From contig NZ_JAHUZG010000002.1 of assembly GCF_019218285.1 (NCBI RefSeq), positions 496,001-560,000 on the forward strand: DNA of 64,000 nucleotides, in the 5' to 3' direction. How positions within the stretch are numbered: position 1 is the stretch's first letter; each line of letters starts with the position of its first letter. The notes beneath the pieces are model-generated. The model was not told where the DNA came from and searched no databases. It saw only the letters and a program-made list of their open reading frames with translations. The DNA comes from Antarctobacter sediminis (GTDB taxonomy: Bacteria > Pseudomonadota > Alphaproteobacteria > Rhodobacterales > Rhodobacteraceae). Positions 1 to 64,000 of the stretch are shown here, in pieces. A program made the position numbers and the translations under genes.

Positions 1-26
1 GCTCTATCCAGTTGAGCCACGGGGCC
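1..26 (-). tRNA. tRNA-Arg, 5' part only (cut by window edge)
   Basis: Read on the minus strand from position 26, the sequence gives a 7-nt acceptor strand GGCCCCG, T8, G9 and a D arm GCTC-AACTGGATA-GAGC. This is the 5' third of a class I tRNA. The D-loop AACTGGATA and the stem GCTC/GAGC are typical of bacterial tRNA-Arg, but the anticodon lies outside the window, so the amino acid is an inference. Confidence 0.7.
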
Positions 27-148
27 GTGCTAGCCTCCTTAACCTGCCTTGCAAGCCTTGTCATCCCGGATGCACAAGGTGACGCCCGCCCTTGCGCAGC
101 GCCCTGATTGCGGTAACGTATCGCTATCTTTCGAAAAGGAATTCCCCC

Positions 149-1174
149 TTGGCCGCCGACGATACCCGCCCCCTGACCCTTCGCGATGTCTCCGAAGCTT
201 CCGGCGTTTCGGAAATGACAGTCAGCCGCGTCCTGCGCAACCGTGGTGACGTGAGTCAGGCGACCCGTGAAAAGGTGTTGGAAGCCGCCAAAACACTGGG
301 ATACGTGCCGAACAAGATCGCCGGGGCACTGGCCAGCCAGCGGGTCAACCTTGTCGCGGTGATCATTCCGTCCCTGCGCAACATGGTCTTCCCCGAGGTT
401 TTGTCCGGTATCAGCAGCGTGCTGGAAGAAACCGAATTACAGCCTGTCGTCGGCGTCACCGACTACCTGCCCGAGAAAGAAGAGCGCGTTCTTTACGAAA
501 TGCTCTCATGGCGGCCATCGGGCGTCATCGTCGCCGGTCTGGAACATACCGAAGCCGCGCGCGCCATGCTCAAGGCCAGCGGCATTCCCGTGGTCGAGAT
601 CATGGACACGGACGGCAAGCCGATCGACTGCGCCGTGGGGATTTCGCATCGCCGCGCCGGGCGCGAGATGGCCCGTGCGATCCTGAAACAGGGCTACCGA
701 AACATCGGGTTCATGGGCACAAAGATGCCGCTGGACCACCGGGCCCGCAAACGCTTTGAAGGCTTCACCGAGGCGCTGGCCAAGGAAGGCGTCGAAGTCG
801 TCGACCAGGAATTCTACTCGGGCGGTTCGGCGCTGGCCAAGGGCCGCGAGATGACCAAGGCCATGCTTGAGCGCGAGCCCGAGCTGGACTTCCTTTACTA
901 CTCGAATGACATGATCGCGGCGGGTGGCCTTTTGCACCTGCTGGACGCGGGCATCGACATCCCCGGCCAAGTTGGGCTTGCAGGTTTCAACGGGGTCGAG
1001 TTGCTGGACGGCCTGCCGCGCAAACTGGCCACTATGGATGCCTGCCGGGCCGAGATCGGCCGGAAAGCGGCTCAGATCATCGCCAGCCGCGTCGAAAACC
1101 CCGAGGCTGAGATCGATCCGATCCTTGAACTGACGCCCAAGCTGGACTTCGGGGATACGTTGAAACGGCGCTGA
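149..1174 (+). CDS. LacI/GntR-type transcriptional regulator
   Basis: This 341-residue protein is a LacI-family repressor. An N-terminal helix-turn-helix and hinge (TLRDVSEASGVSEMTVSRVL through about residue 60, with YVPNKIAGALAS) is followed by a periplasmic-binding-protein-like effector domain starting at VNLVAVIIPSL. The overall look is closest to GntR-type gluconate repressors, so a sugar-acid effector is plausible but inferred. I chose the TTG start at 149 because AAAAGGA (134-140) sits 8 nt upstream and the family HTH begins right after it; an upstream in-frame start at 92 would add 19 uncharacteristic residues. No target operon lies beside it: the gene is convergent with cmk. Confidence 0.85.
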   Translation: MAADDTRPLTLRDVSEASGVSEMTVSRVLRNRGDVSQATREKVLEAAKTLGYVPNKIAGALASQRVNLVAVIIPSLRNMVFPEVLSGISSVLEETELQPVVGVTDYLPEKEERVLYEMLSWRPSGVIVAGLEHTEAARAMLKASGIPVVEIMDTDGKPIDCAVGISHRRAGREMARAILKQGYRNIGFMGTKMPLDHRARKRFEGFTEALAKEGVEVVDQEFYSGGSALAKGREMTKAMLEREPELDFLYYSNDMIAAGGLLHLLDAGIDIPGQVGLAGFNGVELLDGLPRKLATMDACRAEIGRKAAQIIASRVENPEAEIDPILELTPKLDFGDTLKRR

Positions 1175-1186
1175 GGCGCCGTTTCA
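1161..1186. terminator. Bidirectional hairpin shared by lacI-type gene and cmk
   Basis: TGAAACGGCGC (1161-1171) and GCGCCGTTTCA (1176-1186) form a perfect 11-bp stem with a 4-nt loop TGAG. The stop codon of the upstream regulator falls in the loop and the stop codon of cmk falls in the right arm. It probably ends transcription of both convergent genes, although neither side has a long T-run. Confidence 0.6.
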
Positions 1187-1798
1187 CTCGGTCGCACCTG
1201 CGCGTTTCACGATGGCAATCGCCTCGGCCACCGCGGCCTCGATGCTCATGCGCGACGTGTCCAGCGTGACTGCATCCTCGGCAGGTTTCAGCGGTGCATC
1301 TGCACGGTTCATGTCGCGCGCATCCCGGGCCAGCACGTCGGCCAGAACCTCGTTCTGCGTCACCTCGTGACCAGACGCCAACAGTTCACGCCAACGACGC
1401 TCTGCCCGCACCTCGGGCCCCGCGATCACGAACAGCTTGGCCTCGGCCTCCGGACAAATCACGGTCCCGATATCCCGTCCGTCAAGAACCGCGCCGCCCG
1501 CACGCCGGGCAAAGGCGCGCTGCACATCAATCAGCGCCGCCCGCACCTCGGGCAACGCCGCCACTTTCGAGGCTGCCTGCGCCACGTCGGGCCCGCGCAG
1601 GTCGGCCGCATCCAGTCCGGTCAGGTCCAGCTGCAACGCCGCGTCCAGTGGCGGCGTGCCTTTCAGCATCTCACGGCCGACGGCACGATACAGCAACCCG
1701 GTGTCCAAATGGGCAAACCCGAAATGCGCCGCCAACTGGCGTGCGATCGTGCCTTTGCCGCTGGCCGCCGGACCGTCAATGGCGATGGTAAAGCTCAC
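1184..1798 (-). CDS. cmk: Cytidylate kinase
   Basis: This 204-residue cytoplasmic kinase phosphorylates CMP and dCMP to the diphosphates using ATP. The P-loop [16 protein letters not shown] is at residues 7-22, followed by [12 protein letters not shown] (NMP-binding) and [19 protein letters not shown], all standard Cmk signatures. The length is normal for the family. It lies 32 nt downstream of aroA on the same strand, the usual aroA-cmk order in alphaproteobacteria, and probably shares its transcript. Its stop codon is inside the hairpin at 1161-1186. Confidence 0.95.
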
Positions 1799-1830
1799 AA
1801 CTGCCTCCTTCGGATCCAGACGCGGCCTGG

Positions 1831-3186
1831 CTAGGCGGTCGCAGGCGCGCGCGTGATCTCGGCACCCAACCCGCCCATCAGGCTTTCGAAAATCGGGAAC
1901 GAAGTGGCAATCGGACCACCGTCATCCACGCTCATTGACTTGGCCGAGGCCATGCCCATGACAAGGAACGACATGGCAATGCGGTGATCCAGATGGCTTT
2001 CGACCGTGACGCCGCCGGTAACATTGCCATGGCCGCGCCCTTCGACAGTCCACCAGTCCTCACCCTCTTCGACGTGAACGCCAGCTGCGCGCAGCCCGGT
2101 TGCCATGGCATCGATCCGGTCGCTTTCCTTGACACGCAACTCCTTGACGCCCGGCATGTGGGTGCGGCCTTCGGCAAAGGCGGCGACCACGGACAGCACC
2201 GGATATTCGTCGATCATGCTGGCGGCGCGCTCGGCCGGCACCTCGATGCCCTTGAGATCGGGAGAGAACCGCGCCCGCAGGTCCGCCACCGGCTCGCCCC
2301 CTTCTTCACGCGCATTCTCATAGGTCAGATCCGCGCCCATCTCGCGCAGCGTGGTAAACAGGCCGGCCCGGGTCGGGTTCAACCCGATGTTCGGCACCAA
2401 AACGTCCGAACCCTCGGTGATGATCGCGGCGCAAACCGGGAAAGCGGCCGAGGAGGGGTCACGCGGCACCACGATGGTCTGCGGCTTCAACTCGGGGCGC
2501 CCTTGCAGGGTGATGACGCGCCCCTCTTCTGTCACCTCGGTCGAAATCGTCGCGCCAAATCCTGCCAGCATCCGCTCGGAATGGTCGCGCGTCGCCTCGC
2601 GTTCGATCACCACAGTCTGACCGGGCGCGTTCAGACCAGCCAGCAACACGGCGGATTTCACCTGCGCCGAGGGCACCGGAACCTCGTAGCGCACGGGCAC
2701 GGGATCGGTGGCCCCCACGATGGTCATCGGCAACCGCCCGCCCGAGCGGCCATAGGACCGCGCCCCGAACAGCGCCAGCGGATCGGTCACCCGCGCCATG
2801 GGCCGTTTGTTCAGGCTGGCATCGCCGGTAAAGGTCGCCACGATGGGCGAACTCGCCATCGCCCCCATGATCAAACGCACCCCGGTGCCAGAGTTGCCAC
2901 AGTCGATCACATTCTCAGGCTCGCCGAACCCGCCAACGCCCACGCCATGCACATGCCAGGTGTCGCCGATCTTTTCGACCTGCGCGCCAAAGGCCTGCAT
3001 CGCCTTGGCGGTGTCCAGCACATCCTGCCCCTCCAGAAGGCCGGTGACTTTCGTCTCACCCACCGCCATGGCTCCAAGGATCAGGGACCGGTGCGAAATC
3101 GACTTGTCGCCGGGAACATGCGCCTCCCCCTTGAGCGGGCCAGCGGCGCGGGAAGTCATCGGGATCGGGGCACCGTGAGCGGACAT
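1831..3186 (-). CDS. aroA: 3-phosphoshikimate 1-carboxyvinyltransferase (EPSP synthase), class II
   Basis: This 451-residue enzyme catalyses step six of the shikimate pathway, joining phosphoenolpyruvate and shikimate-3-phosphate. Visible motifs are [11 protein letters not shown] (residues 24-34), [51 protein letters not shown] and [13 protein letters not shown]. The pattern matches class II enzymes such as Agrobacterium CP4 almost block by block. CP4 has alanine at position 100 (in GNAATG); this protein has glycine there (GNSGTG), the residue usual in glyphosate-sensitive enzymes. The ATG at 3186 was chosen over an upstream start because AGGAG precedes it by a few bases and the protein then starts like CP4. 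Confidence 0.95.
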
Positions 3187-3261
3187 AAGGGCTCTCCTGC
3201 AAAATCGTCGCTGCCTGATAGCAAGCGTAACAGGCAAGGTCCATCACAGTCGTATCCCGCA

Positions 3262-3325
3262 GTCCCCCGGGCTTCTTCTTGGCTCAAATACTCCGGGGGA
3301 GCCGAAGGCGGGGGCAGCGCCCCCC
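3262..3325. repeat. GC-rich intergenic inverted repeats between aroA and trmB
   Basis: Two adjacent hairpins are visible. GGCTC (3281-3285) pairs with GAGCC (3299-3303), and GGGGGC (3310-3315) pairs with GCCCCC (3319-3324). They lie just downstream of the trmB stop and could end its transcription. The segment ACTCCGGGGGAGCC next to an AT-rich stretch resembles short repeats scattered in intergenic spaces of roseobacter genomes; that comparison is from memory. Confidence 0.35.
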
Positions 3326-3332
3326 TGCCCGA

Positions 3333-4046
3333 TCACAGCTTGCGGAACGTCAGGTAATGCGGCACCCGCCCTTCGCGCAGGGCTTTCTGCTCGTAGCGGG
3401 TCGACAACCAGTCGGACCAAGGCTGCCGCCAGTCCTCCGGCCCTTCGGCCAGCCACTCGAACCCGGCCTTTGGCACTTCGACCAGTGTCTGCCGCACGTA
3501 GTCGGGAATATCGGTCGCCACGCGGAATTCCGCCCCCGGCTTCAGCACTTGCGCCAGGGGTTCAAGGTGTTCCGCCGTGACGAAACGGCGGCGATGGTGC
3601 TTTTTCTTGGGCCAGGGATCGGGATACAGCAGGAAAGCCTTGTCCACCGATTGCGCGGGCAGCACGTCAAAGAGATTGCGCACATCGCCCGGGTAGACCC
3701 GCAGATTGTCAGCGCCGGCCTGCCTGATCTTGCCCAGCAGCATGGCCACCGCGTTCATGAAAGGCTCTGCCCCGATGATGCCCACATCAGGATTCTGCAC
3801 CGCCTGATGGACCATGTGTTCGCCGCCGCCAAAGCCGATTTCCAACCAGACGGGGGCGCCACCAAACAGCGCCTCAAGGTCCAAGGGCACGCGGTCGGGG
3901 TTTTCCTCCCAGTCCACGGCTCCGGGCGACAACCGGTCAAGGTCCTCTTGCAGATATTCTTCCTGCTTGGGTCGCAGGGTCTTGCCGCGCACGCGGCCAT
4001 AGAAATTGCGCCAGGGGGCGCCGGGATGCTTGTTCGACGTGGTCAT
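3333..4046 (-). CDS. trmB: tRNA (guanine-N7-)-methyltransferase
   Basis: This 237-residue SAM-dependent methyltransferase makes m7G46 in tRNA variable loops. The SAM-binding motif is WLEIGFGGGEHM, with the acidic post-motif IIGAEPFMNAV. The TrmB signature LLYPDPWPKKKHHRRRFV is present, and TRYEQKAL lies near the C-terminus. I place the start at the ATG at 4046 (MTTSNKHPG), which gives the usual family length; the longer reading frame upstream (to 4157) overlaps the neighbouring gene and lacks family sequence. Confidence 0.94.
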   Translation of the reverse strand: MTTSNKHPGAPWRNFYGRVRGKTLRPKQEEYLQEDLDRLSPGAVDWEENPDRVPLDLEALFGGAPVWLEIGFGGGEHMVHQAVQNPDVGIIGAEPFMNAVAMLLGKIRQAGADNLRVYPGDVRNLFDVLPAQSVDKAFLLYPDPWPKKKHHRRRFVTAEHLEPLAQVLKPGAEFRVATDIPDYVRQTLVEVPKAGFEWLAEGPEDWRQPWSDWLSTRYEQKALREGRVPHYLTFRKL

Positions 4047-4071
4047 GGCCGAGCCGCTTAGCGCCCCCGGC

Positions 4072-4710
4072 TCATTCGTGCAAGACACCCGCCGCCGCAA
4101 GTTCCGCCCGAGAGGGAAACCATATCGTGCTGCGCAGGCGTTTCGTCTCGATTGCAAAGGCCGGATCCACCCCGCGCGAGATCATGTAGGTCATTTCCTT
4201 GTAGATTTCGCTTTGTGCATCCTCATAGACCCACGATGCAAAATCAAAGGCAGTCTGCCAGGCTTCATCCTCGCGCCAGGCGTCATAATAGCTTTGCATG
4301 GCATCGGCCGACCAACTGCGCTGATGAAAGCCCAGCTTGCCGCCCCGCTCCAGAACCCGGCGCCCGCCCCCCAGAAACACCGTCACGCAAGAGGAACTGC
4401 ATTCACGCGACACCCGCGTGTCCAGCTCGAAATCCATCACCAGTCGCGCCATTTCCTGCCCGGCCCAGACGCTGCCCCCGGTTGAATTCAACCAGATCTC
4501 GCTCAGCTCCGGATGCGCCCGCAGCAGGGCCAGCATCTCGTCCACGTCCTCGCTCAGAATCTCGCGCGCGTCCTCTTCGCGGGCGCTATCGCTGTCATAA
4601 TAGAGCGTGGCACCTTCCACCCGGAACTTGCCGCTGACCTCATCCGGTTGGCTTTCTGCCAGCGCCAATACCGGCATGGCCAGCGCCACGAATACGCTTC
4701 TGATCAACAC
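4072..4710 (-). CDS. Exported ClpP/crotonase-like protein (COG3904-type)
   Basis: This roughly 212-residue protein has an N-terminal signal peptide (LIRSVFVALAMPVLALA-ES). Its body resembles ClpP-fold periplasmic proteins: a beta-rich start (GKFRVEGATLYYDSD), the glycine motif LNSTGGSVWAGQEMARLV, then TRVSRECSSSCVTVFLGGG and GFHQ. The serine in the CSSSC segment is the likely nucleophile by analogy with the family. The biological substrate is unknown. The start is uncertain: GTG 4710 and TTG 4707 both follow ACAGGG. A related protein lies at 41931-42920. It is between trmB and metK, with no functional link seen. Confidence 0.7.
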   Translation of the reverse strand: MLIRSVFVALAMPVLALAESQPDEVSGKFRVEGATLYYDSDSAREEDAREILSEDVDEMLALLRAHPELSEIWLNSTGGSVWAGQEMARLVMDFELDTRVSRECSSSCVTVFLGGGRRVLERGGKLGFHQRSWSADAMQSYYDAWREDEAWQTAFDFASWVYEDAQSEIYKEMTYMISRGVDPAFAIETKRLRSTIWFPSRAELAAAGVLHE

Positions 4711-4811
4711 GATCCCTGTCACCTTTTGCCAAATCGAGTCACTGACCGCATGAAAACCGCCCCCCGGCGTCGCGACAAGGGGCGAGGGGCAATCCCTGCC
4801 CCCCCTCAAAC

Positions 4812-4846
4812 GGAAAAGGGCGTCCCGGAAACAGGACGCCCTTAAA
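4812..4846 (-). terminator. Intrinsic terminator of metK
   Basis: On the minus strand AAGGGCGTCC and GGACGCCCTT form a 10-bp stem around an 8-nt loop (4816-4843), running into TTTTCC. It lies about 25 nt after the metK stop and separates metK from the ClpP-like gene. Confidence 0.75.
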
Positions 4847-4869
4847 ACAAATCTCAGGTTGGCGGGCCG

Positions 4870-6048
4870 TCAGACCGCTTTCTTCAGCGCCTCTGCCAGA
4901 TCGGTACGCTCCCAGGAAAAGCCGCCGTCCGCCTCGGGCGCGCGACCAAAGTGACCATAGGCCGCCGTGCGCGAATAGATCGGCTTGTTCAGTTCCAGAT
5001 GCGTGCGGATGCCGCGCGGCGTCAGGTCGATGACCTTGGGGATCGCCGCCTCGATGTCGCGTGCCTCAACCTCGCCGGTCTGGTGGGTGTCGACATAGAT
5101 CGACAGCGGTTTGGCCACGCCGATGGCATAGGACAACTGCACAGTGCAACGTTCGGCCATACCGGCAGCCACGACGTTCTTGGCAAGGTAGCGCGCCACA
5201 TAGGCCGCCGAACGGTCCACCTTGGTCGGGTCCTTGCCAGAAAAGGCCCCGCCCCCATGCGGAGCCGCACCGCCATAGGTGTCGACGATAATCTTGCGCC
5301 CGGTCAGTCCCGCGTCGCCATCCGGCCCGCCAATGACAAATTTGCCGGTCGGGTTGACCCACCATTCGGTCTCACCGGTGATCCATCCCTCGGGCAGGGT
5401 TTCGCGGATGTAGGGCTCGACAAGGGCGCGCACGTCATCGCTCGACATACTTTCGTCAAGATGCTGGGTCGACAGCACGATCGAGGTCACACCAACCGGC
5501 TTGCCGCCTTCGTAGCGGACCGACAGTTGCGATTTCGCGTCCGGCCCCAGCTTGGGTTCGGTGCCGTTCTTGCGGACCTCGGCCAGACGGCGCAGGATCG
5601 CATGGCTGAACTGGATCGGCGCGGGCATCAGTGCTTCGGTTTCGTTCGTCGCGTAGCCGAACATGATGCCCTGATCGCCAGCACCTTCGTCGCCCTGCTC
5701 GCCCGTTACGCCCTGCGCGATATGCGCGGACTGTTCGTGCAGCAGATTGGTGATCTCGCAGGTTTCGTGGTGAAACTTGTCCTGCTCGTAACCGATGTCC
5801 TTGATGCAGGCCCGCGCGATGTCGGGAATGCTGGCCATGAAGGCGGGCATCTTGGATTGATCGGTCAGACCCACCTCACCCCCGATAACCACGCGGTTTG
5901 TGGTGGCAAAGGTTTCGCAGGCAACACGCGCCAGCGGATCCTCGGCCAGGAAAGCGTCAAGGATTGCATCGGAAATACGATCGCAGACCTTGTCCGGGTG
6001 CCCTTCCGAGACGGACTCGGAGGTGAAAATATAGTTCTGTCGGGACAT
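4870..6048 (-). CDS. metK: S-adenosylmethionine synthetase
   Basis: This 392-residue cytoplasmic enzyme makes SAM from methionine and ATP. Signature elements are [20 protein letters not shown] at the N-terminus, [18 protein letters not shown] (ATP-binding loop region) and [19 protein letters not shown] (phosphate-binding loop). The ATG at 6048 is preceded by GGAG 8 nt upstream, and that Shine-Dalgarno is part of the SAM/SAH riboswitch. This gives direct product control at the level of translation start. It is the last gene of the phoH-ybeY-corC-lnt-metK run but has its own leader and terminator. Confidence 0.97.
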
Positions 6049-6054
6049 GTAAGG

Positions 6055-6098
6055 TGCTCCATTGAATGCCACCATCACGCCAGGAAGCCGTTGTGACG
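6055..6098 (-). promoter_or_regulatory. SAM/SAH riboswitch in the metK leader
   Basis: Read on the minus strand, the leader contains CGTCACAACGGCTTCCTGGC, then GTGA, a short spacer and ATGGAGCA just before the metK start. This is a close match to the SAM/SAH riboswitch core as I remember it: a GUCAC/GUGA stem, the conserved ACGGCUUCCUGGC loop, and a pseudoknot between UUCC and the downstream GGAG. The GGAG (6057-6060) is also the metK ribosome binding site, so ligand binding should hide it. The class is known from Rhodobacterales, upstream of metK. No covariance search was run. Confidence 0.9.
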
Positions 6099-6141
6099 GG
6101 TTTTTGTATCCGAATTCGCCTACTCCCCGGAGCGCTCCGGG

Positions 6142-7683
6142 TCAATCGGCTTCTGTGTCTTTGCGCCACCGGGACAGCCCCCAAGCCAGCAGAAGTGCCA
6201 GAAACAGAACAAATCCTAAAGGTTTGTCTCCGGTGCGCGCGTAGACCGTGTGCCGCATCGGCGGCGGCAGGGGCGAATCGATATACCCCGCCTCGCCCAG
6301 CGCAATCGACCCCAGCACGCGCCCTGCCCCGTCGATCACCGCAGAGACCCCGGTATTGGCCGCACGCAGCATGGGCAGACCCTGTTCGATCGCACGGATT
6401 CGCGCCTGGGCAAGATGCTGGTACGGCCCCGACCAGGTGCCGAACCACGCATCATTTGTGATCTGGACCATCATCGCGGGGCGCAGAGGCGCGCCGCCGA
6501 CATCCTGCGGAAAAACTGCCTCGTAACAGATCAGGGGCAAAGCCGTTCCCAAGGGGCCCAGATCAATGATCTGCGGACCGGGACCGGCCGTGTAGCCCCC
6601 CTCTGCACGCGCGGCCAGACCGGCAATGTTCCACCGCGCAAACAGCGCTGCGGCAGGCATGTATTCGCCAAAGGGCACCAAATGGTGCTTGTCATACAAG
6701 GCCTGCACACCACCGCCCGGCGCCAGCACGATCAGCGAATTGTAATATCCGGCCTGATCGGCGCGTTGGACACCGAGCACAACAGGCGTACCGCCTGCGG
6801 CTTCGGCAATGCGATCCAGCGTCGGACCGGCACGATGCAGCAAGCTGGGCACGCTGGTTTCCGGCCAGACCACCAGTGACGGCGCGTCCTGCCCTTCGGC
6901 CGGGGCCGCGCGGGTAAAGGACAGCTTGCGCTCCATGAACACGGGGATCTTGGCAGGGTCCCATTTTTCATGCTGCGGTGCATTGGGCTGAACCAGGCGG
7001 ACAACCGGCTGTAGTGACAGGTCCTGTGCAGATGGAGTCAGAACCACGCCGCCGCCGAACAGCCCGGCCAGAACGGCCACGCCCCCCGCCGCGGCCAATG
7101 TGTTTCGACCGCCGCCCCTCAGAGCCACGGCAAACAAGGCTGCGCCGCCCAAAGTCGCAAAGGTCAGACCGTGCGGGCCAATGACCGAAACCAATTGGAT
7201 CACCGGCACCGGCAGCCAAAAATAAGACACCAACGCCCAAGGAAATCCGGTGAAAACATAGGCCCGCGCCAATTCGGCCGCGGTCCATGCCAACACCAGT
7301 GTCAGGGCCGGATACCGTGCCGACGCCGACAGCCGAAAGGCAAGCCCCCAGAAAAGCGCCAACCCTCCGGCAAGACCGATCAGGGCAAAGGGGGCCATCC
7401 ATCCGGTCGCCGCAGCATCAACGAAAAAAGGCTCGACGATCCATGTCATCGACACGCCGAAATAGCCCAGCCCCACGGCCCAGCCGATCCCGGCAGACCG
7501 CATTCCCGCTGGAAAACTCAGAAACAGCCAGAAGGCTGCGACATAGCCCCCAAAGGCCAAGAACCAAAGGTCGTAAGGCGGTTGCCCAAGCCCGATGATC
7601 GCGCCCGCGACCAAAGACAGGGGCATCCGTGTCCATAGCGGAAGAGTTGCGCGGCCGTTTCCGGCCGCCGCGATCTCAGGCAC
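6142..7683 (-). CDS. lnt: Apolipoprotein N-acyltransferase
   Basis: This 513-residue inner-membrane enzyme adds the third acyl chain to lipoproteins. The N-terminal part holds several hydrophobic segments (for example LSLVAGAIIGLG, YVAAFWLFLSF, FALIGLAGGLALFWGLAF). The C-terminal half is a nitrilase-like domain with the catalytic triad visible as WPETSVPS (Glu), YDKHHLVPFGEYMP (Lys) and LICYEAVFP (Cys). A last transmembrane helix (GFVLFLALLLAWGL) closes the protein. The GTG start at 7683 overlaps the corC stop, implying translational coupling. The window encodes several lipoproteins that would be its substrates. Confidence 0.95.
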   Translation of the reverse strand: MPEIAAAGNGRATLPLWTRMPLSLVAGAIIGLGQPPYDLWFLAFGGYVAAFWLFLSFPAGMRSAGIGWAVGLGYFGVSMTWIVEPFFVDAAATGWMAPFALIGLAGGLALFWGLAFRLSASARYPALTLVLAWTAAELARAYVFTGFPWALVSYFWLPVPVIQLVSVIGPHGLTFATLGGAALFAVALRGGGRNTLAAAGGVAVLAGLFGGGVVLTPSAQDLSLQPVVRLVQPNAPQHEKWDPAKIPVFMERKLSFTRAAPAEGQDAPSLVVWPETSVPSLLHRAGPTLDRIAEAAGGTPVVLGVQRADQAGYYNSLIVLAPGGGVQALYDKHHLVPFGEYMPAAALFARWNIAGLAARAEGGYTAGPGPQIIDLGPLGTALPLICYEAVFPQDVGGAPLRPAMMVQITNDAWFGTWSGPYQHLAQARIRAIEQGLPMLRAANTGVSAVIDGAGRVLGSIALGEAGYIDSPLPPPMRHTVYARTGDKPLGFVLFLALLLAWGLSRWRKDTEAD

Positions 7684-8635
7684 GGCCGGCTTCCGGGTTT
7701 GCCGCCGGCGGTTCGGGTGTGGCGACCGTGGTCACGACCTGCTCGGCCCGGGTTGTTCCCGACGGTCGCACCCTCAGACGCTTGATGCGCCGCGGATCGG
7801 CATCCACGACCTCGAAATCGAGCCCGACCGGGTGCGGGACCACCTCACCTCGGGCCGGAACACGCCCCGCCAGCATAAAGACAAGGCCGCCCAGAGTGTC
7901 GATCTCCTCGCCGTCGATCGTGTCGTGATCGGTCAGCGTCAAGCCAAGCTCGCCCTCGAAATCGGTGAGCGGCGTCTTGGCCTGCACCAGGTAGCATCCG
8001 GTCTTTTCACGGGTCCAGAACATGTCCTCATCAGTGTCATGTTCGTCGGCGATTTCCCCGATGACCTGTTCGATCAGATCCTCGATGGTCACCAACCCGT
8101 CAACGCCGCCGTATTCATCGATCACCAGCGCCATGTGCCGCCGCTCTGTCTGCATCTTTGTCAGCAGCACGCCGATCGGCATGGATGGCGGCACAAAAAG
8201 CAGGGGGCGCAACATGCGTTTGAGGTTAAACCGCCCCCCGGTGCCGTTGAAGCCGTGCTGAAGGGCAAAATCCTTCAGGTGGGCCATGCCGACCGGGGTG
8301 TCCAGCGTCCCTTCGTAGACCGGCAGGCGCGTCAGCCCGCTTTCGCGGAACACGCTGACCAGGTCATCCTTGGTGATCGTGTTCGGCACGGCGATGATAT
8401 CGGCCTTTGGGACGGCCACATCCTCCACCCTCATCCGGCGCAGGTTGATCATCCCGTGTATCGGACGCTCCGGCGTTCTTGGCGCACTGGATGCCGAGGC
8501 ACTGTCGTCCTCTTCCCCGTTGCCACCAAATCCAAGCAACCGTTGCCAAAAGCCCGGTTGCGGCTCGTGTCCGTTCATGTCTCCCGTCCCAGGCGCGCTC
8601 TGCGCTGCCATAGACGAGTCGTCGCTATCGCCCAT
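7676..8635 (-). CDS. corC: CorC/HlyC-type CBS-domain protein
   Basis: This 319-residue protein has a variable acidic N-terminus, then a tandem CBS pair (about residues 65-190, including MRVEDVAVPKADIIAV, SGLTRLPVYEG and LVIDEYGGVDGLVTIEDLIEQVIGEI), and a C-terminal CorC_HlyC domain (TPLTDFEGELGLTL...VDADPRRIKRLRV). It lacks the membrane DUF21 part seen in longer homologues. Proteins of this type accompany Mg/Co transport and are usually annotated as hemolysin-related, but the real role is unclear. It sits between ybeY and lnt, the conserved order in proteobacteria, with 12 nt to ybeY and an overlap with lnt. Confidence 0.9.
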   Translation of the reverse strand: MGDSDDSSMAAQSAPGTGDMNGHEPQPGFWQRLLGFGGNGEEDDSASASSAPRTPERPIHGMINLRRMRVEDVAVPKADIIAVPNTITKDDLVSVFRESGLTRLPVYEGTLDTPVGMAHLKDFALQHGFNGTGGRFNLKRMLRPLLFVPPSMPIGVLLTKMQTERRHMALVIDEYGGVDGLVTIEDLIEQVIGEIADEHDTDEDMFWTREKTGCYLVQAKTPLTDFEGELGLTLTDHDTIDGEEIDTLGGLVFMLAGRVPARGEVVPHPVGLDFEVVDADPRRIKRLRVRPSGTTRAEQVVTTVATPEPPAANPEAGRA

Positions 8636-8647
8636 CTTTCCGTTCCA

Positions 8648-9169
8648 TCACGCCCCCGCGGGGCTCTCATCCTCACCATATGGGTTCGGCAGACCGAGAT
8701 TGCCAAGTATCTCGACCTCAAGCCGTTCCATCAGCGTGGCGTCTGCATCACGCATATGGTCATAGCCCAACAGATGTAACACACCATGAACCACCAAATG
8801 TGTGACATGTTGCTCCATCGGCTTGCCCTGATCGGCGGCTTCCCGCGCACAGGTTTCCCAAGCCAGGGCAATATCGCCAAGGTGGTGCGGGTCTTCATCC
8901 TCGGGTTCGGGCCGGTCGGGCACCTCACCATCCACGTCGGCAGCAAGATCTTCGGACGGCCAGCTAAGGACATTCGTCGCCTTTGGCTTGTCCCGGAAAT
9001 CACCATTCAGCACCGCGATGCGTGCGTCGTCACAGCCCAGAACCGCAATTTCATACTCGGCGGCGGGCAGATCGAGATGTGTCAGGGTCGCGACAGCAGC
9101 CATTTCGGCAAGTCGCTCCAAACCGCCCTCTTGCCAGCGGTCGTCTTCGCAAATCGTATCGGTCAGCAT
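8648..9169 (-). CDS. ybeY: Endoribonuclease YbeY (rRNA maturation factor)
   Basis: This 173-residue metal-dependent RNase is needed for 16S rRNA 3' maturation and ribosome quality control. The zinc motif HLVVHGVLHLLGYDHMRDAD near the C-terminus is diagnostic, with three histidines. KATNVLSWPSED (family NVLSFP) lies in the middle. The ATG overlaps the stop of the upstream small gene (ATGCTGA), so translation is likely coupled. The acidic insert around EVPDRPEPEDEDPHHLGDI is typical of alphaproteobacterial members. Confidence 0.93.
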   Translation of the reverse strand: MLTDTICEDDRWQEGGLERLAEMAAVATLTHLDLPAAEYEIAVLGCDDARIAVLNGDFRDKPKATNVLSWPSEDLAADVDGEVPDRPEPEDEDPHHLGDIALAWETCAREAADQGKPMEQHVTHLVVHGVLHLLGYDHMRDADATLMERLEVEILGNLGLPNPYGEDESPAGA

Positions 9170-9660
9170 CCCGGTCCCTTATGCAACCGGCAGGCAGGGC
9201 GCAACTCTTCGGTCCAGCCGTTTTCGGCAAAGACCTCGACCGGGATGCCCAGCGCCTTGTCCCCGAACCGATCCCAAAGCCGACCCGCCCATGCAAAGCC
9301 TTCATCCGCGATGATCGCGGGAAAATCGAATGGCAGGTTTTCTGGATCAAAGCCCGGCAGATTGGCAAGTTTGCCGTCAAAGGCGAAACACCGCCCCTCA
9401 AACAGCGTCCGATACGGCGCAATAGCCTTGTTCAAGACGAACTGGTCGGGCCCGACCGCATGCAGCCACACGTCAAAACCGCCTTCCCCGTCCTGATCCA
9501 GATGCAGACCGATCTGCAAGACCTGAACCATCCGTGGCAGGGTCTCTTGCGCAGCACAAAGGGCCGCGCCGGCTGTCTCCTCGGATAGTGCAAACCTGTC
9601 CCGCAAAAGCGCCCGGTATTCGTCAGGATCCGAAATGGCAGGTGGCCGTGCAGGGGGCAT
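9163..9660 (-). CDS. Conserved hypothetical protein between phoH and ybeY
   Basis: This protein of about 165 residues is not recognised. It begins with a short disordered region (PPARPPAISDPDEYRALLRDRFALSEE), then an alpha/beta-looking body (VQVLQIGLHLDQDGEGGFDV, FEGRCFAFDGKLANLPGFD). No membrane segment or signal peptide is seen. I prefer the ATG at 9660, which has GAGGGGG a few bases upstream, over a GTG at 9726. Its position inside the phoH-ybeY operon, overlapping the ybeY start, suggests it is translated with them. Codon use is like the neighbours, so it is likely a genuine gene. Confidence 0.65.
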   Translation of the reverse strand: MPPARPPAISDPDEYRALLRDRFALSEETAGAALCAAQETLPRMVQVLQIGLHLDQDGEGGFDVWLHAVGPDQFVLNKAIAPYRTLFEGRCFAFDGKLANLPGFDPENLPFDFPAIIADEGFAWAGRLWDRFGDKALGIPVEVFAENGWTEELRPACRLHKGPGC

Positions 9661-9756
9661 CTGGCCCCCTCGCCTGCGACCACCGGTTATCACGGCAAAG
9701 AAATGACGAAGTCTGGGCACTGGCACTCCATGTTACGCAATCCGCACCCGGCGCGG

Positions 9757-10725
9757 TCAGCTTTCCGCGTCTTTCTCGTAGGCTTCGATGATGGCGGCCA
9801 CCAGTGGGTGGCGCACCACGTCCTTGCCCGTGAAGTAGTTGAAGGAAATCCCCGGCACCTTGTCCAAGAGCCGTTCCGCATCCGCCAGCCCCGAGGGCAC
9901 GCCGCGCGGCAAGTCGATCTGCGTGCGGTCGCCGGTGATGACCATGCGCGACCCTTCGCCAAGGCGGGTCAGGAACATCTTCATCTGCATGGTGGTGGCG
10001 TTCTGCGCCTCGTCCAGCACGACAAAGGCATTGGACAGCGTCCGCCCCCGCATGAAGGCCAACGGCGCGATCTCCACGGTCTTTTCCTCGCGCATCTTGG
10101 CAAGCTGCTTGCCCGGCAGGAAATCATTCAGCGCGTCCATCAGCGGCTGCATGTAGGGATCGACCTTTTCCTCTTGCGTGCCGGGCAGAAAGCCCAACCG
10201 CTCGCCCGCCTCGACGGCAGGACGGCAGAGGATGATCTTGTCGACCTCGCCGGTGATCAGCATGTTCACGCCCACCGCCACGGCCAGATAGGTCTTGCCC
10301 GTCCCGGCCGGGCCGATGCCAAAAGCCATCTCATTGGCAAAGAGCGACTGCACATAGGCCTTTTGCGCGTCGGTGCGCGGCTCGATCAGCTTCTTGCGTG
10401 TCTTGATCTCGACCTTGCCGCCGCTGAACATCTCCAGTTGCTCGTCAGGCGCGATGTCTTCAAGACGAAAGGCGCGATCGATGTCGCCCCGCCCCACTTC
10501 GCGCCCCTGTTCAAGCCGTTCATACAGCGTGCGCAACACTTCGACCGCCGCCGGGACCGCATCCTCTGGTCCATGCACGGCCAGCTGATTGCCGCGGCGC
10601 AAGATTTGCACCCCGGTGCGGGCCTCTATATCGGTCAGGTTGCGGTCGAACTCGCCACAGAGATCGATCAACAAACGGTTGTCGGGGAATTCAAGGATGG
10701 CTTCGGTCAAGGTGCCCGCTGTCAA
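9757..10725 (-). CDS. phoH: PhoH-like ATPase
   Basis: This 322-residue cytoplasmic P-loop ATPase has Walker A GPAGTGKTYLAVAVGV, Walker B AFVVLDEAQNATTMQMKMFLTR and the sensor-like MVITGDRTQIDLPRG. An N-terminal KH-like RNA-binding region (IEARTGVQILRRGNQLAVHG) fits its proposed role in RNA metabolism with YbeY. I choose the TTG at 10725 (LTAGTLTEAIL) because AGGAG precedes it by 6 nt; an upstream ATG frame would add 27 atypical residues. It is the first gene of the run reading down to metK. Confidence 0.92.
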   Translation of the reverse strand: MTAGTLTEAILEFPDNRLLIDLCGEFDRNLTDIEARTGVQILRRGNQLAVHGPEDAVPAAVEVLRTLYERLEQGREVGRGDIDRAFRLEDIAPDEQLEMFSGGKVEIKTRKKLIEPRTDAQKAYVQSLFANEMAFGIGPAGTGKTYLAVAVGVNMLITGEVDKIILCRPAVEAGERLGFLPGTQEEKVDPYMQPLMDALNDFLPGKQLAKMREEKTVEIAPLAFMRGRTLSNAFVVLDEAQNATTMQMKMFLTRLGEGSRMVITGDRTQIDLPRGVPSGLADAERLLDKVPGISFNYFTGKDVVRHPLVAAIIEAYEKDAES

Positions 10726-10913
10726 ACCCGTCTCCTGCACAGGGCCGTCCGAATCCGGACGCGTGTTTCTTCTAGATATGGTGCACTTGGCAACGGCAGG
10801 GCGCAAGTCTCGGTCGCGCTTCGTGATCGAATGTCATGCAAGTGCCACAAAAACAGACCGCGCAGCAGATGCCGCGCGGCCCATTTTCCCGTCGTGCCTG
10901 TACGGGTTGGAAA

Positions 10914-11222
10914 TCAGAGAGGGTCGCCGATGACCGAGGTCGAGCCGCCCTTGAAATCGCCGGTGGCGATGGTCGGCGGAGCAATGCCCGAACAGACCGG
11001 CTTGCCGTATTTGTCCAGACGCGCCGAAAGATAGCCTTCGACGCCGTCGTCGATGATCCAGTGGTCACAGCCGTTCGGATCGACCCAGATGCCAGCCTTC
11101 ATGCCGGTCAGGTCGTCACGGTCGATGGACTGACGGTCGCGGCTCTTGTCCGGGCCGACCGGATCGCAGGCCGACAGACCTACGGCGGCAACTACCAGAA
11201 GGATCGGTTTCACAAAGTTCAT
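10914..11222 (-). CDS. Small lipoprotein with GIWVDPxGCxHW motif
   Basis: This 102-residue protein starts with a lipoprotein signal (MNFVKPILLVVAAVGLSAC; lipobox LSAC). The mature part contains GIWVDPNGCDHWIIDDGVEG followed by YLS and a GKPVCSG segment, so two cysteines could form a disulfide. The same motif occurs in the OmpA-family protein directly upstream (11242-11838), 19 nt away on the same strand. The ATG at 11222 has AAGGGA upstream. The function is unknown; surface or periplasmic localisation follows from the lipobox. Confidence 0.8.
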   Translation of the reverse strand: MNFVKPILLVVAAVGLSACDPVGPDKSRDRQSIDRDDLTGMKAGIWVDPNGCDHWIIDDGVEGYLSARLDKYGKPVCSGIAPPTIATGDFKGGSTSVIGDPL

Positions 11223-11241
11223 TGTCTTGGTCCCTTCTGGA

Positions 11242-11838
11242 TCAACGGAAGCAGAGAATTTCGACACGGCGGTTCTTGGCCATGCCCTGCGCGGTGTTGT
11301 TCTTGGCGACCGGCATCCGTTCGCCATAGCCGCGGACATCGGTGATATTGGCGCCAACGGAACGGGCGACCTTGGCCACGGCCAGCGCGCGGTTGTAGCT
11401 CAGCTTGATGTTGTATTCATCCGACGCGCGGCTGTCGGTGTGACCGGCGATCACATAGCCCACGGCCGAGGCGCTGCGGAAGAACTCCGCGATGCGGGCC
11501 TGACCGGCCTTGGAGATCCGGTAGCTGTCGGTCGCAAAATACTGGTCGGTGTTCAGCACGCCGCAGGTGTTGGCGCGGCGGCAGACCGGGATGCCCTTGC
11601 GGGTCACGTGGGGGCTCATATAGCCCTCGACACCGTCGTCCATGACCCAATGCTCACAGCCATCGGGATCAACCCAGATGCCCGGAATATACTGCTCACC
11701 CTTGATGGTGCGGGTGTTCTGAGCAGAAATGAAAGGTGTTTTGCCCGCGTCTTCGGCAGCTGCCGGCGCAGCGGCCGACAGACCAGCGAGAGCCGCAAGC
11801 GCCATCGCGCCGATGGCCTTGGAAATGCGATACGCCAC
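11242..11838 (-). CDS. OmpA-family outer-membrane/peptidoglycan-associated protein
   Basis: This 198-residue exported protein has a signal peptide (AIGAMALAALAGLSAAAPAAA-ED). It is followed by a motif shared with the next gene (GIWVDPDGCEHWVMDDGVEG, then YMS, and a GIPVC segment) and a C-terminal OmpA domain (VGYVIAGHTDSRASDEYNIK, LSYNRALAVA, VRGYGERMPVAKN, KNRRVEI). The OmpA domain should bind peptidoglycan. There is no beta-barrel, so it is probably periplasmic rather than a porin. The GTG start has AAGGGA 7 nt upstream. It forms a two-gene operon with the lipoprotein. Confidence 0.85.
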   Translation of the reverse strand: MAYRISKAIGAMALAALAGLSAAAPAAAEDAGKTPFISAQNTRTIKGEQYIPGIWVDPDGCEHWVMDDGVEGYMSPHVTRKGIPVCRRANTCGVLNTDQYFATDSYRISKAGQARIAEFFRSASAVGYVIAGHTDSRASDEYNIKLSYNRALAVAKVARSVGANITDVRGYGERMPVAKNNTAQGMAKNRRVEILCFR

Positions 11839-12018
11839 AGCCTGGTCCCTTGGTTATAGTTTCCCCGAATGCGTGCGCCACCTTTGGCAGCGGGCGCACG
11901 CAAATTTACTATAATCAACACATTAGCAAAGTTGCCTTCCCTGTGAAGAGAAAAGCTATGCATACTGTCCCAAATTCGGAAACAGTTCCCGCAACCGCCT
12001 TGTTTTACTGTGGATAAT

Positions 12019-12049
12019 CCGAACCTATTTTTTGAAACAAAGGGTTCGG
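12019..12049 (-). terminator. Possible terminator hairpin after miaB
   Basis: CCGAACC (12019-12025) pairs with GGTTCGG (12043-12049) around a 17-nt AT-rich loop. On the minus strand it lies just downstream of the miaB stop. The stem is short and the U-tract is missing, so this is only a suggestion. Confidence 0.35.
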
Positions 12050-12057
12050 AGCGGTCG

Positions 12058-13368
12058 TTAGAGTGGGTTCAGGCGTCCCTTGAGCGAGTTCGGCCCGCTG
12101 GAATCGATTCGGACTCTGGCCAGATCACCGGGGGCGATTCCGTCGCTTTCGACATGAACCGCGTGCAGATACTCGGATTTTCCGACCATCTGGCCGGGCA
12201 TCCGTCCGGGCTTTTCGAACAGCACGTGGACATCCCGTCCGACCATCGCGTCCTGAAGGCTGCGCTGCTGGCGGGTCAGCAGCGCTTGCAGCCGCTGCAA
12301 CCGGTCATCCTTCTCTGCCTCGGGCACCTGCGGGCGTTCGGCCGCAGGGGTGCCGGGGCGCTCTGAATACTTGAACGAAAAGGCCGAGCCGTACTGAACC
12401 GCCTCGATCAGGTCCATCGTGGCCTTGAAATCCTCTTCGGTCTCTTCGGGGAACCCGACGATGAAATCGCCCGACAGATGCAGATCGGGCCGTGCCGCGC
12501 GCAGCCGTTCGATCAGGCGCAGATATTGCTCGGCCGTGTGCTGGCGGTTCATCCGCTTCAGGATCTTGTCCGAGCCCGCCTGCACCGGCAGGTGCAGATA
12601 GGGCATCAGCTTTTCGCACTCGCCATGCGCCGCGATCAGGGCGTCGTCCATGTCATTCGGATGCGACGTGGTGAACCGGATCCGCGCAAGCCCGTCGATC
12701 TCGGCCAGTGCATGGATCAACCCGGCTAACCCGCCGTCGTGGCCGTGGTAGGCGTTCACGTTCTGACCCAAGAGCGTGATCTCGCGCACGCCGCGTTCGA
12801 CCAGATCGCGCGCTTCGCGCAACACACGTTCCGCCGGACGGCTGACTTCGGCACCGCGCGTATAGGGTACCACGCAAAAGGCGCAGAACTTGTCACAGCC
12901 CTCCTGCACCGTTAGGAAAGCCGTCGGCCCGCGCTTGGCCTTGGGGCGTGCCTTGAGGTGTTCGAACTTGTCTTCCTCGGGGAAATCCGTGTCCAGCGCC
13001 TTGGCGCCGTTGTGCGTCCGCGCCGTCAGTTCCGGCAGGCGGTGATAGCTTTGCGGCCCGACCACAAGGTCCACCATCGGCTGCCGCCGCATGATCTCTT
13101 CACCCTCGGCTTGCGCCACACAACCCGCCACGCCGATTTTCAGGTCCGGCTTTTCCGCCTTCAGGCCTTTGTAGCGGCCCAGTTCGCTGTAAACCTTTTC
13201 TGCCGCCTTTTCGCGGATGTGGCAGGTGTTCAGCAGGATCATGTCCGCGTCTTCGGGCCGTTCCGTCGTTTCATAGCCCTCACCGCCCATGGCTTCTGCC
13301 ATGCGCTCGCTGTCATAGACGTTCATCTGGCAGCCGTAGGTCTTGATATACAACTTCTTCGGGGCCAT
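12058..13368 (-). CDS. miaB: tRNA-2-methylthio-N6-dimethylallyladenosine synthase
   Basis: This 436-residue radical-SAM enzyme adds the methylthio group to i6A37 in tRNAs. The N-terminal domain carries the auxiliary cluster cysteines C13 (TYGCQMN), C49 (NTCHIREKA) and C83 (GVAGCVAQ). The radical-SAM motif CDKFCAFC is at C158/C162/C165. The C-terminal TRAM domain follows ([20 protein letters not shown]). The ATG at 13368 is supported by AGGAG 8 nt upstream. It is transcribed alone, away from the glycosyltransferase-like gene. Confidence 0.96.
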
Positions 13369-13479
13369 GGCGCGCGCTCCTGTGTGGTACGAGGGCTGCG
13401 GATACCCCAGAATCCCCCAATCTTGCAATGCACCAGATTTTCACCGACTCTGGGGCAAAAGCCCCACCAGAGGCCGAGC

Positions 13480-14349
13480 ATGTTCTATTCAGACCTAGAT
13501 CAATTCCTGTCCCAAGGCGCAGAGGCGCTGAAACGCGGGCCTGTCGCGATGATCTTTGCCGAGGATGCGACTGAGCTGGACACCACGCTGCGCCATCATC
13601 GGCACTGTGGTTTTCGGGCCGTGGTGCTTTTTGGGGATAGCGAGCTTGCCCTGCCCCCGGATCTGGAAGGCAAGATCCACCACGTCGGCCATGACATGCG
13701 TGAGGACGGCGCCCTGCAAACCGCTGTGAACGCCGTGATTCCCCATGCGACCGGGCAATGGCTGTACTACTGCTACAATGCCGAGTACCTCTTTTTTCCC
13801 TTTTCCGAAAGCCGCACCATCGGCGAGATGCTGACCTTCCACACCGAGGAACGGCGCGACGCCATGCTGACCTATGTGGTCGATCTCTACGCCGGCGACC
13901 TAGACCGCCACCCCGATGCTGTTTCGCTTGACGACGCATGGATGGACCGGTCGGGATACTACGCGCTTGCCCGCCCGGATGCCGCCAATCACAATCATCC
14001 GAAGGAACGGCAGCTTAATTTCTTTGGCGGGCTGCGTTGGCGGTTCGAGGAACATGTGCCCGAAGACCGGCGCAAGATTGACCGGATCGCGATCTTTCGC
14101 GCCAAACCCGGTCTGACCCTGCGCGAGGATCACACTTTTTCGGATGAAGAGTACAACACCTATGCCTGCCCGTGGCATAACAACCTGACGGCCGCCATCG
14201 CATCGTTCCGCACGGCCAAGGCGTTGAAACGGAACCCTGGCTCGACCTTCGACATCCAGAGCTTTCGCTGGCACAACTCGACACCGTTCGAATGGCATTC
14301 ACGGCAGTTGCTGGACTTGGGATTGATGGAACCGGGCCAGTGGTTCTGA
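13480..14349 (+). CDS. Glycosyltransferase family 2-like protein (putative)
   Basis: This 289-residue soluble protein has no signal peptide. The first half looks like a GT-A-type nucleotide-sugar fold (PVAMIFAEDATELDTTLRHH, AVVLFGDSELALPPDLEG, ATGQWLYYCYNAEYLFFPFS). Similar alphaproteobacterial proteins are commonly labelled glycosyltransferase family 2, but I see no clear DxD motif, so the activity is uncertain. Tryptophan- and histidine-rich patches (WHNNLTAAIASFRTAK, RWHNSTPFEWHSRQLL) mark the C-terminal part. It diverges from miaB; the ATG at 13480 follows a weak ribosome site in GGCCGAGC. Confidence 0.55.
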   Translation: MFYSDLDQFLSQGAEALKRGPVAMIFAEDATELDTTLRHHRHCGFRAVVLFGDSELALPPDLEGKIHHVGHDMREDGALQTAVNAVIPHATGQWLYYCYNAEYLFFPFSESRTIGEMLTFHTEERRDAMLTYVVDLYAGDLDRHPDAVSLDDAWMDRSGYYALARPDAANHNHPKERQLNFFGGLRWRFEEHVPEDRRKIDRIAIFRAKPGLTLREDHTFSDEEYNTYACPWHNNLTAAIASFRTAKALKRNPGSTFDIQSFRWHNSTPFEWHSRQLLDLGLMEPGQWF

Positions 14350-14364
14350 CCCGCCCCCTACACG

Positions 14365-15426
14365 TCAGGCAGGCACGCCCTCTCGGTCTGACGGGCTGAA
14401 CTCCAGCAGCATCGCAGCGAACATGCTGGCAATGCCAAGAACCGTTTCGTCGTTCACGTCCAGAGGGGTTGCCCGCAGGTCCGGCCCCGTCAGTTCGATC
14501 ACCCCGATGGACTGCCCGCGGGCGTCTTGAATCGGGACGGCGGCATAATCGCGGGCCGGTGCGCCTGTCAGGTCGGTCCGTGTCTCGGCCGTCATGCCCG
14601 CGTGACGACTTAGGATGCGCCCGCTCTGCATCACCTGCCCTGCCAGTGTATTGTCCAGCGGCATGCATTTGCCGGGCTGATGAAAGCCCGATGGAGACAT
14701 CCGTGCAAGGATGCGCGCCTGCCCACCCTCGACCAAGGCCAGATGCCCCGCAGAAAACCCAAAGGCCTGCACCGTTGTCCGCACCAGTTCACGCAGACGG
14801 GATGGCAGATCCAGACCGGGTGCCAAAGCCGGTTGCGCCACCAATTCGTTCAAGGCGGCATAGCGTTTCAGGCGTTCGTGAGCCACTTGAAGGCTGCGAT
14901 ACAATTGCTCTTGTTTCAGGACGTGCGACCGCAAGCGGATCTCATCGCTGACACAGACCGCCAAATCGCCCAACAGCGCCTCATCCCGGGCCGACCATTT
15001 CCGTGGCCGGGCGTCAATCACGCATAGCGCGCCCAGCGGGTTGCCCCCGGGATCATGAACCGGCTGCCCAAGATAGGCGATCACGTTCAGATCGCGGATG
15101 GCGAGGTTTTCGCATACCAACGGATGCTCGCGCGCATCGCTGACGATCAGCGGCGTATTGCTGTTCTTGACGTGCTGGCAAAAAGAATGCGACAGCGGCG
15201 TTTCCCCGCGATCGGACCACGGGGCGTCAAGCCCCAGTTGGCTGGCAAAGACCTGCCGGTCGCGCAATTCGTCGATGATCGAGATCAGCGCCACCGGCAC
15301 GTCGAACATGGCCGTCGCCACGCGCGTCAGGCTATCGAACGCAGGCGGAGAGGTATGAGATTTCAGTTCCTGAACAACAGGTTTCAGGACAGAATCCGCC
15401 CAATTGGACGGTTTGATCTGCATCAT
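14365..15426 (-). CDS. Double-GAF-domain sensor protein
   Basis: This 353-residue cytoplasmic protein has two GAF domains in tandem. The first (about residues 25-165: FDSLTRVATAMFDVPVALIS, LSHSFCQHV, YLGQPVHDPGGNPLGALCVI) is the type found at the N-terminus of many signalling proteins. The second runs from about 205 to 340 (LRELVRTTVQAFGFSAGHLA, YAAVPIQDARGQSIGVIELT). A short coiled linker (QEQLYRSLQVAHERLKRYAA) joins them. There is no kinase, GGDEF or EAL output domain, so it may work through a partner. It is convergent with the glycosyltransferase-like gene. Confidence 0.8.
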   Translation of the reverse strand: MMQIKPSNWADSVLKPVVQELKSHTSPPAFDSLTRVATAMFDVPVALISIIDELRDRQVFASQLGLDAPWSDRGETPLSHSFCQHVKNSNTPLIVSDAREHPLVCENLAIRDLNVIAYLGQPVHDPGGNPLGALCVIDARPRKWSARDEALLGDLAVCVSDEIRLRSHVLKQEQLYRSLQVAHERLKRYAALNELVAQPALAPGLDLPSRLRELVRTTVQAFGFSAGHLALVEGGQARILARMSPSGFHQPGKCMPLDNTLAGQVMQSGRILSRHAGMTAETRTDLTGAPARDYAAVPIQDARGQSIGVIELTGPDLRATPLDVNDETVLGIASMFAAMLLEFSPSDREGVPA

Positions 15427-15514
15427 TTGGGATAGGTCCTCAGGCGCGTGTTTAGCGACCGAAGCTATCCCTCACATGGTTTACAAACAGTTAACGAAAG
15501 CCTCTGACACGAGG

Positions 15515-15853
15515 TCAGACAGAGGGATCGACAAGCCCGCCATAGGTGCAGATCGCGCCATGTCCATCGGTCGCGCGGACCAGTCGATCCACCCGGAAAA
15601 TCGCATGCACGTAGCGCAAATTGCCTTCGGCTCCGTAGACATAGCTGACGCATGTCTCATCCCAGTCCGCGGGATTGCGCTCGTATCCGGCATCCACGCC
15701 AAAGACCGCTTCGGCCTGTGCCGGCGACATGCCGGTCGACAGTTTGCGGGCCTGTGCGCCTTGACCTCCGCCCCCACCCGTCACGGGGGCAGCGCCCTCC
15801 ATGCAACCTCCAAGGGCCAGACTTGCGGTCAGGGCAATTGCAAAGCCGCGCAT
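15515..15853 (-). CDS. Small lipoprotein of unknown function
   Basis: This 112-residue protein begins MRGFAIALTASLALGGC, a clear lipoprotein signal with lipobox LGGC. A glycine-rich linker (VTGGGGGQGAQ) leads into LSTGMSPAQAEAVFGVDAGY, and the C-terminal part resembles an SmpA/OmlA-like fold (ETCVSYVYGAEGNLRYVHAIFRVDRLV). I use the ATG at 15853 because AAGGAG lies 6 nt upstream; the ATG two codons earlier is too close to it. It follows fabI with 10 nt between, so it may be co-transcribed with it. Confidence 0.75.
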   Translation of the reverse strand: MRGFAIALTASLALGGCMEGAAPVTGGGGGQGAQARKLSTGMSPAQAEAVFGVDAGYERNPADWDETCVSYVYGAEGNLRYVHAIFRVDRLVRATDGHGAICTYGGLVDPSV

Positions 15854-15863
15854 CGCCATCTCC

Positions 15864-16652
15864 TTACAGGTTTTCCAACTGCGGCATCCCGACCACGTGA
15901 TATCCGCCGTCCACCATGATGACCTCACCGGTCGTACAGGCCCCGGCATCCGAGACCAGCCAGACCGCCGTGCCGCCCACCGCCTCCAGCGTTGCGTTCG
16001 AGCGCAGAGGCGCGTTGGCGCCCGTGTGCTTGTAGGTCCGCCGCGCACCGCCGATGGCCGCACCGGCCAGCGTTTTCATCGGACCGGGGGAAATCGCGTT
16101 GACGCGGATGCCTTCCGGCCCAAGGTCATTCGCCAGGTAACGTGTCGTCGACTCCAGTGCCGCCTTGGCAACGCCCATGACATTGTAATTCGGCACCACC
16201 CGCTGGCTGCCCAGATAGGTCAGCGTCAGCATGGTGCCGCCTTCGGTCATCATCGGATGCGCCCGCCGCGCCACCTCGATGAAGGAATAGACCGAGATAT
16301 CCATCGAGTTCTTGAAGTTCGCCCGGCTGGTGTTGATGAACCGCCCGGTCAGTTCTGTCTTGTCCGAATAGGCAATCGCATGGACGAGAAAGTCCAGACG
16401 GTCCCAACGCTCTGCCAGTGCGGCGAAACCCGCATCAAGAGAGGCATCGTCGGTCACGTCCATATCCACAAGCAGGTCGGACCCAACGCTCGCCGCCAAC
16501 GGCTCCACGCGCTTGCCAAATGCCTCGCCCTGATAGGAAAAGGCCAGTTCTGCACCGGCCTCGTAGCAGGCCTTGGCAATTCCCCAGGCGATCGAACGAT
16601 CGTTCGCCACGCCCATCACAAGCCCGCGCTTGCCTTCGAGACTCATCATCAT
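15864..16652 (-). CDS. fabI: Enoyl-[acyl-carrier-protein] reductase (NADH)
   Basis: This 262-residue short-chain-dehydrogenase-like enzyme reduces trans-2-enoyl-ACP in fatty acid elongation. It has the FabI nucleotide-binding start GLVMGVANDRSIAWGIAKAC and the catalytic Y-x6-K seen as YNVMGVAKAAL, plus ISPGPMKTLAGAAIGG (substrate loop). Three consecutive ATG codons (16652, 16649, 16646) make the exact start uncertain. It follows fabB by 15 nt on the same strand, giving a fabB-fabI operon. FabI is the usual triclosan target. Confidence 0.95.
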   Translation of the reverse strand: MMMSLEGKRGLVMGVANDRSIAWGIAKACYEAGAELAFSYQGEAFGKRVEPLAASVGSDLLVDMDVTDDASLDAGFAALAERWDRLDFLVHAIAYSDKTELTGRFINTSRANFKNSMDISVYSFIEVARRAHPMMTEGGTMLTLTYLGSQRVVPNYNVMGVAKAALESTTRYLANDLGPEGIRVNAISPGPMKTLAGAAIGGARRTYKHTGANAPLRSNATLEAVGGTAVWLVSDAGACTTGEVIMVDGGYHVVGMPQLENL

Positions 16653-16667
16653 CCCAGCCTATCCGCG

Positions 16668-17897
16668 TCAGTCGTCATATCGCGACAGCACCATCGACCC
16701 GTTGGTGCCGCCAAAACCAAAGGAGTTCGTCATCACCGAATCCAGCCCCGCGTTTTCCACCAGCGAGGTCGCGATCTCTGCGGGCTTCAGCGCGGGGTCC
16801 AGCGTTTCCACGTTGATCGAGGGGATGATGAAATCGTTCTGCAACGCCAGCAGGCAATAGATCGCCTCTTGTGCGCCGGTCGCGCCCTGGCTGTGGCCGG
16901 TCATCGACTTGGTCGAGCTGACCGGCGGTGTCGAACCGTCACCGAACACGCGGCGCACGGCCTCGATCTCGCCCACGTCGCCCACCGGAGTCGAGGTGCC
17001 ATGCGCGTTGATATAGCTGACCTTACGGCCCTCGGGCAGCGTCGACAGCGCGATCCGCATCGCCCGCTCACCGCCTTCGCCCGAAGGGGCCACCATGTCC
17101 GCCCCGTCCGAGGTCGCGCCATAGCCGGTCACTTCGGCATAGATCTTGGCGCCGCGCGCGCGGGCGTGCTCCAGCTCTTCGAGCACGACGATGCCGCCGC
17201 CGCCCGAGATGACAAACCCATCACGATCCGCATCAAAGGCGCGGCTCGCCCGTTCCGGGGTGTCGTTGTACTTGGACGACATCGCGCCCATGGCGTCGAA
17301 CAGGCAGGACAGGGTCCAATCCAGTTCCTCGCCGCCACCGGCGAACATCACGTCCTGTTTGCCCATCATGATCTGCTCGGCCGCGTTGCCGATACAATGC
17401 AGAGAGGTCGAACAGGCCGAGGTGATCGAATAGTTGATCCCCTTGATCTTGTAGGCCGTCGAAAGGTTCGCCGACACGGTCGAGCACATGGCCTTGGGCA
17501 CCGCGAAGGGGCCGACCCGTTTGGTCGCGCCAGTCTTCAGCACCGTCTGATGCGCTGTCAGCATGGCCGAGGTCGACGGCCCGCCGGACCCGGCCACAAG
17601 GCCGGTGCGCGGGTTCACGATGTCGCTTTCGTCCAGACCGCTGTCCGCGATGGCCTGCCCCATGGCGATATAGGCATAGGCCGCGCCCGGCCCCATGAAA
17701 CGCAGCGTGCGCTTGTCCACGTGGTCGGCCACATTGAGGTCAATGGCCCCGGCGATCTGGCTGCGAAAACCATGTTCCTTCATCTGCTCGTTGGCAGTGA
17801 TCCCGGATTTGCCCGCCTTGAGCGAGGCAAGAACCTCTTGGGCATTATTGCCGATGCTCGAGACAATCCCGAGCCCGGTGACGACGACGCGGCGCAT
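16668..17897 (-). CDS. fabB: 3-oxoacyl-[acyl-carrier-protein] synthase I
   Basis: This 409-residue condensing enzyme works with FabA to make unsaturated fatty acids. The catalytic cysteine is in [12 protein letters not shown], and the two histidines are in [11 protein letters not shown] and [17 protein letters not shown]. The glycine-rich [11 protein letters not shown] closes the thiolase fold. The start ATG at 17897 has AGGAGGAG upstream. In many alphaproteobacteria fabA directly precedes fabB; here a gene on the other strand and two hairpins lie between, so fabB must have its own promoter. Confidence 0.95.
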
Positions 17898-18202
17898 GGA
17901 GCCTCCTCCTGATGTGTCAGGATGTTACTAGGGTAAGGAGGGGGGGAGGCGCAAGGAGGTGTCGGACAACGCCCTACTGCATGAATCTTCGCGGCAGGGG
18001 CAATTCGGCCCAGAGCTTTCCACCATTGCCGGGCTCCGATCGCCCAAACCCGCGCCCCCGGAAACAGGCCATCCTACACCTATGGGTGAAATTGTGGTAA
18101 CGTCGGCGCGTCAAAGTGGAGCGCGATTCAGCCGGCCCGCTTTGAGGTGTTTTGCCGAGACCTCCCTTTCTTATCTTTGGATTCAAACTTGGAGACCGTC
18201 CA

Positions 18203-18760
18203 ATGTCACCAATCAAGCGACTAATCTCGATAGTAATTTGTGGCGCTGCATTTCTGACGACCACACCTGCCGCCAAAGCCGATATTATCAGCATCCTGGG
18301 CAAGGCCGAACGCGGCGAGGAAGGTATTTCGATACAGGACTATTTCTGTTTGTGCGTGACCGCCGAAAACTGCCCCTGCATGGCAAGCCCCCTTCCCCTT
18401 CCCACCCCTGACGATCCAATTGTCCGGGAAAGGGGATACACCCGGGTTATCCTGATCCCCGACGAAGCCAATCCACGCGTTGAGGAAATGGAAAACGGGC
18501 TGGCCAAAGTCAGCTTCGAGTCTTCCGTGCCGATCCGGTTTTCAACCTCCTATGACGCCTCCATCGACGCGCTGCGCCAAGACGTCATGGAGTTCAACGC
18601 CGACAGCGACGATGTGAAAGTCGACGATGAAGACATTCAGGTCCTCTATCTATGGGGCGGGCTGACCAAGCTGGGGAAATTGGCATGGAAGCATCGGGTC
18701 AAGATCGCGCTGGCCGTTGAGGCCGCCGTCGAAACCATCATCGAAGAGTTCGACGAGTAG
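18203..18760 (+). CDS. Exported protein of unknown function between fabB and fabA
   Basis: This 185-residue protein has a signal peptide (MSPIKRLISIVICGAAFLTT...AKA). A cysteine cluster FCLCVTAENCPC lies shortly after the cleavage site, followed by a proline-rich stretch and a region rich in acidic residues (NADSDDVKVDDEDIQVL). It ends with a hydrophobic-amphipathic stretch (HRVKIALAVEAAVETIIEEF). No family is recognised. ATG 18203 has GGAG 8 nt upstream. It interrupts the fabA-fabB neighbourhood on the opposite strand and has its own hairpin terminator. Base composition is somewhat less GC-rich than its neighbours, which fits later insertion. Confidence 0.65.
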   Translation: MSPIKRLISIVICGAAFLTTTPAAKADIISILGKAERGEEGISIQDYFCLCVTAENCPCMASPLPLPTPDDPIVRERGYTRVILIPDEANPRVEEMENGLAKVSFESSVPIRFSTSYDASIDALRQDVMEFNADSDDVKVDDEDIQVLYLWGGLTKLGKLAWKHRVKIALAVEAAVETIIEEFDE

Positions 18761-18783
18761 AACCGGCCCCGGAAAAAATCGCT

Positions 18784-18818
18784 GCCGCAAGGTTTGACCG
18801 AACCTTGCGGCGGTCCTT
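18784..18818 (+). terminator. Terminator of the exported-protein gene
   Basis: GCCGCAAGGTT (18784-18794) and AACCTTGCGGC (18801-18811) form a perfect 11-bp stem with a 6-nt loop, followed by a short pyrimidine-rich stretch. It is 24 nt after the stop codon at 18760. Confidence 0.65.
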
Positions 18819-18918
18819 TCGTTCCCGACAGAGCGCGCGTTTCAGTCTTTGCACTGCGGGAGCCGCCTACAAAGACAACGACACCGTGTCCAATCCTGGA
18901 ACAGCCCCGCCACCTCAA

Positions 18919-18950
18919 AGAAAAAACGGGCCCCCGAAGGAACCCGTTCG
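18919..18950 (-). terminator. Intrinsic terminator of fabA
   Basis: On the minus strand AACGGGTTCC, a TTCG tetraloop and GGGGGCCCGTT form a stable stem that runs into TTTTTTC. It lies about 35 nt past the fabA stop. This shows that fabA is transcribed separately from fabB here. Confidence 0.85.
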
Positions 18951-18984
18951 CGATCTTTGGAACTGCCGTTCACCCAAGGCGGGC

Positions 18985-19494
18985 TCAGCTTTCGGACAGG
19001 GCCACCTTCATGTCCTTGACCTCGTAGATGACCTCTCCATCAGCTTCCACGATCCCGTCGGCCACGCCCATGGTCAGGCGGCGGGTTTGCACAGCCTTGG
19101 TGAAATCCACCTTGTAGGTCAGCATCTTCCGGTCGGGCCGCACCATGCCCTTCAGCTTGACCTCGCCCACGCCCAGCGCATAGCCCCGACCCGTCCAGCC
19201 GCGCCAGCCCAGGTTGAAGCCGGTCAACTGCCACAAACCGTCCAGCCCAAGGCAGCCCGGCATGATCGGATTGCCCGGGAAATGGCAGTCAAAGAACCAC
19301 AGGTCCGGGGTGATGTCGAACTCGGCCAGAACATGGCCCTTGCCATGCAGGCCACCGTCGCCGGAAATCTCGGTGATCCGGTCCATCATCAGCATCGGCG
19401 GTTCGGGCAGCTGGGCGTTGCCCGGCCCGAACAACTCTCCACGGGCGCATTTCAGCAGCTCTTCCTTGCCAAAGCTGGTCGGATAGTCGGCCAT
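18985..19494 (-). CDS. fabA: 3-hydroxydecanoyl-[acyl-carrier-protein] dehydratase/isomerase
   Basis: This 169-residue hot-dog-fold enzyme introduces the cis double bond in unsaturated fatty acid synthesis. The catalytic histidine lies in [20 protein letters not shown], the FabA signature, with the aspartate in the GLDGLWQL segment. Length matches the family. It is divergent from irr, as in other Rhodobacterales, and ends at the terminator at 18919-18950 rather than reading into fabB. Confidence 0.96.
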
Positions 19495-19613
19495 TCAGGC
19501 GGATCCCTCTTGTCGTGTCACATTCAAAACCTGAACCGGTCTAGCACCCGGCGTCCGCGCCATGCAAGCCTGCCACCAAGGGGTGCGACCCTGCCGCCCG
19601 GCTGCAAAATGCA

Positions 19614-19642
19614 TTGAATTGCGGCACGAAGCCGCTTTATAT
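19614..19642 (+). promoter_or_regulatory. Candidate irr promoter with operator-like inverted repeat
   Basis: TTGAAT (19614-19619) and TTATAT (19637-19642) are separated by 17 nt, a good sigma-70-type layout. The spacer contains the inverted repeat GCGGC-ACGAA-GCCGC (19621-19635), a possible operator. It is 35 nt upstream of the irr start. No experimental or comparative support. Confidence 0.45.
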
Positions 19643-19676
19643 ACACTGTCAAAGTTCGAACAGACGGCGAGAGACG

Positions 19677-20099
19677 ATGTCCGAGGCGATCGAGCGAGGA
19701 AAAACATGGCTGGGCCGCAGCGACCTGCGCCCGACGCGTCAGCGCGTCGCGCTGGCTGCGTTGCTCGTTGGCGATGGCCAGAACCGCCACGTGACCGCCG
19801 AAAGCCTCTTTGCCGCCGCCAAGGACAGCGGTGAACAAGTCTCGCTTGCCACGGTCTACAACACGCTCAAAGCCTTTTGCGAGGCTGGCCTGATGCAAGA
19901 AGTCACGGTCGATGGTTCGCGCAGCTACTTTGACACGAACACCCATGATCACCCTCACTTCTACTGGGAAGACAAGGGCGCGTTGACCGACGCACCTGCG
20001 CATCAGCTGGAAATCAGCCGCCTGCCCGACGCGCCGGAAGGATCTGAAATCGCCTCTGTCGAGGTGGTGATCCGCCTGCGTCGCAAAACGAACCCCTAA
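19677..20099 (+). CDS. irr: Iron response regulator Irr (Fur family)
   Basis: This 140-residue Fur-superfamily regulator has the winged helix DLRPTRQRVALAALL...VSLATVYNTLKAFCEAGLM and the Irr-type metal/heme site HDHPHFYWED (histidines 90, 92, 94). In alphaproteobacteria Irr represses heme synthesis and other iron-using genes when iron is low and is controlled by heme. I see no N-terminal heme regulatory motif of the Bradyrhizobium GCPWH kind. The start ATG at 19677 (MSEAIERGKTWLG) fits the family. It is divergent from fabA, a conserved arrangement. Confidence 0.92.
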   Translation: MSEAIERGKTWLGRSDLRPTRQRVALAALLVGDGQNRHVTAESLFAAAKDSGEQVSLATVYNTLKAFCEAGLMQEVTVDGSRSYFDTNTHDHPHFYWEDKGALTDAPAHQLEISRLPDAPEGSEIASVEVVIRLRRKTNP

Positions 20100-20174
20100 A
20101 GGCCGCAAACGGACCTGCCGGGCCCATAGGGCGCTGCCTATCCTGACCGAAGAACGGCAGGGAGGCGCAGGACC

Positions 20175-21233
20175 ATGAGCATTCTGGATAGCATTCCGGA
20201 TCGGATCGACGGACCGCAGGCCTGGACCGGGGACGAGATGCGCGCCAACCCATCGCGCTGGCTGGTCCAGCTAGACGCCAAGGATGTGGCCGACCTTGAA
20301 CAGGCGGCGGCGCATTTCCTCTCGCTTGACCGCGATGTGGGAGAGATCACGCGCAAGGATTTCCCTTTGCGCAATTTCCAGTCGCACCTCGAACAGCTTC
20401 AGAAGAAACTGCGGAACGGCAACGGGGTGGAGGTTCTGCGCGGGTTGCCGATCAAAACCTACGATCAAAAGACGGCGGCGACGATCTTTTGCGGCATCGG
20501 CGCCCATCTTGGGGTGGCACGGTCCCAAAACGCCGCCGGGCACATCCTTGGCCATGTCCGCGACCTTGGCGCGGACGCCAGCAATCCCAACACCCGGATC
20601 TATCAGACGGCTGATCGCCAGACCTTTCACACCGACAGCGCCGATGTGGTCGGCCTGCTGTGCCTGCGCAACGCACGCGAAGGTGGCGACAGCCTGCTGG
20701 TCAGCGCCGTATCGATCTACAACCGGATGCGCGCTGAGCGGCCCGACTTGTTGGAGCGCCTCTTTGATCCCATTGCCACTGACCGGCGCGGCGAGGTCCC
20801 CGAGGGTATGCAGCCCTTCATGACGATCCCGCCCTTGAATTGGCACGCGGGACAGTTGACCGTCTTTTACCAGCGCCAGTACATCGACAGTGCACAGCGT
20901 TTCGCCGAAGCTCCGCGTCTAACCCCCGATCACGTGGCGGCCTTGGACATGTTCGACCAGCTGGCAAACGATCCCGCGTTGCATTTCTCGATGCGGTTGC
21001 AACCCGGAGACATGCAGTTTGTCTATAACCATGCCCAGCTGCATGACCGGACCCGCTTTACCGACTGGCCCGACCGCGAGAAACGCCGGCACCTGTTTCG
21101 ACTATGTCTTTCGCTTCCCGGCGACCGCCCCCTGCCCGAGTGTTTTCGCCAGCGCTACGGGTCAATCGAGATTGGCAACCGCGGCGGGATCATCACACCG
21201 GAAACGCGACTGCACGCCCCGCTGGACGTCTAA
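20175..21233 (+). CDS. TauD/TfdA-family Fe(II)/2-oxoglutarate-dependent dioxygenase
   Basis: This 352-residue cytoplasmic enzyme has the facial-triad start FHTDSADVVGLLCLR (HxD), the distal region MQFVYNHAQLHDRTRF (third His) and the 2-oxoglutarate-binding arginine in EKRRHLFRLCLSL. It resembles the gamma-butyrobetaine hydroxylase/TauD group without enough detail to name the substrate. The ATG at 20175 follows a strong GGAGG. It comes 75 nt after irr on the same strand, so iron-linked regulation is possible but only inferred from position. Confidence 0.85.
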   Translation: MSILDSIPDRIDGPQAWTGDEMRANPSRWLVQLDAKDVADLEQAAAHFLSLDRDVGEITRKDFPLRNFQSHLEQLQKKLRNGNGVEVLRGLPIKTYDQKTAATIFCGIGAHLGVARSQNAAGHILGHVRDLGADASNPNTRIYQTADRQTFHTDSADVVGLLCLRNAREGGDSLLVSAVSIYNRMRAERPDLLERLFDPIATDRRGEVPEGMQPFMTIPPLNWHAGQLTVFYQRQYIDSAQRFAEAPRLTPDHVAALDMFDQLANDPALHFSMRLQPGDMQFVYNHAQLHDRTRFTDWPDREKRRHLFRLCLSLPGDRPLPECFRQRYGSIEIGNRGGIITPETRLHAPLDV

Positions 21234-21282
21234 GAACGGCCCGTCACCGACTGGCTGAAGCGTCATCGTTTTTCTGAAACAC

Positions 21283-21368
21283 TGGTACCCGCGGCCGGAC
21301 TCGAACCGGCACGGCCATACGGCCTGGAGATTTTAAGTCTCCTGTGTCTACCATTCCACCACGCGGGC
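21283..21368 (-). tRNA. tRNA-Leu (anticodon UAA)
   Basis: The minus strand gives a full class II tRNA: acceptor GCCCGCG, a D arm GGTGGAATGGTAGACAC, anticodon arm GGAGACTTAAAATCTCC with TAA in the loop, a long variable arm (GGCCGTATGGCC), a T arm with GGTTCGAGTCC, and an encoded CCA end. The first acceptor pair is G-U, as is common in bacterial tRNA-Leu. Confidence 0.96.
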
Positions 21369-21418
21369 CAGTGTCGCGACCATAGACTTTCGGCCTGCCG
21401 TGTAAACCGCCAGAATGC

Positions 21419-21958
21419 CTAGAGTTCATCCCCGGGTAACGGTTTCAAAAGCGCACGTTCCGCCAACCAGGGATTGACAGCCAGGGCAGCCCTCAGGGCA
21501 AGCTGTGCGTCTTCCTCGCGCCCCATGGCAAAGAGTGTCACCGCCTTGCCCGAAAGCGCGCCCACATGGCGCGGGTTCAGCTCCAACGCCCGGTCGAGGT
21601 CGGGCAAAGCCGCCGCGAAATCCTCGCGCAGAAAGTTGACAAAGGCTCGCTGGTTGTACCCCTCGGCATAAAACGGACAATAACCAACCAGCGCGTTCAA
21701 CCGATCCAGCGCGTGCAGGAAATCAAACCGTGCGCGCGCACGCATACCGTCATCCAGCATGGCCTGACTGGCCTCGTCCGGCGCGTTGTCCCAGTATCCC
21801 CACATCTGGTTTGTGATGGCCCGCGCAGCCATTTCGTCAGGGGCAACAAGCAAGGCATCATACAGCGGGTCCATTTCCGCACTGTGATCCGGGGCAGTCG
21901 GGCACCCATCACCCCATAGGGGAGAGGCGAACATAGTCAGGACAGCGGCATATTTCAT
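21419..21958 (-). CDS. Exported TPR-repeat protein
   Basis: This 179-residue protein has a short signal peptide (MKYAAVLTMFASPLWG-DG). It continues into tetratricopeptide repeats, best seen in YNQRAFVNFLREDFAAALPD plus LDRALELNPRHV and the next unit GALSGKAVTLFAMGREEDAQ. It is probably periplasmic and a scaffold for protein contacts; the partner is unknown. The start at 21958 gives the signal peptide directly at the N-terminus; no good ribosome site is seen there, so two more N-terminal residues are possible. Confidence 0.75.
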   Translation of the reverse strand: MKYAAVLTMFASPLWGDGCPTAPDHSAEMDPLYDALLVAPDEMAARAITNQMWGYWDNAPDEASQAMLDDGMRARARFDFLHALDRLNALVGYCPFYAEGYNQRAFVNFLREDFAAALPDLDRALELNPRHVGALSGKAVTLFAMGREEDAQLALRAALAVNPWLAERALLKPLPGDEL

Positions 21959-21988
21959 AAGCAAATGGTGGCACGGGTTGCCCTTGGG

Positions 21989-22465
21989 TCAAGTCACATC
22001 CGCGACACCGTCCTCTTTGACCGCCTCCATCGCCACAAAGGTCGAGGTCGAGGCGACCCCCGGCAGGGTCGACACTTTCTCGGCCAACACGCGCCGATAG
22101 CTGGGCATATCCTGTGTTCGGACTTTCAGAAGATAGTCGAAATTCCCGGCAATCAGATGCGCCTGTTCGATTTCGGGGATGGTTGCGATCGCATCATTGA
22201 ACCGAGCAAGCGTCTTTTCCCGCGTATCGACCATGCGGACTTCGACAAAGGCCACGTGATCCAAGCCCAGCCGGATCGGGTCCAGTACCGCCCGGTATCC
22301 GCGGATATAGCCCGCCTCTTCCAGCCGCTTCAGTCGGGTCTGTGTCGGGGATTTGGACAAACCGATACGCCGGGCCAGTTCAGTGACGGAAATCCGCGCC
22401 TCACCCGCCAGTTCACCCAGAATCGCCCGGTCAAAGCCATCCAGATCATCACCACCCGTTTGCAC
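21989..22465 (-). CDS. putR: Lrp/AsnC-family regulator, probable proline regulator PutR
   Basis: This 158-residue regulator has an Lrp winged helix (LDGFDRAILGELAGEARISV, ELARRIGLSKSPTQTRLKRL) and a C-terminal RAM domain (HVAFVEVRMVD, FDYLLKVRTQDMPSYRRVL). The phrase SKSPTQTRLKRLEEAGYI is characteristic of PutR-type proteins. It is divergent from putA; in Rhodobacter and Agrobacterium PutR activates putA when proline is present, so the same role is expected. The GTG at 22465 is preceded by GGAGG at 8 nt, better than an ATG farther upstream. Confidence 0.9.
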   Translation of the reverse strand: MQTGGDDLDGFDRAILGELAGEARISVTELARRIGLSKSPTQTRLKRLEEAGYIRGYRAVLDPIRLGLDHVAFVEVRMVDTREKTLARFNDAIATIPEIEQAHLIAGNFDYLLKVRTQDMPSYRRVLAEKVSTLPGVASTSTFVAMEAVKEDGVADVT

Positions 22466-22622
22466 CGAAAAAACCTCCAAAATCAGACGCATTGGCGCAG
22501 CATTCGCCAACCTTCGGGAAATTCGCCCGCACGCCTCGGATTATCTTACCCGAAATGACGCGTCAGAGAAGCCCCTGCGCGCCATTTCCCCATTTCCGCA
22601 TCAGAACGCGAAAGGCACGAGA

Positions 22623-25600
22623 ATGCCGAAGGACCAGATGACAGACCTGCGCACGCGCATTGACGCGCTCACCTATGCCGACGAGGGCGACACGCTTGCC
22701 CACCTGCGCGAGAGCGCCGCGCTTGATACCGTCGCGCGGGCCGCGATCTCTGGCAAGGCCGCACAGCTTGTCCGCGATATCCGATCGTCGACCCGCCCCG
22801 GGTTGATGGAGGTCTTTCTGGCCGAGTATGGCCTTTCGACCGAAGAAGGCGTGGCGCTCATGTGCCTTGCCGAGGCCCTGCTGCGCGTGCCTGATGCCGC
22901 CACTATCGACGCGCTGATCGAGGACAAGATCGCACCGTCCGACTGGTCTCAGCACCTCGGCCATTCCACCTCGCCGCTGGTCAATGCCTCGACATGGGCG
23001 CTTATGCTGACGGGCAAGGTTCTGGAAGATGCCAAACCGGGGCCGGTTGGCCATCTGCGTAGCGCCATCAAACGCCTTGGCGAACCGGTGATCCGCACCG
23101 CGGTCGGCCGCGCAATGCGCGAGATGGGCGCGCAGTTCGTTCTGGGGGAAAGCATCGAGGCCGCGATGAAGCGCGGCAAGGCGCAAGAGGCCAAGGGCTA
23201 TACCTACTCCTACGACATGCTGGGCGAAGCCGCCCGGACCGAAGCCGACGCCCAGCGCTATTTTGACGCCTATGCCCGCGCGATCCGCGCCATCGCCGCA
23301 AATGCGCCGCATGAGGCTACCCGCGACAACCCCGGCATTTCCGTCAAACTGTCCGCCCTGCATCCGCGCTATGACGAATTGCAGGCCGAAAGTGCCTGCG
23401 CCGCGCTGGCGCCCCGCCTCAACGCTCTGGCCCTGCAAGCCAAGGACGCGCGCATCGGACTGAACATCGACGCCGAAGAGGCCGACCGCCTGTCGCTCTC
23501 GCTTGACGTGATCGAAGAGGTGCTGTCCGACCCGCGTCTTGCCGGATGGGAAGGTTTTGGCGTGGTGGTTCAGGCCTATGGTCAACGCGCAGGCGCGGTC
23601 ATCGACTACCTTTATGCGCTGTCCGAAAAGCTGGATCGCCGCATCATGGTACGTCTGGTGAAAGGGGCTTATTGGGACACCGAGATCAAGCGCGCTCAGG
23701 TTGCAGGGCTAACGGGTTTCCCGGTGTTCACCTCCAAATCCGCGACGGATGTGTCTTATATCGCCAACGCGCGCAAACTGCTGTCGATGACGGACCGCAT
23801 CTACCCGCAGTTCGCCACGCATAACGCGCACACGGTTTCCGCCATCCTGCACATGGCAGATGACCTGACCGCCTTTGAATTCCAAAGGCTGCACGGCATG
23901 GGCGAAACCCTGCACCGTCTGGTCATGGAGCAGAACACGACCCGCTGCCGGATCTATGCCCCGGTTGGCGCACATCGTGACCTGCTGGCCTATCTTGTCC
24001 GCCGTCTTCTGGAAAACGGGGCGAACTCCAGCTTCGTCAACCAGATCGTGGATGAGGACGTGCCTCCCGAAACCGTGGCCGCCGACCCGTTTGAGGCCGC
24101 ACCGGGGCGGGCCCTGACCGCCGGGCCAGACCTGTTCCAGCCGGAACGCCGCAACTCTGCCGGGCTGGACCTGCGCCACCGTCCCAGCCTGACTGCCCTG
24201 GATGCGGCGCGCGGGGCTTTCAAGGGGCACCAGTGGTTGGCCGGTCCGCTGACGGTGGCCGACGCACCTGCGGGCGAAACCGCCGCCGTCCTTAACCCCG
24301 CGGCGAGCCAAGATACGGTTGGCCATGTCACTTGGGCCAGCGCCGAGCAGGCGCGCGCAGCGGCCTCTGCCGCCCAGCCATGGCAGGTCACGCCAGCCGA
24401 GCGCGCCCGCATTCTGAACGCCGCCGCCGATCTGTATGAAGCCAATCAGGCAGAGATTTTTGCAATCCTGCACCGCGAGGCAGGCAAGACACTGATGGAC
24501 GCCTTGGCCGAACTGCGCGAGGCTGTGGACTTCCTCCGTTACTATGCCGCGCGCGGACAGGACGGTGCCGACAGCCCGCTGGGCACCTTTGCCTGTATCT
24601 CGCCGTGGAACTTCCCTCTTGCCATCTTCACCGGCCAGATCGCCGCTGCACTGGCCGCAGGAAATGCCGTTCTGGCGAAACCCGCGGAACAGACGCCACT
24701 GATCGCACATTTCGCGACCCGACTGCTGCATCAGGCTGGTGTGCCCGCGGCCGCCTTGCAACTGTTGCCCGGCGCGGGTGACGTTGGTGGGGCGCTGACA
24801 TCCTGCCCGGATGTTGATGGCGTCGCCTTTACCGGCGGGACCGAAACGGCACAGATCATCCATCGCAGCATGGCCGATCACCTTGCCCCCGGCGCGCCGC
24901 TGATCGCTGAAACCGGCGGTCTGAACGCCATGATCGTGGACAGTACCGCCCTGCATGAACAGGCAGTACAGGCGATCATAGAAAGCGCCTTCCAATCGGC
25001 GGGCCAGCGTTGTTCGGCGCTCCGCTGCCTTTACGTGCAGGAAGACGTGGCCGAGGGCTTTTTGGAGATGCTCAAGGGCTCCATGCAATGCCTCGCCGTG
25101 GGCGATCCATGGCAGGCTGCCACCGATGTCGGCCCGGTGATCGACGCAGAGGCGCAGGACGGCATCCTGTCCCATATCGCGCAGGCCGCCCGCGAGGGAC
25201 GTGTCTTGCAGCAGGTCGCAGTTCCCGCAAGCGGACATTTCGTTCCGCCGACCCTGATCCGGGTCAACGGAATCAAAGATCTGGAACGCGAAATCTTTGG
25301 CCCTGTCCTGCATGTGGCGACCTACAAGGCCCGCGATCTGAACAAGGTGATCGACGCGATCAACGACACCGGGTTCGGCCTGACCTTCGGCCTGATGACC
25401 CGGATCGACGAACGCGTACAGCAGGTCTCGGAACAGGTGACGGCGGGCAATATCTACGTCAACCGCAACCAGATCGGCGCTATCGTCGGCAGCCAGCCGT
25501 TCGGCGGCGAAGGCCTGTCCGGAACCGGTCCCAAAGCCGGCGGTCCGCGCTATCTGAACCGGTTCCGCGCGCATCCCGCGCCCGAAACCGCCGTGACCGG

Positions 25601-26057
25601 GGACAGCGCCGCCCCCCAAGCCGATCTTGCAGCGCGCATCGCACAGGCCGCAGCCAGCGCACCCGCACCACAGCGCATTGACCTGCCCGGCCCCACGGGC
25701 GAGGCCAACGTTCTGCATGACCACGCCCGTGCCCCGGTTCTGTGCCTTGGCCCGGGCCGCGACACAGCAGAAGCGCAGGCCAAGGCCATCCGCGCGCTTG
25801 GCGGCTGTGCGGTCGTGGCGCCCGGGGTTGCCGCAGAGGCACTGGCCACGCTTGACGGCTTTGCCGGGGCGCTGTGGTGGGGTGACAAGGACGCGGCCCG
25901 CGCCCTGCGCCAGACACTGGCCGCCCGCAAGGGTCCGATCCTGCCGTTGATCACCGGCATGCCGGATCAGGGCCACGCCCGCGCGGAACGGCACGTCTGC
26001 GTCGACACCACGGCGGCAGGCGGCAACGCCGCTCTGCTGGCCGGACAGGACGCCTGA
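22623..26057 (+). CDS. putA: Bifunctional proline dehydrogenase / glutamate-semialdehyde dehydrogenase
   Basis: This 1144-residue protein oxidises proline to glutamate in two steps. After an N-terminal helical region comes the FAD-dependent proline dehydrogenase barrel (about residues 165-470: VKLSALHPRY, IMVRLVKGAYWDTEIKRAQ, FATHNAHTV). The aldehyde dehydrogenase part follows (about 540-990), with CISPWNFPLAIFTGQIAAAL (NAD site) and the catalytic cysteine in SAGQRCSALRCLYVQ. An extra C-terminal domain matches the type B layout known in alphaproteobacteria. There is no ribbon-helix-helix DNA-binding domain, so regulation falls to the divergent putR. Confidence 0.96.
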   Translation: MPKDQMTDLRTRIDALTYADEGDTLAHLRESAALDTVARAAISGKAAQLVRDIRSSTRPGLMEVFLAEYGLSTEEGVALMCLAEALLRVPDAATIDALIEDKIAPSDWSQHLGHSTSPLVNASTWALMLTGKVLEDAKPGPVGHLRSAIKRLGEPVIRTAVGRAMREMGAQFVLGESIEAAMKRGKAQEAKGYTYSYDMLGEAARTEADAQRYFDAYARAIRAIAANAPHEATRDNPGISVKLSALHPRYDELQAESACAALAPRLNALALQAKDARIGLNIDAEEADRLSLSLDVIEEVLSDPRLAGWEGFGVVVQAYGQRAGAVIDYLYALSEKLDRRIMVRLVKGAYWDTEIKRAQVAGLTGFPVFTSKSATDVSYIANARKLLSMTDRIYPQFATHNAHTVSAILHMADDLTAFEFQRLHGMGETLHRLVMEQNTTRCRIYAPVGAHRDLLAYLVRRLLENGANSSFVNQIVDEDVPPETVAADPFEAAPGRALTAGPDLFQPERRNSAGLDLRHRPSLTALDAARGAFKGHQWLAGPLTVADAPAGETAAVLNPAASQDTVGHVTWASAEQARAAASAAQPWQVTPAERARILNAAADLYEANQAEIFAILHREAGKTLMDALAELREAVDFLRYYAARGQDGADSPLGTFACISPWNFPLAIFTGQIAAALAAGNAVLAKPAEQTPLIAHFATRLLHQAGVPAAALQLLPGAGDVGGALTSCPDVDGVAFTGGTETAQIIHRSMADHLAPGAPLIAETGGLNAMIVDSTALHEQAVQAIIESAFQSAGQRCSALRCLYVQEDVAEGFLEMLKGSMQCLAVGDPWQAATDVGPVIDAEAQDGILSHIAQAAREGRVLQQVAVPASGHFVPPTLIRVNGIKDLEREIFGPVLHVATYKARDLNKVIDAINDTGFGLTFGLMTRIDERVQQVSEQVTAGNIYVNRNQIGAIVGSQPFGGEGLSGTGPKAGGPRYLNRFRAHPAPETAVTGDSAAPQADLAARIAQAAASAPAPQRIDLPGPTGEANVLHDHARAPVLCLGPGRDTAEAQAKAIRALGGCAVVAPGVAAEALATLDGFAGALWWGDKDAARALRQTLAARKGPILPLITGMPDQGHARAERHVCVDTTAAGGNAALLAGQDA

Positions 26058-26073
26058 GCCGCCATAAAATCCC

Positions 26074-26104
26074 GCCGAAAGCGAGGCATGCCTTCGCTTT
26101 CGGC
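26074..26104 (+). terminator. Hairpin after putA
   Basis: GCCGAAAGCGA (26074-26084) and TCGCTTTCGGC (26094-26104) form a perfect 11-bp stem around a 9-nt loop that is itself nearly self-complementary (GGCATGCC). It is 16 nt after the putA stop. A T-run is lacking, so termination may be partial. Confidence 0.6.
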
Positions 26105-26163
26105 CCGTGGGTCAAACCGCTTTCCGGCTTGACCTCACGCGGACCGGTGCCAATCTCCAGTCC

Positions 26164-26943
26164 ATGTTTCCGATCCGCGACCACAACCCCTCGGGCCGCA
26201 CGCCTTTCGTGACCTACGCCCTGATCGCGATCAACGTCGCGGTCTTTCTTTATTCGCTGCAATTCGAAGGCGCCCCGCGCGCGCAACTGAATTTCTACGC
26301 CGAATACGCGCTGGTGCCACGGTTCCTCAGCGAAGGCTTTGGATATTCCGGCCTGTTCACCTCTATGTTCCTGCACGGCGGCTTTATGCACATCGCGGGC
26401 AACATGTTGTTTCTCTACATCTTCGGGGACAATCTCGAGGATGAGATGGGGCACATCGGCTTTACCCTGTTCTACGTTGCCGCGGGGCTGGGGGCCGGGT
26501 TGATCCATTGGACCTCGGCCCCACTGTCAAACGTGCCAACCGTGGGAGCATCTGGCGCGATTGCGGGGGTCATGGGTGGCTATTTGCTGTTGTTTCCCAA
26601 GGCACGGGTGGACATCCTGTTGATCCTCGTGGTGATCTTCAAAATCATCCCCGTGCCCGCATGGCTGATGCTGGCGCTATGGTTTGCCATGCAGCTTTTC
26701 GGCGGGTGGAGCGCACCCTCTGATCAAGGCGGCGTGGCCTATTGGGCCCATGTGGGGGGCTTTGTGGTGGGTCTTGTTCTGACAATCCCGGTCTGGCTGC
26801 GGCGCGGTGCGACGTCCTACTGGAACCGCACTCATGGACATCCACCGCACCCAGAAAAAGAATACGCCTTTGAACGCAGCCACGTCCCCCGCGTCCAGGG
26901 CCGCAAGAGTCACACCCAGGTCCCAAGGATTCGCCGAAAATGA
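26164..26943 (+). CDS. Rhomboid-family intramembrane serine protease
   Basis: This 259-residue inner-membrane protease has about six hydrophobic segments. The active-site serine is in VGASGAIAGVMGGYL (Ser130) and the catalytic histidine in WAHVGGFVVG (His196). The upstream HGGFMHIAGN (His71, His76, Asn80) matches the oxyanion region of rhomboids. The C-terminal tail is basic and histidine-rich. The start ATG at 26164 is chosen for the family-like MFPIRDHNPS; no strong ribosome site precedes it. It overlaps the next gene by 4 nt (ATGA). Confidence 0.93.
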   Translation: MFPIRDHNPSGRTPFVTYALIAINVAVFLYSLQFEGAPRAQLNFYAEYALVPRFLSEGFGYSGLFTSMFLHGGFMHIAGNMLFLYIFGDNLEDEMGHIGFTLFYVAAGLGAGLIHWTSAPLSNVPTVGASGAIAGVMGGYLLLFPKARVDILLILVVIFKIIPVPAWLMLALWFAMQLFGGWSAPSDQGGVAYWAHVGGFVVGLVLTIPVWLRRGATSYWNRTHGHPPHPEKEYAFERSHVPRVQGRKSHTQVPRIRRK

Positions 26944-27308
26944 CCGAAACCCATACCGCCACTTGCCATTGCGGTGCCGTCGAACTGCGCGTCACCCTGT
27001 CAGAGGGCACGGCCTCGGCACGACGGTGCGACTGTTCCTATTGCCGACGTCGCAGCGCAGCGGTCGTCACGGCCCCGCTGGATGGAATCGAGATCGTCAA
27101 AGGCCGGGATAACCTGACGCTTTATTCCTTCGGCACGCATACGGCCCAGCATCATTTCTGCAAGACTTGCGGCGTCTACATGTACCATCGCCGCCGGTCC
27201 AACCCGAATGAACACGGGGTGAACCTATATTGCATCGAAGGGATGGAACCCAAGGCATTCGAGCCGCTCAAATGGAACGATGGGGTCAATCACCCATCGG
27301 ATCAGTAA
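26940..27308 (+). CDS. GFA/CENP-V-type zinc-binding protein
   Basis: This 122-residue protein has the GFA pattern: TCHCGAVELRV, CDCSYCRRRSA and FCKTCGVYMYHR, giving the cysteine sets for two zinc ions. Founding members are glutathione-dependent formaldehyde-activating enzymes, but most family members have no shown activity, so only the fold is assigned. Its ATG overlaps the rhomboid stop, so the two are probably translated together. Confidence 0.88.
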   Translation: MTETHTATCHCGAVELRVTLSEGTASARRCDCSYCRRRSAAVVTAPLDGIEIVKGRDNLTLYSFGTHTAQHHFCKTCGVYMYHRRRSNPNEHGVNLYCIEGMEPKAFEPLKWNDGVNHPSDQ

Positions 27309-27323
27309 ACGGCCCGTGCCGGA

Positions 27324-28115
27324 TCAGCTCTCGCGCAGCAGTTTGGCAAAGCCCTTGAAGACGTCGTTGTTCGCGCAGAGGATACTGCCGCTTTCCAGCG
27401 GATCCTGATCCTCACGAATACCTTCGACCAGCGCACCCGCCTCCTTGGCGATCAGATAGCCCGCCGCGATGTCCCAGAGGTGCAGCTCGCGCTCCCAGTA
27501 GCCTTCGTAGCGACCGGCCGCCACATAGGCGAGATCCAGAGCCGCCGACCCAAAGCGCCGCACACCAGCACATTCCGGCATCACCCGGGCAAGATCCTTG
27601 AGCGTGGCAGGAAGCGTCCTTTTGGCCGCAAAGGGAATGCCCGTGGCAAAGACCGATTCGACCATACGGCGACGGCCCGACACGCGCAGACGTTTGGAAT
27701 CGTTCAGCCATGCACCGGTGCCGCGTTCAGCATAGAACATCTCGTCCTTGGCGGCGTCGAAGATCACCGCCGAAACGATCTGGCCCTTGTGTTCCAACGC
27801 GATGGATACCGCCCAGTGCGGCAGACCGTGCAGAAAGTTCGTGGTGCCATCCAGCGGGTCGACGATCCAGCGGCGCGTCGGGTCCTCTCCGGGCGTTTCA
27901 CCGCTTTCTTCACCCAGCCAGCCATAGTTCGGGCGGGCGCCCAGCAGTTCCTCCTTGAGGATGCGCTCGGCCTCCATGTCGGCTTTGGAGACAAAGTCGC
28001 CCGCGCCCTTCATCGAGACCTGAAGGTTCTCGACTTCGCGGAAATCCTTGACCAGCGATCGCCCCGCCTTGCGCGCCGCCTTCATCATGATGTTCAGATT
28101 CGCGCTGCCCTGCAT
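27324..28115 (-). CDS. suhB: Inositol monophosphatase family protein
   Basis: This 263-residue Mg-dependent phosphatase has the metal-site motifs GWLGEESGE, WIVDPLDGTTNFLHGLPHWA and the second signature WDIAAGYLIAKEAGA. The length is typical of bacterial SuhB. The substrate (inositol phosphate or another sugar phosphate) cannot be told from sequence, and the SuhB name follows the family. It is convergent with the GFA gene. Confidence 0.9.
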   Translation of the reverse strand: MQGSANLNIMMKAARKAGRSLVKDFREVENLQVSMKGAGDFVSKADMEAERILKEELLGARPNYGWLGEESGETPGEDPTRRWIVDPLDGTTNFLHGLPHWAVSIALEHKGQIVSAVIFDAAKDEMFYAERGTGAWLNDSKRLRVSGRRRMVESVFATGIPFAAKRTLPATLKDLARVMPECAGVRRFGSAALDLAYVAAGRYEGYWERELHLWDIAAGYLIAKEAGALVEGIREDQDPLESGSILCANNDVFKGFAKLLRES

Positions 28116-28142
28116 GGCCCGGCCTTTCCCGCGTGGTCACAA

Positions 28143-28171
28143 AAGAAATCAGGCCGCGCATATACGCGGCC
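28143..28171 (-). terminator. Terminator of the small exported-protein gene at 28201
   Basis: On the minus strand GGCCGCG-TATATG-CGCGGCC (28152-28171) is followed by TGATTTCTTTTG. It lies about 30 nt downstream of the stop at 28201, and just upstream of the phosphatase start. Confidence 0.7.
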
Positions 28172-28200
28172 CGACGGATAATGCCAAGAGGCGCAGGCCC

Positions 28201-28494
28201 TCAGCGGTAGACGACACCTTTTTCGCCGGGCACGATCTGCGGCGCATAGGAACGGTGACCCGAACCCGAGTGGTTGTAGTACACGCCCGCGTTCGGCGTA
28301 CCGCAGCAGACAACGCCGCCAGCCAGAACCGGTTGCAGGCCCGCGGGGCAGAAATTAGGTGCCTTGTATTCGTGGATCAGGAAATTCGAATTCGGATCAT
28401 TGGTCGCATCGCCCATGTACATGTCACCCCAGGCCAAAGCCGAGGTGGCGCTCAGGGCGATCGCCGTGGCAGCGGCGGTCAGCGTCAGTTTCAT
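28201..28494 (-). CDS. Small exported cysteine-containing protein
   Basis: This 97-residue protein has a clear signal peptide (MKLTLTAAATAIALSATSALA-WG). The mature part is about 76 residues, with three cysteines (NFCPAG and VVCCGTPN) and many aromatic and glycine residues (GVYYNHSGSGHRSYAP). It is not recognised as a known family. It probably acts in the periplasm. It is followed by its own terminator. Confidence 0.65.
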   Translation of the reverse strand: MKLTLTAAATAIALSATSALAWGDMYMGDATNDPNSNFLIHEYKAPNFCPAGLQPVLAGGVVCCGTPNAGVYYNHSGSGHRSYAPQIVPGEKGVVYR

Positions 28495-28599
28495 TATGTC
28501 CCCCTAAAGACGATGAAAAATTGTCAACAGGCTACCAGCACGCCAGCCTGAGTCAATTTCTTCATGTCATTTTCGGAAGATTCTCCCGTTTTCGGCGAC

Positions 28600-28896
28600 T
28601 CATGCAGGGTTACTGTCGCCGAATTCCTGCCAATAGCCGCCCATCGCCACGATACAGGATGTGCCCGAGGCATATTTGATCACCATGGTCCAATCGCCCT
28701 GCGAGTCGGTCCAGATCTCAACCACCTCTTCGGGGCTGCGCAATCCGCTGGCGCGACGCTCGGTCCCGAATTGTTCCACCAATTTGCGGTGCATCTGGTC
28801 CGTCGGCGCGCAAAGCACCTCGGCGATCGGACTGCCCAAGGCAGCGGTGCCGGGCAGGCCAAGACAGAAAACCAAAGAAAAAATCGCGCGTGCCAT
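28600..28896 (-). CDS. Small exported protein of unknown function
   Basis: This 98-residue protein has a signal peptide (MARAIFSLVFCLGLPGTAALG). The mature sequence includes APTDQMHRKLVEQFGTERRA and ends in EIWTDSQGDWTMVIKYASGT and SCIVAMGGYWQEF, a pattern I have seen in small periplasmic proteins of roseobacters but cannot name. The two cysteines (VLCAP, TSCIV) could pair. It is separated from the next minus-strand gene by about 105 nt, so it is probably a single-gene unit. Confidence 0.65.
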   Translation of the reverse strand: MARAIFSLVFCLGLPGTAALGSPIAEVLCAPTDQMHRKLVEQFGTERRASGLRSPEEVVEIWTDSQGDWTMVIKYASGTSCIVAMGGYWQEFGDSNPA

Positions 28897-29037
28897 GGCT
28901 CAATGTAACAGAATCATGACGATCCGACGAGAGGATTTCGCCCAACACGCCGGCTCAACTCCGCGTGTCCGGGGCTTATGCCAATCGCACAGGCAGGCCA
29001 TTCTTTCGTCACACACCATCCCTGACCGGAGACAGCC

Positions 29038-29496
29038 ATGACCAACCTGACCCGCCGAGCCACTCTGAGCCTTGCGCTTGCCGCCCCTGCCCTGCTGATT
29101 ACCCAGCGCGCCGCCCTTGCAGCCGAGCCAGAGATCTATGCTGAGGCCGGCATTGCCATCGACGGGTCCGACCCCGTGGCCTATTTCGCCGAACAGGGCC
29201 CGGTGCCGGGCGGTGCGGCGACGACGGATTGGAAAGGCGCGACATGGCGCTTTGCAACACCAGAGAACGCGGATGCCTTCAAAGCCGATCCGATGAAGTT
29301 CGCCCCCCAGTTCGGCGGGTATTGCGCCTATGCGGCGTCGTTGGGTTACCTTGCGCCGACCGCGCCCGAAGCCTGGACCATCCACAAGGGACAATTGTTC
29401 CTGAATGCCAGCCTGCGCGCGCGTGAGCTTTGGCTACAGGATGTGGATGGCAATATTGCCAAGGCGCGCGCCAACTGGCCGGGCATCCTTGGCTGA
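29038..29496 (+). CDS. Exported YHS-domain protein
   Basis: This 152-residue protein has a Tat-like signal (TRRATLSLALAAPALL) followed by a YHS-type domain (AIDGSDPVAYFAEQGPVPGG, WRFATPENADAFKADPMKFA, YGGYCAYA-like FGGYCAYAAS). YHS domains bind metals such as copper or are found in metal-handling enzymes; a precise role is not known. A twin-arginine signal suggests export as a folded, perhaps cofactor-bound, protein. The ATG at 29038 has GGAGACAGCC upstream. Confidence 0.85.
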   Translation: MTNLTRRATLSLALAAPALLITQRAALAAEPEIYAEAGIAIDGSDPVAYFAEQGPVPGGAATTDWKGATWRFATPENADAFKADPMKFAPQFGGYCAYAASLGYLAPTAPEAWTIHKGQLFLNASLRARELWLQDVDGNIAKARANWPGILG

Positions 29497-29533
29497 TTTC
29501 GGCCGCCGTGGCGGGCCGTAGCTTACCCTTCCT

Positions 29534-29653
29534 TCAATCCCGCCTGAGCAGCAAGGCACGGATGTCTTCGGGCGATAGCGGGAACAGCGGGCGGTCCGTT
29601 TCAAACGGCCCTTGCCCGGAGGGCGGGGTCAATGTGATCTGGTCCTTTGGCAT
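29534..29653 (-). CDS. Possible 39-residue small protein
   Basis: A short frame reads MPKDQITLTPPSGQGPFETD and then RPLFPLSPEDIRALLLRRD before TGA. It is rich in proline and has a coherent amphipathic end. AGG lies 8 nt upstream of the ATG. It sits in an otherwise empty stretch downstream of the aspC-linked gene. No homology can be judged by eye, so it is only a candidate. Confidence 0.35.
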   Translation of the reverse strand: MPKDQITLTPPSGQGPFETDRPLFPLSPEDIRALLLRRD

Positions 29654-29787
29654 GGCTAAAACCTAGGAACCGCAGCCACGCGAAAAAAGGGTTTGGTCAC
29701 ATCCCCCCCGTTGGCGGCTGGAAAACGCCCATTCCCAGGGCGATGCCCAGCACAGCGCCCGTTCCTGTGGCACAGCCGAAAACCCGC

Positions 29788-31424
<1,637 letters not shown>

Positions 31425-31475
31425 TTAGTAAGCGCCCAAAGGGCGTTCAAGCGGCTTCACCTGAAAGGTAAGACC

Positions 31476-31868
31476 ATGGATAATTCGAAAGACTGGTACG
31501 GACCGGAATCCGCAACCTTCGGCGACCGTCTGGCCGCGGCGCGCGAAGCGGCGGACATGACACAAGAAACCCTGGCCAAACGGCTGGGCGTGAAGATCAA
31601 GACCCTGCAAGCCTGGGAAGACGACATCAGCGAACCCCGCGCCAACCGGCTGTCGATGCTTGCGGGGCTTTTGAACGTGTCGATGGTCTGGCTGATCACC
31701 GGCGAAGGCGAAGGTCTGTCCGATCCCGACGACGAAGAAACGCTGGCGCCCGACGTCAACGCCGTCCTGACCGAGATCCGCGCCCTGCGCGGCCAGTTCC
31801 GCGCCAAGGCGGAAAAACTGGGCCGACTGGAAAAGCGTCTGCGCAAACTGCTGACAGAGACAGAGTGA
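31476..31868 (+). CDS. XRE-family helix-turn-helix regulator
   Basis: This 130-residue protein has a Cro/CI-type HTH at about residues 15-70 (FGDRLAAAREAADMTQETLA, KRLGVKIKTLQAWEDDISEP). It continues in a helical C-terminal tail with coiled-coil character (LRGQFRAKAEKLGRLEKRLR). The tail is similar in layout to regulators with a dimerising coil. Targets are not known. It overlaps the sdhE start region, so they are probably one transcript. The ATG at 31476 follows AAAGG. Confidence 0.88.
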   Translation: MDNSKDWYGPESATFGDRLAAAREAADMTQETLAKRLGVKIKTLQAWEDDISEPRANRLSMLAGLLNVSMVWLITGEGEGLSDPDDEETLAPDVNAVLTEIRALRGQFRAKAEKLGRLEKRLRKLLTETE

Positions 31869-31870
31869 TC

Positions 31871-32143
31871 ATGACGACCGGCACCGGAGAAACCCGCGAA
31901 ACCCGTCTTCGCCGCCTGCGTATGCGTTCCATGCGCAGGGGGACAAAGGAGATGGACATCCTGCTTATCCGTTTCTCCGAGGCCCGTCTTGACGCGCTGG
32001 ATTCCACGGCACTGGACGCCTACGAGGCCCTTCTGGCTGAAAACGACCAAGACCTATACCAATGGATATCAGGTCAGCGTCCCGCCCCCGAGGCACATGC
32101 CGCCATGGTGGCAGAGATCTGCCGGGTCGCGGCAAACGGTTGA
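31871..32143 (+). CDS. sdhE: Succinate dehydrogenase flavinylation factor SdhE
   Basis: This 90-residue protein belongs to the SdhE/YgfY family, which helps attach FAD to succinate dehydrogenase. The hallmark is RRGTKEMDILLIRF (RGxxE), followed by ALDSTALDAYEALLAENDQD and LYQWISG. ATG 31871 is used; a GTG two codons upstream overlaps the XRE stop region. In the cell it acts in the cytoplasm on SdhA. Confidence 0.9.
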   Translation: MTTGTGETRETRLRRLRMRSMRRGTKEMDILLIRFSEARLDALDSTALDAYEALLAENDQDLYQWISGQRPAPEAHAAMVAEICRVAANG

Positions 32144-32328
32144 TACCGCAATTAATTTCCGGTTCGGCGGTGGTATTTCACGCCGCTGGACGCCCCTGCA
32201 CACCCGGTAAGATTGGTTAATCAACCCACGGAAATCCCTAGAATTTTCCGGGTCTTCTAGTCGGTTTAACGCGATATTTGGGATTATCCTCGAAAGCTCC
32301 GTTGCAAGAAAAACAGGCGGAGAACGAA

Positions 32329-32826
32329 ATGAGCATTCATTCGTCCATGAACCAGGGGCCGGTGCAAGGCTTCATGTCAAGTTACCTGGAGGCGTTGAGC
32401 CTGGTGGAACGACTCCACCGTCTATTGCTCGACGTCATCAAGGATGAGTTCGAAAGACTGGGCATCATCGACGTGAACGCGGTACAGGCGCTGTTGCTGT
32501 TCAACATCGGTGAGAACGAAGTGACCGCAGGCGAACTCAAAAGCCGCGGGTACTATCAGGGTTCGAACGTCAGCTACAATCTCAAGAAGCTGGTCGAAAT
32601 GGGCTATATGCACCACCAGCGGTGTGAGATCGACCGGCGTTCGGTGCGCGTCCGGCTGACCCAACGCGGCCGCGAAATCCGTGATATCGTTGGTGAACTT
32701 TTTGCCCGTCACGCCGAAGGCCTGCAAGGCAAAGGCGTTCTGTCGGTCGATGGGATCGACGAAATCACCACTGCCCTGCGCCGGGTCGAACGCTATTGGA
32801 CCGACCAGATCCGCTATATCTATTGA
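32329..32826 (+). CDS. MarR-family regulator, LdtR/PetP-like
   Basis: This 165-residue winged-helix regulator has VNAVQALLLFNIGENEVTAG, ELKSRGYYQGSNVSYNLKKL and the wing RCEIDRRSVRVRLTQRGREI. The phrase GYYQGSNVSYNLKKLVEMGY is characteristic of a MarR subgroup found in Rhizobiales and Rhodobacterales (LdtR of Liberibacter; PetP-like proteins). The family links to cell-wall L,D-transpeptidases or to respiratory genes, neither of which is adjacent here. ATG 32329 has GGAG 7 nt upstream. The 185 nt before it hold an AT-richer leader but no gene. Confidence 0.85.
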   Translation: MSIHSSMNQGPVQGFMSSYLEALSLVERLHRLLLDVIKDEFERLGIIDVNAVQALLLFNIGENEVTAGELKSRGYYQGSNVSYNLKKLVEMGYMHHQRCEIDRRSVRVRLTQRGREIRDIVGELFARHAEGLQGKGVLSVDGIDEITTALRRVERYWTDQIRYIY

Positions 32827-32937
32827 AGACGGGCAACGGCCTGCGGGTCGATGCCCCCCTTCTCCGGGTTCGCCCGAGGAATCCCCCTTGCGCGCACACC
32901 GATTTCACCCTGGTCAAAACCTGCGCTCGGCAGGGTC

Positions 32938-33615
32938 CTACCGTTCGGAAACGGCCAGCACCTGCAACTCCCGTTTCAACTTGCGAATCATAGCCTCTTC
33001 GAAGGCTTCGAAGCCCAGCGCTGTTTCGACAAAGGCATCCGGCCCGGCGATCACATAGGCCCGGTAATAAGAGGCCAGCGCACCGATTCCATCGGCATCC
33101 GCCGAAGCGCCGATCACCAGCCCGTTGATCGTGATGCCATCGGGGCGTCGATCCTGCGGCCGCGGTCCGGTGTTCGACCGGCCATCGCCTGACAGGTCAA
33201 GCACGCGCCGCCAGCAGGCCGGTTGAGCGTCCAGCAAAGCCGCGCCAAACACTTTGGCCGAACCTATCGCTGTCGATTGTCCCATTTCGCCGCGCAGCGT
33301 TGCGCGCAACCGTGACGCCAACTCGGCCACATCAGCAGGCCCTTGCAAGACCCGCCACGGGGCAACCACCCGCTGCGATCCGGGACCGCTCCATTCGAAT
33401 ACCGCGATGGCCACCGGTGTCTCGGGCATGACCAGCAAGGCCGCCAGCACTTCGGGATCTTCCAACGCTGATGCCAAACCGTCCAACTGCAAACGGTATT
33501 CGCGCGCATCGACCGACCCGGAAACATCCAGTCCAAGTGCCAGTGCCTGCCGACAGGCCGCATCGGCCAGCCCACCCCAGCACAGCAGCGCCGCAAGCCA
33601 CAGGCCCCGCCTCAT
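32938..33615 (-). CDS. Exported vWA-domain protein (DUF1194), copy 2
   Basis: This 225-residue protein has a signal peptide (LWLAALLCWGGLADA-AC) and a von Willebrand A-like domain starting LALGLDVSGSVDAREYRLQL (the DxSGS metal site). VLDLSGDGRSNTGPRP forms a second conserved region. A glycine-rich GITINGLVIGAS closes the domain. The family is DUF1194. Its start overlaps the stop of the upstream paralogue by 4 nt, so they are translated together. Confidence 0.88.
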   Translation of the reverse strand: MRRGLWLAALLCWGGLADAACRQALALGLDVSGSVDAREYRLQLDGLASALEDPEVLAALLVMPETPVAIAVFEWSGPGSQRVVAPWRVLQGPADVAELASRLRATLRGEMGQSTAIGSAKVFGAALLDAQPACWRRVLDLSGDGRSNTGPRPQDRRPDGITINGLVIGASADADGIGALASYYRAYVIAGPDAFVETALGFEAFEEAMIRKLKRELQVLAVSER

Positions 33616-34325
33616 CCGGGCCCCATCGGTTCGCCGGGCAGCGCCCCCACCACGCGATCCTGAATCTCACGGTACAGCTTGCGGATCATCGCCCGTTCAT
33701 AGCCCTCATAGCCTTTGGCGGTTTCCACAAAGGCCCCCGGCCCGTGCATGACCTCGAATTCAAAATGGTCGACCACATCCGGATCCGCCCCCAGCACGGC
33801 AAGTCCATTCACCGTGATCCCGTCAAAAGGAAAGTGCCGATAGGCCAGTTGCGGCCAAAACCCGTCATTTGTGATGCCATCACCGGACACGTCGATCACC
33901 CGCCGGATACATTCGGGCGCTTCGCCCATCATGGTTGCGCCAAAACCCAACGCATAGCCGAGCGCCGTGGGAAAACGCCGATAGGACCGCTGCACCGTTC
34001 GCAAACGGTCCGATACCGCCACGATATCCGCCATGCTCTGCAACAGGACCCAGTCCTGAATCACCACGGATTGCCGACGCCCGCTCCATTCGTAGACGGC
34101 GAAAGCGACCGATCCGCCACCTTCCTGAAGGATCGCTCCGGCCACATCCTCGTTCATCAGCGCGGCGGCCAGCCCGTCGCGTTGCAGGATGTACTCCGCC
34201 TCATCCACCGAGGAAGAGACGTCCAGCGCCAGTAGAAGCGCCAAGCGGCAGGCAGCCTCGGCCCCCGCCGGAAACAGCGCCGCCGCGAAGGCGGCGCCAA
34301 GACGGGTCAGTCCCGCCGTTACCAA
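33612..34325 (-). CDS. Exported vWA-domain protein (DUF1194), copy 1
   Basis: This 237-residue protein parallels the next gene: a signal peptide (LGAAFAAALFPAGAEA-AC), then LLLALDVSSSVDEAEYILQR (metal site), VIDVSGDGITNDGF and GITVNGLAVLGADPDVV. A disulfide is possible from the conserved cysteine after the signal and ECIRRV. The only start in reach is TTG 34325, which overlaps the glyoxalase stop, so the exact N-terminus is not certain. The pair probably works as a complex in the periplasm; no substrate is known. Confidence 0.85.
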   Translation of the reverse strand: MVTAGLTRLGAAFAAALFPAGAEAACRLALLLALDVSSSVDEAEYILQRDGLAAALMNEDVAGAILQEGGGSVAFAVYEWSGRRQSVVIQDWVLLQSMADIVAVSDRLRTVQRSYRRFPTALGYALGFGATMMGEAPECIRRVIDVSGDGITNDGFWPQLAYRHFPFDGITVNGLAVLGADPDVVDHFEFEVMHGPGAFVETAKGYEGYERAMIRKLYREIQDRVVGALPGEPMGPG

Positions 34326-34747
34326 TGGCCCGTGTTGCCCATGCTGGCCCAGGGTTCCGCCGGCGCAAGCGCCTCCCCCTCTTGCAGCAATTCGATCGAG
34401 ACATTGTCGGGCGAGCGCACAAAGGCCATGCGACCGTCACGCGGCGGGCGGTTGATGGTCACACCGTTGTCCATCAGATGCTGGCACGCCTCGTATATGT
34501 CGGGAACAGAGTAGGCGAGATGCCCGAAGTGCCGCGAATCCGACGGCAGACCCTCGTCTCCGTCCCAGTTGTAGGTCAGTTCCACCGGACATTCCTCTTG
34601 CCCCGGAGGCGCCATGAAGATCAGCGAGAAACGGCCTTCTTCGCTGTCGATGCGCCGCGTTTCTTTCAGACCGAGGAGTTCGTAGAACTTCATCGAAGCC
34701 TCGAGGTCTTTCACCCGAACCATCGTGTGCAGATACTTGACTGCCAT
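34319..34747 (-). CDS. gloA: Lactoylglutathione lyase (glyoxalase I)
   Basis: This 142-residue metalloenzyme converts the hemithioacetal of methylglyoxal and glutathione to S-lactoylglutathione. It shows the two-repeat glyoxalase fold: HTMVRVKDLEASMKFYELLG, ELTYNWDGD, FGHLAYSVPDIYEACQHLMD and DNVSIELLQ, with the metal ligands in the H-E-H-E order at those places. Length is normal. It overlaps the first vWA gene. Confidence 0.93.
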   Translation of the reverse strand: MAVKYLHTMVRVKDLEASMKFYELLGLKETRRIDSEEGRFSLIFMAPPGQEECPVELTYNWDGDEGLPSDSRHFGHLAYSVPDIYEACQHLMDNGVTINRPPRDGRMAFVRSPDNVSIELLQEGEALAPAEPWASMGNTGHW

Positions 34748-34775
34748 GTTTTTCCTTCCGGCTTGCGCCGTCTTG

Positions 34776-36155
34776 TCAGAATACCGATTTCAAACCCAGC
34801 CGCAGGTCGGTGCCGCGGGTCTCGTAAATGGTATAATTGGAACTCCGGTCGCGGAATGAAACCCCGATCTCTGGCGCAAAGCCGTAAACGTCCAATTTCG
34901 GAAGCAAAACATCCACCGACAGGGACAGTTCTTCGTCCCGGCGCGGCGTCACCCAGAAGCTGGATGGCCCCTTGTCGTAATCCGATAATTCCCACGCCAG
35001 CGTCACACGCGGCAGCATGCCTTTGACCGGCTTGCCAAGGCTATAGCTCAAGGCCGCCCGGGTGGTTTCCCGTGCCACAAGGCGCGAGTCCGAGGCGGTA
35101 TCTGTCAGGCGCAGGTCCAGCCCAAGGCGGTCCTTGCCAAAGGACTTGCTGAGCGTCATGCCAAGCTCGCGCGTCTGCGCATCCCGCAGCGCGGCATCGT
35201 GGCGTTTTTCGACCTCATAGGCATAGCGAACAGACCCGATCACCCCCGGAACGACTTCCTGACCGTAACTTAGGTCCATGCGCGTCGCGTCCGAGAACAA
35301 TTCGCCGCCCAGCCATTGACGTGTCATGGACAAGCGGGAATTGGCCAGCCAACTGCCGTCGTTGCCACGCACCTCGTACCCAAGGCTCAGGGCCAGCGCA
35401 TCCTGCCGGTAGTCGTCATTGTCGATCCCCGGCACCTTGTCCCGTGCCGAAGCCGAAAAGCGAACACGCTGGATTTCACCCGAGATACCAAAGTTCAGCC
35501 GTCGCGTTTTACTCAGCGGCACGCGCCGCACGAAATCAGCGCCAAGCACCATGCGTTCGCCGGACAAGGGGACAGCGGAGGGGTTGACGAATGGCAACCC
35601 CGCAAAGGTAAACCGGTTCGTCTTGGGCGCACCATTCAGGTTGTCCGAAGGTTCCACCGACAGATCCAGCGACAAACGCCAAGGCGTCATTGCGCGGACA
35701 TGACGAAAATCGCGAACCGCCACAGCACGCAACTGATCGTCCGGCGCGATCTGAGCGGCGCGGCGCAGCCATAGCTGCGCCATTCCGGGGTTGCCGCCAG
35801 AGGACCGTGCCTGCGCCAGCAACAGCGCCGCAAAGAAACGTGCCCGTTCGTCTTCGCTGTTTGAAAAGGCGTCCCGCGCCACCTCTGCCGCTTCGCTGGT
35901 GCGGCCCATCAGACGCAGGGCGCGGGATTTAATCATAAGGGCGTTTGTGTCACCGGGCGCGCCCAGCAGAACCCCTTCGGCCAGAACCAAAGCCAGTTCT
36001 GCCTGTCCGGCCATCAAGGCCTTTGCCGCGGCACCGCGCGCCTCATCGACGCTCATGCGGGTTTCTTCGGCCTCTGCCGGGCGGGCAAGTGCGACCGCAA
36101 GGCAAAGGACCATCGCCACACGCAGGCCCCGGGAAATCTGGGCGCCGATGCTCAT
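34776..36155 (-). CDS. Slam-like outer-membrane translocon (DUF560; type XI secretion component)
   Basis: This 459-residue protein has a signal peptide (VAMVLCLAVALARPAEA), an N-terminal TPR-like helical domain (residues about 35-155: AAAKALMAGQAELALVLAEG, ALRLMGRTSEAAEVARDAFS, MAQLWLRRAAQIAPDD), and a C-terminal beta-barrel with alternating strands ending in TRGTDLRLGLKSVF, where a terminal Phe is typical of outer-membrane barrels. This layout is that of surface lipoprotein assembly modulators (Slam), which move lipoproteins to the cell surface. It comes 3 nt after a TbpB-like lipoprotein gene, the expected client. Confidence 0.78.
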   Translation of the reverse strand: MSIGAQISRGLRVAMVLCLAVALARPAEAEETRMSVDEARGAAAKALMAGQAELALVLAEGVLLGAPGDTNALMIKSRALRLMGRTSEAAEVARDAFSNSEDERARFFAALLLAQARSSGGNPGMAQLWLRRAAQIAPDDQLRAVAVRDFRHVRAMTPWRLSLDLSVEPSDNLNGAPKTNRFTFAGLPFVNPSAVPLSGERMVLGADFVRRVPLSKTRRLNFGISGEIQRVRFSASARDKVPGIDNDDYRQDALALSLGYEVRGNDGSWLANSRLSMTRQWLGGELFSDATRMDLSYGQEVVPGVIGSVRYAYEVEKRHDAALRDAQTRELGMTLSKSFGKDRLGLDLRLTDTASDSRLVARETTRAALSYSLGKPVKGMLPRVTLAWELSDYDKGPSSFWVTPRRDEELSLSVDVLLPKLDVYGFAPEIGVSFRDRSSNYTIYETRGTDLRLGLKSVF

Positions 36156-36158
36156 GGA

Positions 36159-37181
36159 TCAGGGGCGCGTCGCGATGAAACCGCCAGTTTCCCGCACGGG
36201 CATGGTGATTACGTCGCCAGTGCCCGGATCGATCCCCACCGGACCGGTTCCTTCGACCACCACGATCCCGACGACCTCTTCGCCATTCGGACCCGCGAAG
36301 AGACCCGACCAGCTGCCGGTTTGAGTGACTTCACCAAGATCGTCCGGCAACCGGCTGACCGCGCTGGCATCCGAAGACGTGATTGTCCAGCTGTCGAAAT
36401 TGATCGCCGCTGTGGACAGCGCGAGGTAGTCGGCCCCGCTGAGCGAGCCGATATTGATGCCGTTTTCGTCAAAGAACTCGCGGCTGACGATCAGCCCTTC
36501 GACCGCGCCCAGAACGTCGAAGTCCTGAATATCCACGTCGATCATCGCGACGCCGGAAACATATTCGACCCGCGATCCGGTGGTATCGTCAAGCACGGTT
36601 CGGACAGCGGCATACTCACCGGTGAACACGTAGGAATCATTGGCCGCGGGCAGCCTTCCATTGCCGCTCAGGCGTTGCGCTGCAGCGCCGCCAAACCCGA
36701 ACGAAAGATAGCGGTCAGAGCCAACGGCACCGACTTCGCTGAACCCGGTCGGGGAACGGCGGAAGACGGCGTAATATTGCGAGGTTCCGGCAGGACCGGC
36801 CACATTGCGATAGGCATCGAACCCGGCGCCGCCCGGGTTGATGCCCGCGCTGACCCCTGCATCGCGAGCATAGACGTTTTCCCCGCCCACGACCTTGTTG
36901 CTGTCGAACGGCAGGTTGTTGAAGACCAGTTCACCGGTCGCCGGATCGAATTCCATTTCATCGACCGTCAAATCCGGCGAGGCATTGGCCAGCTCGCTTG
37001 TGTACAGCTTGTCGGGATCCGGATCCGCGTCGGGATCGGTCCCCCCTGCGCCGGTATCTGGTTCGGCAATCAGGGGCTGTGCGCCCTTGCCGATGCCGGA
37101 ACTGTCGCCGCCGGTCAGAATCGCGCCTTCACACGCGGCAAGTGCGCTCGCCAAAGCGAGCGCAGCGATAATGCGATACAT
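36159..37181 (-). CDS. TbpB-like surface lipoprotein, probable Slam client
   Basis: This 340-residue lipoprotein has signal MYRIIAALALASALAAC with lipidated Cys17. A linker rich in Asp, Pro and Gly follows (GTDPDADPDPDKLYTSEL), then strands. The C-terminal part resembles the TbpB-type eight-strand barrel: SYVFTGEYAAVRTV, VEYVSGVAMIDVDI, GSWSGLFAGPNGEEVVGIVV and the closing GGFIATR. Clients of Slam translocons carry just such a domain. It is upstream of the Slam-like gene in one operon. The ligand (heme, metal protein or other) is unknown. Confidence 0.75.
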   Translation of the reverse strand: MYRIIAALALASALAACEGAILTGGDSSGIGKGAQPLIAEPDTGAGGTDPDADPDPDKLYTSELANASPDLTVDEMEFDPATGELVFNNLPFDSNKVVGGENVYARDAGVSAGINPGGAGFDAYRNVAGPAGTSQYYAVFRRSPTGFSEVGAVGSDRYLSFGFGGAAAQRLSGNGRLPAANDSYVFTGEYAAVRTVLDDTTGSRVEYVSGVAMIDVDIQDFDVLGAVEGLIVSREFFDENGINIGSLSGADYLALSTAAINFDSWTITSSDASAVSRLPDDLGEVTQTGSWSGLFAGPNGEEVVGIVVVEGTGPVGIDPGTGDVITMPVRETGGFIATRP

Positions 37182-37415
37182 GGAACTGCCTCAGGTCTTG
37201 CCTTTTATTTTGTCAACAGGGTGCGCAGCCCCCTTTGAAAAGTCAATCTGCGGCACAACCCCTGCGGAAATGTGCGGCAAATTCGTCCCACAAGGCAGAG
37301 GATTTCCCGCAAACGGATCGCGATGCCCGGCCGTTTCCGACTGCTTCCGCCCCTCGTCGAAATGCCCTATGCCAAGGGAACCGGCCTCGCGCCACGATTT
37401 CCCGGAGGCACTATC

Positions 37416-38207
37416 ATGCAGCAATACCTCGACGCGCTCCGCACCGTTCTTGACCACGGCGAGGAGTCATCCGACCGCACAGGCACCGGCACCCGCAGCT
37501 ATTTTGGCCTGCAATGCCGCTATCCGCTGGCCGAAGGTTTTCCGCTGGTCACGACCAAGAAACTGCACCTGCGCTCGATCGTGCATGAATTGCTCTGGTT
37601 CCTCTCAGGCGACACCAACATTGCCTATCTCAAGGAAAACGGGGTCTCGATCTGGGACGAATGGGCGGATGCGAACGGCGATCTTGGCCCGGTCTACGGT
37701 CACCAGTGGCGTCACTGGCCCTCGCGCAAAGGAGAGATCGACCAGATCCAGACCCTTCTTGACCAGATCCGCAAAACCCCCGATTCCCGCCGCATGATCG
37801 TGTCCGCATGGAATCCCGCGGATGTCCCCGAAATGGCGCTGCCGCCCTGCCACACGCTCTGGCAGGTCCGCATCATCGGGCGCAAGCTGCATATGCAGCT
37901 TTACCAGCGGTCGGCCGACATGTTCCTTGGCGTGCCCTTCAACATCGCCTCTTACGCCCTGCTGCAATGCATGCTGGCCAAGGTGACGGGATACGAGCCG
38001 GGCGATTTCGTCCATTCCATCGGCGACGCGCATATCTATTCCAACCATATGGATCAGGTGGCAGAACAGCTTTCGCGTGCGCCCCGCCCCCTGCCCCGAC
38101 TGGAAATCGCGCGCGAGGTCACGGACCTGTTCGATTTCCGCTACGACGATTTCGCCTTTCCCGGCTATGACCCGCACCCCGCCATCAAGGCGCCCGTCGC
38201 GGTCTAA
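37416..38207 (+). CDS. thyA: Thymidylate synthase
   Basis: This 263-residue enzyme makes dTMP from dUMP with methylene-tetrahydrofolate. The nucleophilic cysteine is in [10 protein letters not shown], and the dUMP site [20 protein letters not shown] is complete. The length equals the E. coli enzyme. ATG 37416 is preceded by GGAGG at 8 nt; an in-frame upstream start at 37272 adds unlikely sequence. It is followed after 11 nt by folA, which regenerates its folate cofactor. Confidence 0.97.
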
Positions 38208-38218
38208 GGAGTTTTACC

Positions 38219-38698
38219 ATGATTACCCTCATCGCCGCCCACGACCGCAACCGCGCCATTGGCAAGGACGGCGACATTCCCTGGCACCTCCCCGAGGATC
38301 TTGCGATGTTCAAACGCGAGACGCTGGGCGGCGCGATCATCATGGGCCGCAAGACGTGGGAGAGCCTGCCCTTCAAGCCGCTCCCCAAGCGGCTGAACAT
38401 CGTGGTCTCGCGGGACAAGGGGCTGCACGAGCATGTGGTCGGCTCCGTCGAAGAGGCCATCGCGCTGGCGCAATCGCAGGGCTACTTCCGTATCTATGGC
38501 ATTGGCGGGCAAGCGATCTACGAGGCAATGCTGCCGCTGGCGCATCGGCTGTTGATCACGCATGTGGATCTGGCAGTCGAGGGCGCGGACGCGTGGTTCC
38601 CGGAGATTGGGGAGGGGTGGCGGGAGGTTGGGCGAAAGGTGCTGGAAGGCTCCGATGTCGTGAGCCAAGCTTCGGAAATGTTGAGCCGGGAGGACTGA
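38219..38698 (+). CDS. folA: Dihydrofolate reductase
   Basis: This 159-residue enzyme reduces dihydrofolate with NADPH, completing the thymidylate cycle with thyA. Motifs are AIGKDGDIPWHLPEDLAMFK (active-site acid in the PWHLPED segment), IIMGRKTWESLPFKPLPKRL and RIYGIGGQAIYEAML. The length is standard for chromosomal bacterial DHFR. The stop is 1 nt before the GIY-YIG gene start, so that gene is likely read from the same promoter. Confidence 0.96.
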   Translation: MITLIAAHDRNRAIGKDGDIPWHLPEDLAMFKRETLGGAIIMGRKTWESLPFKPLPKRLNIVVSRDKGLHEHVVGSVEEAIALAQSQGYFRIYGIGGQAIYEAMLPLAHRLLITHVDLAVEGADAWFPEIGEGWREVGRKVLEGSDVVSQASEMLSRED

Positions 38699-38699
38699 C

Positions 38700-39641
38700 A
38701 TGAACAAGGGTCGATCTGTTCGCCTCTATTTGGCTGACGGCACCTCATCCGGAATTGTGACTGCCGAGATCATGAATTGGACAGGTCATATTCTCTCTGC
38801 ACCAAGAACACGATTGGAAAGCGCGCTAGCAAGGGAGGAACTTGGACGGACAGGTGTCTATTTCCTCCTAGGCCCAGATGATTCCGGGAGCGATCTCATT
38901 AAAGTCTACATTGGAGAGACCGATGAGATCGGAAAACGAATTTACTCGCACAACAAAGATGAACAAAAAGCCTTCTGGGAACGCTTTATCGCTGTGACCA
39001 GCAAGGATTTAAATCTGACCAAAGCACATGTACGCTACCTTGAAAGCCGCATATTAGAGATGGCAGTGACGGCAAAAAAGTGCAAGATCGCCAACAAGGA
39101 CATACCAAAATTCGACAAGCTTCCCGAAGCCGACATAGCGGACATGGAAAGCTTTATCACTGAGATTGAACTGGCACTTCCAGTAATCGGAGTTGAATTC
39201 TTAAAAAGGCCAAAGACCTTTGAAGTCAAAAAAGATGCGAATGAAACATCTAAGAATGCAGACCTAGACGCCGAAACCAACCCACTTTTCAGAGTAGAAA
39301 GCCCAAAGCACGGCATCCGCGCGGAGGCTATCGAAGTAGATGGGGAGTTCGTCGTTCTTGCTGGATCAATCGGCGCGAATAGAGAAAAGCAGTCCTTTCA
39401 TGATCGAATCAAGTCTATTCGTGATGAAGCAATGGAGAGTGGAAGGATAAGCGTACTTACCGGGGGAAAATTCAAGGTTGAGCAGGACATCAATTTTTCA
39501 AGTCCAAGCGCAGCCGCAGTTTTTCTTTTTGGCACATCAAGAAACGGGAGAACTGACTGGATTCATTTGTCATCTGGTCAATCCTATGGAGTCTGGAAAG
39601 ACAACAAAATCGACGCAGGGCTGACTTTGCTCCCGCAATAA
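38700..39641 (+). CDS. GIY-YIG nuclease-family protein with DUF4357 domain
   Basis: This 313-residue protein has a GIY-YIG-like core at residues about 50-135 (GVYFLLGPD...IKVYIGETDEIGKRIYSH, then ARYLES-like VRYLESRILEMA). The C-terminus matches DUF4357 (SPSAAAVFLFGTSRNGRTDW, WIHLSSGQSYGVW). Proteins of this design are widely scattered in bacteria, and a nuclease role is inferred. The gene is clearly richer in A and T than its neighbours, which points to acquisition by transfer. It follows folA by 1 nt and precedes a gap of about 360 nt. Confidence 0.8.
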   Translation: MNKGRSVRLYLADGTSSGIVTAEIMNWTGHILSAPRTRLESALAREELGRTGVYFLLGPDDSGSDLIKVYIGETDEIGKRIYSHNKDEQKAFWERFIAVTSKDLNLTKAHVRYLESRILEMAVTAKKCKIANKDIPKFDKLPEADIADMESFITEIELALPVIGVEFLKRPKTFEVKKDANETSKNADLDAETNPLFRVESPKHGIRAEAIEVDGEFVVLAGSIGANREKQSFHDRIKSIRDEAMESGRISVLTGGKFKVEQDINFSSPSAAAVFLFGTSRNGRTDWIHLSSGQSYGVWKDNKIDAGLTLLPQ

Positions 39642-40003
39642 GGCCGCGGCATGTTATCCACTTGGAATTTCCCATCTCGGAAAAAGGACCGCAGGTGCGC
39701 CGGGCGAGCGCCTGACCGGCCGCACCGGGCAGGCGCTTTGTCAGCCGTCCTGCGCCACGCCGGCCGAATACGGGAGAAGCAGGGATAAACTGCCAGCCAC
39801 AAACCTGGCTGCGCCTCCCCGCCGGTCAGGACCCCTCCCGGCTCATCGCCAAGCACAACCAAATTTGCGCACAACATCTAGCCAGTACCCACCCTTGCCC
39901 CCACAACGCACGGCCAAACCAACCACATTGCGCGCCCCGTTTACCCGGGCCGAACCCTCTGCCATAATCGCCGCCAACCAATCAGAACAAACCGAGCACG
40001 CAC
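39642..40003. other. 362-nt gap between the GIY-YIG gene and parE
   Basis: No gene is seen. It contains one clear inverted repeat, AGCGCCTG (39707-39714) with CAGGCGCT (39730-39737), whose loop has a second small stem (CCGG-CCGCA-CCGG). It ends in TTTG and may terminate the thyA-folA transcript. The last part, before 40004, should hold the parE promoter, which I cannot place with confidence. Confidence 0.5.
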
Positions 40004-41962
40004 ATGGCCGACGATCTCCTCAAAGCGACAGAAACCGCCGATTACGACGCCTCCTCGATCGAGGTGCTCGAAGGGTTGGAGCCGGTCCGCAAGCGCCCCG
40101 GCATGTATATCGGCGGCACCGACGACCGCGCCCTGCACCACCTTGTCGCCGAGGTTCTGGACAACTCCATGGACGAGGCCGTCGCCGGCCACGCCAACAG
40201 GATCGAGATCACGCTTCACGCTGATTATTCCATCGAGATCAAGGACAACGGCCGCGGCATCCCGATCGACCCGCACCCCAAGTTTCCCGATAAATCGGCG
40301 CTTGAGGTCATCCTTTGCACCCTGCACGCGGGCGGCAAATTCTCGGGCAAGGCCTATGAGACCTCGGGCGGTCTGCACGGGGTCGGCGCCTCGGTCGTGA
40401 ACGCGCTGTCGGATTCGATGATCGTGCAGGTGGCCCGCAACAAGGAGCTCTACGAACAGCGTTTCTCGCGCGGGATTCCCCTTGGGCCGGTTGAAAAGAT
40501 CGGTCAGGCGCCCAACCGTCGCGGCACCACCGTCACCTTTCACGCGGATGAGCAGATCTTTGGCCACCACCGGTTCAAACCCGCCCGCCTGTTCAAGATG
40601 GTGCGCTCCAAAGCCTACCTCTTTTCCGGCGTCGAGATCCGCTGGAAGACCGAGATCGAGGATGGCGACACCCCGACCGAGGCGACCTTTCACTTTCCCG
40701 GCGGCCTGTCGGACTATCTGACCGAAACCCTTGGCAGCGCCTCGACCTATTCGGACAAACCCTTTGCCGGCGTCGTCGATTTCAAGGAAAAATTCGACAC
40801 CCCCGGCAAGGTGGAATGGGCGATCAACTGGACCCCGTCCCGCGACGGTTTCATCCAGAGCTACTGTAACACCGTCCCCACGCCCGAAGGCGGCACCCAC
40901 GAGGCTGGTTTCTGGGCCGCGATCCTCAAGGGAATCCGCGCCTATGGCGAACTGGTAAACAACCGCAAGGCCGCGCAGATCACCCGCGACGACCTTCTGA
41001 CAGGCGGCTGCGCGCTGGTCTCCTGCTTTATCCGCGAACCGGAATTCGTTGGCCAGACCAAGGACCGCCTTGCCACGACAGAGGCGCAGCGGCTGGTCGA
41101 AAACTCCGTCCGTGACCATTTCGACAATTGGCTGGCCTCGGATACGAAATCCGCCGGCTCTATCCTCGATTTCCTTGTTCTGCGCGCCGAAGAACGGCTC
41201 CGCCGGCGGCAGGAAAAGGAAACCGCCCGCAAATCCGCCACGAAAAAGCTGCGCCTGCCGGGCAAGCTGACCGACTGTTCGTCCAAGAACCGCGAAGGCA
41301 CCGAGATCTTCATCGTCGAGGGCGACTCGGCCGGTGGTTCGGCCAAGGGCGCGCGGTTCCGCGAGTTTCAGGCCCTGCTGCCCCTGCGCGGCAAGATCCT
41401 GAACGTGCTCGGCGCGGCCTCCTCCAAGCTGGGCCAGAACGCCGAAATCCGCGACCTCTGCGAGGCGCTTGGTGTCGGGCTGGGCACGAAATTCAACGTC
41501 GACGACCTGCGCTATGACAAGGTCATCATCATGACCGATGCGGACGTGGACGGCGCGCATATCGCTTCGCTGCTCATGACCTTCTTCTTCACCCAGATGC
41601 GCCCGCTGATCGACCACGGGCACCTGTACCTTGCCTGTCCGCCGCTCTACCGCCTGACGCAGGGCGCCAAACGGCTTTACGTCCCCGACGACGCCGCCAA
41701 AGAGGCGGCGCTGGCCAAAGGCTTGGGCGGCAAGGGCAAAATCGACGTGCAGCGGTTCAAGGGTCTGGGCGAAATGGACGCCAAGGACCTGAAGGAAACC
41801 ACGATGGACCCGGCGACCCGAACGCTGATCCGTGTCACCATCGACGAGGACGAACCGGGGGAAACCGGGGATCTGGTGGAACGCCTGATGGGCAAGAAGC
41901 CGGAATTGCGTTTCCAGTATATTCAGGAGAATGCGCGTTTTGTTGAGGAATTGGACGTCTAA
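40004..41962 (+). CDS. parE: DNA topoisomerase IV subunit B
   Basis: This 652-residue ATPase subunit decatenates daughter chromosomes with ParC. It has the GHKL ATP site (EVLDNSMDEAVAG, DNGRGIPIDPH, GGLHGVGASVVNALS) and a TOPRIM domain (EIFIVEGDSAGGSAKGARFR, IIMTDADVDGAHI). The length (652) and the absence of a GyrB-type insert favour ParE over GyrB. The 3' end overlaps the next gene by 32 nt. Confidence 0.92.
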   Translation: MADDLLKATETADYDASSIEVLEGLEPVRKRPGMYIGGTDDRALHHLVAEVLDNSMDEAVAGHANRIEITLHADYSIEIKDNGRGIPIDPHPKFPDKSALEVILCTLHAGGKFSGKAYETSGGLHGVGASVVNALSDSMIVQVARNKELYEQRFSRGIPLGPVEKIGQAPNRRGTTVTFHADEQIFGHHRFKPARLFKMVRSKAYLFSGVEIRWKTEIEDGDTPTEATFHFPGGLSDYLTETLGSASTYSDKPFAGVVDFKEKFDTPGKVEWAINWTPSRDGFIQSYCNTVPTPEGGTHEAGFWAAILKGIRAYGELVNNRKAAQITRDDLLTGGCALVSCFIREPEFVGQTKDRLATTEAQRLVENSVRDHFDNWLASDTKSAGSILDFLVLRAEERLRRRQEKETARKSATKKLRLPGKLTDCSSKNREGTEIFIVEGDSAGGSAKGARFREFQALLPLRGKILNVLGAASSKLGQNAEIRDLCEALGVGLGTKFNVDDLRYDKVIIMTDADVDGAHIASLLMTFFFTQMRPLIDHGHLYLACPPLYRLTQGAKRLYVPDDAAKEAALAKGLGGKGKIDVQRFKGLGEMDAKDLKETTMDPATRTLIRVTIDEDEPGETGDLVERLMGKKPELRFQYIQENARFVEELDV

Positions 41963-42920
41963 GGCCCGATTTTTTCTTATCTTTCTCGGCCTCAGCCTGC
42001 TTCACGCTCCAACATCAGGCCATGCCCAGGGTTGGGATCAAAGGATTGCGGCCGCGCAGGCTGATGCCGCCCGGCTTGAACAGCTGGCAAACGAGAAAGG
42101 CGCGCCCATGCTGGGCAGCCTCGACAGGCGGGCCGATGTAGCCGAGATCAAATGCCTGATCCTTGGCGAAATGCTTAACGCGGGCGACCTTTCCTATCAT
42201 CTGAGCCTGTATGGCCCGAATCCGGCAGATGATCCCGATCCCGGCAATGCCTACGACATAAGCCTGCACGCGCTGGCCAAGGCGAAATGGGCCCATCAGG
42301 CTAGCCTGATCCTTGACCTGTCCGACGACCAGCGGCTGGAAACCTGGAACCTCACCTGTGACGGAAAGCTGGGCATTCCCGCCGGGCTGGTGGCCGCAGA
42401 TTGGAACACACGGGCCACGTTCCGGGTCGATGGCGCAACCCTATACGTTCTTGGTGACATCGAAGCCGGTTTCTTTGACGAATTCCAATCCTTCATACAG
42501 GGGCACGACATCCGCAGGGTCATGTTTGGCAGTCGCGGCGGGTCAGTTGGCGAAGCCGTCCAGACGGGCAAGCTGATCCGCGCCCTCGGTCTGGAAACCG
42601 ATCTGTACGCCACTTGCGCCTCGGCCTGTCCGCTGGCCTATCTTGGCGGCACACAGCGCGTCATCAACGATTGGGATTTCCGGCTTGGGTTTCACCAGAT
42701 GTCCGTTGCCGGCACGGCCCTGCCGCTGGACCATGAATTCTACGGGCTGGTTCGCAACTATGCCGCCGAAATGGGCGCCAGCGGGGATTTTGTCGTGGCA
42801 GCCATGCACAACGCGCCGATCGACCAGATCTTCTATCCGGAATTTCAGGACATGTGCGACGCCGGGATCACTTGGGTGCGAGGCAACTGCTCTCAACCCC
42901 ATCCATCTGCCCGCCACTGA
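41931..42920 (+). CDS. Exported ClpP/crotonase-like protein (COG3904-type), second copy
   Basis: This 329-residue protein has a signal peptide (ARFFLIFLGLSLLHAPTSGHA-Q). An N-terminal helical region (residues about 35-150) precedes a ClpP-like domain: VDGATLYVLGDIEAGFFDEF, FGSRGGSVGEAVQTGKLIRA, DLYATCASACPLAYLGGTQR and GFHQ. It shares the GGSV, C-x-S-x-C, LGG and GFHQ elements with the gene at 4072-4710, but has an extra N-terminal region. The annotated ATG 41931 lies inside parE right after AGGAG; nearby TTG codons at 41940 or 41943 are alternatives. Confidence 0.7.
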   Translation: MRVLLRNWTSKARFFLIFLGLSLLHAPTSGHAQGWDQRIAAAQADAARLEQLANEKGAPMLGSLDRRADVAEIKCLILGEMLNAGDLSYHLSLYGPNPADDPDPGNAYDISLHALAKAKWAHQASLILDLSDDQRLETWNLTCDGKLGIPAGLVAADWNTRATFRVDGATLYVLGDIEAGFFDEFQSFIQGHDIRRVMFGSRGGSVGEAVQTGKLIRALGLETDLYATCASACPLAYLGGTQRVINDWDFRLGFHQMSVAGTALPLDHEFYGLVRNYAAEMGASGDFVVAAMHNAPIDQIFYPEFQDMCDAGITWVRGNCSQPHPSARH

Positions 42921-43160
42921 CCCCTGAAAGCGCTTCAAAGCGCGCAGATACGCGCCGTTGCAGGTGCTCCAAAGATTATTTTCACCGCCCCCGTTGAACC
43001 CTCTTGTGCGCCGCAAAACCCAACACACATCTTCCATCGCATCCCGCAAGATGCCTCATCGGTGTCATCGCCTTGGCCCTTCGCCAAGCAACCCTGCCCC
43101 CTCTGAGCGTTGCCCCCTCCGGCCCTGCGTGCCGGTCTACGTGTCGAAAGAGGAACCGCC

Positions 43161-43331
43161 ATGTCCAAGGAAAAGAACCGCGGCAACCGCGAAGCAAAGA
43201 AACCCAAGAAGGAAAAGGTCAAGGTGTTGGCCACCGCCAATAGCAACGCCGGGAAAGACCCGGTGATCGCGGGCAAAGCTGTGTCGAACAAGCTGGCTCG
43301 CAAACCCGGCAAGGCCCCGCGCGCCGCCTGA
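43161..43331 (+). CDS. Small lysine-rich protein (56 aa)
   Basis: This 56-residue protein starts MSKEKNRGNREAKKPKKEKV and ends KLARKPGKAPRAA, with about one third basic residues. It resembles small basic proteins annotated as hypothetical in Rhodobacterales and could bind nucleic acid; nothing more can be said. AGAGGA lies 7 nt upstream and a strong terminator follows, so it is a single-gene unit. The 240 nt before it contain no gene that I can see. Confidence 0.65.
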   Translation: MSKEKNRGNREAKKPKKEKVKVLATANSNAGKDPVIAGKAVSNKLARKPGKAPRAA

Positions 43332-43340
43332 TCGCTGATC

Positions 43341-43370
43341 GGGAAGGGCCACGTCAGGCCCTTCCCCTTT
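43341..43370 (+). terminator. Intrinsic terminator after the lysine-rich gene
   Basis: GGGAAGGGCC (43341-43350), a 6-nt loop, and GGCCCTTCCC (43357-43366) form a perfect 10-bp stem followed by CTTT. It is 9 nt after the stop codon. Confidence 0.8.
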
Positions 43371-43417
43371 ACGCGCCGCCCCTTGCCATTCTTCCGGCCC
43401 ATGGCCACTGTCCCGCC

Positions 43418-44419
43418 ATGCGACCCGGACCAAAGAATCTCATCACCGATGTGCCCGGCCTGCGGGTCGGGAACGCCCAGTGCCCGCGGATCAAGTCCGG
43501 GACGACGGTGCTCACCTCGGATGCCCCTTTTGCCGCCTCTGTCGCGGTCATGGGCGGGGCCCCCGGCACCCGCGAGACAGACCTTTTGGCCCCCGACAAA
43601 TCGGTGCAGGCGGTGGACGCACTGGTCCTGTCGGGCGGCAGCGCCTTTGGCCTTGCCGCCGCACAGGGAGTCATGGATGCGCTGCACGCGCAGGGTCGCG
43701 GGCTGGAGGTGCTTTCCGCGCGCGTGCCCATCGTCCCTTCGGCCATCCTGTTCGATCTGCTGAATGGCGGCGACAAGACATGGGATGAAAATCCCTACCC
43801 CCGGCTTGGCCGCGAAGCTCTGACCGCCGCAGCAAGCGATTTCAGCATCGGCAGCGCAGGCGCGGGCATCGGCGCCCAAACTGCGCAACACAAGGGCGGG
43901 CTGGGCTCGGCCAGCCTTGTGCTGGACGATGGAACCACCGTCGGCGCCCTTGTCGCGGTAAACCCGATGGGCAGCGTAACCACGCCCTCGGGTCGCCATT
44001 TCTGGGCGGCCCCTTTCGAGGTTGATGGCGAATACGGCGCGCTTGGTCCCGACCTCGCGCCGGGATTGGCCCTGCCGCCAAGTCGCAAGGCCGCGGCCAT
44101 GGCCTCACAGGGCAATACGACCATTGCGATCGTTGCCACCGATGCCGCCCTTTCCAAGGCACAATGTCAGCGTGTGGCCGTGGCGGCCCATGACGGGATC
44201 GCGCGAGCCATCCTGCCCGCGCATTCGCCAATGGACGGGGACCTTGTTTTTGCCGCAGCCACAGGCGCACGCCCGGTCGATGAGGCAGGTGTCCAGATCA
44301 CCATGATCGGACATGCCGCCAGCCTGTGCCTCGCGCGGGCCATCGCCCGCGGCGTTTGGGAGGCGCGACCGGACCCCGGCGACACGCTGCCCACCTTTCG
44401 GGACAGCCTCAGGCAATAG
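43418..44419 (+). CDS. P1-family peptidase (DmpA/NylC-like)
   Basis: This 333-residue member of the N-terminal-nucleophile-like P1 family shows NLITDVPGLRVGNAQ at the start, the SGGSAFGLAAAQGVMDAL region, IGAQTAQHKGGLGSASLVLD (likely self-cleavage site, nucleophile in the GLGSAS stretch), MGSVTTPSG, GNTTIAIVATDAALSKAQ and an end region MIGHAASLCLARAIARGV. Family members are aminopeptidases or beta-peptidases processed into two chains. No signal peptide is present. It ends 1 nt from the convergent sseB stop. Confidence 0.88.
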   Translation: MRPGPKNLITDVPGLRVGNAQCPRIKSGTTVLTSDAPFAASVAVMGGAPGTRETDLLAPDKSVQAVDALVLSGGSAFGLAAAQGVMDALHAQGRGLEVLSARVPIVPSAILFDLLNGGDKTWDENPYPRLGREALTAAASDFSIGSAGAGIGAQTAQHKGGLGSASLVLDDGTTVGALVAVNPMGSVTTPSGRHFWAAPFEVDGEYGALGPDLAPGLALPPSRKAAAMASQGNTTIAIVATDAALSKAQCQRVAVAAHDGIARAILPAHSPMDGDLVFAAATGARPVDEAGVQITMIGHAASLCLARAIARGVWEARPDPGDTLPTFRDSLRQ

Positions 44420-44420
44420 C

Positions 44421-45215
44421 CTAGCGCAGGATCGGCGGCTTTTCGGGGTCCGCCCCCGGAGCCAACCGCTCGACGCGGTTGGGCGCCTGCGGCTCGGGAA
44501 GGTCGAACCGCAGGGCAACGCGGGCCAGTTCCGCAGTCAGGCTGTCGCTGTCCGACAAAAAGGTTACGTCCAGCGCCCCGGCTTCCAGTCCGGAAAAGAC
44601 CAGCGCCTCGTTGATCGCCCCCGCCAGCGCATGTTCCGCCCCCGGCACAGCGCCGGTCAGGCCAAGCAGATGGCCGCGTGACCCGTCCTCATAGACCACT
44701 TCGGCCAAATAGGCCTTGCGGGCCAGCCCGGCCCCCGTCGCCAGACGGGCATCCAGCGCGGTCACAAGACTTTCCGGCACACGCGGCGTGCGCACCTCGA
44801 CAGGGCGGGCCTCGGCTTGTTGCGGCCCCTGCCCAAGGGTTTCCGCCAACCAGGCCAGCGCCTCGGGCGGCAGGAGGATCTGCGAGGGAGCAACCTCAAG
44901 GTTGAGCGCCAGTCCAATGCCCTGTCCGGCCAGCATCCCAGCCAGCGCGCGCCCCGACAGCGCGGCATAGGGTACGACACGGCCAGCAAAGCCTGACAGC
45001 CTGTCCTCACGATCGAACCCCAGAACAAACCGCGCATCGCCAAGGTCGAACAGCTCGGGCGCAATATTGTCTCCACGCGGCTCTTCGGTCAGCATCAGGA
45101 ACAGCTCGGACGTGGCCAGACGGTCATAGAACCGCAGGCGCGCGGCATCGTCTTCGGGCGCGGCTTCCATCGCGGCATGGGCGCGATCCAGTTCCGTCAG
45201 GATGTCTTCGGTCAT
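44421..45215 (-). CDS. sseB: SseB-family protein
   Basis: This 264-residue protein starts with an SseB N-terminal domain (residues about 1-120: LDRAHAAMEAAPEDDAARLR, LFLMLTEEPRGDNIAPELFD, FVLGFDREDRLSGFAGRVV, YAALSGRALAGMLAG), then a second, diverged half (LARKAYLAEVVYEDGSRGHL, LTGAVPGAEHALAGAINEAL). E. coli SseB affects serine sensitivity; the molecular role is not known. ATG 45215 has GGAGG at 7 nt and overlaps the glycosylase stop (ATGA). Confidence 0.82.
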   Translation of the reverse strand: MTEDILTELDRAHAAMEAAPEDDAARLRFYDRLATSELFLMLTEEPRGDNIAPELFDLGDARFVLGFDREDRLSGFAGRVVPYAALSGRALAGMLAGQGIGLALNLEVAPSQILLPPEALAWLAETLGQGPQQAEARPVEVRTPRVPESLVTALDARLATGAGLARKAYLAEVVYEDGSRGHLLGLTGAVPGAEHALAGAINEALVFSGLEAGALDVTFLSDSDSLTAELARVALRFDLPEPQAPNRVERLAPGADPEKPPILR

Positions 45216-45793
45216 TGCAGCACCTCCGCGACACGTGTTCGCAAGACCGGCAAAAGTTCGGCCTCGAACCAGGGATTGCGTTTCATCCATGCGGTATTGC
45301 GCCAAGAGGGATGCGGCAAGGGGATCGCGGCGGGCGAAAAGTCGCGCCAACGGGCAACCGTTTCTGTCACACCGGCCTTATGGCCCAGATGCCATTTCTG
45401 CGCATAACCACCGATCAACAGCGTCAGGCCGATGTTTGGCAAGGCCTGCATGACCTGTTTCCGCCATGTCCGCGCGCAGATAGGCGGTGGCGGCAAATCC
45501 GATCCCTTGCGATACCCGGGAAAGCAAAACCCCATCGGAACGATTGCGACGCGGCGATCATCATAGAAGGTTTCGCCATCGATCCCCATCCAGTCACGCA
45601 AGCGGTCTCCGGACGGATCGGTGAACGGCATCCCCGAGTGGTGCACCTTCATACCCGGTGCCTGCCCGGCAATCAGCAACCGGGCACTGCCGGACGCCCG
45701 CAGCACGGGCCGTGGTTGATGCGCCGTTTCGGTGGCCGCAAAGCGATCGGTGCAGAGGCGGCAGGCGCGGATCTCTTGCAACAACTTGTCCAT
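45212..45793 (-). CDS. Uracil-DNA glycosylase family protein
   Basis: This 193-residue protein belongs to the uracil-DNA glycosylase superfamily. Motif 1 is seen as LLIAGQAPGMKVHHSGMPFT, with TDPSGDRLRDWMGI following, and the DNA-loop motif as LPHPSWRNTAWMKRNPW. Four cysteines that often bind an Fe-S cluster in family 4 enzymes are not complete here (CRLCTDRF only), so it is of a cluster-free subgroup. It forms an operon with sseB by overlap. Confidence 0.87.
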   Translation of the reverse strand: MDKLLQEIRACRLCTDRFAATETAHQPRPVLRASGSARLLIAGQAPGMKVHHSGMPFTDPSGDRLRDWMGIDGETFYDDRRVAIVPMGFCFPGYRKGSDLPPPPICARTWRKQVMQALPNIGLTLLIGGYAQKWHLGHKAGVTETVARWRDFSPAAIPLPHPSWRNTAWMKRNPWFEAELLPVLRTRVAEVLQ

Positions 45794-45853
45794 TGTCGGG
45801 AACTTACCCGTGAGACGCGCCAGGCGACAGGGCGCGCATCACCGCGCGCGCCA

Positions 45854-45915
45854 CATTTCGACAAGTCTAGAAATAATGCTTGCCAGAGCCAATCATTTCG
45901 ACAAGTCTAGAAATA
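45854..45915 (+). promoter_or_regulatory. Two identical 22-bp operator-like repeats before arsR
   Basis: The same 22-nt sequence (it begins CATTTCGACAAG and ends TCTAGAAATA) occurs at 45854-45875 and 45894-45915, 40 bp apart centre to centre. Each copy has outer arms ATTTC and GAAAT, an imperfect palindrome. The second ends at the first base of the arsR ATG. The spacing of about four helical turns and the position fit autorepression by the ArsR protein. Confidence 0.7.
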
Positions 45916-46259
45916 TGAAAATGAATGATTCCCGCCCCCTCTCCGTCGAAGTGGCTGCATCGAAATTCGCAGCCCTTGGGTCCGAACAACGCCTTCAGGT
46001 GCTTCATGCCCTTGTCCGTGCCGGTCGCGAAGGGCTTAGCATCGGAGCGCTGGGAGATCGGACCGGCATCACCGGCTCCACCCTGACGCACCACCTGAAA
46101 ATCCTTTCTGCCGCTGGCCTTGTGACACAGGCGCGGCAGGGACGGTCCACCATCTGTGCGGCTGCCGACTATTCCGAGGTCGAGGCCCTTTCAGAATATC
46201 TTCTGCGTCAATGCTGCGCGGATGCCACCACATGCCACAAGGACATTGACCATGGCTGA
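45915..46259 (+). CDS. arsR: ArsR-family arsenic-responsive repressor
   Basis: This 114-residue winged-helix repressor has the DNA-binding region LSIGALGDRTGITGSTLTHH plus LKILSAAGLV. The As(III) site seems to be near the C-terminus: QCCADATTC (Cys100, Cys101, Cys107). This CC-x5-C pattern equals the one known from the Acidithiobacillus ArsR. An ELCVCDLxxA site in the helix, as in the plasmid R773 protein, is absent. It overlaps the arsP start by 8 nt, so they are an operon. ATG 45915 or 45921 may be used; neither has a clear ribosome site. Confidence 0.88.
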   Translation: MKMNDSRPLSVEVAASKFAALGSEQRLQVLHALVRAGREGLSIGALGDRTGITGSTLTHHLKILSAAGLVTQARQGRSTICAAADYSEVEALSEYLLRQCCADATTCHKDIDHG

Positions 46260-47277
46260 TACCACCACAACAGCGTCGCGTCGCCTGCCGCAGATCTCCA
46301 AGGTCTGGCTTGCCAGTGCCGCGCTACTGGCGCTTGTTGCCCTGCTGGACTGGCCTCAATTTGGCGAAACCCTGCGATTCGCCGCCGATGCGCTTCTGGG
46401 TACGGCACCCTTTATTCTTTTTGCGGTTCTGGCGGTGGCCTACATGAAGGCGACCGGGGCCGAAACTTTGCTGGCCAAGGCTTTTGAAGGGCGTGAAACG
46501 CGCATGATCGTCTTTGCGGCCTTGCTGGGCGGGTTATCGCCCTTCTGTTCCTGCGAAGTGATCCCTTTCATTGCCGCCCTGCTGGCTGTCGGCGCGCCTT
46601 TGTCGGCGGTCATGGCGTTCTGGCTGGCCTCGCCGCTGATGGATCCGGCCATGTTCCTGATCACCGCTGGCACTCTGGGATGGGGGTTTGCAGTGGCCAA
46701 GGCGGGTGCCGCCGTCGGCTTGGGATTGCTGGGAGGTTTTGGCACGCGCGCCTTTGCCGACAGCGCCGTGTTTCGTGACCCACTGCGTGAAAAACCGCAG
46801 GTGGGTGGCTGCTGTGGCGTGAAGAAACCCTTTCAAGGCAAACCGGTGTGGCAGTTCTGGAAAGAAGCTGATCGCACTGCGACCTTCCGCGACAGCGCGA
46901 TGGACAACGCCATTTTTCTGCTGAAATGGCTGACACTGGCCTATGTGATCGAAGCGCTGATGATCCACTACGTCCCGGCGGACATGATCGCCGGCGTGTT
47001 GGGCGGCACTGGCTTTATGCCGATCCTGTTGGGCGCGCTGGTCGGTGCACCGGCCTATCTGAACGGCTACGCCGCTGTCCCGCTGATTGATGCGCTGCTG
47101 GCCCAAGGCATGGCCCCGGGCGCGGCAATGAGCTTTGTGGTTGCCGGCGGCGTCAGCTGCATTCCCGCGGCAATCGCCGTCTGGGCGCTGGTCAAACCCC
47201 GTATTTTTGCCGCCTATCTGGGCTGGGCGCTGATCGGAGCATTGGTGGCGGGCATGGCCTGGGGGCTCATCGCCTGA
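46252..47277 (+). CDS. arsP: ArsP-like permease (organoarsenical efflux, DUF318)
   Basis: This 341-residue inner-membrane protein has eight or so hydrophobic segments and the DUF318 signature SPFCSCEVIPFIAALLAVGA followed by SPLMDPAMFLITAG. In ArsP the paired cysteines CSC bind trivalent methylarsenicals for export. A second conserved cysteine region (GGCCGVKKPF) is in the central loop. The last part (LVGAPAYLNGYAAVPLIDAL, AGGVSCIPAAIAV) repeats the fold. It is coupled to arsR, so it should be induced by arsenicals. Confidence 0.85.
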   Translation: MADTTTTASRRLPQISKVWLASAALLALVALLDWPQFGETLRFAADALLGTAPFILFAVLAVAYMKATGAETLLAKAFEGRETRMIVFAALLGGLSPFCSCEVIPFIAALLAVGAPLSAVMAFWLASPLMDPAMFLITAGTLGWGFAVAKAGAAVGLGLLGGFGTRAFADSAVFRDPLREKPQVGGCCGVKKPFQGKPVWQFWKEADRTATFRDSAMDNAIFLLKWLTLAYVIEALMIHYVPADMIAGVLGGTGFMPILLGALVGAPAYLNGYAAVPLIDALLAQGMAPGAAMSFVVAGGVSCIPAAIAVWALVKPRIFAAYLGWALIGALVAGMAWGLIA

Positions 47278-47300
47278 ATATCTTGATTAACTGTTGCAAA

Positions 47301-47336
47301 GCCGGGCCTCAATCGAGGCCCGGTTTGTTTTTGTTT
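47301..47336 (+). terminator. Strong intrinsic terminator of the arsRP operon
   Basis: CCGGGCCTC (47302-47310), loop AATC, GAGGCCCGG (47315-47323), then TTTGTTTTTGTTT. It is 24 nt after the arsP stop. Confidence 0.9.
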
Positions 47337-47426
47337 CGCCAACCCGCCATAATGTGAACAAATTATCTACCTAGTTGTCCCATACACCAGTTCACAAGGG
47401 ATCCAAGGCACAACCAGGGCACCCAG

Positions 47427-48086
47427 ATGTTAGAGTTCGACATGGTCAGCAAGTCCTTCTGGACAGGGGCCCAGCGCAAGGTGATCCTTGACCGGGTTTC
47501 TTTTCGTGTCGACCTTGGGGAATCCCTTGGAATCTTGGCCCCGAACGGCACCGGCAAATCAACCGTCATCAAGATGATGGCCGGACTGGAAAAACCCGAT
47601 GAGGGAGAAATCCGGCGCGGCTGCCGTGTGTCATTCCCGCTGGGTTTCATGGGCGGCGTGGTCTCCAAGATCTCGGCGAAGGAAAACGCCCGTTTCATCG
47701 CCAAACTCTATGGATTGGATCCCGATTACGTGGAATCCTTCTGCCGCTGGCTTTGCGATCTGAAGGAATATTTCGACCAGCCGATCGGCACCTATTCATC
47801 CGGGATGCGGGCGCGGTTCACTTTTTCGCTGATGCTGGCGCTGGATTTCGACATGTACCTGATCGACGAAGGCATGCCAAACTCGACCGATGCGGGGTTC
47901 AACAAACGCGCCGGCGACATTCTGGCCGAACGGCTGCGGACCACGACGATCATCATTGTCAGCCACCAACCAAAGGTGCTGGAAAAATTTGCCCGCAAGG
48001 CGGCCGTCCTGATGGACGGCAAGATGCATATGTTCGACACCCTTGAAGAAGCGAAGCGGCTCTATGACTATGAAACCCAAGGCTAA
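47427..48086 (+). CDS. kpsT: Capsular polysaccharide export ATP-binding protein (KpsT-like)
   Basis: This 219-residue ABC ATPase has Walker A ILAPNGTGKSTVIKMMAGLE, the ABC signature TYSSGMRARFTFSLMLALD, Walker B DFDMYLIDEG and the H-loop IIIVSHQPK. The signature and overall size match KpsT/Wzt-type exporters of group 2 capsules. Its start at 47427 has AGGG upstream. It overlaps kpsE. The usual partner permease KpsM is not in the window. Confidence 0.88.
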   Translation: MLEFDMVSKSFWTGAQRKVILDRVSFRVDLGESLGILAPNGTGKSTVIKMMAGLEKPDEGEIRRGCRVSFPLGFMGGVVSKISAKENARFIAKLYGLDPDYVESFCRWLCDLKEYFDQPIGTYSSGMRARFTFSLMLALDFDMYLIDEGMPNSTDAGFNKRAGDILAERLRTTTIIIVSHQPKVLEKFARKAAVLMDGKMHMFDTLEEAKRLYDYETQG

Positions 48087-49743
48087 GAAGTTTCGCATCC
48101 GGCGCTCTCCGACGATGACGCCCGACACCGCGGATGAAGGACGCCCGCCGGTTCAGCCACAGTCCCCGCCGCCATCTTCGCCTGTCCCGCAACAACCGAC
48201 ACAGGCCGCAGCAACCGGCCGTCCGCAATTCTCGAACACGGGCGACACCGCCAAGGCCCAGAGCGGCGAAGTGTCCTCTGCCCGCGAGGTCGCGGGCGAA
48301 ACGGATCTGGACTCGATCCGCGCCGAAGGATTGACAGGACGCCAGTTGCGCATGGCTCGGCGCGTGGCAAACAAACACGGGCTGGAGCCGACCTCGGATT
48401 TCGATGCCGTTCGGCTGCTCCGCGAACGCGGGATCGATCCGTTTCAACGCACCAACATGTTAGAACTGGTGCAGGCCGAACCGGATTCGCGCGCCCAGCC
48501 TCAGCCGTCCCGGCCCGAGCCGAAGATTCAGCTGCCGCAGACCGTGAAGGTCGAAAAAGCCCAACTGCCCTCGACCGAAACCATCAGCCCGGCAGAGCGG
48601 CGCGCTGCCGAGATCCTGCAAATTCAACGCGAACTGGCCGCGCGACGTCGCAAGAAAATGCTGCTGCTGCTTATGCGGCTGGCCGCCTTTGTCCTGCTGC
48701 CGACGGTTTTGGCCGGATATTACTTCTACGCCGTTGCGACGCCCATGTATTCGACCAAGTCCGAGTTCCTGATCCTCAAGGCCGAGAATTCCGGTGGCGC
48801 CATGGGATCGCTGTTCTCAGGTACACAATTTGCGACCAATCAGGACGCGATTGCTGTGCAATCCTACCTGACGTCCAAGGACGCCATGTTGCGACTGGAT
48901 CAGGATGAGGGATTCAAATCGCATTTCACTCAAGGCTTCATCGACCCGATCCAGCGGCTGGACGCCGAACCCACCAACGAAGAGGCCTATGCCCTTTACA
49001 AGCGGCATGTCCAGATCGGCTATGATCCGACCGAGGGTGTGATCAAAATGGAAGTCATGGCGGCCGACCCGGAGGTCGCCGCCGATTTCTCTCGCGCGCT
49101 GATCGGATATGCCGAGGAACGGGTGGACAACCTGTCTTTCCGCAAACGCTCGAACGCCGTCAAAGATGCGCAAGAGGGACTTGCCGATGCCGAGGCTGCG
49201 CGCCGCGAGGCACAGGAAAAGCTGGTCCGCATGCAGCAAGAGGGCAACGTGGTCGACCCCGAGGGGCGCATCGCGGCGCTCCGCTCGCAGATCAACACTT
49301 ATGAACTGCAACTTCAGGAAAAACAGCTTCAGTTGCAGGCGCTTTTGGACAACTCCCGGCCGAACAGCGCCAAGGTGGACGGCACCGAAGGTGACATTCG
49401 CCGGCTTGAGGCGCTGTTGGTACGCCTCAACAACGAGATGACCACCGCCACCACTGGCAAGGATTCCCTGGCCGAAGTGGCGGTTCAGATCAAGCTGGCC
49501 GAGGCGGATCTGGCCACGCGCGACCTGATGCTGCAAACGGCGCTGGAACGACTGGAACAGGCCCGCCGCGATGCCGACAGCCAGGCTCGCTACCTGACGA
49601 CATCGGTCGTGCCCGTCCCGTCGGAAGACCCCAGCTATCCGCGCAAGTTCGAAAATACGATCCTTGCTTTCCTCATCTTCGGCGGCATCTACCTGATGAT
49701 CTCGCTCACCGCCTCGATCCTGCGCGAACAGGTGTCCAGCTAA
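48064..49743 (+). CDS. kpsE: Capsule polysaccharide export inner-membrane protein (KpsE/Wza-linker type)
   Basis: This roughly 559-residue protein begins with a long disordered, proline-rich cytoplasmic tail (residues about 10-200). One transmembrane helix follows (MLLLLMRLAAFVLLPTVLAG), then YYFYAVATPMYSTKSEFLIL, a periplasmic polysaccharide co-polymerase-like start. A long coiled coil lies at about residues 350-525 (DAQEGLADAEAARREAQEKL, LQEKQLQLQALLD, AEADLATRDLMLQTALERLE). A second helix (NTILAFLIFGGIYLMISLTA) ends the chain. The layout is that of KpsE proteins, with an unusually long N-terminal tail. Start could be 48064 or 48070. Confidence 0.85.
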   Translation: MTMKPKAKKFRIRRSPTMTPDTADEGRPPVQPQSPPPSSPVPQQPTQAAATGRPQFSNTGDTAKAQSGEVSSAREVAGETDLDSIRAEGLTGRQLRMARRVANKHGLEPTSDFDAVRLLRERGIDPFQRTNMLELVQAEPDSRAQPQPSRPEPKIQLPQTVKVEKAQLPSTETISPAERRAAEILQIQRELAARRRKKMLLLLMRLAAFVLLPTVLAGYYFYAVATPMYSTKSEFLILKAENSGGAMGSLFSGTQFATNQDAIAVQSYLTSKDAMLRLDQDEGFKSHFTQGFIDPIQRLDAEPTNEEAYALYKRHVQIGYDPTEGVIKMEVMAADPEVAADFSRALIGYAEERVDNLSFRKRSNAVKDAQEGLADAEAARREAQEKLVRMQQEGNVVDPEGRIAALRSQINTYELQLQEKQLQLQALLDNSRPNSAKVDGTEGDIRRLEALLVRLNNEMTTATTGKDSLAEVAVQIKLAEADLATRDLMLQTALERLEQARRDADSQARYLTTSVVPVPSEDPSYPRKFENTILAFLIFGGIYLMISLTASILREQVSS

Positions 49744-49758
49744 TCCGCTGGCAGCGGA

Positions 49759-50451
49759 TCAATCCGCCACGGTCAGGATCTCGTCCAGCGGCTTCTTGAT
49801 CTTGGCCACGGCGGGCACGGTCGCTGTATCAGACGGGTGGCCCACGGCAATGATCATGACCGGCTTTTCCGAATCCGGGCGTTTCAGCAACCCGTTCAGA
49901 AAGCGCATCGGGTTGGGCGTGTGTGTCAGCGACACCAGCCCGGCATGATGCAACGCCGCCAAGAGAAAGCCGGTGGCGATGCCCACGCTTTCCGGCACGT
50001 AGTAGTTCTTGAACCGGGTGCCGTCATCGAACGCGCCGTAACGCTGGGCAAAGACCACGATTAACCACGGCGCAATCTCCAGATGCGGCTTTTCCGGCCC
50101 GGTGCCGATGGGTTCCAACGCCTGCAACCATTCGTCGCCTGCCGCCCCGTCGTAAAACCGTTTCTCCTCTTCCTCGGCGGCGACGCGGATTTGCGCCTTG
50201 ATCGCCGAGTTCGAGATCGCCACGAAATGCCACGGCTGATGGTTTGCACCCGACGGCGCGGACCCCGCCGTGCGAATGCAATCTTCGATCACGTCGCGGG
50301 GGACCGGACGGTCGCAGAAATCCCGCACACTGTGGCGGCGTTTCATGTGGTCGTAGAACGCCCGCGCCGCCTCGGCCATCCGCGTATCGCTCATGTCCAT
50401 CCGGTCCGGCAGGTCCAGCGCGGTATAGGTCAGCTTCTCCTTGGCGAACAT
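49759..50451 (-). CDS. Nitroreductase-family flavoprotein
   Basis: This 230-residue enzyme has [20 protein letters not shown] (FMN phosphate contact), [19 protein letters not shown], a middle region [20 protein letters not shown] and the end [20 protein letters not shown] with GHPS. These fit nitroreductases of the type annotated in roseobacters, using NAD(P)H and FMN. Substrate unknown. ATG 50451 has AGGAGG at 6 nt; the longer frame upstream runs into the tRNA and is not coding. Confidence 0.9.
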
Positions 50452-50599
50452 TCGATCCCTCCTGTCGTCGTTTTCCGGCCAGTGGGACCAAGGGACGACC
50501 CGGATGCAAGCCCCATTCCGGTATTGGACGGGCTTGATGTCATCAACCGGTCGGAATGCCTCTTGCAGCCCGCGCCCGGTCCTTGCTAAAGGGGTCGAC

Positions 50600-50689
50600 G
50601 GAGAGGTGGCCGAGTGGTCGAAGGCGCACGCCTGGAAAGTGTGTAGGCGGGAAACCGTCTCGAGGGTTCGAATCCCTTCCTCTCCGCCA
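50600..50689 (+). tRNA. tRNA-Ser (anticodon GGA)
   Basis: A full class II tRNA starts with GGAGAGGTGGCCGAGTGGTC. The anticodon arm CACGC-CTGGAAA-GTGTG carries GGA, so it reads UCC. A long variable arm (TAGGCGGGAAACCGTCTC) and a T arm with GGTTCGAATCC follow, with encoded CCA at 50687-50689. Its last 14 nt are repeated at 63547-63560 and form the left end of the integrated element. Confidence 0.97.
50676..50689 (+). repeat. Left attachment site (attL core) in tRNA-Ser
   Basis: CTTCCTCTCCGCCA is the 3' end of the tRNA gene and is repeated exactly at 63547-63560. The integrase gene starts 147 nt to its right, the usual placement. Because the tRNA end is restored by the element, the tRNA remains functional. 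Confidence 0.75.
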
Positions 50690-50836
50690 CTTTTCGGCAA
50701 TCGAAAATCCCATAAACACTTGAAAATAAAAGATTATCGCACTTAGGCACGCGGGCCGTCCGCCGTTTTTGCCTTGCTTTGTGACACATAACGTTGCACA
50801 ATCTGATCCACGGGGCATTCGCACGGGGTTCAGCCG

Positions 50837-52105
50837 ATGACGATCTACAGACGGGGCAACACCTACCATCTGCGCAAGCGCGTGCCGCTTCGCTACGGGT
50901 CCGTAGAGGACCGCAAGATTGTGGGAATCAGCCTGCACACCGACTCCGCGTCCGTTGCCCGGACCAAGGCGGAAGGCTTGTGGCAGAACCTCATTGAAGG
51001 CTGGGAAGCCAAGCTGGCAGGCGACACGTCGGACGCAGAACGCCGCTTTGAGGCGGCGCGCGAGCTGGCGGCCGTGCGGGGCTTCCGCTACCTGCCAGCC
51101 ACCAAGGCGTCGGCCCTGCCGACCGAAGAGTGGCTGGCGCGCGTGGAAGCCGTGCCAGAGCGCAACGGCAAGCCGGACATGAAGGAAGCGGCCGCGCTCT
51201 TTGGCGGCGTGGAAGAGCCGCCTATCACGGTGACCCGGGCGCTGGAATTGTATTGGGGGCTTGCGGCCGACAGGTCGCGCGGCAAGAGCGAAGATCAGCT
51301 TCGCCGCTGGAAGAATCCGCGCAAGAAAGCCGTGGCCAATTTCATTGCCCAAGTGGGCGACAAGCCGCTGGCCGAGATAACCGGCGACGACATGCTGGCC
51401 TTCCGGGACTGGTGGATGGAGAAGCTGGAAGAGGACGGGCTTACGGCCAATTCCGCGAACAAGGACTTGATCCACCTTGGCGACGTGCTGAAGACCGTGA
51501 ACCGCATGAAGCGGCTCGGGCTGGTGCTACCCCTCACGGACTTGTCGCTGAAGGAAGGCGAAGCGCAAACCCGGCCGCCGTTCTCCACGGATTGGATACG
51601 CGACAAGCTCTTGGCCCCGGGCGCGCTGGACGGGCTCAACACGGAAGCCCGGTGCATCGTGCTTGGCATGGTCAACACCGGATACCGGCCGAGCGAAGGC
51701 GCGGCCCTCACGGCCGCCACGATCCGGCTGGACCACAAGGTGCCGCATATCTCGATTGAGCCCAACGGCCGCCAGCTCAAGAGCCAATACGCCCGCCGCG
51801 TCATACCGCTGGCGGGGGTGAGCCTAGAGGCGTTCAAGGAATGTCCGCAGGGCTTCCCGCGCTACAAGGACAAGCCGGGCCTCTCGGCCACGGTGAACAA
51901 GTATCTGCGGGCAAACGGGCTCATGGAGTCGCCCAAGCATGTGCTCTACAGCCTGCGCCATAGCTTTGAAGACCGGATGCTTGCGGCGGGGGTTGATGAC
52001 CGGATCAGGCGAGACGTGTTCGGCCATCGCCTGACCCGGGAACGCTATGGCAAGGGGGCCAGCCTAGCGCATTTGCTGAAGGTCGTTCAGCAGGTGGCAC
52101 TCTGA
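50837..52105 (+). CDS. int: Tyrosine-type integrase of the satellite
   Basis: This 422-residue site-specific recombinase has an N-terminal arm-type region (MTIYRRGNTYHLRKRVPLRY), a core-binding domain (about 150-225) and the catalytic domain. Catalytic residues are Arg284 (NTGYRPSEG), Arg374 and His375 (YSLRHSFEDR), His397 (VFGHRLTRERYG) and Tyr404. The size is at the upper end for PICI and prophage integrases. It directly follows the tRNA-Ser attachment site, and its 3' end overlaps a small gene on the other strand. Confidence 0.93.
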   Translation: MTIYRRGNTYHLRKRVPLRYGSVEDRKIVGISLHTDSASVARTKAEGLWQNLIEGWEAKLAGDTSDAERRFEAARELAAVRGFRYLPATKASALPTEEWLARVEAVPERNGKPDMKEAAALFGGVEEPPITVTRALELYWGLAADRSRGKSEDQLRRWKNPRKKAVANFIAQVGDKPLAEITGDDMLAFRDWWMEKLEEDGLTANSANKDLIHLGDVLKTVNRMKRLGLVLPLTDLSLKEGEAQTRPPFSTDWIRDKLLAPGALDGLNTEARCIVLGMVNTGYRPSEGAALTAATIRLDHKVPHISIEPNGRQLKSQYARRVIPLAGVSLEAFKECPQGFPRYKDKPGLSATVNKYLRANGLMESPKHVLYSLRHSFEDRMLAAGVDDRIRRDVFGHRLTRERYGKGASLAHLLKVVQQVAL

Positions 52106-52284
52106 CCGGCGACGGCCCGGGCGCGGGCCAGAATGTCGTCGGACATGAGGGCTTCGGCGTCGGCCACTTCGGCTTCGGCCCGGCGGAAATGCAGGGCATA
52201 GGCCGGATTCTTGGGCTCGGCCATGACCATGCGCGCGATCTTGGCGCGGGCCGCCTTCAGGCGTTCAAGGTGTTGAAGGTCCAT
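52087..52284 (-). CDS. Small protein at the end of the head operon (65 aa)
   Basis: This 65-residue mostly helical protein (MDLQHLERLKAARAKIARMV, MSDDILARARAVAGQ) is not recognised. It is last in the minus-strand head operon and overlaps the integrase end by 19 nt. Head-tail completion proteins or scaffolds can be this small, but nothing identifies it as one. Confidence 0.55.
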   Translation of the reverse strand: MDLQHLERLKAARAKIARMVMAEPKNPAYALHFRRAEAEVADAEALMSDDILARARAVAGQSATC

Positions 52285-52351
52285 CGGGATACCCGGGACG
52301 GACGCTCACGGGCTGCGTCGGGTTGCCGGGCTGGTCAGGCCCGCTTGATGG

Positions 52352-52684
52352 TCAGCCGTCCAGCCGCACGACAACGGATGCGGACGGGTTGGCGGCGGCC
52401 GTGACGGCCACGCCGATGCGGTCATTCGCGCCGGTATCGTCGTCCGTCGTGACCACGCCATTCGCGGCGTCGAAGTAGAGCACGTCGCCCACGGCCACGG
52501 CGTCGGTGGACACCTTGGGCAGCGTGAAGCACCCGACGGTCACAAGGTCGAGGTCCGCGCCGCTGGCGGCGTCGCCAGCCGCCACGCCGATCAGTGCGCC
52601 GATTTGCACGATGCTGCCAGAGGTGATCGCCCCGGGCGCGGTCAGGGTGAGCGTGTCACCCGGTTGGACGTAGTTCGTCGCCAT
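52352..52684 (-). CDS. Capsid decoration/cement protein (DUF2190-like)
   Basis: This 110-residue beta-rich protein (YVQPGDTLTLTAPGAITSGS, VQIGALIGVAAGDAA, VGDVLYFDAANGVVTTDD, DRIGVAVTAAANPSASVVV) matches DUF2190. Family members decorate or cement the capsid in lambda-like and related phages and are encoded near the capsid gene. It lies next to the gpW-like gene in the head operon. ATG 52684 has AAAGGA upstream. Confidence 0.82.
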   Translation of the reverse strand: MATNYVQPGDTLTLTAPGAITSGSIVQIGALIGVAAGDAASGADLDLVTVGCFTLPKVSTDAVAVGDVLYFDAANGVVTTDDDTGANDRIGVAVTAAANPSASVVVRLDG

Positions 52685-52686
52685 GG

Positions 52687-52905
52687 TCAGAGTCCTTTCG
52701 AGGTTCTGAAGAGGATGGTGGAAGGCGGCCGCCGGGTGGCGGCCAAGATTTCAGCGTCAAGCGCGGCAAGGGCGCGGGCCATTTCGGTGTCGGAGCGGTA
52801 TTCCACCTCTTCGCCGTTCTGGTCCCGCACGCGCCGCACGCCGCTCGCCCGCGCCGTCATGAGCGCGTCACGGGCGGCCGTGAGCTGGGCGAGCGTCAGG
52901 GCCAT
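52687..52905 (-). CDS. gpW-like head-tail joining protein
   Basis: This 72-residue protein (LAQLTAARDALMTARASGVR, EEVEYRSDTEMARALAALDA) resembles lambda gpW in layout: an N-terminal helix, a short beta-hairpin with GxxVEYRS-like sequence and a second helix. gpW joins the head to the tail neck. In a satellite without tails it would be the part that meets the helper tail. It overlaps the capsid gene stop. Confidence 0.72.
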   Translation of the reverse strand: MALTLAQLTAARDALMTARASGVRRVRDQNGEEVEYRSDTEMARALAALDAEILAATRRPPSTILFRTSKGL

Positions 52906-52907
52906 GC

Positions 52908-54692
52908 TCAGGCCCCGGCGTTGCGGTATGCGCCCCGGTGATCCACGGCACCGCAGCCGAAGTCGAGCACCACACGAAACTCCCGGCCGAGCGTTTCCCA
53001 GCCGTCGCGGCTGGCGAGCTGCGGCCCGGGCGCGCTGGACAGGTAGGCGTATTCCAGCACCGGGGCCGTGGCCGGGTCACCGAAGACCCACCATTGCGGG
53101 CCGGTGATACGCGGCTCCACCAGAAGCGACAGCTTCGTGGCGTAGACGTTCACGTCGTCGGTCGTGGCCGGGTAGATGCTCGCCAGCAGCTTTTCGGCGG
53201 CGCTTTCGGACTCCGGCCCCACCAGCAGATACTTGGGCCGGACGTTGACCGGCGTCTTGCCGTCAAGGCCCTTCTGCGTCCGCATGGCGAGCCGGGCGGC
53301 GTCCAGCGTGGCCTGCACGCCCACGTCGCCCAGCCCATCGCCAGTGCTGGAAAGGTTGCCATGATCGGCGTGGAAGAGGTTCTTGCCGTCCGACAGCTTC
53401 ACGCCGCCGCCGCTGTTCGCGGTCAGAAGGCCAATGAGCTGCGCCGCTTCGGTCTCGGCCGCCGCGCTGCCCATCATCTCGGCCCAGCGGCCGAAGGCCC
53501 CCAGATCGTCGTTGATGATCGCCTTGCGGGTCAGGCTGAACATTCCGCCGAAGGTTTCGAGCGAATAGCCTTCCTTCGTCTCGCCCGTGGTCATGGCCTT
53601 GATTTCACCATGCTCCGAAACCTTCTGAAGCCCGGAAAACTCGGCCACCTTCAGGATGGACAGGGCGCGGAAGTCCGACGCCGTGCGCTGGCGGGCCAGC
53701 GTCTTCAGCACCGACTCAGCACGTTGATAGGCGTTCGTCAGCACGCGGTTGCCCGCGCCGGTCAGCAGCTCGGGGAAGTCGCTGGTGCCGTGCATGGCGC
53801 GCGTCATAAGCTCTTCGCGGCCCATCATGCCCACACGCTCGCCCGCCCGGGTCAGAGCGTCGCGGGCGAGGTCTTCCAGCCCAAGGCCCATGTAGGCGCG
53901 GGCTTCGTCGCTGGGGGCGTCGCCAGCCATGCGGCAGGCCAGAGCTTCGGTCTGGCGAGTGGCGATGACGGCCGGGTCTTCGTTCTGCGGCGCGGCCGTG
54001 CGGATGGTGGGCGCGGTGCGGGTGGCGCGGGCGGTCACGGCCTCTTCCCGGCCGGACTCGCGCACGTCGTCGTCCGTCAGCTCTTCGCCCGCCTCTTCCA
54101 TACGGGTTGCCCATTCCTCGGGCAGATTGTGGGCCGCCCGGACACGCTGGATCAGCGCGGCGCGGTCGGTCGTTTGGGTATCTTTCGGCACGTCGGCCTC
54201 CTCTTGATGCCGCACGGCCGCGTTCGGGTCGGCGGGGTTGCTGGTCAGGGTGACTTCGGAAAGAGTGATGCGCTTGGCGGTCTTGGTCCGCATTGCGCCG
54301 CGCTTCCCGAGGGTCCATCCGGCGACGCGGTAACCGATGCTGACGCCGGAAAGGGTTCCATCCGCGATCCGTTGCCCGACGGGGGCAACATCTTCGGCAG
54401 AGGAAAGCCGCATGTCGGCTTCAATGGCGGCGTCCACGCGCCGGATGGATACGGTTCTGCCCAGAACGGCCCGCACAGTGCGGGTGTTGTGCGAGTCGAG
54501 TACGGGCAGGTTTTGCGCCACCAGATCGAAGGCGTCCGGGGGCAGGATTTCCAGATACGGCCCTTGCGCGTCATGGCGCGTGACGGCGTGAGCCGTGGCG
54601 ATGACGGCCGAGAACGTCCGGGTTTCCGGGTCGAAAGAGTTCACCCGCACTTCGGCCGAGCGCGTCAGGTGTTGAGGATCGTCAAGAGGCAA
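52908..54692 (-). CDS. Prohead protease / major capsid protein fusion
   Basis: This 594-residue protein joins two phage functions. Residues 1-200 are a prohead serine protease: His68 (NLPVLDSHNTR) and Ser118 (LSGVSIGYRV) match the HK97-type pair. A charged, helix-rich middle (about 190-290, with EEWATRMEEAGEELTDDDVR) may serve as scaffold. The C-terminal part (about 290-594) is a HK97-fold capsid protein (GYSLETFGGMFSLTRKAIIN, LLTANSGGGVKLSDGKNLFH, VNVRPKYLLVGPESESAAEK). I use the TTG at 54692 because GGAGGG lies 6 nt upstream; a GTG at 54728 is possible and would add 12 residues. Confidence 0.88.
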   Translation of the reverse strand: MPLDDPQHLTRSAEVRVNSFDPETRTFSAVIATAHAVTRHDAQGPYLEILPPDAFDLVAQNLPVLDSHNTRTVRAVLGRTVSIRRVDAAIEADMRLSSAEDVAPVGQRIADGTLSGVSIGYRVAGWTLGKRGAMRTKTAKRITLSEVTLTSNPADPNAAVRHQEEADVPKDTQTTDRAALIQRVRAAHNLPEEWATRMEEAGEELTDDDVRESGREEAVTARATRTAPTIRTAAPQNEDPAVIATRQTEALACRMAGDAPSDEARAYMGLGLEDLARDALTRAGERVGMMGREELMTRAMHGTSDFPELLTGAGNRVLTNAYQRAESVLKTLARQRTASDFRALSILKVAEFSGLQKVSEHGEIKAMTTGETKEGYSLETFGGMFSLTRKAIINDDLGAFGRWAEMMGSAAAETEAAQLIGLLTANSGGGVKLSDGKNLFHADHGNLSSTGDGLGDVGVQATLDAARLAMRTQKGLDGKTPVNVRPKYLLVGPESESAAEKLLASIYPATTDDVNVYATKLSLLVEPRITGPQWWVFGDPATAPVLEYAYLSSAPGPQLASRDGWETLGREFRVVLDFGCGAVDHRGAYRNAGA

Positions 54693-54867
54693 GGCAGGCC
54701 CTCCATTTGCGGAACACTTCGGTTTCACGGGCCATGAGCTTGCCCGTTCGCGGGTCGCGGATGACGCTTGCGCGGGACAGGTCCATGGTCAGCCGCTCAG
54801 GCGCATCGGCCGGGTGCGGCACGTCGGCAGCGGACTGGCGGACGATCTTGGCAATGTCGGGCTTCAT
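54682..54867 (-). CDS. Small protein between portal and capsid genes (61 aa)
   Basis: This 61-residue protein (KPDIAKIVRQSAADVPHPAD, RASVIRDPRTGKLMARETEV) overlaps the portal stop (ATGA) and the capsid-fusion start. It is not recognised. Small ORFs of this kind often encode minor head components, but no motif proves it. Confidence 0.65.
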   Translation of the reverse strand: MKPDIAKIVRQSAADVPHPADAPERLTMDLSRASVIRDPRTGKLMARETEVFRKWRACLAS

Positions 54868-56246
54868 TCGCTCGCCCCCTTGGGCCAGCCATCGGCAGCG
54901 ATTTCCGAGTCCAGGTCTTCTAGTGCCCAGCCCCGGGCGGCCACGGCCTTGCGGCGGCTGGTCAGTCCGGCTTCAATCTCTGCCACGGTCGCTTGCGTGT
55001 CCTTCAGCGGGTCCACTTGCTGCCATGCCGGGGGCAGCCACTCGGCCCGGTAGGCGCGCGGATCGGACTCGTAGTCGGGCGCGTCCAGCGCCCCGGACAG
55101 CACGCCCCATGCCACCACGCGCCGCCAGATCGGGTTGAGGAGCTGGGGCACGAAAACGCCATACTGGACTTGCTCGCACCGCTGGCGAAAGGGCAGCAGC
55201 CCGGCGCGCAAGCTGGAATAGTTCGCGTCGCTCAGGTCGCCGTCCAGAAGGTGCGAGGGCAGCCCGAGCCCGGCGGCGAGCTGGCGCAGGTTGAGGCGCA
55301 GGAAGGCCCCCAGCTCTTGCGCCTGCGCCGGGCTGTTGAATTTCACGTCCAGCCCCGACGGCAGCCGTTTCAGCGTGCCGGGCTCAAGGCCGGACTCCAT
55401 GATGCCGCCCGCTTCGGTGCCGTCGTAAGGCTCGCCCGCCGTGCCGTTCATGTCGGTCAGGAAGCCCGCGTGCATTGCGGCCACTTTGGCTCCCATCAAG
55501 AGGGCGTCGCAGAGCTGGTCGAAGTCGGACGCGGACAGGATGACGGGGGCCAGCCACGACACGCCCCGGACTTGCCCCGGGCCGAGCGGCTTGAACACAT
55601 GAAGGATTTCCGCCGCCGGGATGCGGACCGGCGACGCGGACGTGGCGAATGTATCGGTGGGCTTGGCGGGCAAGACCCAATAGGCGGCCCGGGTGCCATC
55701 GGCGGCAAACTCCACGCCCGAGACGATGTAGCGGCCGTCGGCCAGTTCTCGGGTCAGAGACTCGTCCACCAGCTCGGGCGGCAAGAGGCGCAGGCGCGGC
55801 CCCTCGGGCGTGTCGAGGAGCTGCACAAAGGCTTCGCCGTCCACGACAAGGCACCGGGCAATCTCGGCCTGAAGGCCCCATACGTCGGTCCGGCCGTCGG
55901 CGTCGGCCTCTTCGCCCCATTGCGTCCAGAGCCCCGCCAGCCCGGCCCGGGTGTCAGCTTCGCGGTGCTGGGGCGTCGGGTTGATGCCCGTGCCCGCCAG
56001 CGCGCCCACCCAATTCGCCACGGCTTGAGAAATCCAAGGGTTGTTTGCGGCCAAATGACGGGCGCGGACGCGCAGCACTGGCCCGGACAATACCGTTTCC
56101 GTCCCGTGCCGGTGATAGATGCCCATCCCCGAGCCGCGCCGCCCATGCACCCCCGTCACGGCGTCAAAGCCTGCACGCTGGGTGTGACGTGCCCGAGGCC
56201 GAACGGTTTGGGCAGGAATAGTGAAGAGGCGCGACAGCAGGGACAC
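54864..56246 (-). CDS. Phage portal protein (lambda family)
   Basis: This 460-residue protein matches lambda-type portals (gpB group). The first part contains LAANNPWISQAVANWVGALA and GTGINPTPQHREADT. The clip/crown part has DGEAFVQLLDTPEGPRLRLL and VSGVEFAADGTRAAYWVL, and the stem region is LHVFKPLGPGQVRGVSWLAP and LRAGLLPFRQRCEQVQYGVF. The portal starts the head and the DNA channel. It is followed by the 61-residue gene and preceded by the regulator gene 3 nt away. Confidence 0.92.
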   Translation of the reverse strand: MSLLSRLFTIPAQTVRPRARHTQRAGFDAVTGVHGRRGSGMGIYHRHGTETVLSGPVLRVRARHLAANNPWISQAVANWVGALAGTGINPTPQHREADTRAGLAGLWTQWGEEADADGRTDVWGLQAEIARCLVVDGEAFVQLLDTPEGPRLRLLPPELVDESLTRELADGRYIVSGVEFAADGTRAAYWVLPAKPTDTFATSASPVRIPAAEILHVFKPLGPGQVRGVSWLAPVILSASDFDQLCDALLMGAKVAAMHAGFLTDMNGTAGEPYDGTEAGGIMESGLEPGTLKRLPSGLDVKFNSPAQAQELGAFLRLNLRQLAAGLGLPSHLLDGDLSDANYSSLRAGLLPFRQRCEQVQYGVFVPQLLNPIWRRVVAWGVLSGALDAPDYESDPRAYRAEWLPPAWQQVDPLKDTQATVAEIEAGLTSRRKAVAARGWALEDLDSEIAADGWPKGASE

Positions 56247-56248
56247 GA

Positions 56249-56788
56249 TCAGCCTCCCAGCTCCACCAGCAACTCCGCAATCAAGCGGGACGCATGAACG
56301 GTGAAAGTCGCAACGGGCTCTTCGGTCTCAACCTCAGAGAACACCTTGTCAGCGACGGCCGCCGCGCTCGCGTCATCGGAGGGCCAGTCGGTTATGAATG
56401 CAAGACGGCCGTCGCGATGAAGGTGCAGGTTGAAGTCGAAGCTCTGCCCTTCGCGCACACGCTGAACGGCTTCTTCTACAGGCGACATGGGCCGCTCGCC
56501 GCCATCAAGTTTGACACGGCGGGCCTGTCCCGTGGGTTGGCTCTGCATGTCGCGCGCGAACGTATCCAGCACCCATCGGTCAGACAGGATACCGCTTGCC
56601 ATCTGAAGCATCCGCAGGGCGCAGATGGTGTGGAGGGGATAAAGGTCCGCCCGGCCGCGACGGTCAGCGGGCGGAAGGTAGTGTCGTTGCGACAGGTTCC
56701 GCAGCGCCTTGTCGAGCGCGGGCAGGTTCTCTTCGGCAATCGCGTCGATACGCGCGAAACAGGTCGTGGCTTCTTTGATGGTGAACAC
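56249..56788 (-). CDS. Putative MerR-like winged-helix regulator
   Basis: This 179-residue protein has LRNLSQRHYLPPADRRGRAD plus LYPLHTICALRMLQMASGIL, which resembles the winged-helix part of MerR-type proteins (an LPPA turn followed by a YxLxxVxALRxL helix). A variable second half is beta-rich (FDFNLHLHRDGRLAFITDWP, EPVATFTVHASRLIAELLVE). PICIs use small DNA-binding regulators such as AlpA to start their cycle; whether this one does so is inferred. The GTG start at 56788 has GGAG at 8 nt. It reads into the portal gene. Confidence 0.6.
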   Translation of the reverse strand: MFTIKEATTCFARIDAIAEENLPALDKALRNLSQRHYLPPADRRGRADLYPLHTICALRMLQMASGILSDRWVLDTFARDMQSQPTGQARRVKLDGGERPMSPVEEAVQRVREGQSFDFNLHLHRDGRLAFITDWPSDDASAAAVADKVFSEVETEEPVATFTVHASRLIAELLVELGG

Positions 56789-56962
56789 GGGCTCGTCTCC
56801 AAAACAGCTTGAAGACTCAATAACTCAAAATTAAGTTGTATGGCAAGACGGAATCAACTAAAAGTTCTGGCGTGGCCCGGTTGCGGAGTGCGGGTCACGA
56901 CAGTGCCAAAGGCGGCCGGGGAACCCTCGCTCCGGCCGCCGCCCGCAAGATAGGACAATCAG

Positions 56963-57211
56963 ATGCACGCGCTTTACCAAAAACGGCTCGGCCTTGCCGG
57001 GCTCGCAACCATGAACGGCTCTCATCGCAAGGGCGAAAACGCCGTGTTGCGATCCGGCCGCCAGCGGCGAAAGGCGTTCGAGAAAAAGCAGGACGCCTTG
57101 ATTGAGGCGGCGTGGAAGCGATGGGGCGATGTGGAGAACATGCCCCCGGAAGAGCAGTCTAAACTGCACCGACAGATTGACCGGCTGCACCGTGAGTACG
57201 GTCTCGCCTAA
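56963..57211 (+). CDS. Small basic protein of unknown function (82 aa)
   Basis: This 82-residue protein, rich in Arg and Lys (RKGENAVLRSGRQRRKAFEK) with a helical second half (WGDVENMPPEEQSKLHRQID), faces away from the regulator gene and leads to the cargo genes. AGGA precedes the ATG at 7 nt. It could be a regulator or DNA-binding protein of the satellite. There is no recognisable family. Confidence 0.55.
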   Translation: MHALYQKRLGLAGLATMNGSHRKGENAVLRSGRQRRKAFEKKQDALIEAAWKRWGDVENMPPEEQSKLHRQIDRLHREYGLA

Positions 57212-57278
57212 CGGTCTTGCGGTTGACAAACTGACAAGATTTACACGAGATGCGGGAGAGCAAAACTGAGGGAAACTC

Positions 57279-58178
57279 GTGGATAACAGTATCGGCCTGC
57301 ATATTTACGCCATTCATAAGTATAAGACCAGAAAACACAAGGTTATTCCCTTTGACACCACGGGCGACGGCGCTCGACTAAAGAAGTTCATGCCGCACTT
57401 CTTGGAGCGCTACAAATCGGCCGAGTATGAGGAAGGCGAGGCACCACGACCATGGTATCTTGTGCCGGACATTGACACCGGTGACACCTACGATGGACTG
57501 GTAATGTACGGCAGTTCAGGTTATGCCACTGACATTGTAGATCGGGAGACGAGAACAACACAATACAGAAGAAAAGTCTCAGATATTGAAATAATTCCAC
57601 TCTATTATCGAATTTGGGTGCCTGACTCTGGGAATTATGCGCTGATTGGTTTCCAAACTTTCGGGCAGAGGTCCTGCGTGGGTCGCGTTCAAATCGCCAT
57701 GGAGTCGGGCTTCAGGCACAGCAATAGCGGCTATAGGATAACTTTCACGCCTGTGGCACCATCCCAAATAACCTCATACAAGACCGCAGAGGTTAAGCGC
57801 CTATACTTGACCAAACACGATTACTCTAGTGACCCGGCAGACAATCAGCTTGTGGAAGAGGGCGAAATAGTCGATTTGAGCGTCTCGTTTAGTGCAAAGC
57901 GTCGTTCAAATTTGGGAATTTTGGATTCTTTTACCAAGAGAATTGCTTCGAGTGCGCAGAGCAAGGTTTTGCGCTATAATGACACGGAGTTCGATGAAGC
58001 AGCCGCTGATGTTATGGTCGGAGGCAAGCGCAGAAAGGTGACGCTCGTGGGCATTAGCAGGAACACGGGAAAATTCGATCTTTCAGAGGACGTTTCCCGA
58101 GGAGTGAACGGGATGCCTCGCCTCGCTTCGATACGGCAGGAAGTCGAGAAGATCTTCAACGACATTGTGGCAGGATAA
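57279..58178 (+). CDS. Cargo gene A: soluble protein, candidate anti-phage component
   Basis: This 299-residue protein has no signal peptide or membrane segment. Recognisable features are the start IGLHIYAIHKYKTRKHKVIP, DTTGDGARLKKFMPHFLERY and the central ALIGFQTFGQRSCVGRVQIA. I cannot assign a family. GC content is clearly lower than in the flanking phage genes, and the strand is opposite to them. The GTG start at 57279 follows GAGGGA. It is followed after 1 nt by a four-helix membrane protein. Soluble-plus-membrane pairs carried by satellites are often defence systems; that role is inferred. Confidence 0.7.
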   Translation: MDNSIGLHIYAIHKYKTRKHKVIPFDTTGDGARLKKFMPHFLERYKSAEYEEGEAPRPWYLVPDIDTGDTYDGLVMYGSSGYATDIVDRETRTTQYRRKVSDIEIIPLYYRIWVPDSGNYALIGFQTFGQRSCVGRVQIAMESGFRHSNSGYRITFTPVAPSQITSYKTAEVKRLYLTKHDYSSDPADNQLVEEGEIVDLSVSFSAKRRSNLGILDSFTKRIASSAQSKVLRYNDTEFDEAAADVMVGGKRRKVTLVGISRNTGKFDLSEDVSRGVNGMPRLASIRQEVEKIFNDIVAG

Positions 58179-58179
58179 G

Positions 58180-58707
58180 ATGCTCAAAATAAATGTACTG
58201 GTCATAATTTCTGACCATCTGAGCACTCTCTATAACGACCGCTCGGGAAAGCGGTCTTACACCGATTTTCTGTTTTTCTACGGCCTCCCAGTAGCGCTTG
58301 GCGTGGCTTTCTATCTCTTCCCATTTCCGCTACCTCAGGATATTAATACTGCATTGATAGCGGTTTTTTCCGTCTTTGGCGCACTACTTTTCAGCGCACA
58401 AATGGCGCTCTATGGCCTTTCACCTCAACCACCCGCCTCTTCTGGTGATGCCACTACCGACGCAAGGGAGAAGTCGAGGTATGAAAGAGACAGGAAATAT
58501 TTCTCTGATGTAAACTTCAATGTCTCTTACCTAATCCTGTTATCATGTCTTTCACTGGTAGCTTTTCTTGCCATGATGGTCATGAATGCTCCCGGTCATG
58601 CAGAGGGCGCTATACTAGTTGGTCTAGTATCGCACTTCTTCCTTACTTTGCTAATGCTCGTGAAAAGAACGCATATTGCGTTTTCAACAAAGTACAATGC
58701 CAGCTAG
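58180..58707 (+). CDS. Cargo gene B: four-helix membrane protein
   Basis: This 175-residue protein has four hydrophobic segments: FLFFYGLPVALGVAFYLF, TALIAVFSVFGALLFSAQMA, NVSYLILLSCLSLVAFLAMM and GAILVGLVSHFFLTLLMLV. A charged loop (TTDAREKSRYERDRKYFSDV) separates the second and third. It resembles small membrane proteins that sit with a soluble partner in defence contexts, from general memory only. ATG 58180 is 1 nt after the stop of gene A, with AGGA at 4 nt; an earlier TTG at 58165 would overlap gene A. Its stop overlaps the terminase stop on the other strand. Confidence 0.7.
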   Translation: MLKINVLVIISDHLSTLYNDRSGKRSYTDFLFFYGLPVALGVAFYLFPFPLPQDINTALIAVFSVFGALLFSAQMALYGLSPQPPASSGDATTDAREKSRYERDRKYFSDVNFNVSYLILLSCLSLVAFLAMMVMNAPGHAEGAILVGLVSHFFLTLLMLVKRTHIAFSTKYNAS

Positions 58708-60476
58708 CGGCCCAAAAGCCACTTTGACCGCACCACCGTAGCGGGTTTCTTTTCGACCGTCACGGCCTCAACCTCCTCGGCCCGGCGGTCCACGCTGGCG
58801 TTCACCAGCGCCCGCACGGCCATGGCGTAAATCACGCAGTCCAGCGACTCTGCGCGGCGGCCGGGCGTGCGTTCCCATTGCCGGACGGGGGCACCGCGCC
58901 GATAGCGCACCACCAGCCGTTCGGACGCCAGCTCTTCAAAGAACCGGCCTTCCAGCGTGTCGCTGAAGCGGACAGAGCGGCCCCGGGTCAGCCGGTTGAT
59001 TAGCTGCCCCTTGAGCCCGTCCACGCCCACGATGAAGAGCCGCGCGCCCCGCGTGTCGCTGGCCCGGATCGCTTGGCGGTCACCGGACGCCCCCTTCACG
59101 GCGAAGATGCGCCGAGCCATGCGCGGGCGGCAAAAGCCCAGGACTCGGTCCATGGTCACGCCGTCGCCCGCGTCGATACCGGCCGCGTCCACCCGCAGGA
59201 AGCCGCCCTTGGGGTGCTTCCAGATGGTGCGCAAAGCGTCGTCCAGCTCGGCCCACACGTCTTCCCCCATCGGGTCGCCCCAGATGACGGATTGCCCGAG
59301 CACAAAGATTTCATCGCGCCCCCAGCCAAGAAAAACCATTTCCAGCCGGTCGCGCTGCACGTCGATTCCGGCCGTCACGAATAGCACCTCGGGCGGGATC
59401 GCGTCGGGCAGCGCGAAGGGCTCGGCCCGGGCGGCCAAGGCGGCGTCGTCAATCTCTTCGGCCGCCTCGCGCCAGCCTTGGCCCATGAGCGTATTCGTCC
59501 AGACTTGCAGCTTGTCCGGGTGGGCCTTCGACTCCAGAAACTCTTGCGCGATCTTGCCCCAAGAGGCGTTCGCCAGCGTGGACACCAGAGCATTGAGCCG
59601 AAAGCCCGCGTGGCCTTCCACCTCGGGCCGGGTGATACGCCAGCGCCCGGCGGCCACCATGGCGGGCTTGTGCCGCTCTTCCGTCACGCCGTCGCAGCTC
59701 GGGCAGACATAGGCGGCCTTCAGGGGCTCGCCCTCGGGCCACTGAATGTCTGCCCACGTGATTTCATGGAATCCGCCGCAATGGGGGCAAGGCACCTCAT
59801 AGACGCGGGAGTCGCTGGTGGCGTAGCTGCGTAGCACGTTGCTGGTGGCTTCCAGCGTGGGCGTGCTGCCCAGCACGATCTTGCGATTGGGGAAGCTCAG
59901 AGTGCGGCGTTCCGCCAGCGTCAGGGGCGAGCCCTCGGCCCCGGGCTCCATGGCGTCGGCTTCATCTATCAGCAGGACGCGGATATTGTGGCGGCGCAGG
60001 TTCCGGGGGCTCTTGGCAGCCACGACTTTCAGGCTGCCACCCGGAAACCGGCGGGACAGGAGCGTGTTGCGCCCGGCTTCGTCGGCCTCGGCCGCCAGCA
60101 AGCCCTTCAGCTCGGGCGTGGCGGCGAAGATCGGTTCAAGGTCGCTCACCACGTAGTCGCGGGCGTCGGCTTCGGTCGGCTGCAAGACCATGATCGGCGC
60201 GGGTTCGTTGGCGATGTAGGACGCCACCGTGCCGGACAGCAGCGTGGTCAGCCCGACGCGCACCGGCTTGACCACCGTCACACGCTCAATCAGCGGGTCG
60301 CTGATAGCCTCGGCAATGCCGCGCTGATAGGGCCAGAGGCCCACCCGGCCGGGCGTGGCCGAGACGCCCTCGGGCAGCCGCATGGTGGACTCGATCCAGT
60401 CGGGCAGGCTCAGGCGCGGCGGGGGCCTCAGCGCCGCCAGAGCGTTGCGGCGGGTCCGGGTCAGCGCGTCAATCAT
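58704..60476 (-). CDS. terL: Terminase large subunit (lambda gpA family)
   Basis: This 590-residue packaging motor and nuclease has the deviant P-loop KPVRVGLTT (residues 70-78; lambda gpA has KSARVGYS), Walker B VLLIDEADAM (Asp171, Glu172), coupling motif IVLGSTPT, a zinc site CPHC...CPSC (residues 230-261) and a nuclease start TAGIDVQRDRLEMVFLGW. The C-terminal region contains GRRAESLDCVIYAMAVRALV. It overlaps the small subunit by 8 nt. It ends against cargo gene B. Confidence 0.94.
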   Translation of the reverse strand: MIDALTRTRRNALAALRPPPRLSLPDWIESTMRLPEGVSATPGRVGLWPYQRGIAEAISDPLIERVTVVKPVRVGLTTLLSGTVASYIANEPAPIMVLQPTEADARDYVVSDLEPIFAATPELKGLLAAEADEAGRNTLLSRRFPGGSLKVVAAKSPRNLRRHNIRVLLIDEADAMEPGAEGSPLTLAERRTLSFPNRKIVLGSTPTLEATSNVLRSYATSDSRVYEVPCPHCGGFHEITWADIQWPEGEPLKAAYVCPSCDGVTEERHKPAMVAAGRWRITRPEVEGHAGFRLNALVSTLANASWGKIAQEFLESKAHPDKLQVWTNTLMGQGWREAAEEIDDAALAARAEPFALPDAIPPEVLFVTAGIDVQRDRLEMVFLGWGRDEIFVLGQSVIWGDPMGEDVWAELDDALRTIWKHPKGGFLRVDAAGIDAGDGVTMDRVLGFCRPRMARRIFAVKGASGDRQAIRASDTRGARLFIVGVDGLKGQLINRLTRGRSVRFSDTLEGRFFEELASERLVVRYRRGAPVRQWERTPGRRAESLDCVIYAMAVRALVNASVDRRAEEVEAVTVEKKPATVVRSKWLLGR

Positions 60477-60972
60477 CGTCGGCCAGCTCCATGAGCACGT
60501 CGCGCACCTCGGCGTCCAGCGTCTTCAGGTCGTGCGGGGTCAGGTGGCCGAGCTTGCCAGCGGCCCGGCTCGGCAGGGCGAGGAAGGCGGCCCGTACGTC
60601 GCGCAGGACGCCAGCCCAAGCGCGTTCCACCTCGGCCGCCGCGATCAGCTCGCCCCGGGCCTTGGCGTTTGCCAGTTCGAGCTTATCCGCGTTCGCCTTC
60701 GCCAGCCGCAGTTTCTCGGCCGACAGTTCGGAGTCGGCCCGGCGGCCAATTGCCCCGGCACGGGCGTGCTCGGCATAGGCCCGGACGGCAGCCTTGAGCG
60801 GAAAGCGTTTCGCGTCGTCGCGGGGAATGGTGCCATCACGCGCCAGAGCTGAAACGCGGTTGGCGGTAATGCCCAGCCAATCCGCCAGCTCGCCAGCGGT
60901 CACCGTGCCGGGGTCCGGGGGGCCACCCACCAGTGCGTCAATCTCTGCCAGTTCGGCGTCGGTAATCGTCAT
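60469..60972 (-). CDS. terS: Terminase small subunit (Nu1-like)
   Basis: This 167-residue protein has the Nu1-type winged helix at residues 25-70 (TAGELADWLGITANRVSALA, RDGTIPRDDAKRFPLKAAVR). The coiled middle follows (LSAEKLRLAKANADKLELAN, AKARGELIAAAEVERAWAGV). The end is GHLTPHDLKTLDAEVRDVL. It recognises the packaging site and recruits the large subunit. A satellite with its own small subunit packages its own DNA specifically. ATG 60972 has GAGG at 6 nt. Confidence 0.9.
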   Translation of the reverse strand: MTITDAELAEIDALVGGPPDPGTVTAGELADWLGITANRVSALARDGTIPRDDAKRFPLKAAVRAYAEHARAGAIGRRADSELSAEKLRLAKANADKLELANAKARGELIAAAEVERAWAGVLRDVRAAFLALPSRAAGKLGHLTPHDLKTLDAEVRDVLMELADDD

Positions 60973-60982
60973 GCGTGCCTCA

Positions 60983-61291
60983 CGGTAACGGCGGTGCTCA
61001 CGGTAAAGTCGGTAAAACCCGGGTTCCCAATTTCAATTTTTCTGTGAAGTGGAAAAGCCCGGGGCTCCGCGCCCCCCGCGTTCCCACCCGCCGGGAAGGA
61101 CCCGTCACGGTAAAGCCGGTAAAGTCGGTAACGCTTTACCCTCACGCTCTCTCTTCGCCACTGTCCGGGGCTGGGGCGGACCGGACAACCGGACACCCCT
61201 AAAGGGGTGTGTCCGTGTCTGTCCGGCCAACCGCCTGCCATTGCCCGTCGGACAAGTTTGGACATGTCCGGCAATGTCCGTGTCTGTCCGG
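60983..61291. other. Candidate replication origin: two sets of iterons between terS and primase
   Basis: 9-bp repeats of CGGTAAAGY occur tandemly at about 61001-61017 and 61108-61132, with a degenerate copy at 60984-60989 and an inverted copy at 61133-61140. The two blocks flank an AT-rich stretch (61025-61057). Next to it are eight or more TGTCCGG/CCGGACA copies (61162-61291), including the palindrome GGACATGTCC (61260-61269) and the hairpin ACACCCC-TAAA-GGGGTGT (61193-61210). SaPI-type origins have iterons around an AT-rich segment next to the replicase gene, which matches this plan. Confidence 0.55.
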
Positions 61292-61293
61292 CC

Positions 61294-63300
61294 CTATTCA
61301 TCGGGAAAGTCACTTGCCAAATCCTTGCTGTGTCGTTCCACGTATTTGCCCTCTGCGAAAATGACCAATCCTCTTCGGGTCAGGTCTTTCACCGCACGCT
61401 CAAAGGCTTTGCGTCGGGAATCCGGTTTGTCGGCAGCAGACACTTCACGCCCGTCAATGCAGGCGTCGCGCCACACCTCTTCCGGCACTCGCATGGTTCC
61501 CTTGCCAAGATCGCGCAACACGGACAGGGCGGCTTGGACGCTGGGCGACAGTTTCAGTCCACGCCCACGGCTGGTGTTGTCCGCCTCTTCGCAGATTGCG
61601 GCCGTGATCGCTTCGCCGTCTTCGTCGGTGCCGACTTCCCGGACACCAACCGTAAACGCCAGCTCCTGTTCGGTCGTGCCGTTGCGGTTCTTGGACGGCC
61701 TCACGCTCACCACGCCGTCTTCCCGCTTCAGGTAAAGCGCCACGTCCAGAGCGCCGTTCAAGAGGCTATGGCCACGGGGCAACCCGTCGCCCGCCTTGGT
61801 ATCGTGGTGGATCAGCACGACAGCCGCGCCCCACTTGGTCAGGGATCGGGAGGCCGCCACAACCTGCCCCATTCCTTTCGCATCGTTCTCTTCCAGCCCC
61901 GGGAAGGCCACGGCCAACGTGTCGATGATGACAAGCGCGGGCCGCCGTTCCTTCACAGCCCGTTGCAGCGCCTTGAGCTGGCCTTGCTTGCTCAGAAGAT
62001 CGGAGACGCCCTCCACCACCTTGAAGTCCGGCGCGTCGCCATGTTCGGCGGACAAGGCTTGGACACGCCCTCGCATTCCGTGGCCGTCTTCCGCTGCCAC
62101 ATAGAAGACGCCGCCCGTCTTCACGCGCCGCCCGAAGACTTCGGCTCCTTGGGCAACGGCATAGCCGAGACGCGGCGCGAAGAGGCTTTTGCCAGCGCCC
62201 GGTGCGCCCACAATGGCCGCCACGTCGCCTTGAGCAAGGAGTCCCTTGATGACATAGGGGCGTGCTGCCGTGGCCGCGCAATCGCTCGGGCTCAGGAAAG
62301 TCAGGCCGCCGGAACGGTCAACCGGCCCGCCCACCAACTCGGCAATTTCATCCAGCTCGGTCGCGCCCCAATCATCATACTCCGGCGTCATACCAAGATC
62401 GTCCCAAAGCGAGTCAAAGTCTTCCAGCAACTCAATCCGGCGAAGCTCGGTCACGGCGGCGTCGCGCCAGCCGTGCCGCTCGGCCTCATGGACAACGTGC
62501 CAGCCAGTCAGGCCACGGTCGGCATTGCAGGAATCCCAAGCCGCGTCGGTGCTATCCGAGTCATAGCTCGGGTGTTGCCGGGACCATTCGTGAACCGCCT
62601 CGCGCCCCTCTTCGCTGCCCCCTGTCTCGCAATGCACGGCCATAACCATGTGCAACCAAGCGTCACGGCTGGCGTAGGCGTCTCCATCATTCGGGCACGT
62701 CATGAGCGCGGCGCGGGTCACGTGGAAGGGAAGGCCCGTAGGCTCGCCCTGTCCCGGCTCAGAGGGCCGCTTGCGGATTGGCAGAGCCTCGGGCCACTTG
62801 GGCAGCTCGCGCGTCAGGCGGCCCGTATAGACGCCTTTGCCATTGATCGCCCCCGGGGCCACCACGAAGCCGCCCTCGCCGCGCACGTCCAGCCCAGCGG
62901 GCAGCCCGGCGGCGCTGTTGCCTTCCCCGCCCCAGCGGAAATAGATGTGTCGCCCGCCGCTGGCGGTTTCGACTTGGCAGGGCGACATGGCGTCAGCGTC
63001 CAACCCCAGCGCCTTCAACTCGGCAAAGCCGTCTTTCCCGTTCTTCTGGTCAATATCCAAGACGGTGAATCCGTTGCGCTCACCAGACGGAATGCCGGGC
63101 ATGGCGTCGGGCCATTTCGCCCACCAGCGTTCAATCTGCCGGGCGTCGCTGGTGGCCTTATCCTGCCAGCCCTTCACAAGAGGGCGCTTGTTCGGCCCCA
63201 GCGGAATTACTTTCCAGTCTTCGGCGGCCAATTTCAAAGCGGCGGCCAAATTCGGATTGGCTTGGCCTTTGGCGACTTTCAGGCTATATTCAGTGTGCAT
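61294..63300 (-). CDS. Primase-helicase (prim-pol plus RecA-like ATPase) of the satellite
   Basis: This 668-residue replication protein has an N-terminal bifunctional primase/polymerase domain (residues about 20-170; acidic pair in TVLDIDQKNG, Asp82 and Asp84, and SGGRHIYF). A primase C-terminal-type linker follows, then a RecA-like helicase domain with Walker A VGAPGAGKSLF (366-372) and Walker B ALVIIDTLAVAF (Asp460). The C-terminal 120 residues end in a winged-helix-like region (RKAFERAVKDLTRRGLVIFA). ATG 63300 follows AAAGGA. Such proteins start satellite replication at an adjacent origin. Confidence 0.88.
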   Translation of the reverse strand: MHTEYSLKVAKGQANPNLAAALKLAAEDWKVIPLGPNKRPLVKGWQDKATSDARQIERWWAKWPDAMPGIPSGERNGFTVLDIDQKNGKDGFAELKALGLDADAMSPCQVETASGGRHIYFRWGGEGNSAAGLPAGLDVRGEGGFVVAPGAINGKGVYTGRLTRELPKWPEALPIRKRPSEPGQGEPTGLPFHVTRAALMTCPNDGDAYASRDAWLHMVMAVHCETGGSEEGREAVHEWSRQHPSYDSDSTDAAWDSCNADRGLTGWHVVHEAERHGWRDAAVTELRRIELLEDFDSLWDDLGMTPEYDDWGATELDEIAELVGGPVDRSGGLTFLSPSDCAATAARPYVIKGLLAQGDVAAIVGAPGAGKSLFAPRLGYAVAQGAEVFGRRVKTGGVFYVAAEDGHGMRGRVQALSAEHGDAPDFKVVEGVSDLLSKQGQLKALQRAVKERRPALVIIDTLAVAFPGLEENDAKGMGQVVAASRSLTKWGAAVVLIHHDTKAGDGLPRGHSLLNGALDVALYLKREDGVVSVRPSKNRNGTTEQELAFTVGVREVGTDEDGEAITAAICEEADNTSRGRGLKLSPSVQAALSVLRDLGKGTMRVPEEVWRDACIDGREVSAADKPDSRRKAFERAVKDLTRRGLVIFAEGKYVERHSKDLASDFPDE

Positions 63301-63546
63301 CGTTTTCCGTCCTTTGATGCCGCGACATGGGGATTTCGCATATCCCGCAAGTCGGATTATTTGGCCCCCGTCGGTTCAGCTCCGGCGGGGGTTATTCATT
63401 TGGAGAATCTACAGCAGAGCCCGGGGAGAGTCCCGAAAATTGTGCCATATTTTGTTGCACTAAGCGTGACACATTTCAGGAATCGAGATTTATAATATCG
63501 TTATTTCTCAATTGCTTAGCCATATTGCGAGACGGATATTGTCGGA
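63301..63546. other. 246-nt region between primase gene and attR
   Basis: No gene of the element is supported here. The first part holds a GC-rich hairpin, CCCCCGTCGG (63365-63374) with CCGGCGGGGG (63382-63391), a 10-bp stem with one G-U pair and a 7-nt loop, followed by TTATT on the plus strand. It could be the leader of the primase transcript or a boundary terminator. The rest (63420-63530) is AT-rich and is the likely primase promoter, but no clear -35/-10 pair was found. Confidence 0.45.
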
Positions 63547-63560
63547 CTTCCTCTCCGCCA
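63547..63560 (+). repeat. Right attachment site (attR core)
   Basis: CTTCCTCTCCGCCA repeats the last 14 nt of tRNA-Ser(GGA). Flanks differ on both sides, as expected for a crossover core. No other part of the tRNA is repeated here. Confidence 0.75.
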
Positions 63561-63740
63561 TACATACCGATCAGCAGTGATTTCACGTGGTTTGCCATGT
63601 ACCGGGCAGATACATGCGCGCCTGTGCTGTGGAGGGATGTGAGGGCTGGCGAGTCAAAGCCGGCCGCATTCAAGGAAAGATCCCCGAGATTGCCAGCGGT
63701 TGGCTGTTGGCGTCAGGCCGTGTTGTCACACAAGTAGGGC

Positions 63741-63768
63741 GGTATCAGCCCGCGGACGGGCTGATACC
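63741..63768 (-). terminator. Hairpin downstream of the RND-pump gene
   Basis: GGTATCAGCCCG (63741-63752) and CGGGCTGATACC (63757-63768) form a perfect 12-bp stem with a 4-nt loop CGGA. It lies 7 nt past the stop of the minus-strand gene at 63776. There is no T-run, so it may also protect the RNA end. Confidence 0.6.
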
Positions 63769-63775
63769 GATGGTG

Positions 63776-64000
63776 TCACGCAGCGGCGGCTTTTGCCTCT
63801 TTGCGTGATTTTGCGTCCTCTTTCCGCGCCCGCGGAAAGAAGCTGTAGTAGAAGACGGGCGCCGCAATCAGCGTCAGGATCGATGCAAACCCAAGGCCGC
63901 CCATGATCGTCACCGCCATCGATGCAAAGAAGGCATCCGACAGCAGGGGGATCATGCCAAGGATGGTCGTCGCCGCAGCCAGCACCACCGGTCGCAAACG
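63776..64000 (-). CDS. RND efflux transporter permease, C-terminal end only
   Basis: Only the last 74 or so residues are inside the window; the gene runs past position 64000. The sequence RPVVLAAATTILGMIPLLSD, FFASMAVTIMGGLGFASILT and LIAAPVFYYSFFPR is the last part of an AcrB/HAE-type RND permease (the final transmembrane helices). The basic, alanine-rich tail KEDAKSRKEAKAAAA ends the protein. This gene shows what lies to the right of the island. Confidence 0.85.
   Translation of the reverse strand, partial: RLRPVVLAAATTILGMIPLLSDAFFASMAVTIMGGLGFASILTLIAAPVFYYSFFPRARKEDAKSRKEAKAAAA

Follow-up and report, generated by a model that had tools for sequence, protein, structure and literature searches.

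A tRNA-Ser gene of Antarctobacter sediminis is followed by a set of genes for building and filling a phage head, and no tail genes were recognized beside them. What kind of element is this: a prophage that lost its tail, a member of the capsid-forming PICIs (cf-PICIs), or a satellite of another kind? The window, i.e., the whole stretch of DNA that was analyzed, comprises 64,000 nucleotides. The exact 14-mer CTTCCTCTCCGCCA, which forms the 3′-end of the tRNA gene, is found again beyond the last gene of the set, and the location of the two copies delimits an island of 12,871 bp (approximately 50690-63560). By our own arithmetic, which assumes uniform bases, about 0.003 exact 14-mers are expected by chance when some 60 tRNA positions are compared with 12 kb. 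Table 1 lists the features. Profile scans of 16 window ORFs confirmed the content proposed in the first-pass annotation (integrase and prim-pol/helicase; TerS and TerL; and, for the head, the portal, decoration protein, protease-capsid fusion, and gpW-like connector), and the 14-bp tRNA-Ser repeat confirmed the proposed ends. The annotation's statement that tail, lysis, and CI genes are missing agrees with the same scans, in which profiles for these functions and for AlpA found nothing among the 16 ORFs. The protease-capsid fusion, one of the features for which the annotation considered a new branch, is not itself new: the NCBI model NF045541 already exists, and fusions are annotated in tailed phages of Rhodobacter and Paracoccus. 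For this protein Pfam gives PF25209, Mu-like gpT, and a fused S78 protease.

Table 1. Features of the island and its integration site (window positions).
Feature	Position	Strand	Support
tRNA-Ser(GGA), integration target	50600-50689	+	ARAGORN
att repeat, left copy (tRNA 3′-end, 14 bp exact)	50676-50689	+	
Tyrosine integrase, 422 aa, DUF6538 + Phage_integrase	50837-52105	+	PF00589 7e-8, phrog_1 1.5e-23
Head decoration/cement protein	52352-52684	-	PF09956 2.5e-26, phrog_122
gpW-like head-tail joining protein (Ad1)	52687-52905	-	NF047331 8e-21, phrog_2545 4e-16
Prohead protease/major capsid fusion, 606 aa	52908-54728	-	PF25209 1.7e-48, Peptidase_S78 (PF04586) 3e-7, NF045541 633 bits
Lambda-type portal	54864-56246	-	PF05136 3e-81, TIGR01539
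Winged-helix (wHTH) protein, MerR-like by model and weak fold match	56249-56788	-	
Cargo gene A, 299 aa, no family	57279-58178	+	
Cargo gene B, 180 aa, membrane protein by inspection	58165-58707	+	weak phrog_15250, 8.6e-4
TerL, GpA type (ATPase + endonuclease)	58704-60476	-	PF05876 3.5e-86, PF20454 1e-78
TerS	60469-60972	-	phrog_57 1e-28
Origin-like region, iterons + hairpin	61155-61295	.	words TGTCCGG/CCGGACA at 61162, 61181, 61189, 61220, 61265, 61285
Prim-Pol + PriCT_2 + AAA_25 (RepA-like helicase) protein	61294-63300	-	PF09250 1.6e-31, AAA_25 5e-32
att repeat, right copy	63547-63560	+	

Some features were added to the first reading. A hairpin of the CCC-TTTA-GGG type (61193-61210) lies among the TGTCCGG/CCGGACA words. 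This origin-like motif was found in 32 of 115 dereplicated loci, compared with a mean of 0.6 over 20 shuffles, and its distribution follows that of the replication gene: 32 of the 52 loci with a relative of the island primase nearby have it, and none of the 63 without one. ORF 60969-61313 overlaps the motif and is for this reason doubted as a gene. The wHTH gene is another addition. According to our own reading of the alignment, its position before the portal gene is kept in 12 of 14 att-bounded elements, and it lies inside a block that is 90% DNA-identical to an element of Roseivivax lentus. A Foldseek search with the wHTH model produced no match at E ≤ 0.001; the top rows were superoxide dismutases with probability below 0.1, and the MerR proteins CueR and CadR appeared at E 0.5-1 with probability 0.6-0.84. 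The wHTH protein is probably the switch of the head operon. The first-pass annotation had described the island as lacking an obvious AlpA gene, which is right by profile; a MerR-like wHTH gene nonetheless occupies a fixed place. The nearest regulator-type match in the window, that of TerS to HTH_17, was weak and below the cut-off (E 0.079). The 107 non-core ORFs of the 14 elements (of 109 listed, omitting an antisense ORF of L037 and the window ORF 60972-61313) included one HTH_17 match (7.7e-4), and single or paired ORFs matched HTH_3, HTH_31, Arc, and MerR_1. The small ORFs before the primase were considered as a hidden AlpA and rejected; when the 14 elements were clustered, one such ORF was common to the L049/L050 pair only.

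The two genes between TerL and portal, also added to the first reading, have a GC content of 0.48, compared with 0.60-0.69 in the flanks and the other genes (57279-58707). No relative of cargo gene A was found in plasmids, IMG/VR, or 393 other genomes. The TerL-portal interval is a variable slot of exchangeable cargo. In 115 slots there are 238 ORFs that reach 110 aa, and the slot scans covered the 116 that reach 190 aa. That restriction-modification genes enrich the slot throughout the family was rejected: the 81 of the 116 ORFs that remained when loci assigned to the sister group were omitted show no such family, and the pooled signal is therefore an effect of the sister group.

Relatives were taken as the best 80 of 398 in genomes and 80 of at least 579 in IMG/VR. 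By NCBI ranks, 79 of 80 loci belong to Alphaproteobacteria, and the remaining one is a Bosea titled a-proteobacteria. Related capsids were found in 103 distinct genome loci, 85 of which extend 4.5 kb or more past the capsid gene. In these 85, Ad1 follows the capsid in 78, as does the decoration gene likewise in 78; an integrase lies 0.5-3 kb downstream in 57 (no integrase of the query families being found in 28), and a tRNA or tmRNA gene is found in 62 (none found in 23), at a median distance of 2.0 kb, of 15 kinds, and on the opposite strand in 62 of 62. Repeats of a tRNA 3′-end were present in 13 of 28 loci examined, with element sizes of 9.9-12.6 kb; the 13-bp repeat of L072 is weak. The integrases of L049 and L050, 68-69% identical to that of the island, are likewise inserted at tRNA-Ser(GGA). 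One IMG/VR contig of 12.7 kb (L203) has a 113-bp terminal repeat, as expected of a circle, the only clear case among 80 IMG/VR contigs. Repeats of 18-55 bp, perhaps att sites, lie close to the two ends of four other IMG/VR contigs. No clean empty site was seen: five congeners have the tRNA-Ser gene and gave no match to satellite genes, but two of them offer only 1.3-1.7 kb beyond the tRNA, and the right flank is on a different contig or, for G774, at a distance of 420 kb. Compared with the R. lentus element, the head, packaging, and wHTH blocks are 90-93.5% identical at the DNA level, and no DNA match was found for the integrase, the cargo, or nearly all of the primase, a pattern of mosaic exchange. 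In the sister group, DNA identity between bacterial orders is 93%, which points to mobility only.

Tail queries drawn from four phages matched one of the 103 distinct genome loci, one of the 200 loci L037-L236, and 19 of 21 control loci. Two records of Pseudomonas phages whose capsids are related (L035, complete at 38.8 kb, and L036) gave no match to the same tail queries, and divergent tails or short adaptors can thus escape them. One relative, L061, adjoins tail-tube and chaperone genes, and its portal gene is broken. Among the 107 non-core ORFs of the 14 elements, no tail or lysis family occurs in the complete Pfam list of 20 or in the 25 of 52 PHROG families listed; the other 27 may include tail families. 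Judged from gene content, the proposal of a tailless satellite that would make its own head is well supported by these relatives. In the capsid tree, one branch with an SH-aLRT of 98 splits 22 tailed rows from 72 satellites, a split favored by the procedure, since loci were chosen by similarity to the window capsid and were labeled satellites by default unless shown to be tailed (L061 included; L035 was labeled tailed from its record alone). The low-similarity picks L255 and L258 are adjacent to integrases and grouped with the satellites. Rhodobacter phage RcKemmy and Paracoccus phage Pben1 have TerL, portal, and protease-capsid fusion proteins homologous to those of the island, but they are 40-kb siphophage genomes with tail and lysis genes. 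In both, a gpW-sized gene precedes the portal and tail genes follow the capsid, whereas in the satellites Ad1 follows the capsid. The gpW-sized gene is annotated as gpW-like in RcKemmy, which also has an annotated head-tail attachment gene. FII queries had no match in the satellites, and no Ad1 was found in the phage records at E up to 1. Capsid, portal, and terminases are thus present, tail and lysis genes were not detected, and the lineage is conserved and stands apart from tailed phages in a capsid tree shaped by the selection and labeling just described; this is the functional class of capsid-forming phage satellites.

The homology of the head module to that of RcKemmy and Pben1, and the satellite head side by side with tail genes in L061, would also fit a once complete tailed prophage from which deletions removed the tail and lysis genes. 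We consider this very improbable. The core ORFs of the window are open and full length, the same tailless order recurs with tight spacing in most of the 103 distinct loci, the place of Ad1 is unlike that in tailed phages, no tailed row falls among the satellites of the capsid tree, and related satellites swap modules and carry att repeats. A decayed prophage would also call for complete prophages among the relatives; those looked at are not of this kind, L061 being an exception. The first-pass annotation had named tail genes elsewhere in the genome with matching ends, or relatives in which the region is the remnant of a full prophage, as observations that would speak against a satellite. Neither was encountered: besides the evidence from relatives, searches of the genome found a single GpA terminase (the island's own) and neither a sheath nor a tail tube of the RcKemmy type (this last search without a positive control), and thus no tailed prophage of the three kinds queried. 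The tails could be those of a gene transfer agent (GTA) of the host rather than those of a phage. GTA clusters are widespread in Alphaproteobacteria, a coincidence of host range only, and the tail genes of RcKemmy include a protein of the GTA TIM-barrel type. However, gpW and FII make a joint of the lambda type and known GTAs use a different adaptor set, and we give this source of tails hardly any credence.

Membership in the cf-PICI family with replaced head genes has more in its favor: the size class is the same, the island has its own head and packaging genes, and it is tailless. In three of six sister-group stretches, an integrase-like match lies at the far end from the head genes, which comes nearer to the PICI layout. 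Nevertheless, we regard membership as unlikely. cf-PICIs (EcCIEDL933 and its kin) and the Vibrio satellite-plasmid cf-PISP are described as small elements with terminases, portal, protease, capsid, and head-tail joint, no tail, and use of helper tails (PMC11389934, PMC10690885, PMC13230959). The capsids compared in PMC13230959 are of the PF05065 type, with a separate protease and an HNH endonuclease, and cf-PISP carries an Stl-like regulator. By these descriptions, the island, which lies in a member of the Alphaproteobacteria, is set apart by PF25209 fused to the protease, the GpA terminase, and the MerR-like wHTH protein. PF05065 does not appear in its Pfam list at E up to 0.1, the scans of 16 window ORFs gave no HNH endonuclease, and no AlpA or Stl regulator profile was significant in the window. 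The primary cf-PICI hosts listed in PMC10803314 do not include Alphaproteobacteria; however, host range alone cannot separate the families because cf-PICIs are called widely distributed across Bacteria in PMC10690885. Of the cf-PICI-like reading of the first-pass annotation, the functional part stands, and family membership finds no support in the head genes.

The island is very likely an integrated phage satellite with its own replication, packaging, and head, which would rely on a helper for adaptor, tail, and lysis. Since head-making and packaging genes occur with no detectable tail and relatives are found in many alphaproteobacteria, it is probably, as far as genomes can tell, a parasite of tailed viruses that travels on borrowed tails. 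In the cycle that we propose, once a tailed helper infects or is induced, the wHTH switch before the portal would release the head operon, and the Prim-Pol/helicase would replicate the excised circle from the origin-like motif. The island's TerS and TerL would put approximately 10-13 kb into a small head that the protease-capsid fusion forms. The gpW protein would close the portal, and the helper would supply an FII-type adaptor, tail, and lysis. The cargo in the TerL-portal slot would probably pay the host or fend off competitors.

Capsid-forming satellites are reported in PMC10803314 mainly from Enterobacteriaceae and several Firmicutes; others are known from Vibrio and Streptomyces. There is about an even chance that the elements described here are a class-wide group of tail-pirating satellites of Alphaproteobacteria, independent of PICIs, with a lambda/gpT-type head and their own packaging, origin, and helper-sensing switch, which use the tails of different helpers to cross orders with fixed-slot cargo (restriction-modification in the sister group, effector-like in the group of the window). 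If so, other head families put to the same use throughout Alphaproteobacteria would suggest that making a head and stealing a tail evolved more than once, some small "incomplete prophages" of alphaproteobacterial genomes could be such satellites, and cargo would have a route of transfer from one order to another. Concrete and testable predictions about which helper tails fit follow from the narrow size range and from the division between gpW and FII.

P4-like satellites share with the island a primase-helicase with iterons and insertion at tRNA genes, but P4 is not known to have a capsid or a terminase of its own, and the island has both. The Streptomyces satellites MulchRoom and MiniFlayer do encode capsid and packaging proteins, and MulchRoom has an integrase and a tail of helper length (PMC10690885); they are described as devoid of replication genes, as carrying terminal repeats, and as followers of virulent helpers, in contrast to the Prim-Pol/helicase and origin-like motif of the island. 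In our classification the island is a capsid-forming satellite of an independently built kind, one that would work like a capsid-forming PICI.

Profile searches bore out the island described in the first-pass annotation, with genes for head, packaging, replication and integration and with tRNA-Ser ends. From the left, its products are a tyrosine-type integrase, a head decoration protein, the gpW-like joining protein Ad1, a prohead protease/major capsid fusion, a lambda-type portal, a GpA-type large terminase (TerL), a small terminase (TerS) and a Prim-Pol/PriCT_2/AAA_25 replication protein (primase). The last 14 bases of the tRNA gene are repeated exactly, and the span between the end of that gene and the repeat is 12,871 bp. 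The claimed absence of tail, lysis, CI and AlpA genes also held, no significant profile for any of these being found among the 16 ORFs of the window that were scanned.

Features of the island and their positions in the window
Feature	Position	Strand	Remark
tRNA-Ser(GGA)	50600-50689		
Winged-helix gene	56249-56788		directly before portal
Two cargo genes without known family	57279-58707	plus	between TerL and portal
Exact repeat of last 14 bases of tRNA-Ser(GGA)	63547-63560		

Among 394 genomes of the bacterial family, 108 have matches to the window capsid, some of them in tailed prophages. For 40 of the better matches, the surrounding DNA (up to 20 kb) made up a first set of loci; for a second set, an alignment of 24 capsids was run against named genomes and the best 80 of 398 relatives were used. 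Seventy-nine of these 80 are Alphaproteobacteria by NCBI ranks and one is a Bosea titled a-proteobacteria; by order they are Rhodobacterales (59), Hyphomicrobiales (10), Acetobacterales (3), Sphingomonadales (3), Caulobacterales (1), Rhodospirillales (1) and unranked (3). IMG/VR gave at least 579 capsid relatives, the best 80 of which, on contigs of 4-32 kb, were used. In a class-wide sample a match of some kind turned up in 54 of 385 genomes, many being weak ones confined to the protease part. One 12.7-kb metagenome contig (L203) begins and ends with the same 113 bp in direct orientation, as a circular molecule would give, and four IMG/VR contigs (L173, L196, L215 and L219) have direct repeats of 18-55 bp close to their two ends, which are perhaps att sites. 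On the Rhodovastum atsumiense plasmid RHOAph (L297; NZ_OW485609.1, 10.7 kb) a related protease-capsid fusion occurs alongside ParA, a toxin-antitoxin pair and a DUF3987 protein; this may be such an element in plasmid form, like the Vibrio cf-PISP.

Gene order was compared in genome loci L037-L156 (120 loci, 103 with distinct capsid DNA, 85 of which extend 4.5 kb or more past the capsid on its downstream side). After the capsid, Ad1 and the decoration gene are each present in 78 of the 85 loci, an integrase from one of the query families is found 0.5-3 kb beyond in 57, and a tRNA or tmRNA gene 0.6-6 kb beyond in 62 (median 2.0 kb), always on the opposite strand (62/62). The kinds are Ser, Met, Phe, Cys, Arg, Lys, Glu, Tyr, Thr, Val, Gln, Trp, Leu, Gly and tmRNA. 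Of 28 loci tested, 13 have the tRNA 3' end repeated, which puts the element sizes at 9.9-12.6 kb. Variant orders have TerS/TerL after the decoration gene, in some with the primase, or TerL-TerS on the opposite strand (loci L092, L169, L183, L189, L203; L117, L125, L219). An IMG/VR contig (L184:407-3930) has a second portal and TerL, of weaker identity (32-33%), beside satellite genes.

That the island is what is left of a decayed prophage is unlikely in view of the capsid tree, the position of Ad1 and searches of the host genome for tail genes. Tail and lysis queries from four phages (RcKemmy, Pben1, CRP-811 and Pyei1) matched one of the 103 distinct loci and one of all 200 loci (L037-L236), the same locus L061 in both cases; as a control, they matched 19 of 21 stretches around lower-scoring capsids, the two misses (L255 and L258) having an integrase beside the capsid. 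Not all tails are visible to these queries, since they missed L035 and L036, Pseudomonas phage records whose capsids are related. In L061/L263 a satellite capsid and a broken portal adjoin tail tube and chaperone genes, possibly a recombinant between a satellite and a tailed prophage. In a tree of 96 C-terminal capsid parts, built by a quick method and with several long branches, a single branch (SH-aLRT 98) separates all 22 rows labelled tailed from 72 satellites and two unclear rows. The labelling (satellite by default unless shown tailed, L061 included; L035 tailed from its record alone) and the choice of rows for similarity to the window capsid both favour this split; the low-similarity L255 and L258 still joined the satellites. 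The tailed siphophages RcKemmy and Pben1 have a gpW-sized gene before the portal (annotated gpW-like in RcKemmy) and, after the capsid, small genes and tail genes; satellites have Ad1 after the capsid and, in most, the integrase where tail genes would start. The only GpA terminase in the Antarctobacter sediminis genome is the island's own, and neither a sheath gene nor, in a search run without a positive control, an RcKemmy-type tail tube was found there.

Modules appear exchanged between elements. The island and the Roseivivax lentus element (L037) share DNA identities of 93.5% at capsid-decoration, 90.3% at portal-winged helix and 93.5% at TerL-TerS, whereas integrase and cargo lack any DNA match and the primase almost entirely lacks one; a 110-bp piece close to the origin-like region reaches 87% identity. 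L037 targets tRNA-Phe, versus tRNA-Ser in the window, and another locus, L077, gives the same map. A sister group adjoins tRNA-Met(CAT) in four of six stretches examined. One member measures 17.3 kb between 47-bp repeats; the other four tested have no clear repeat, with a 13-mer in genome G365, where baseplate genes J, W and V are located some 1.7 kb beyond the putative element end (L261:3-1427). The sister-group members in Zavarzinia marina (Rhodospirillales) and Albimonas pacifica (Rhodobacterales) are 93% identical over 5.2, 2.3 and 1.4 kb, with an unmatched stretch between TerL and portal; contamination is possible because both are draft assemblies.

An origin-like motif lies between primase and TerS, upstream of TerL, in 32 of 115 dereplicated loci. 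It combines iteron words, the same words inverted and a hairpin with an AT core, often CCC-TTTA-GGG. Shuffling in three-base blocks gives a mean of 0.6 loci with it (maximum 2), and all six phage controls lack it. Where the window primase has a relative nearby, 32 of 52 loci carry the motif; where it has none, 0 of 63 do (Fisher p 4e-15, for loci related to each other). Our reading of this region is a putative replication origin, the alternative being a packaging site. The iteron word varies among elements. It is GAGACC in L049 and GATACC in L050, elements 94-96% identical whose primase changes, by reading, are apparently concentrated at the C-terminus; the candidate origin and its binding domain may possibly have changed together.

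The TerL-portal slot measures 0.65-4.9 kb (median 2.0 kb, n=115). Among the first 25 of 52 Pfam families in 116 pooled slot ORFs were Eco57I (6), N6_Mtase (5), DNA_methylase (3), ResIII (2), HNH_2 (2) and single matches to XamI, BsuBI/PstI, EcoRII and Vsr; PADLOC gave mad2 in nine ORFs and many methyltransferase models among the matches listed (25 of 268). These restriction-modification matches come from the sister group, since none of those families is found in 81 slot ORFs of other loci. The 81 ORFs have 21 families, e.g., DUF4062 (2), MrcB_N, PIN, caspase-like Peptidase_C14, HEPN_AbiU2 and pentapeptide, some of which occur in defence proteins. For the 107 ORFs of 14 att-bounded elements from the window's group, PADLOC gave three models, one ORF each. 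In a Paracoccus plasmid copy the slot contains an HNH endonuclease gene and two methyltransferase genes, and in L046 (12746-13498) it contains, by eye, a pentapeptide-repeat protein. The window cargo pair, at 48% GC versus 60-69% in the flanks and other genes, is an orphan in searches for relatives; from its position, our guess is a defence module.

Directly before the portal, most att-bounded elements (12 of 14 by reading; L072 and L073 do not fit) have a gene of 165-280 aa with an N-terminal winged helix. MerR_1 matched 2 of 107 non-core ORFs, taken to be the winged-helix genes of L057 and L069. The AlphaFold model has a pLDDT of about 92 for the first 30 residues and 72 overall; Foldseek gave no significant match with it, the weak ones including CueR and CadR, aligned over about 80 columns. 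The protein may be a helper-sensing switch or an excision factor.

The island is a genuine element that seems intact and recurs widely. A literature search by title and abstract start, largely non-subscription, returned no account of capsid-encoding satellites in Alphaproteobacteria among the matches listed. By term search, the main text of a Rhodobacteraceae prophage survey lacks the word satellite (PMC8224337), and a marine element paper describes 4.6-kb elements without terminase or portal (PMC12324425). Streptomyces MulchRoom and MiniFlayer are presented as a separate capsid-encoding kind in PMC10690885, which also describes cf-PICIs as widely distributed across Bacteria and as encoding capsid, protease, portal, connectors, terminases and HNH, with tails alone needed from outside. 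For cf-PICIs, excerpts of other papers give an average size of 14 kb and primary host groups without Alphaproteobacteria (PMC10803314), three capsid clades (PMC11389934) and PF05065 as the capsids compared (PMC13230959). The proposal that the island is cf-PICI-like stands in part: its own head and packaging genes without a tail recur in relatives, but, against cf-PICIs as these excerpts describe them, its head belongs to other gene families. The island would work like a cf-PICI built with these other head genes.
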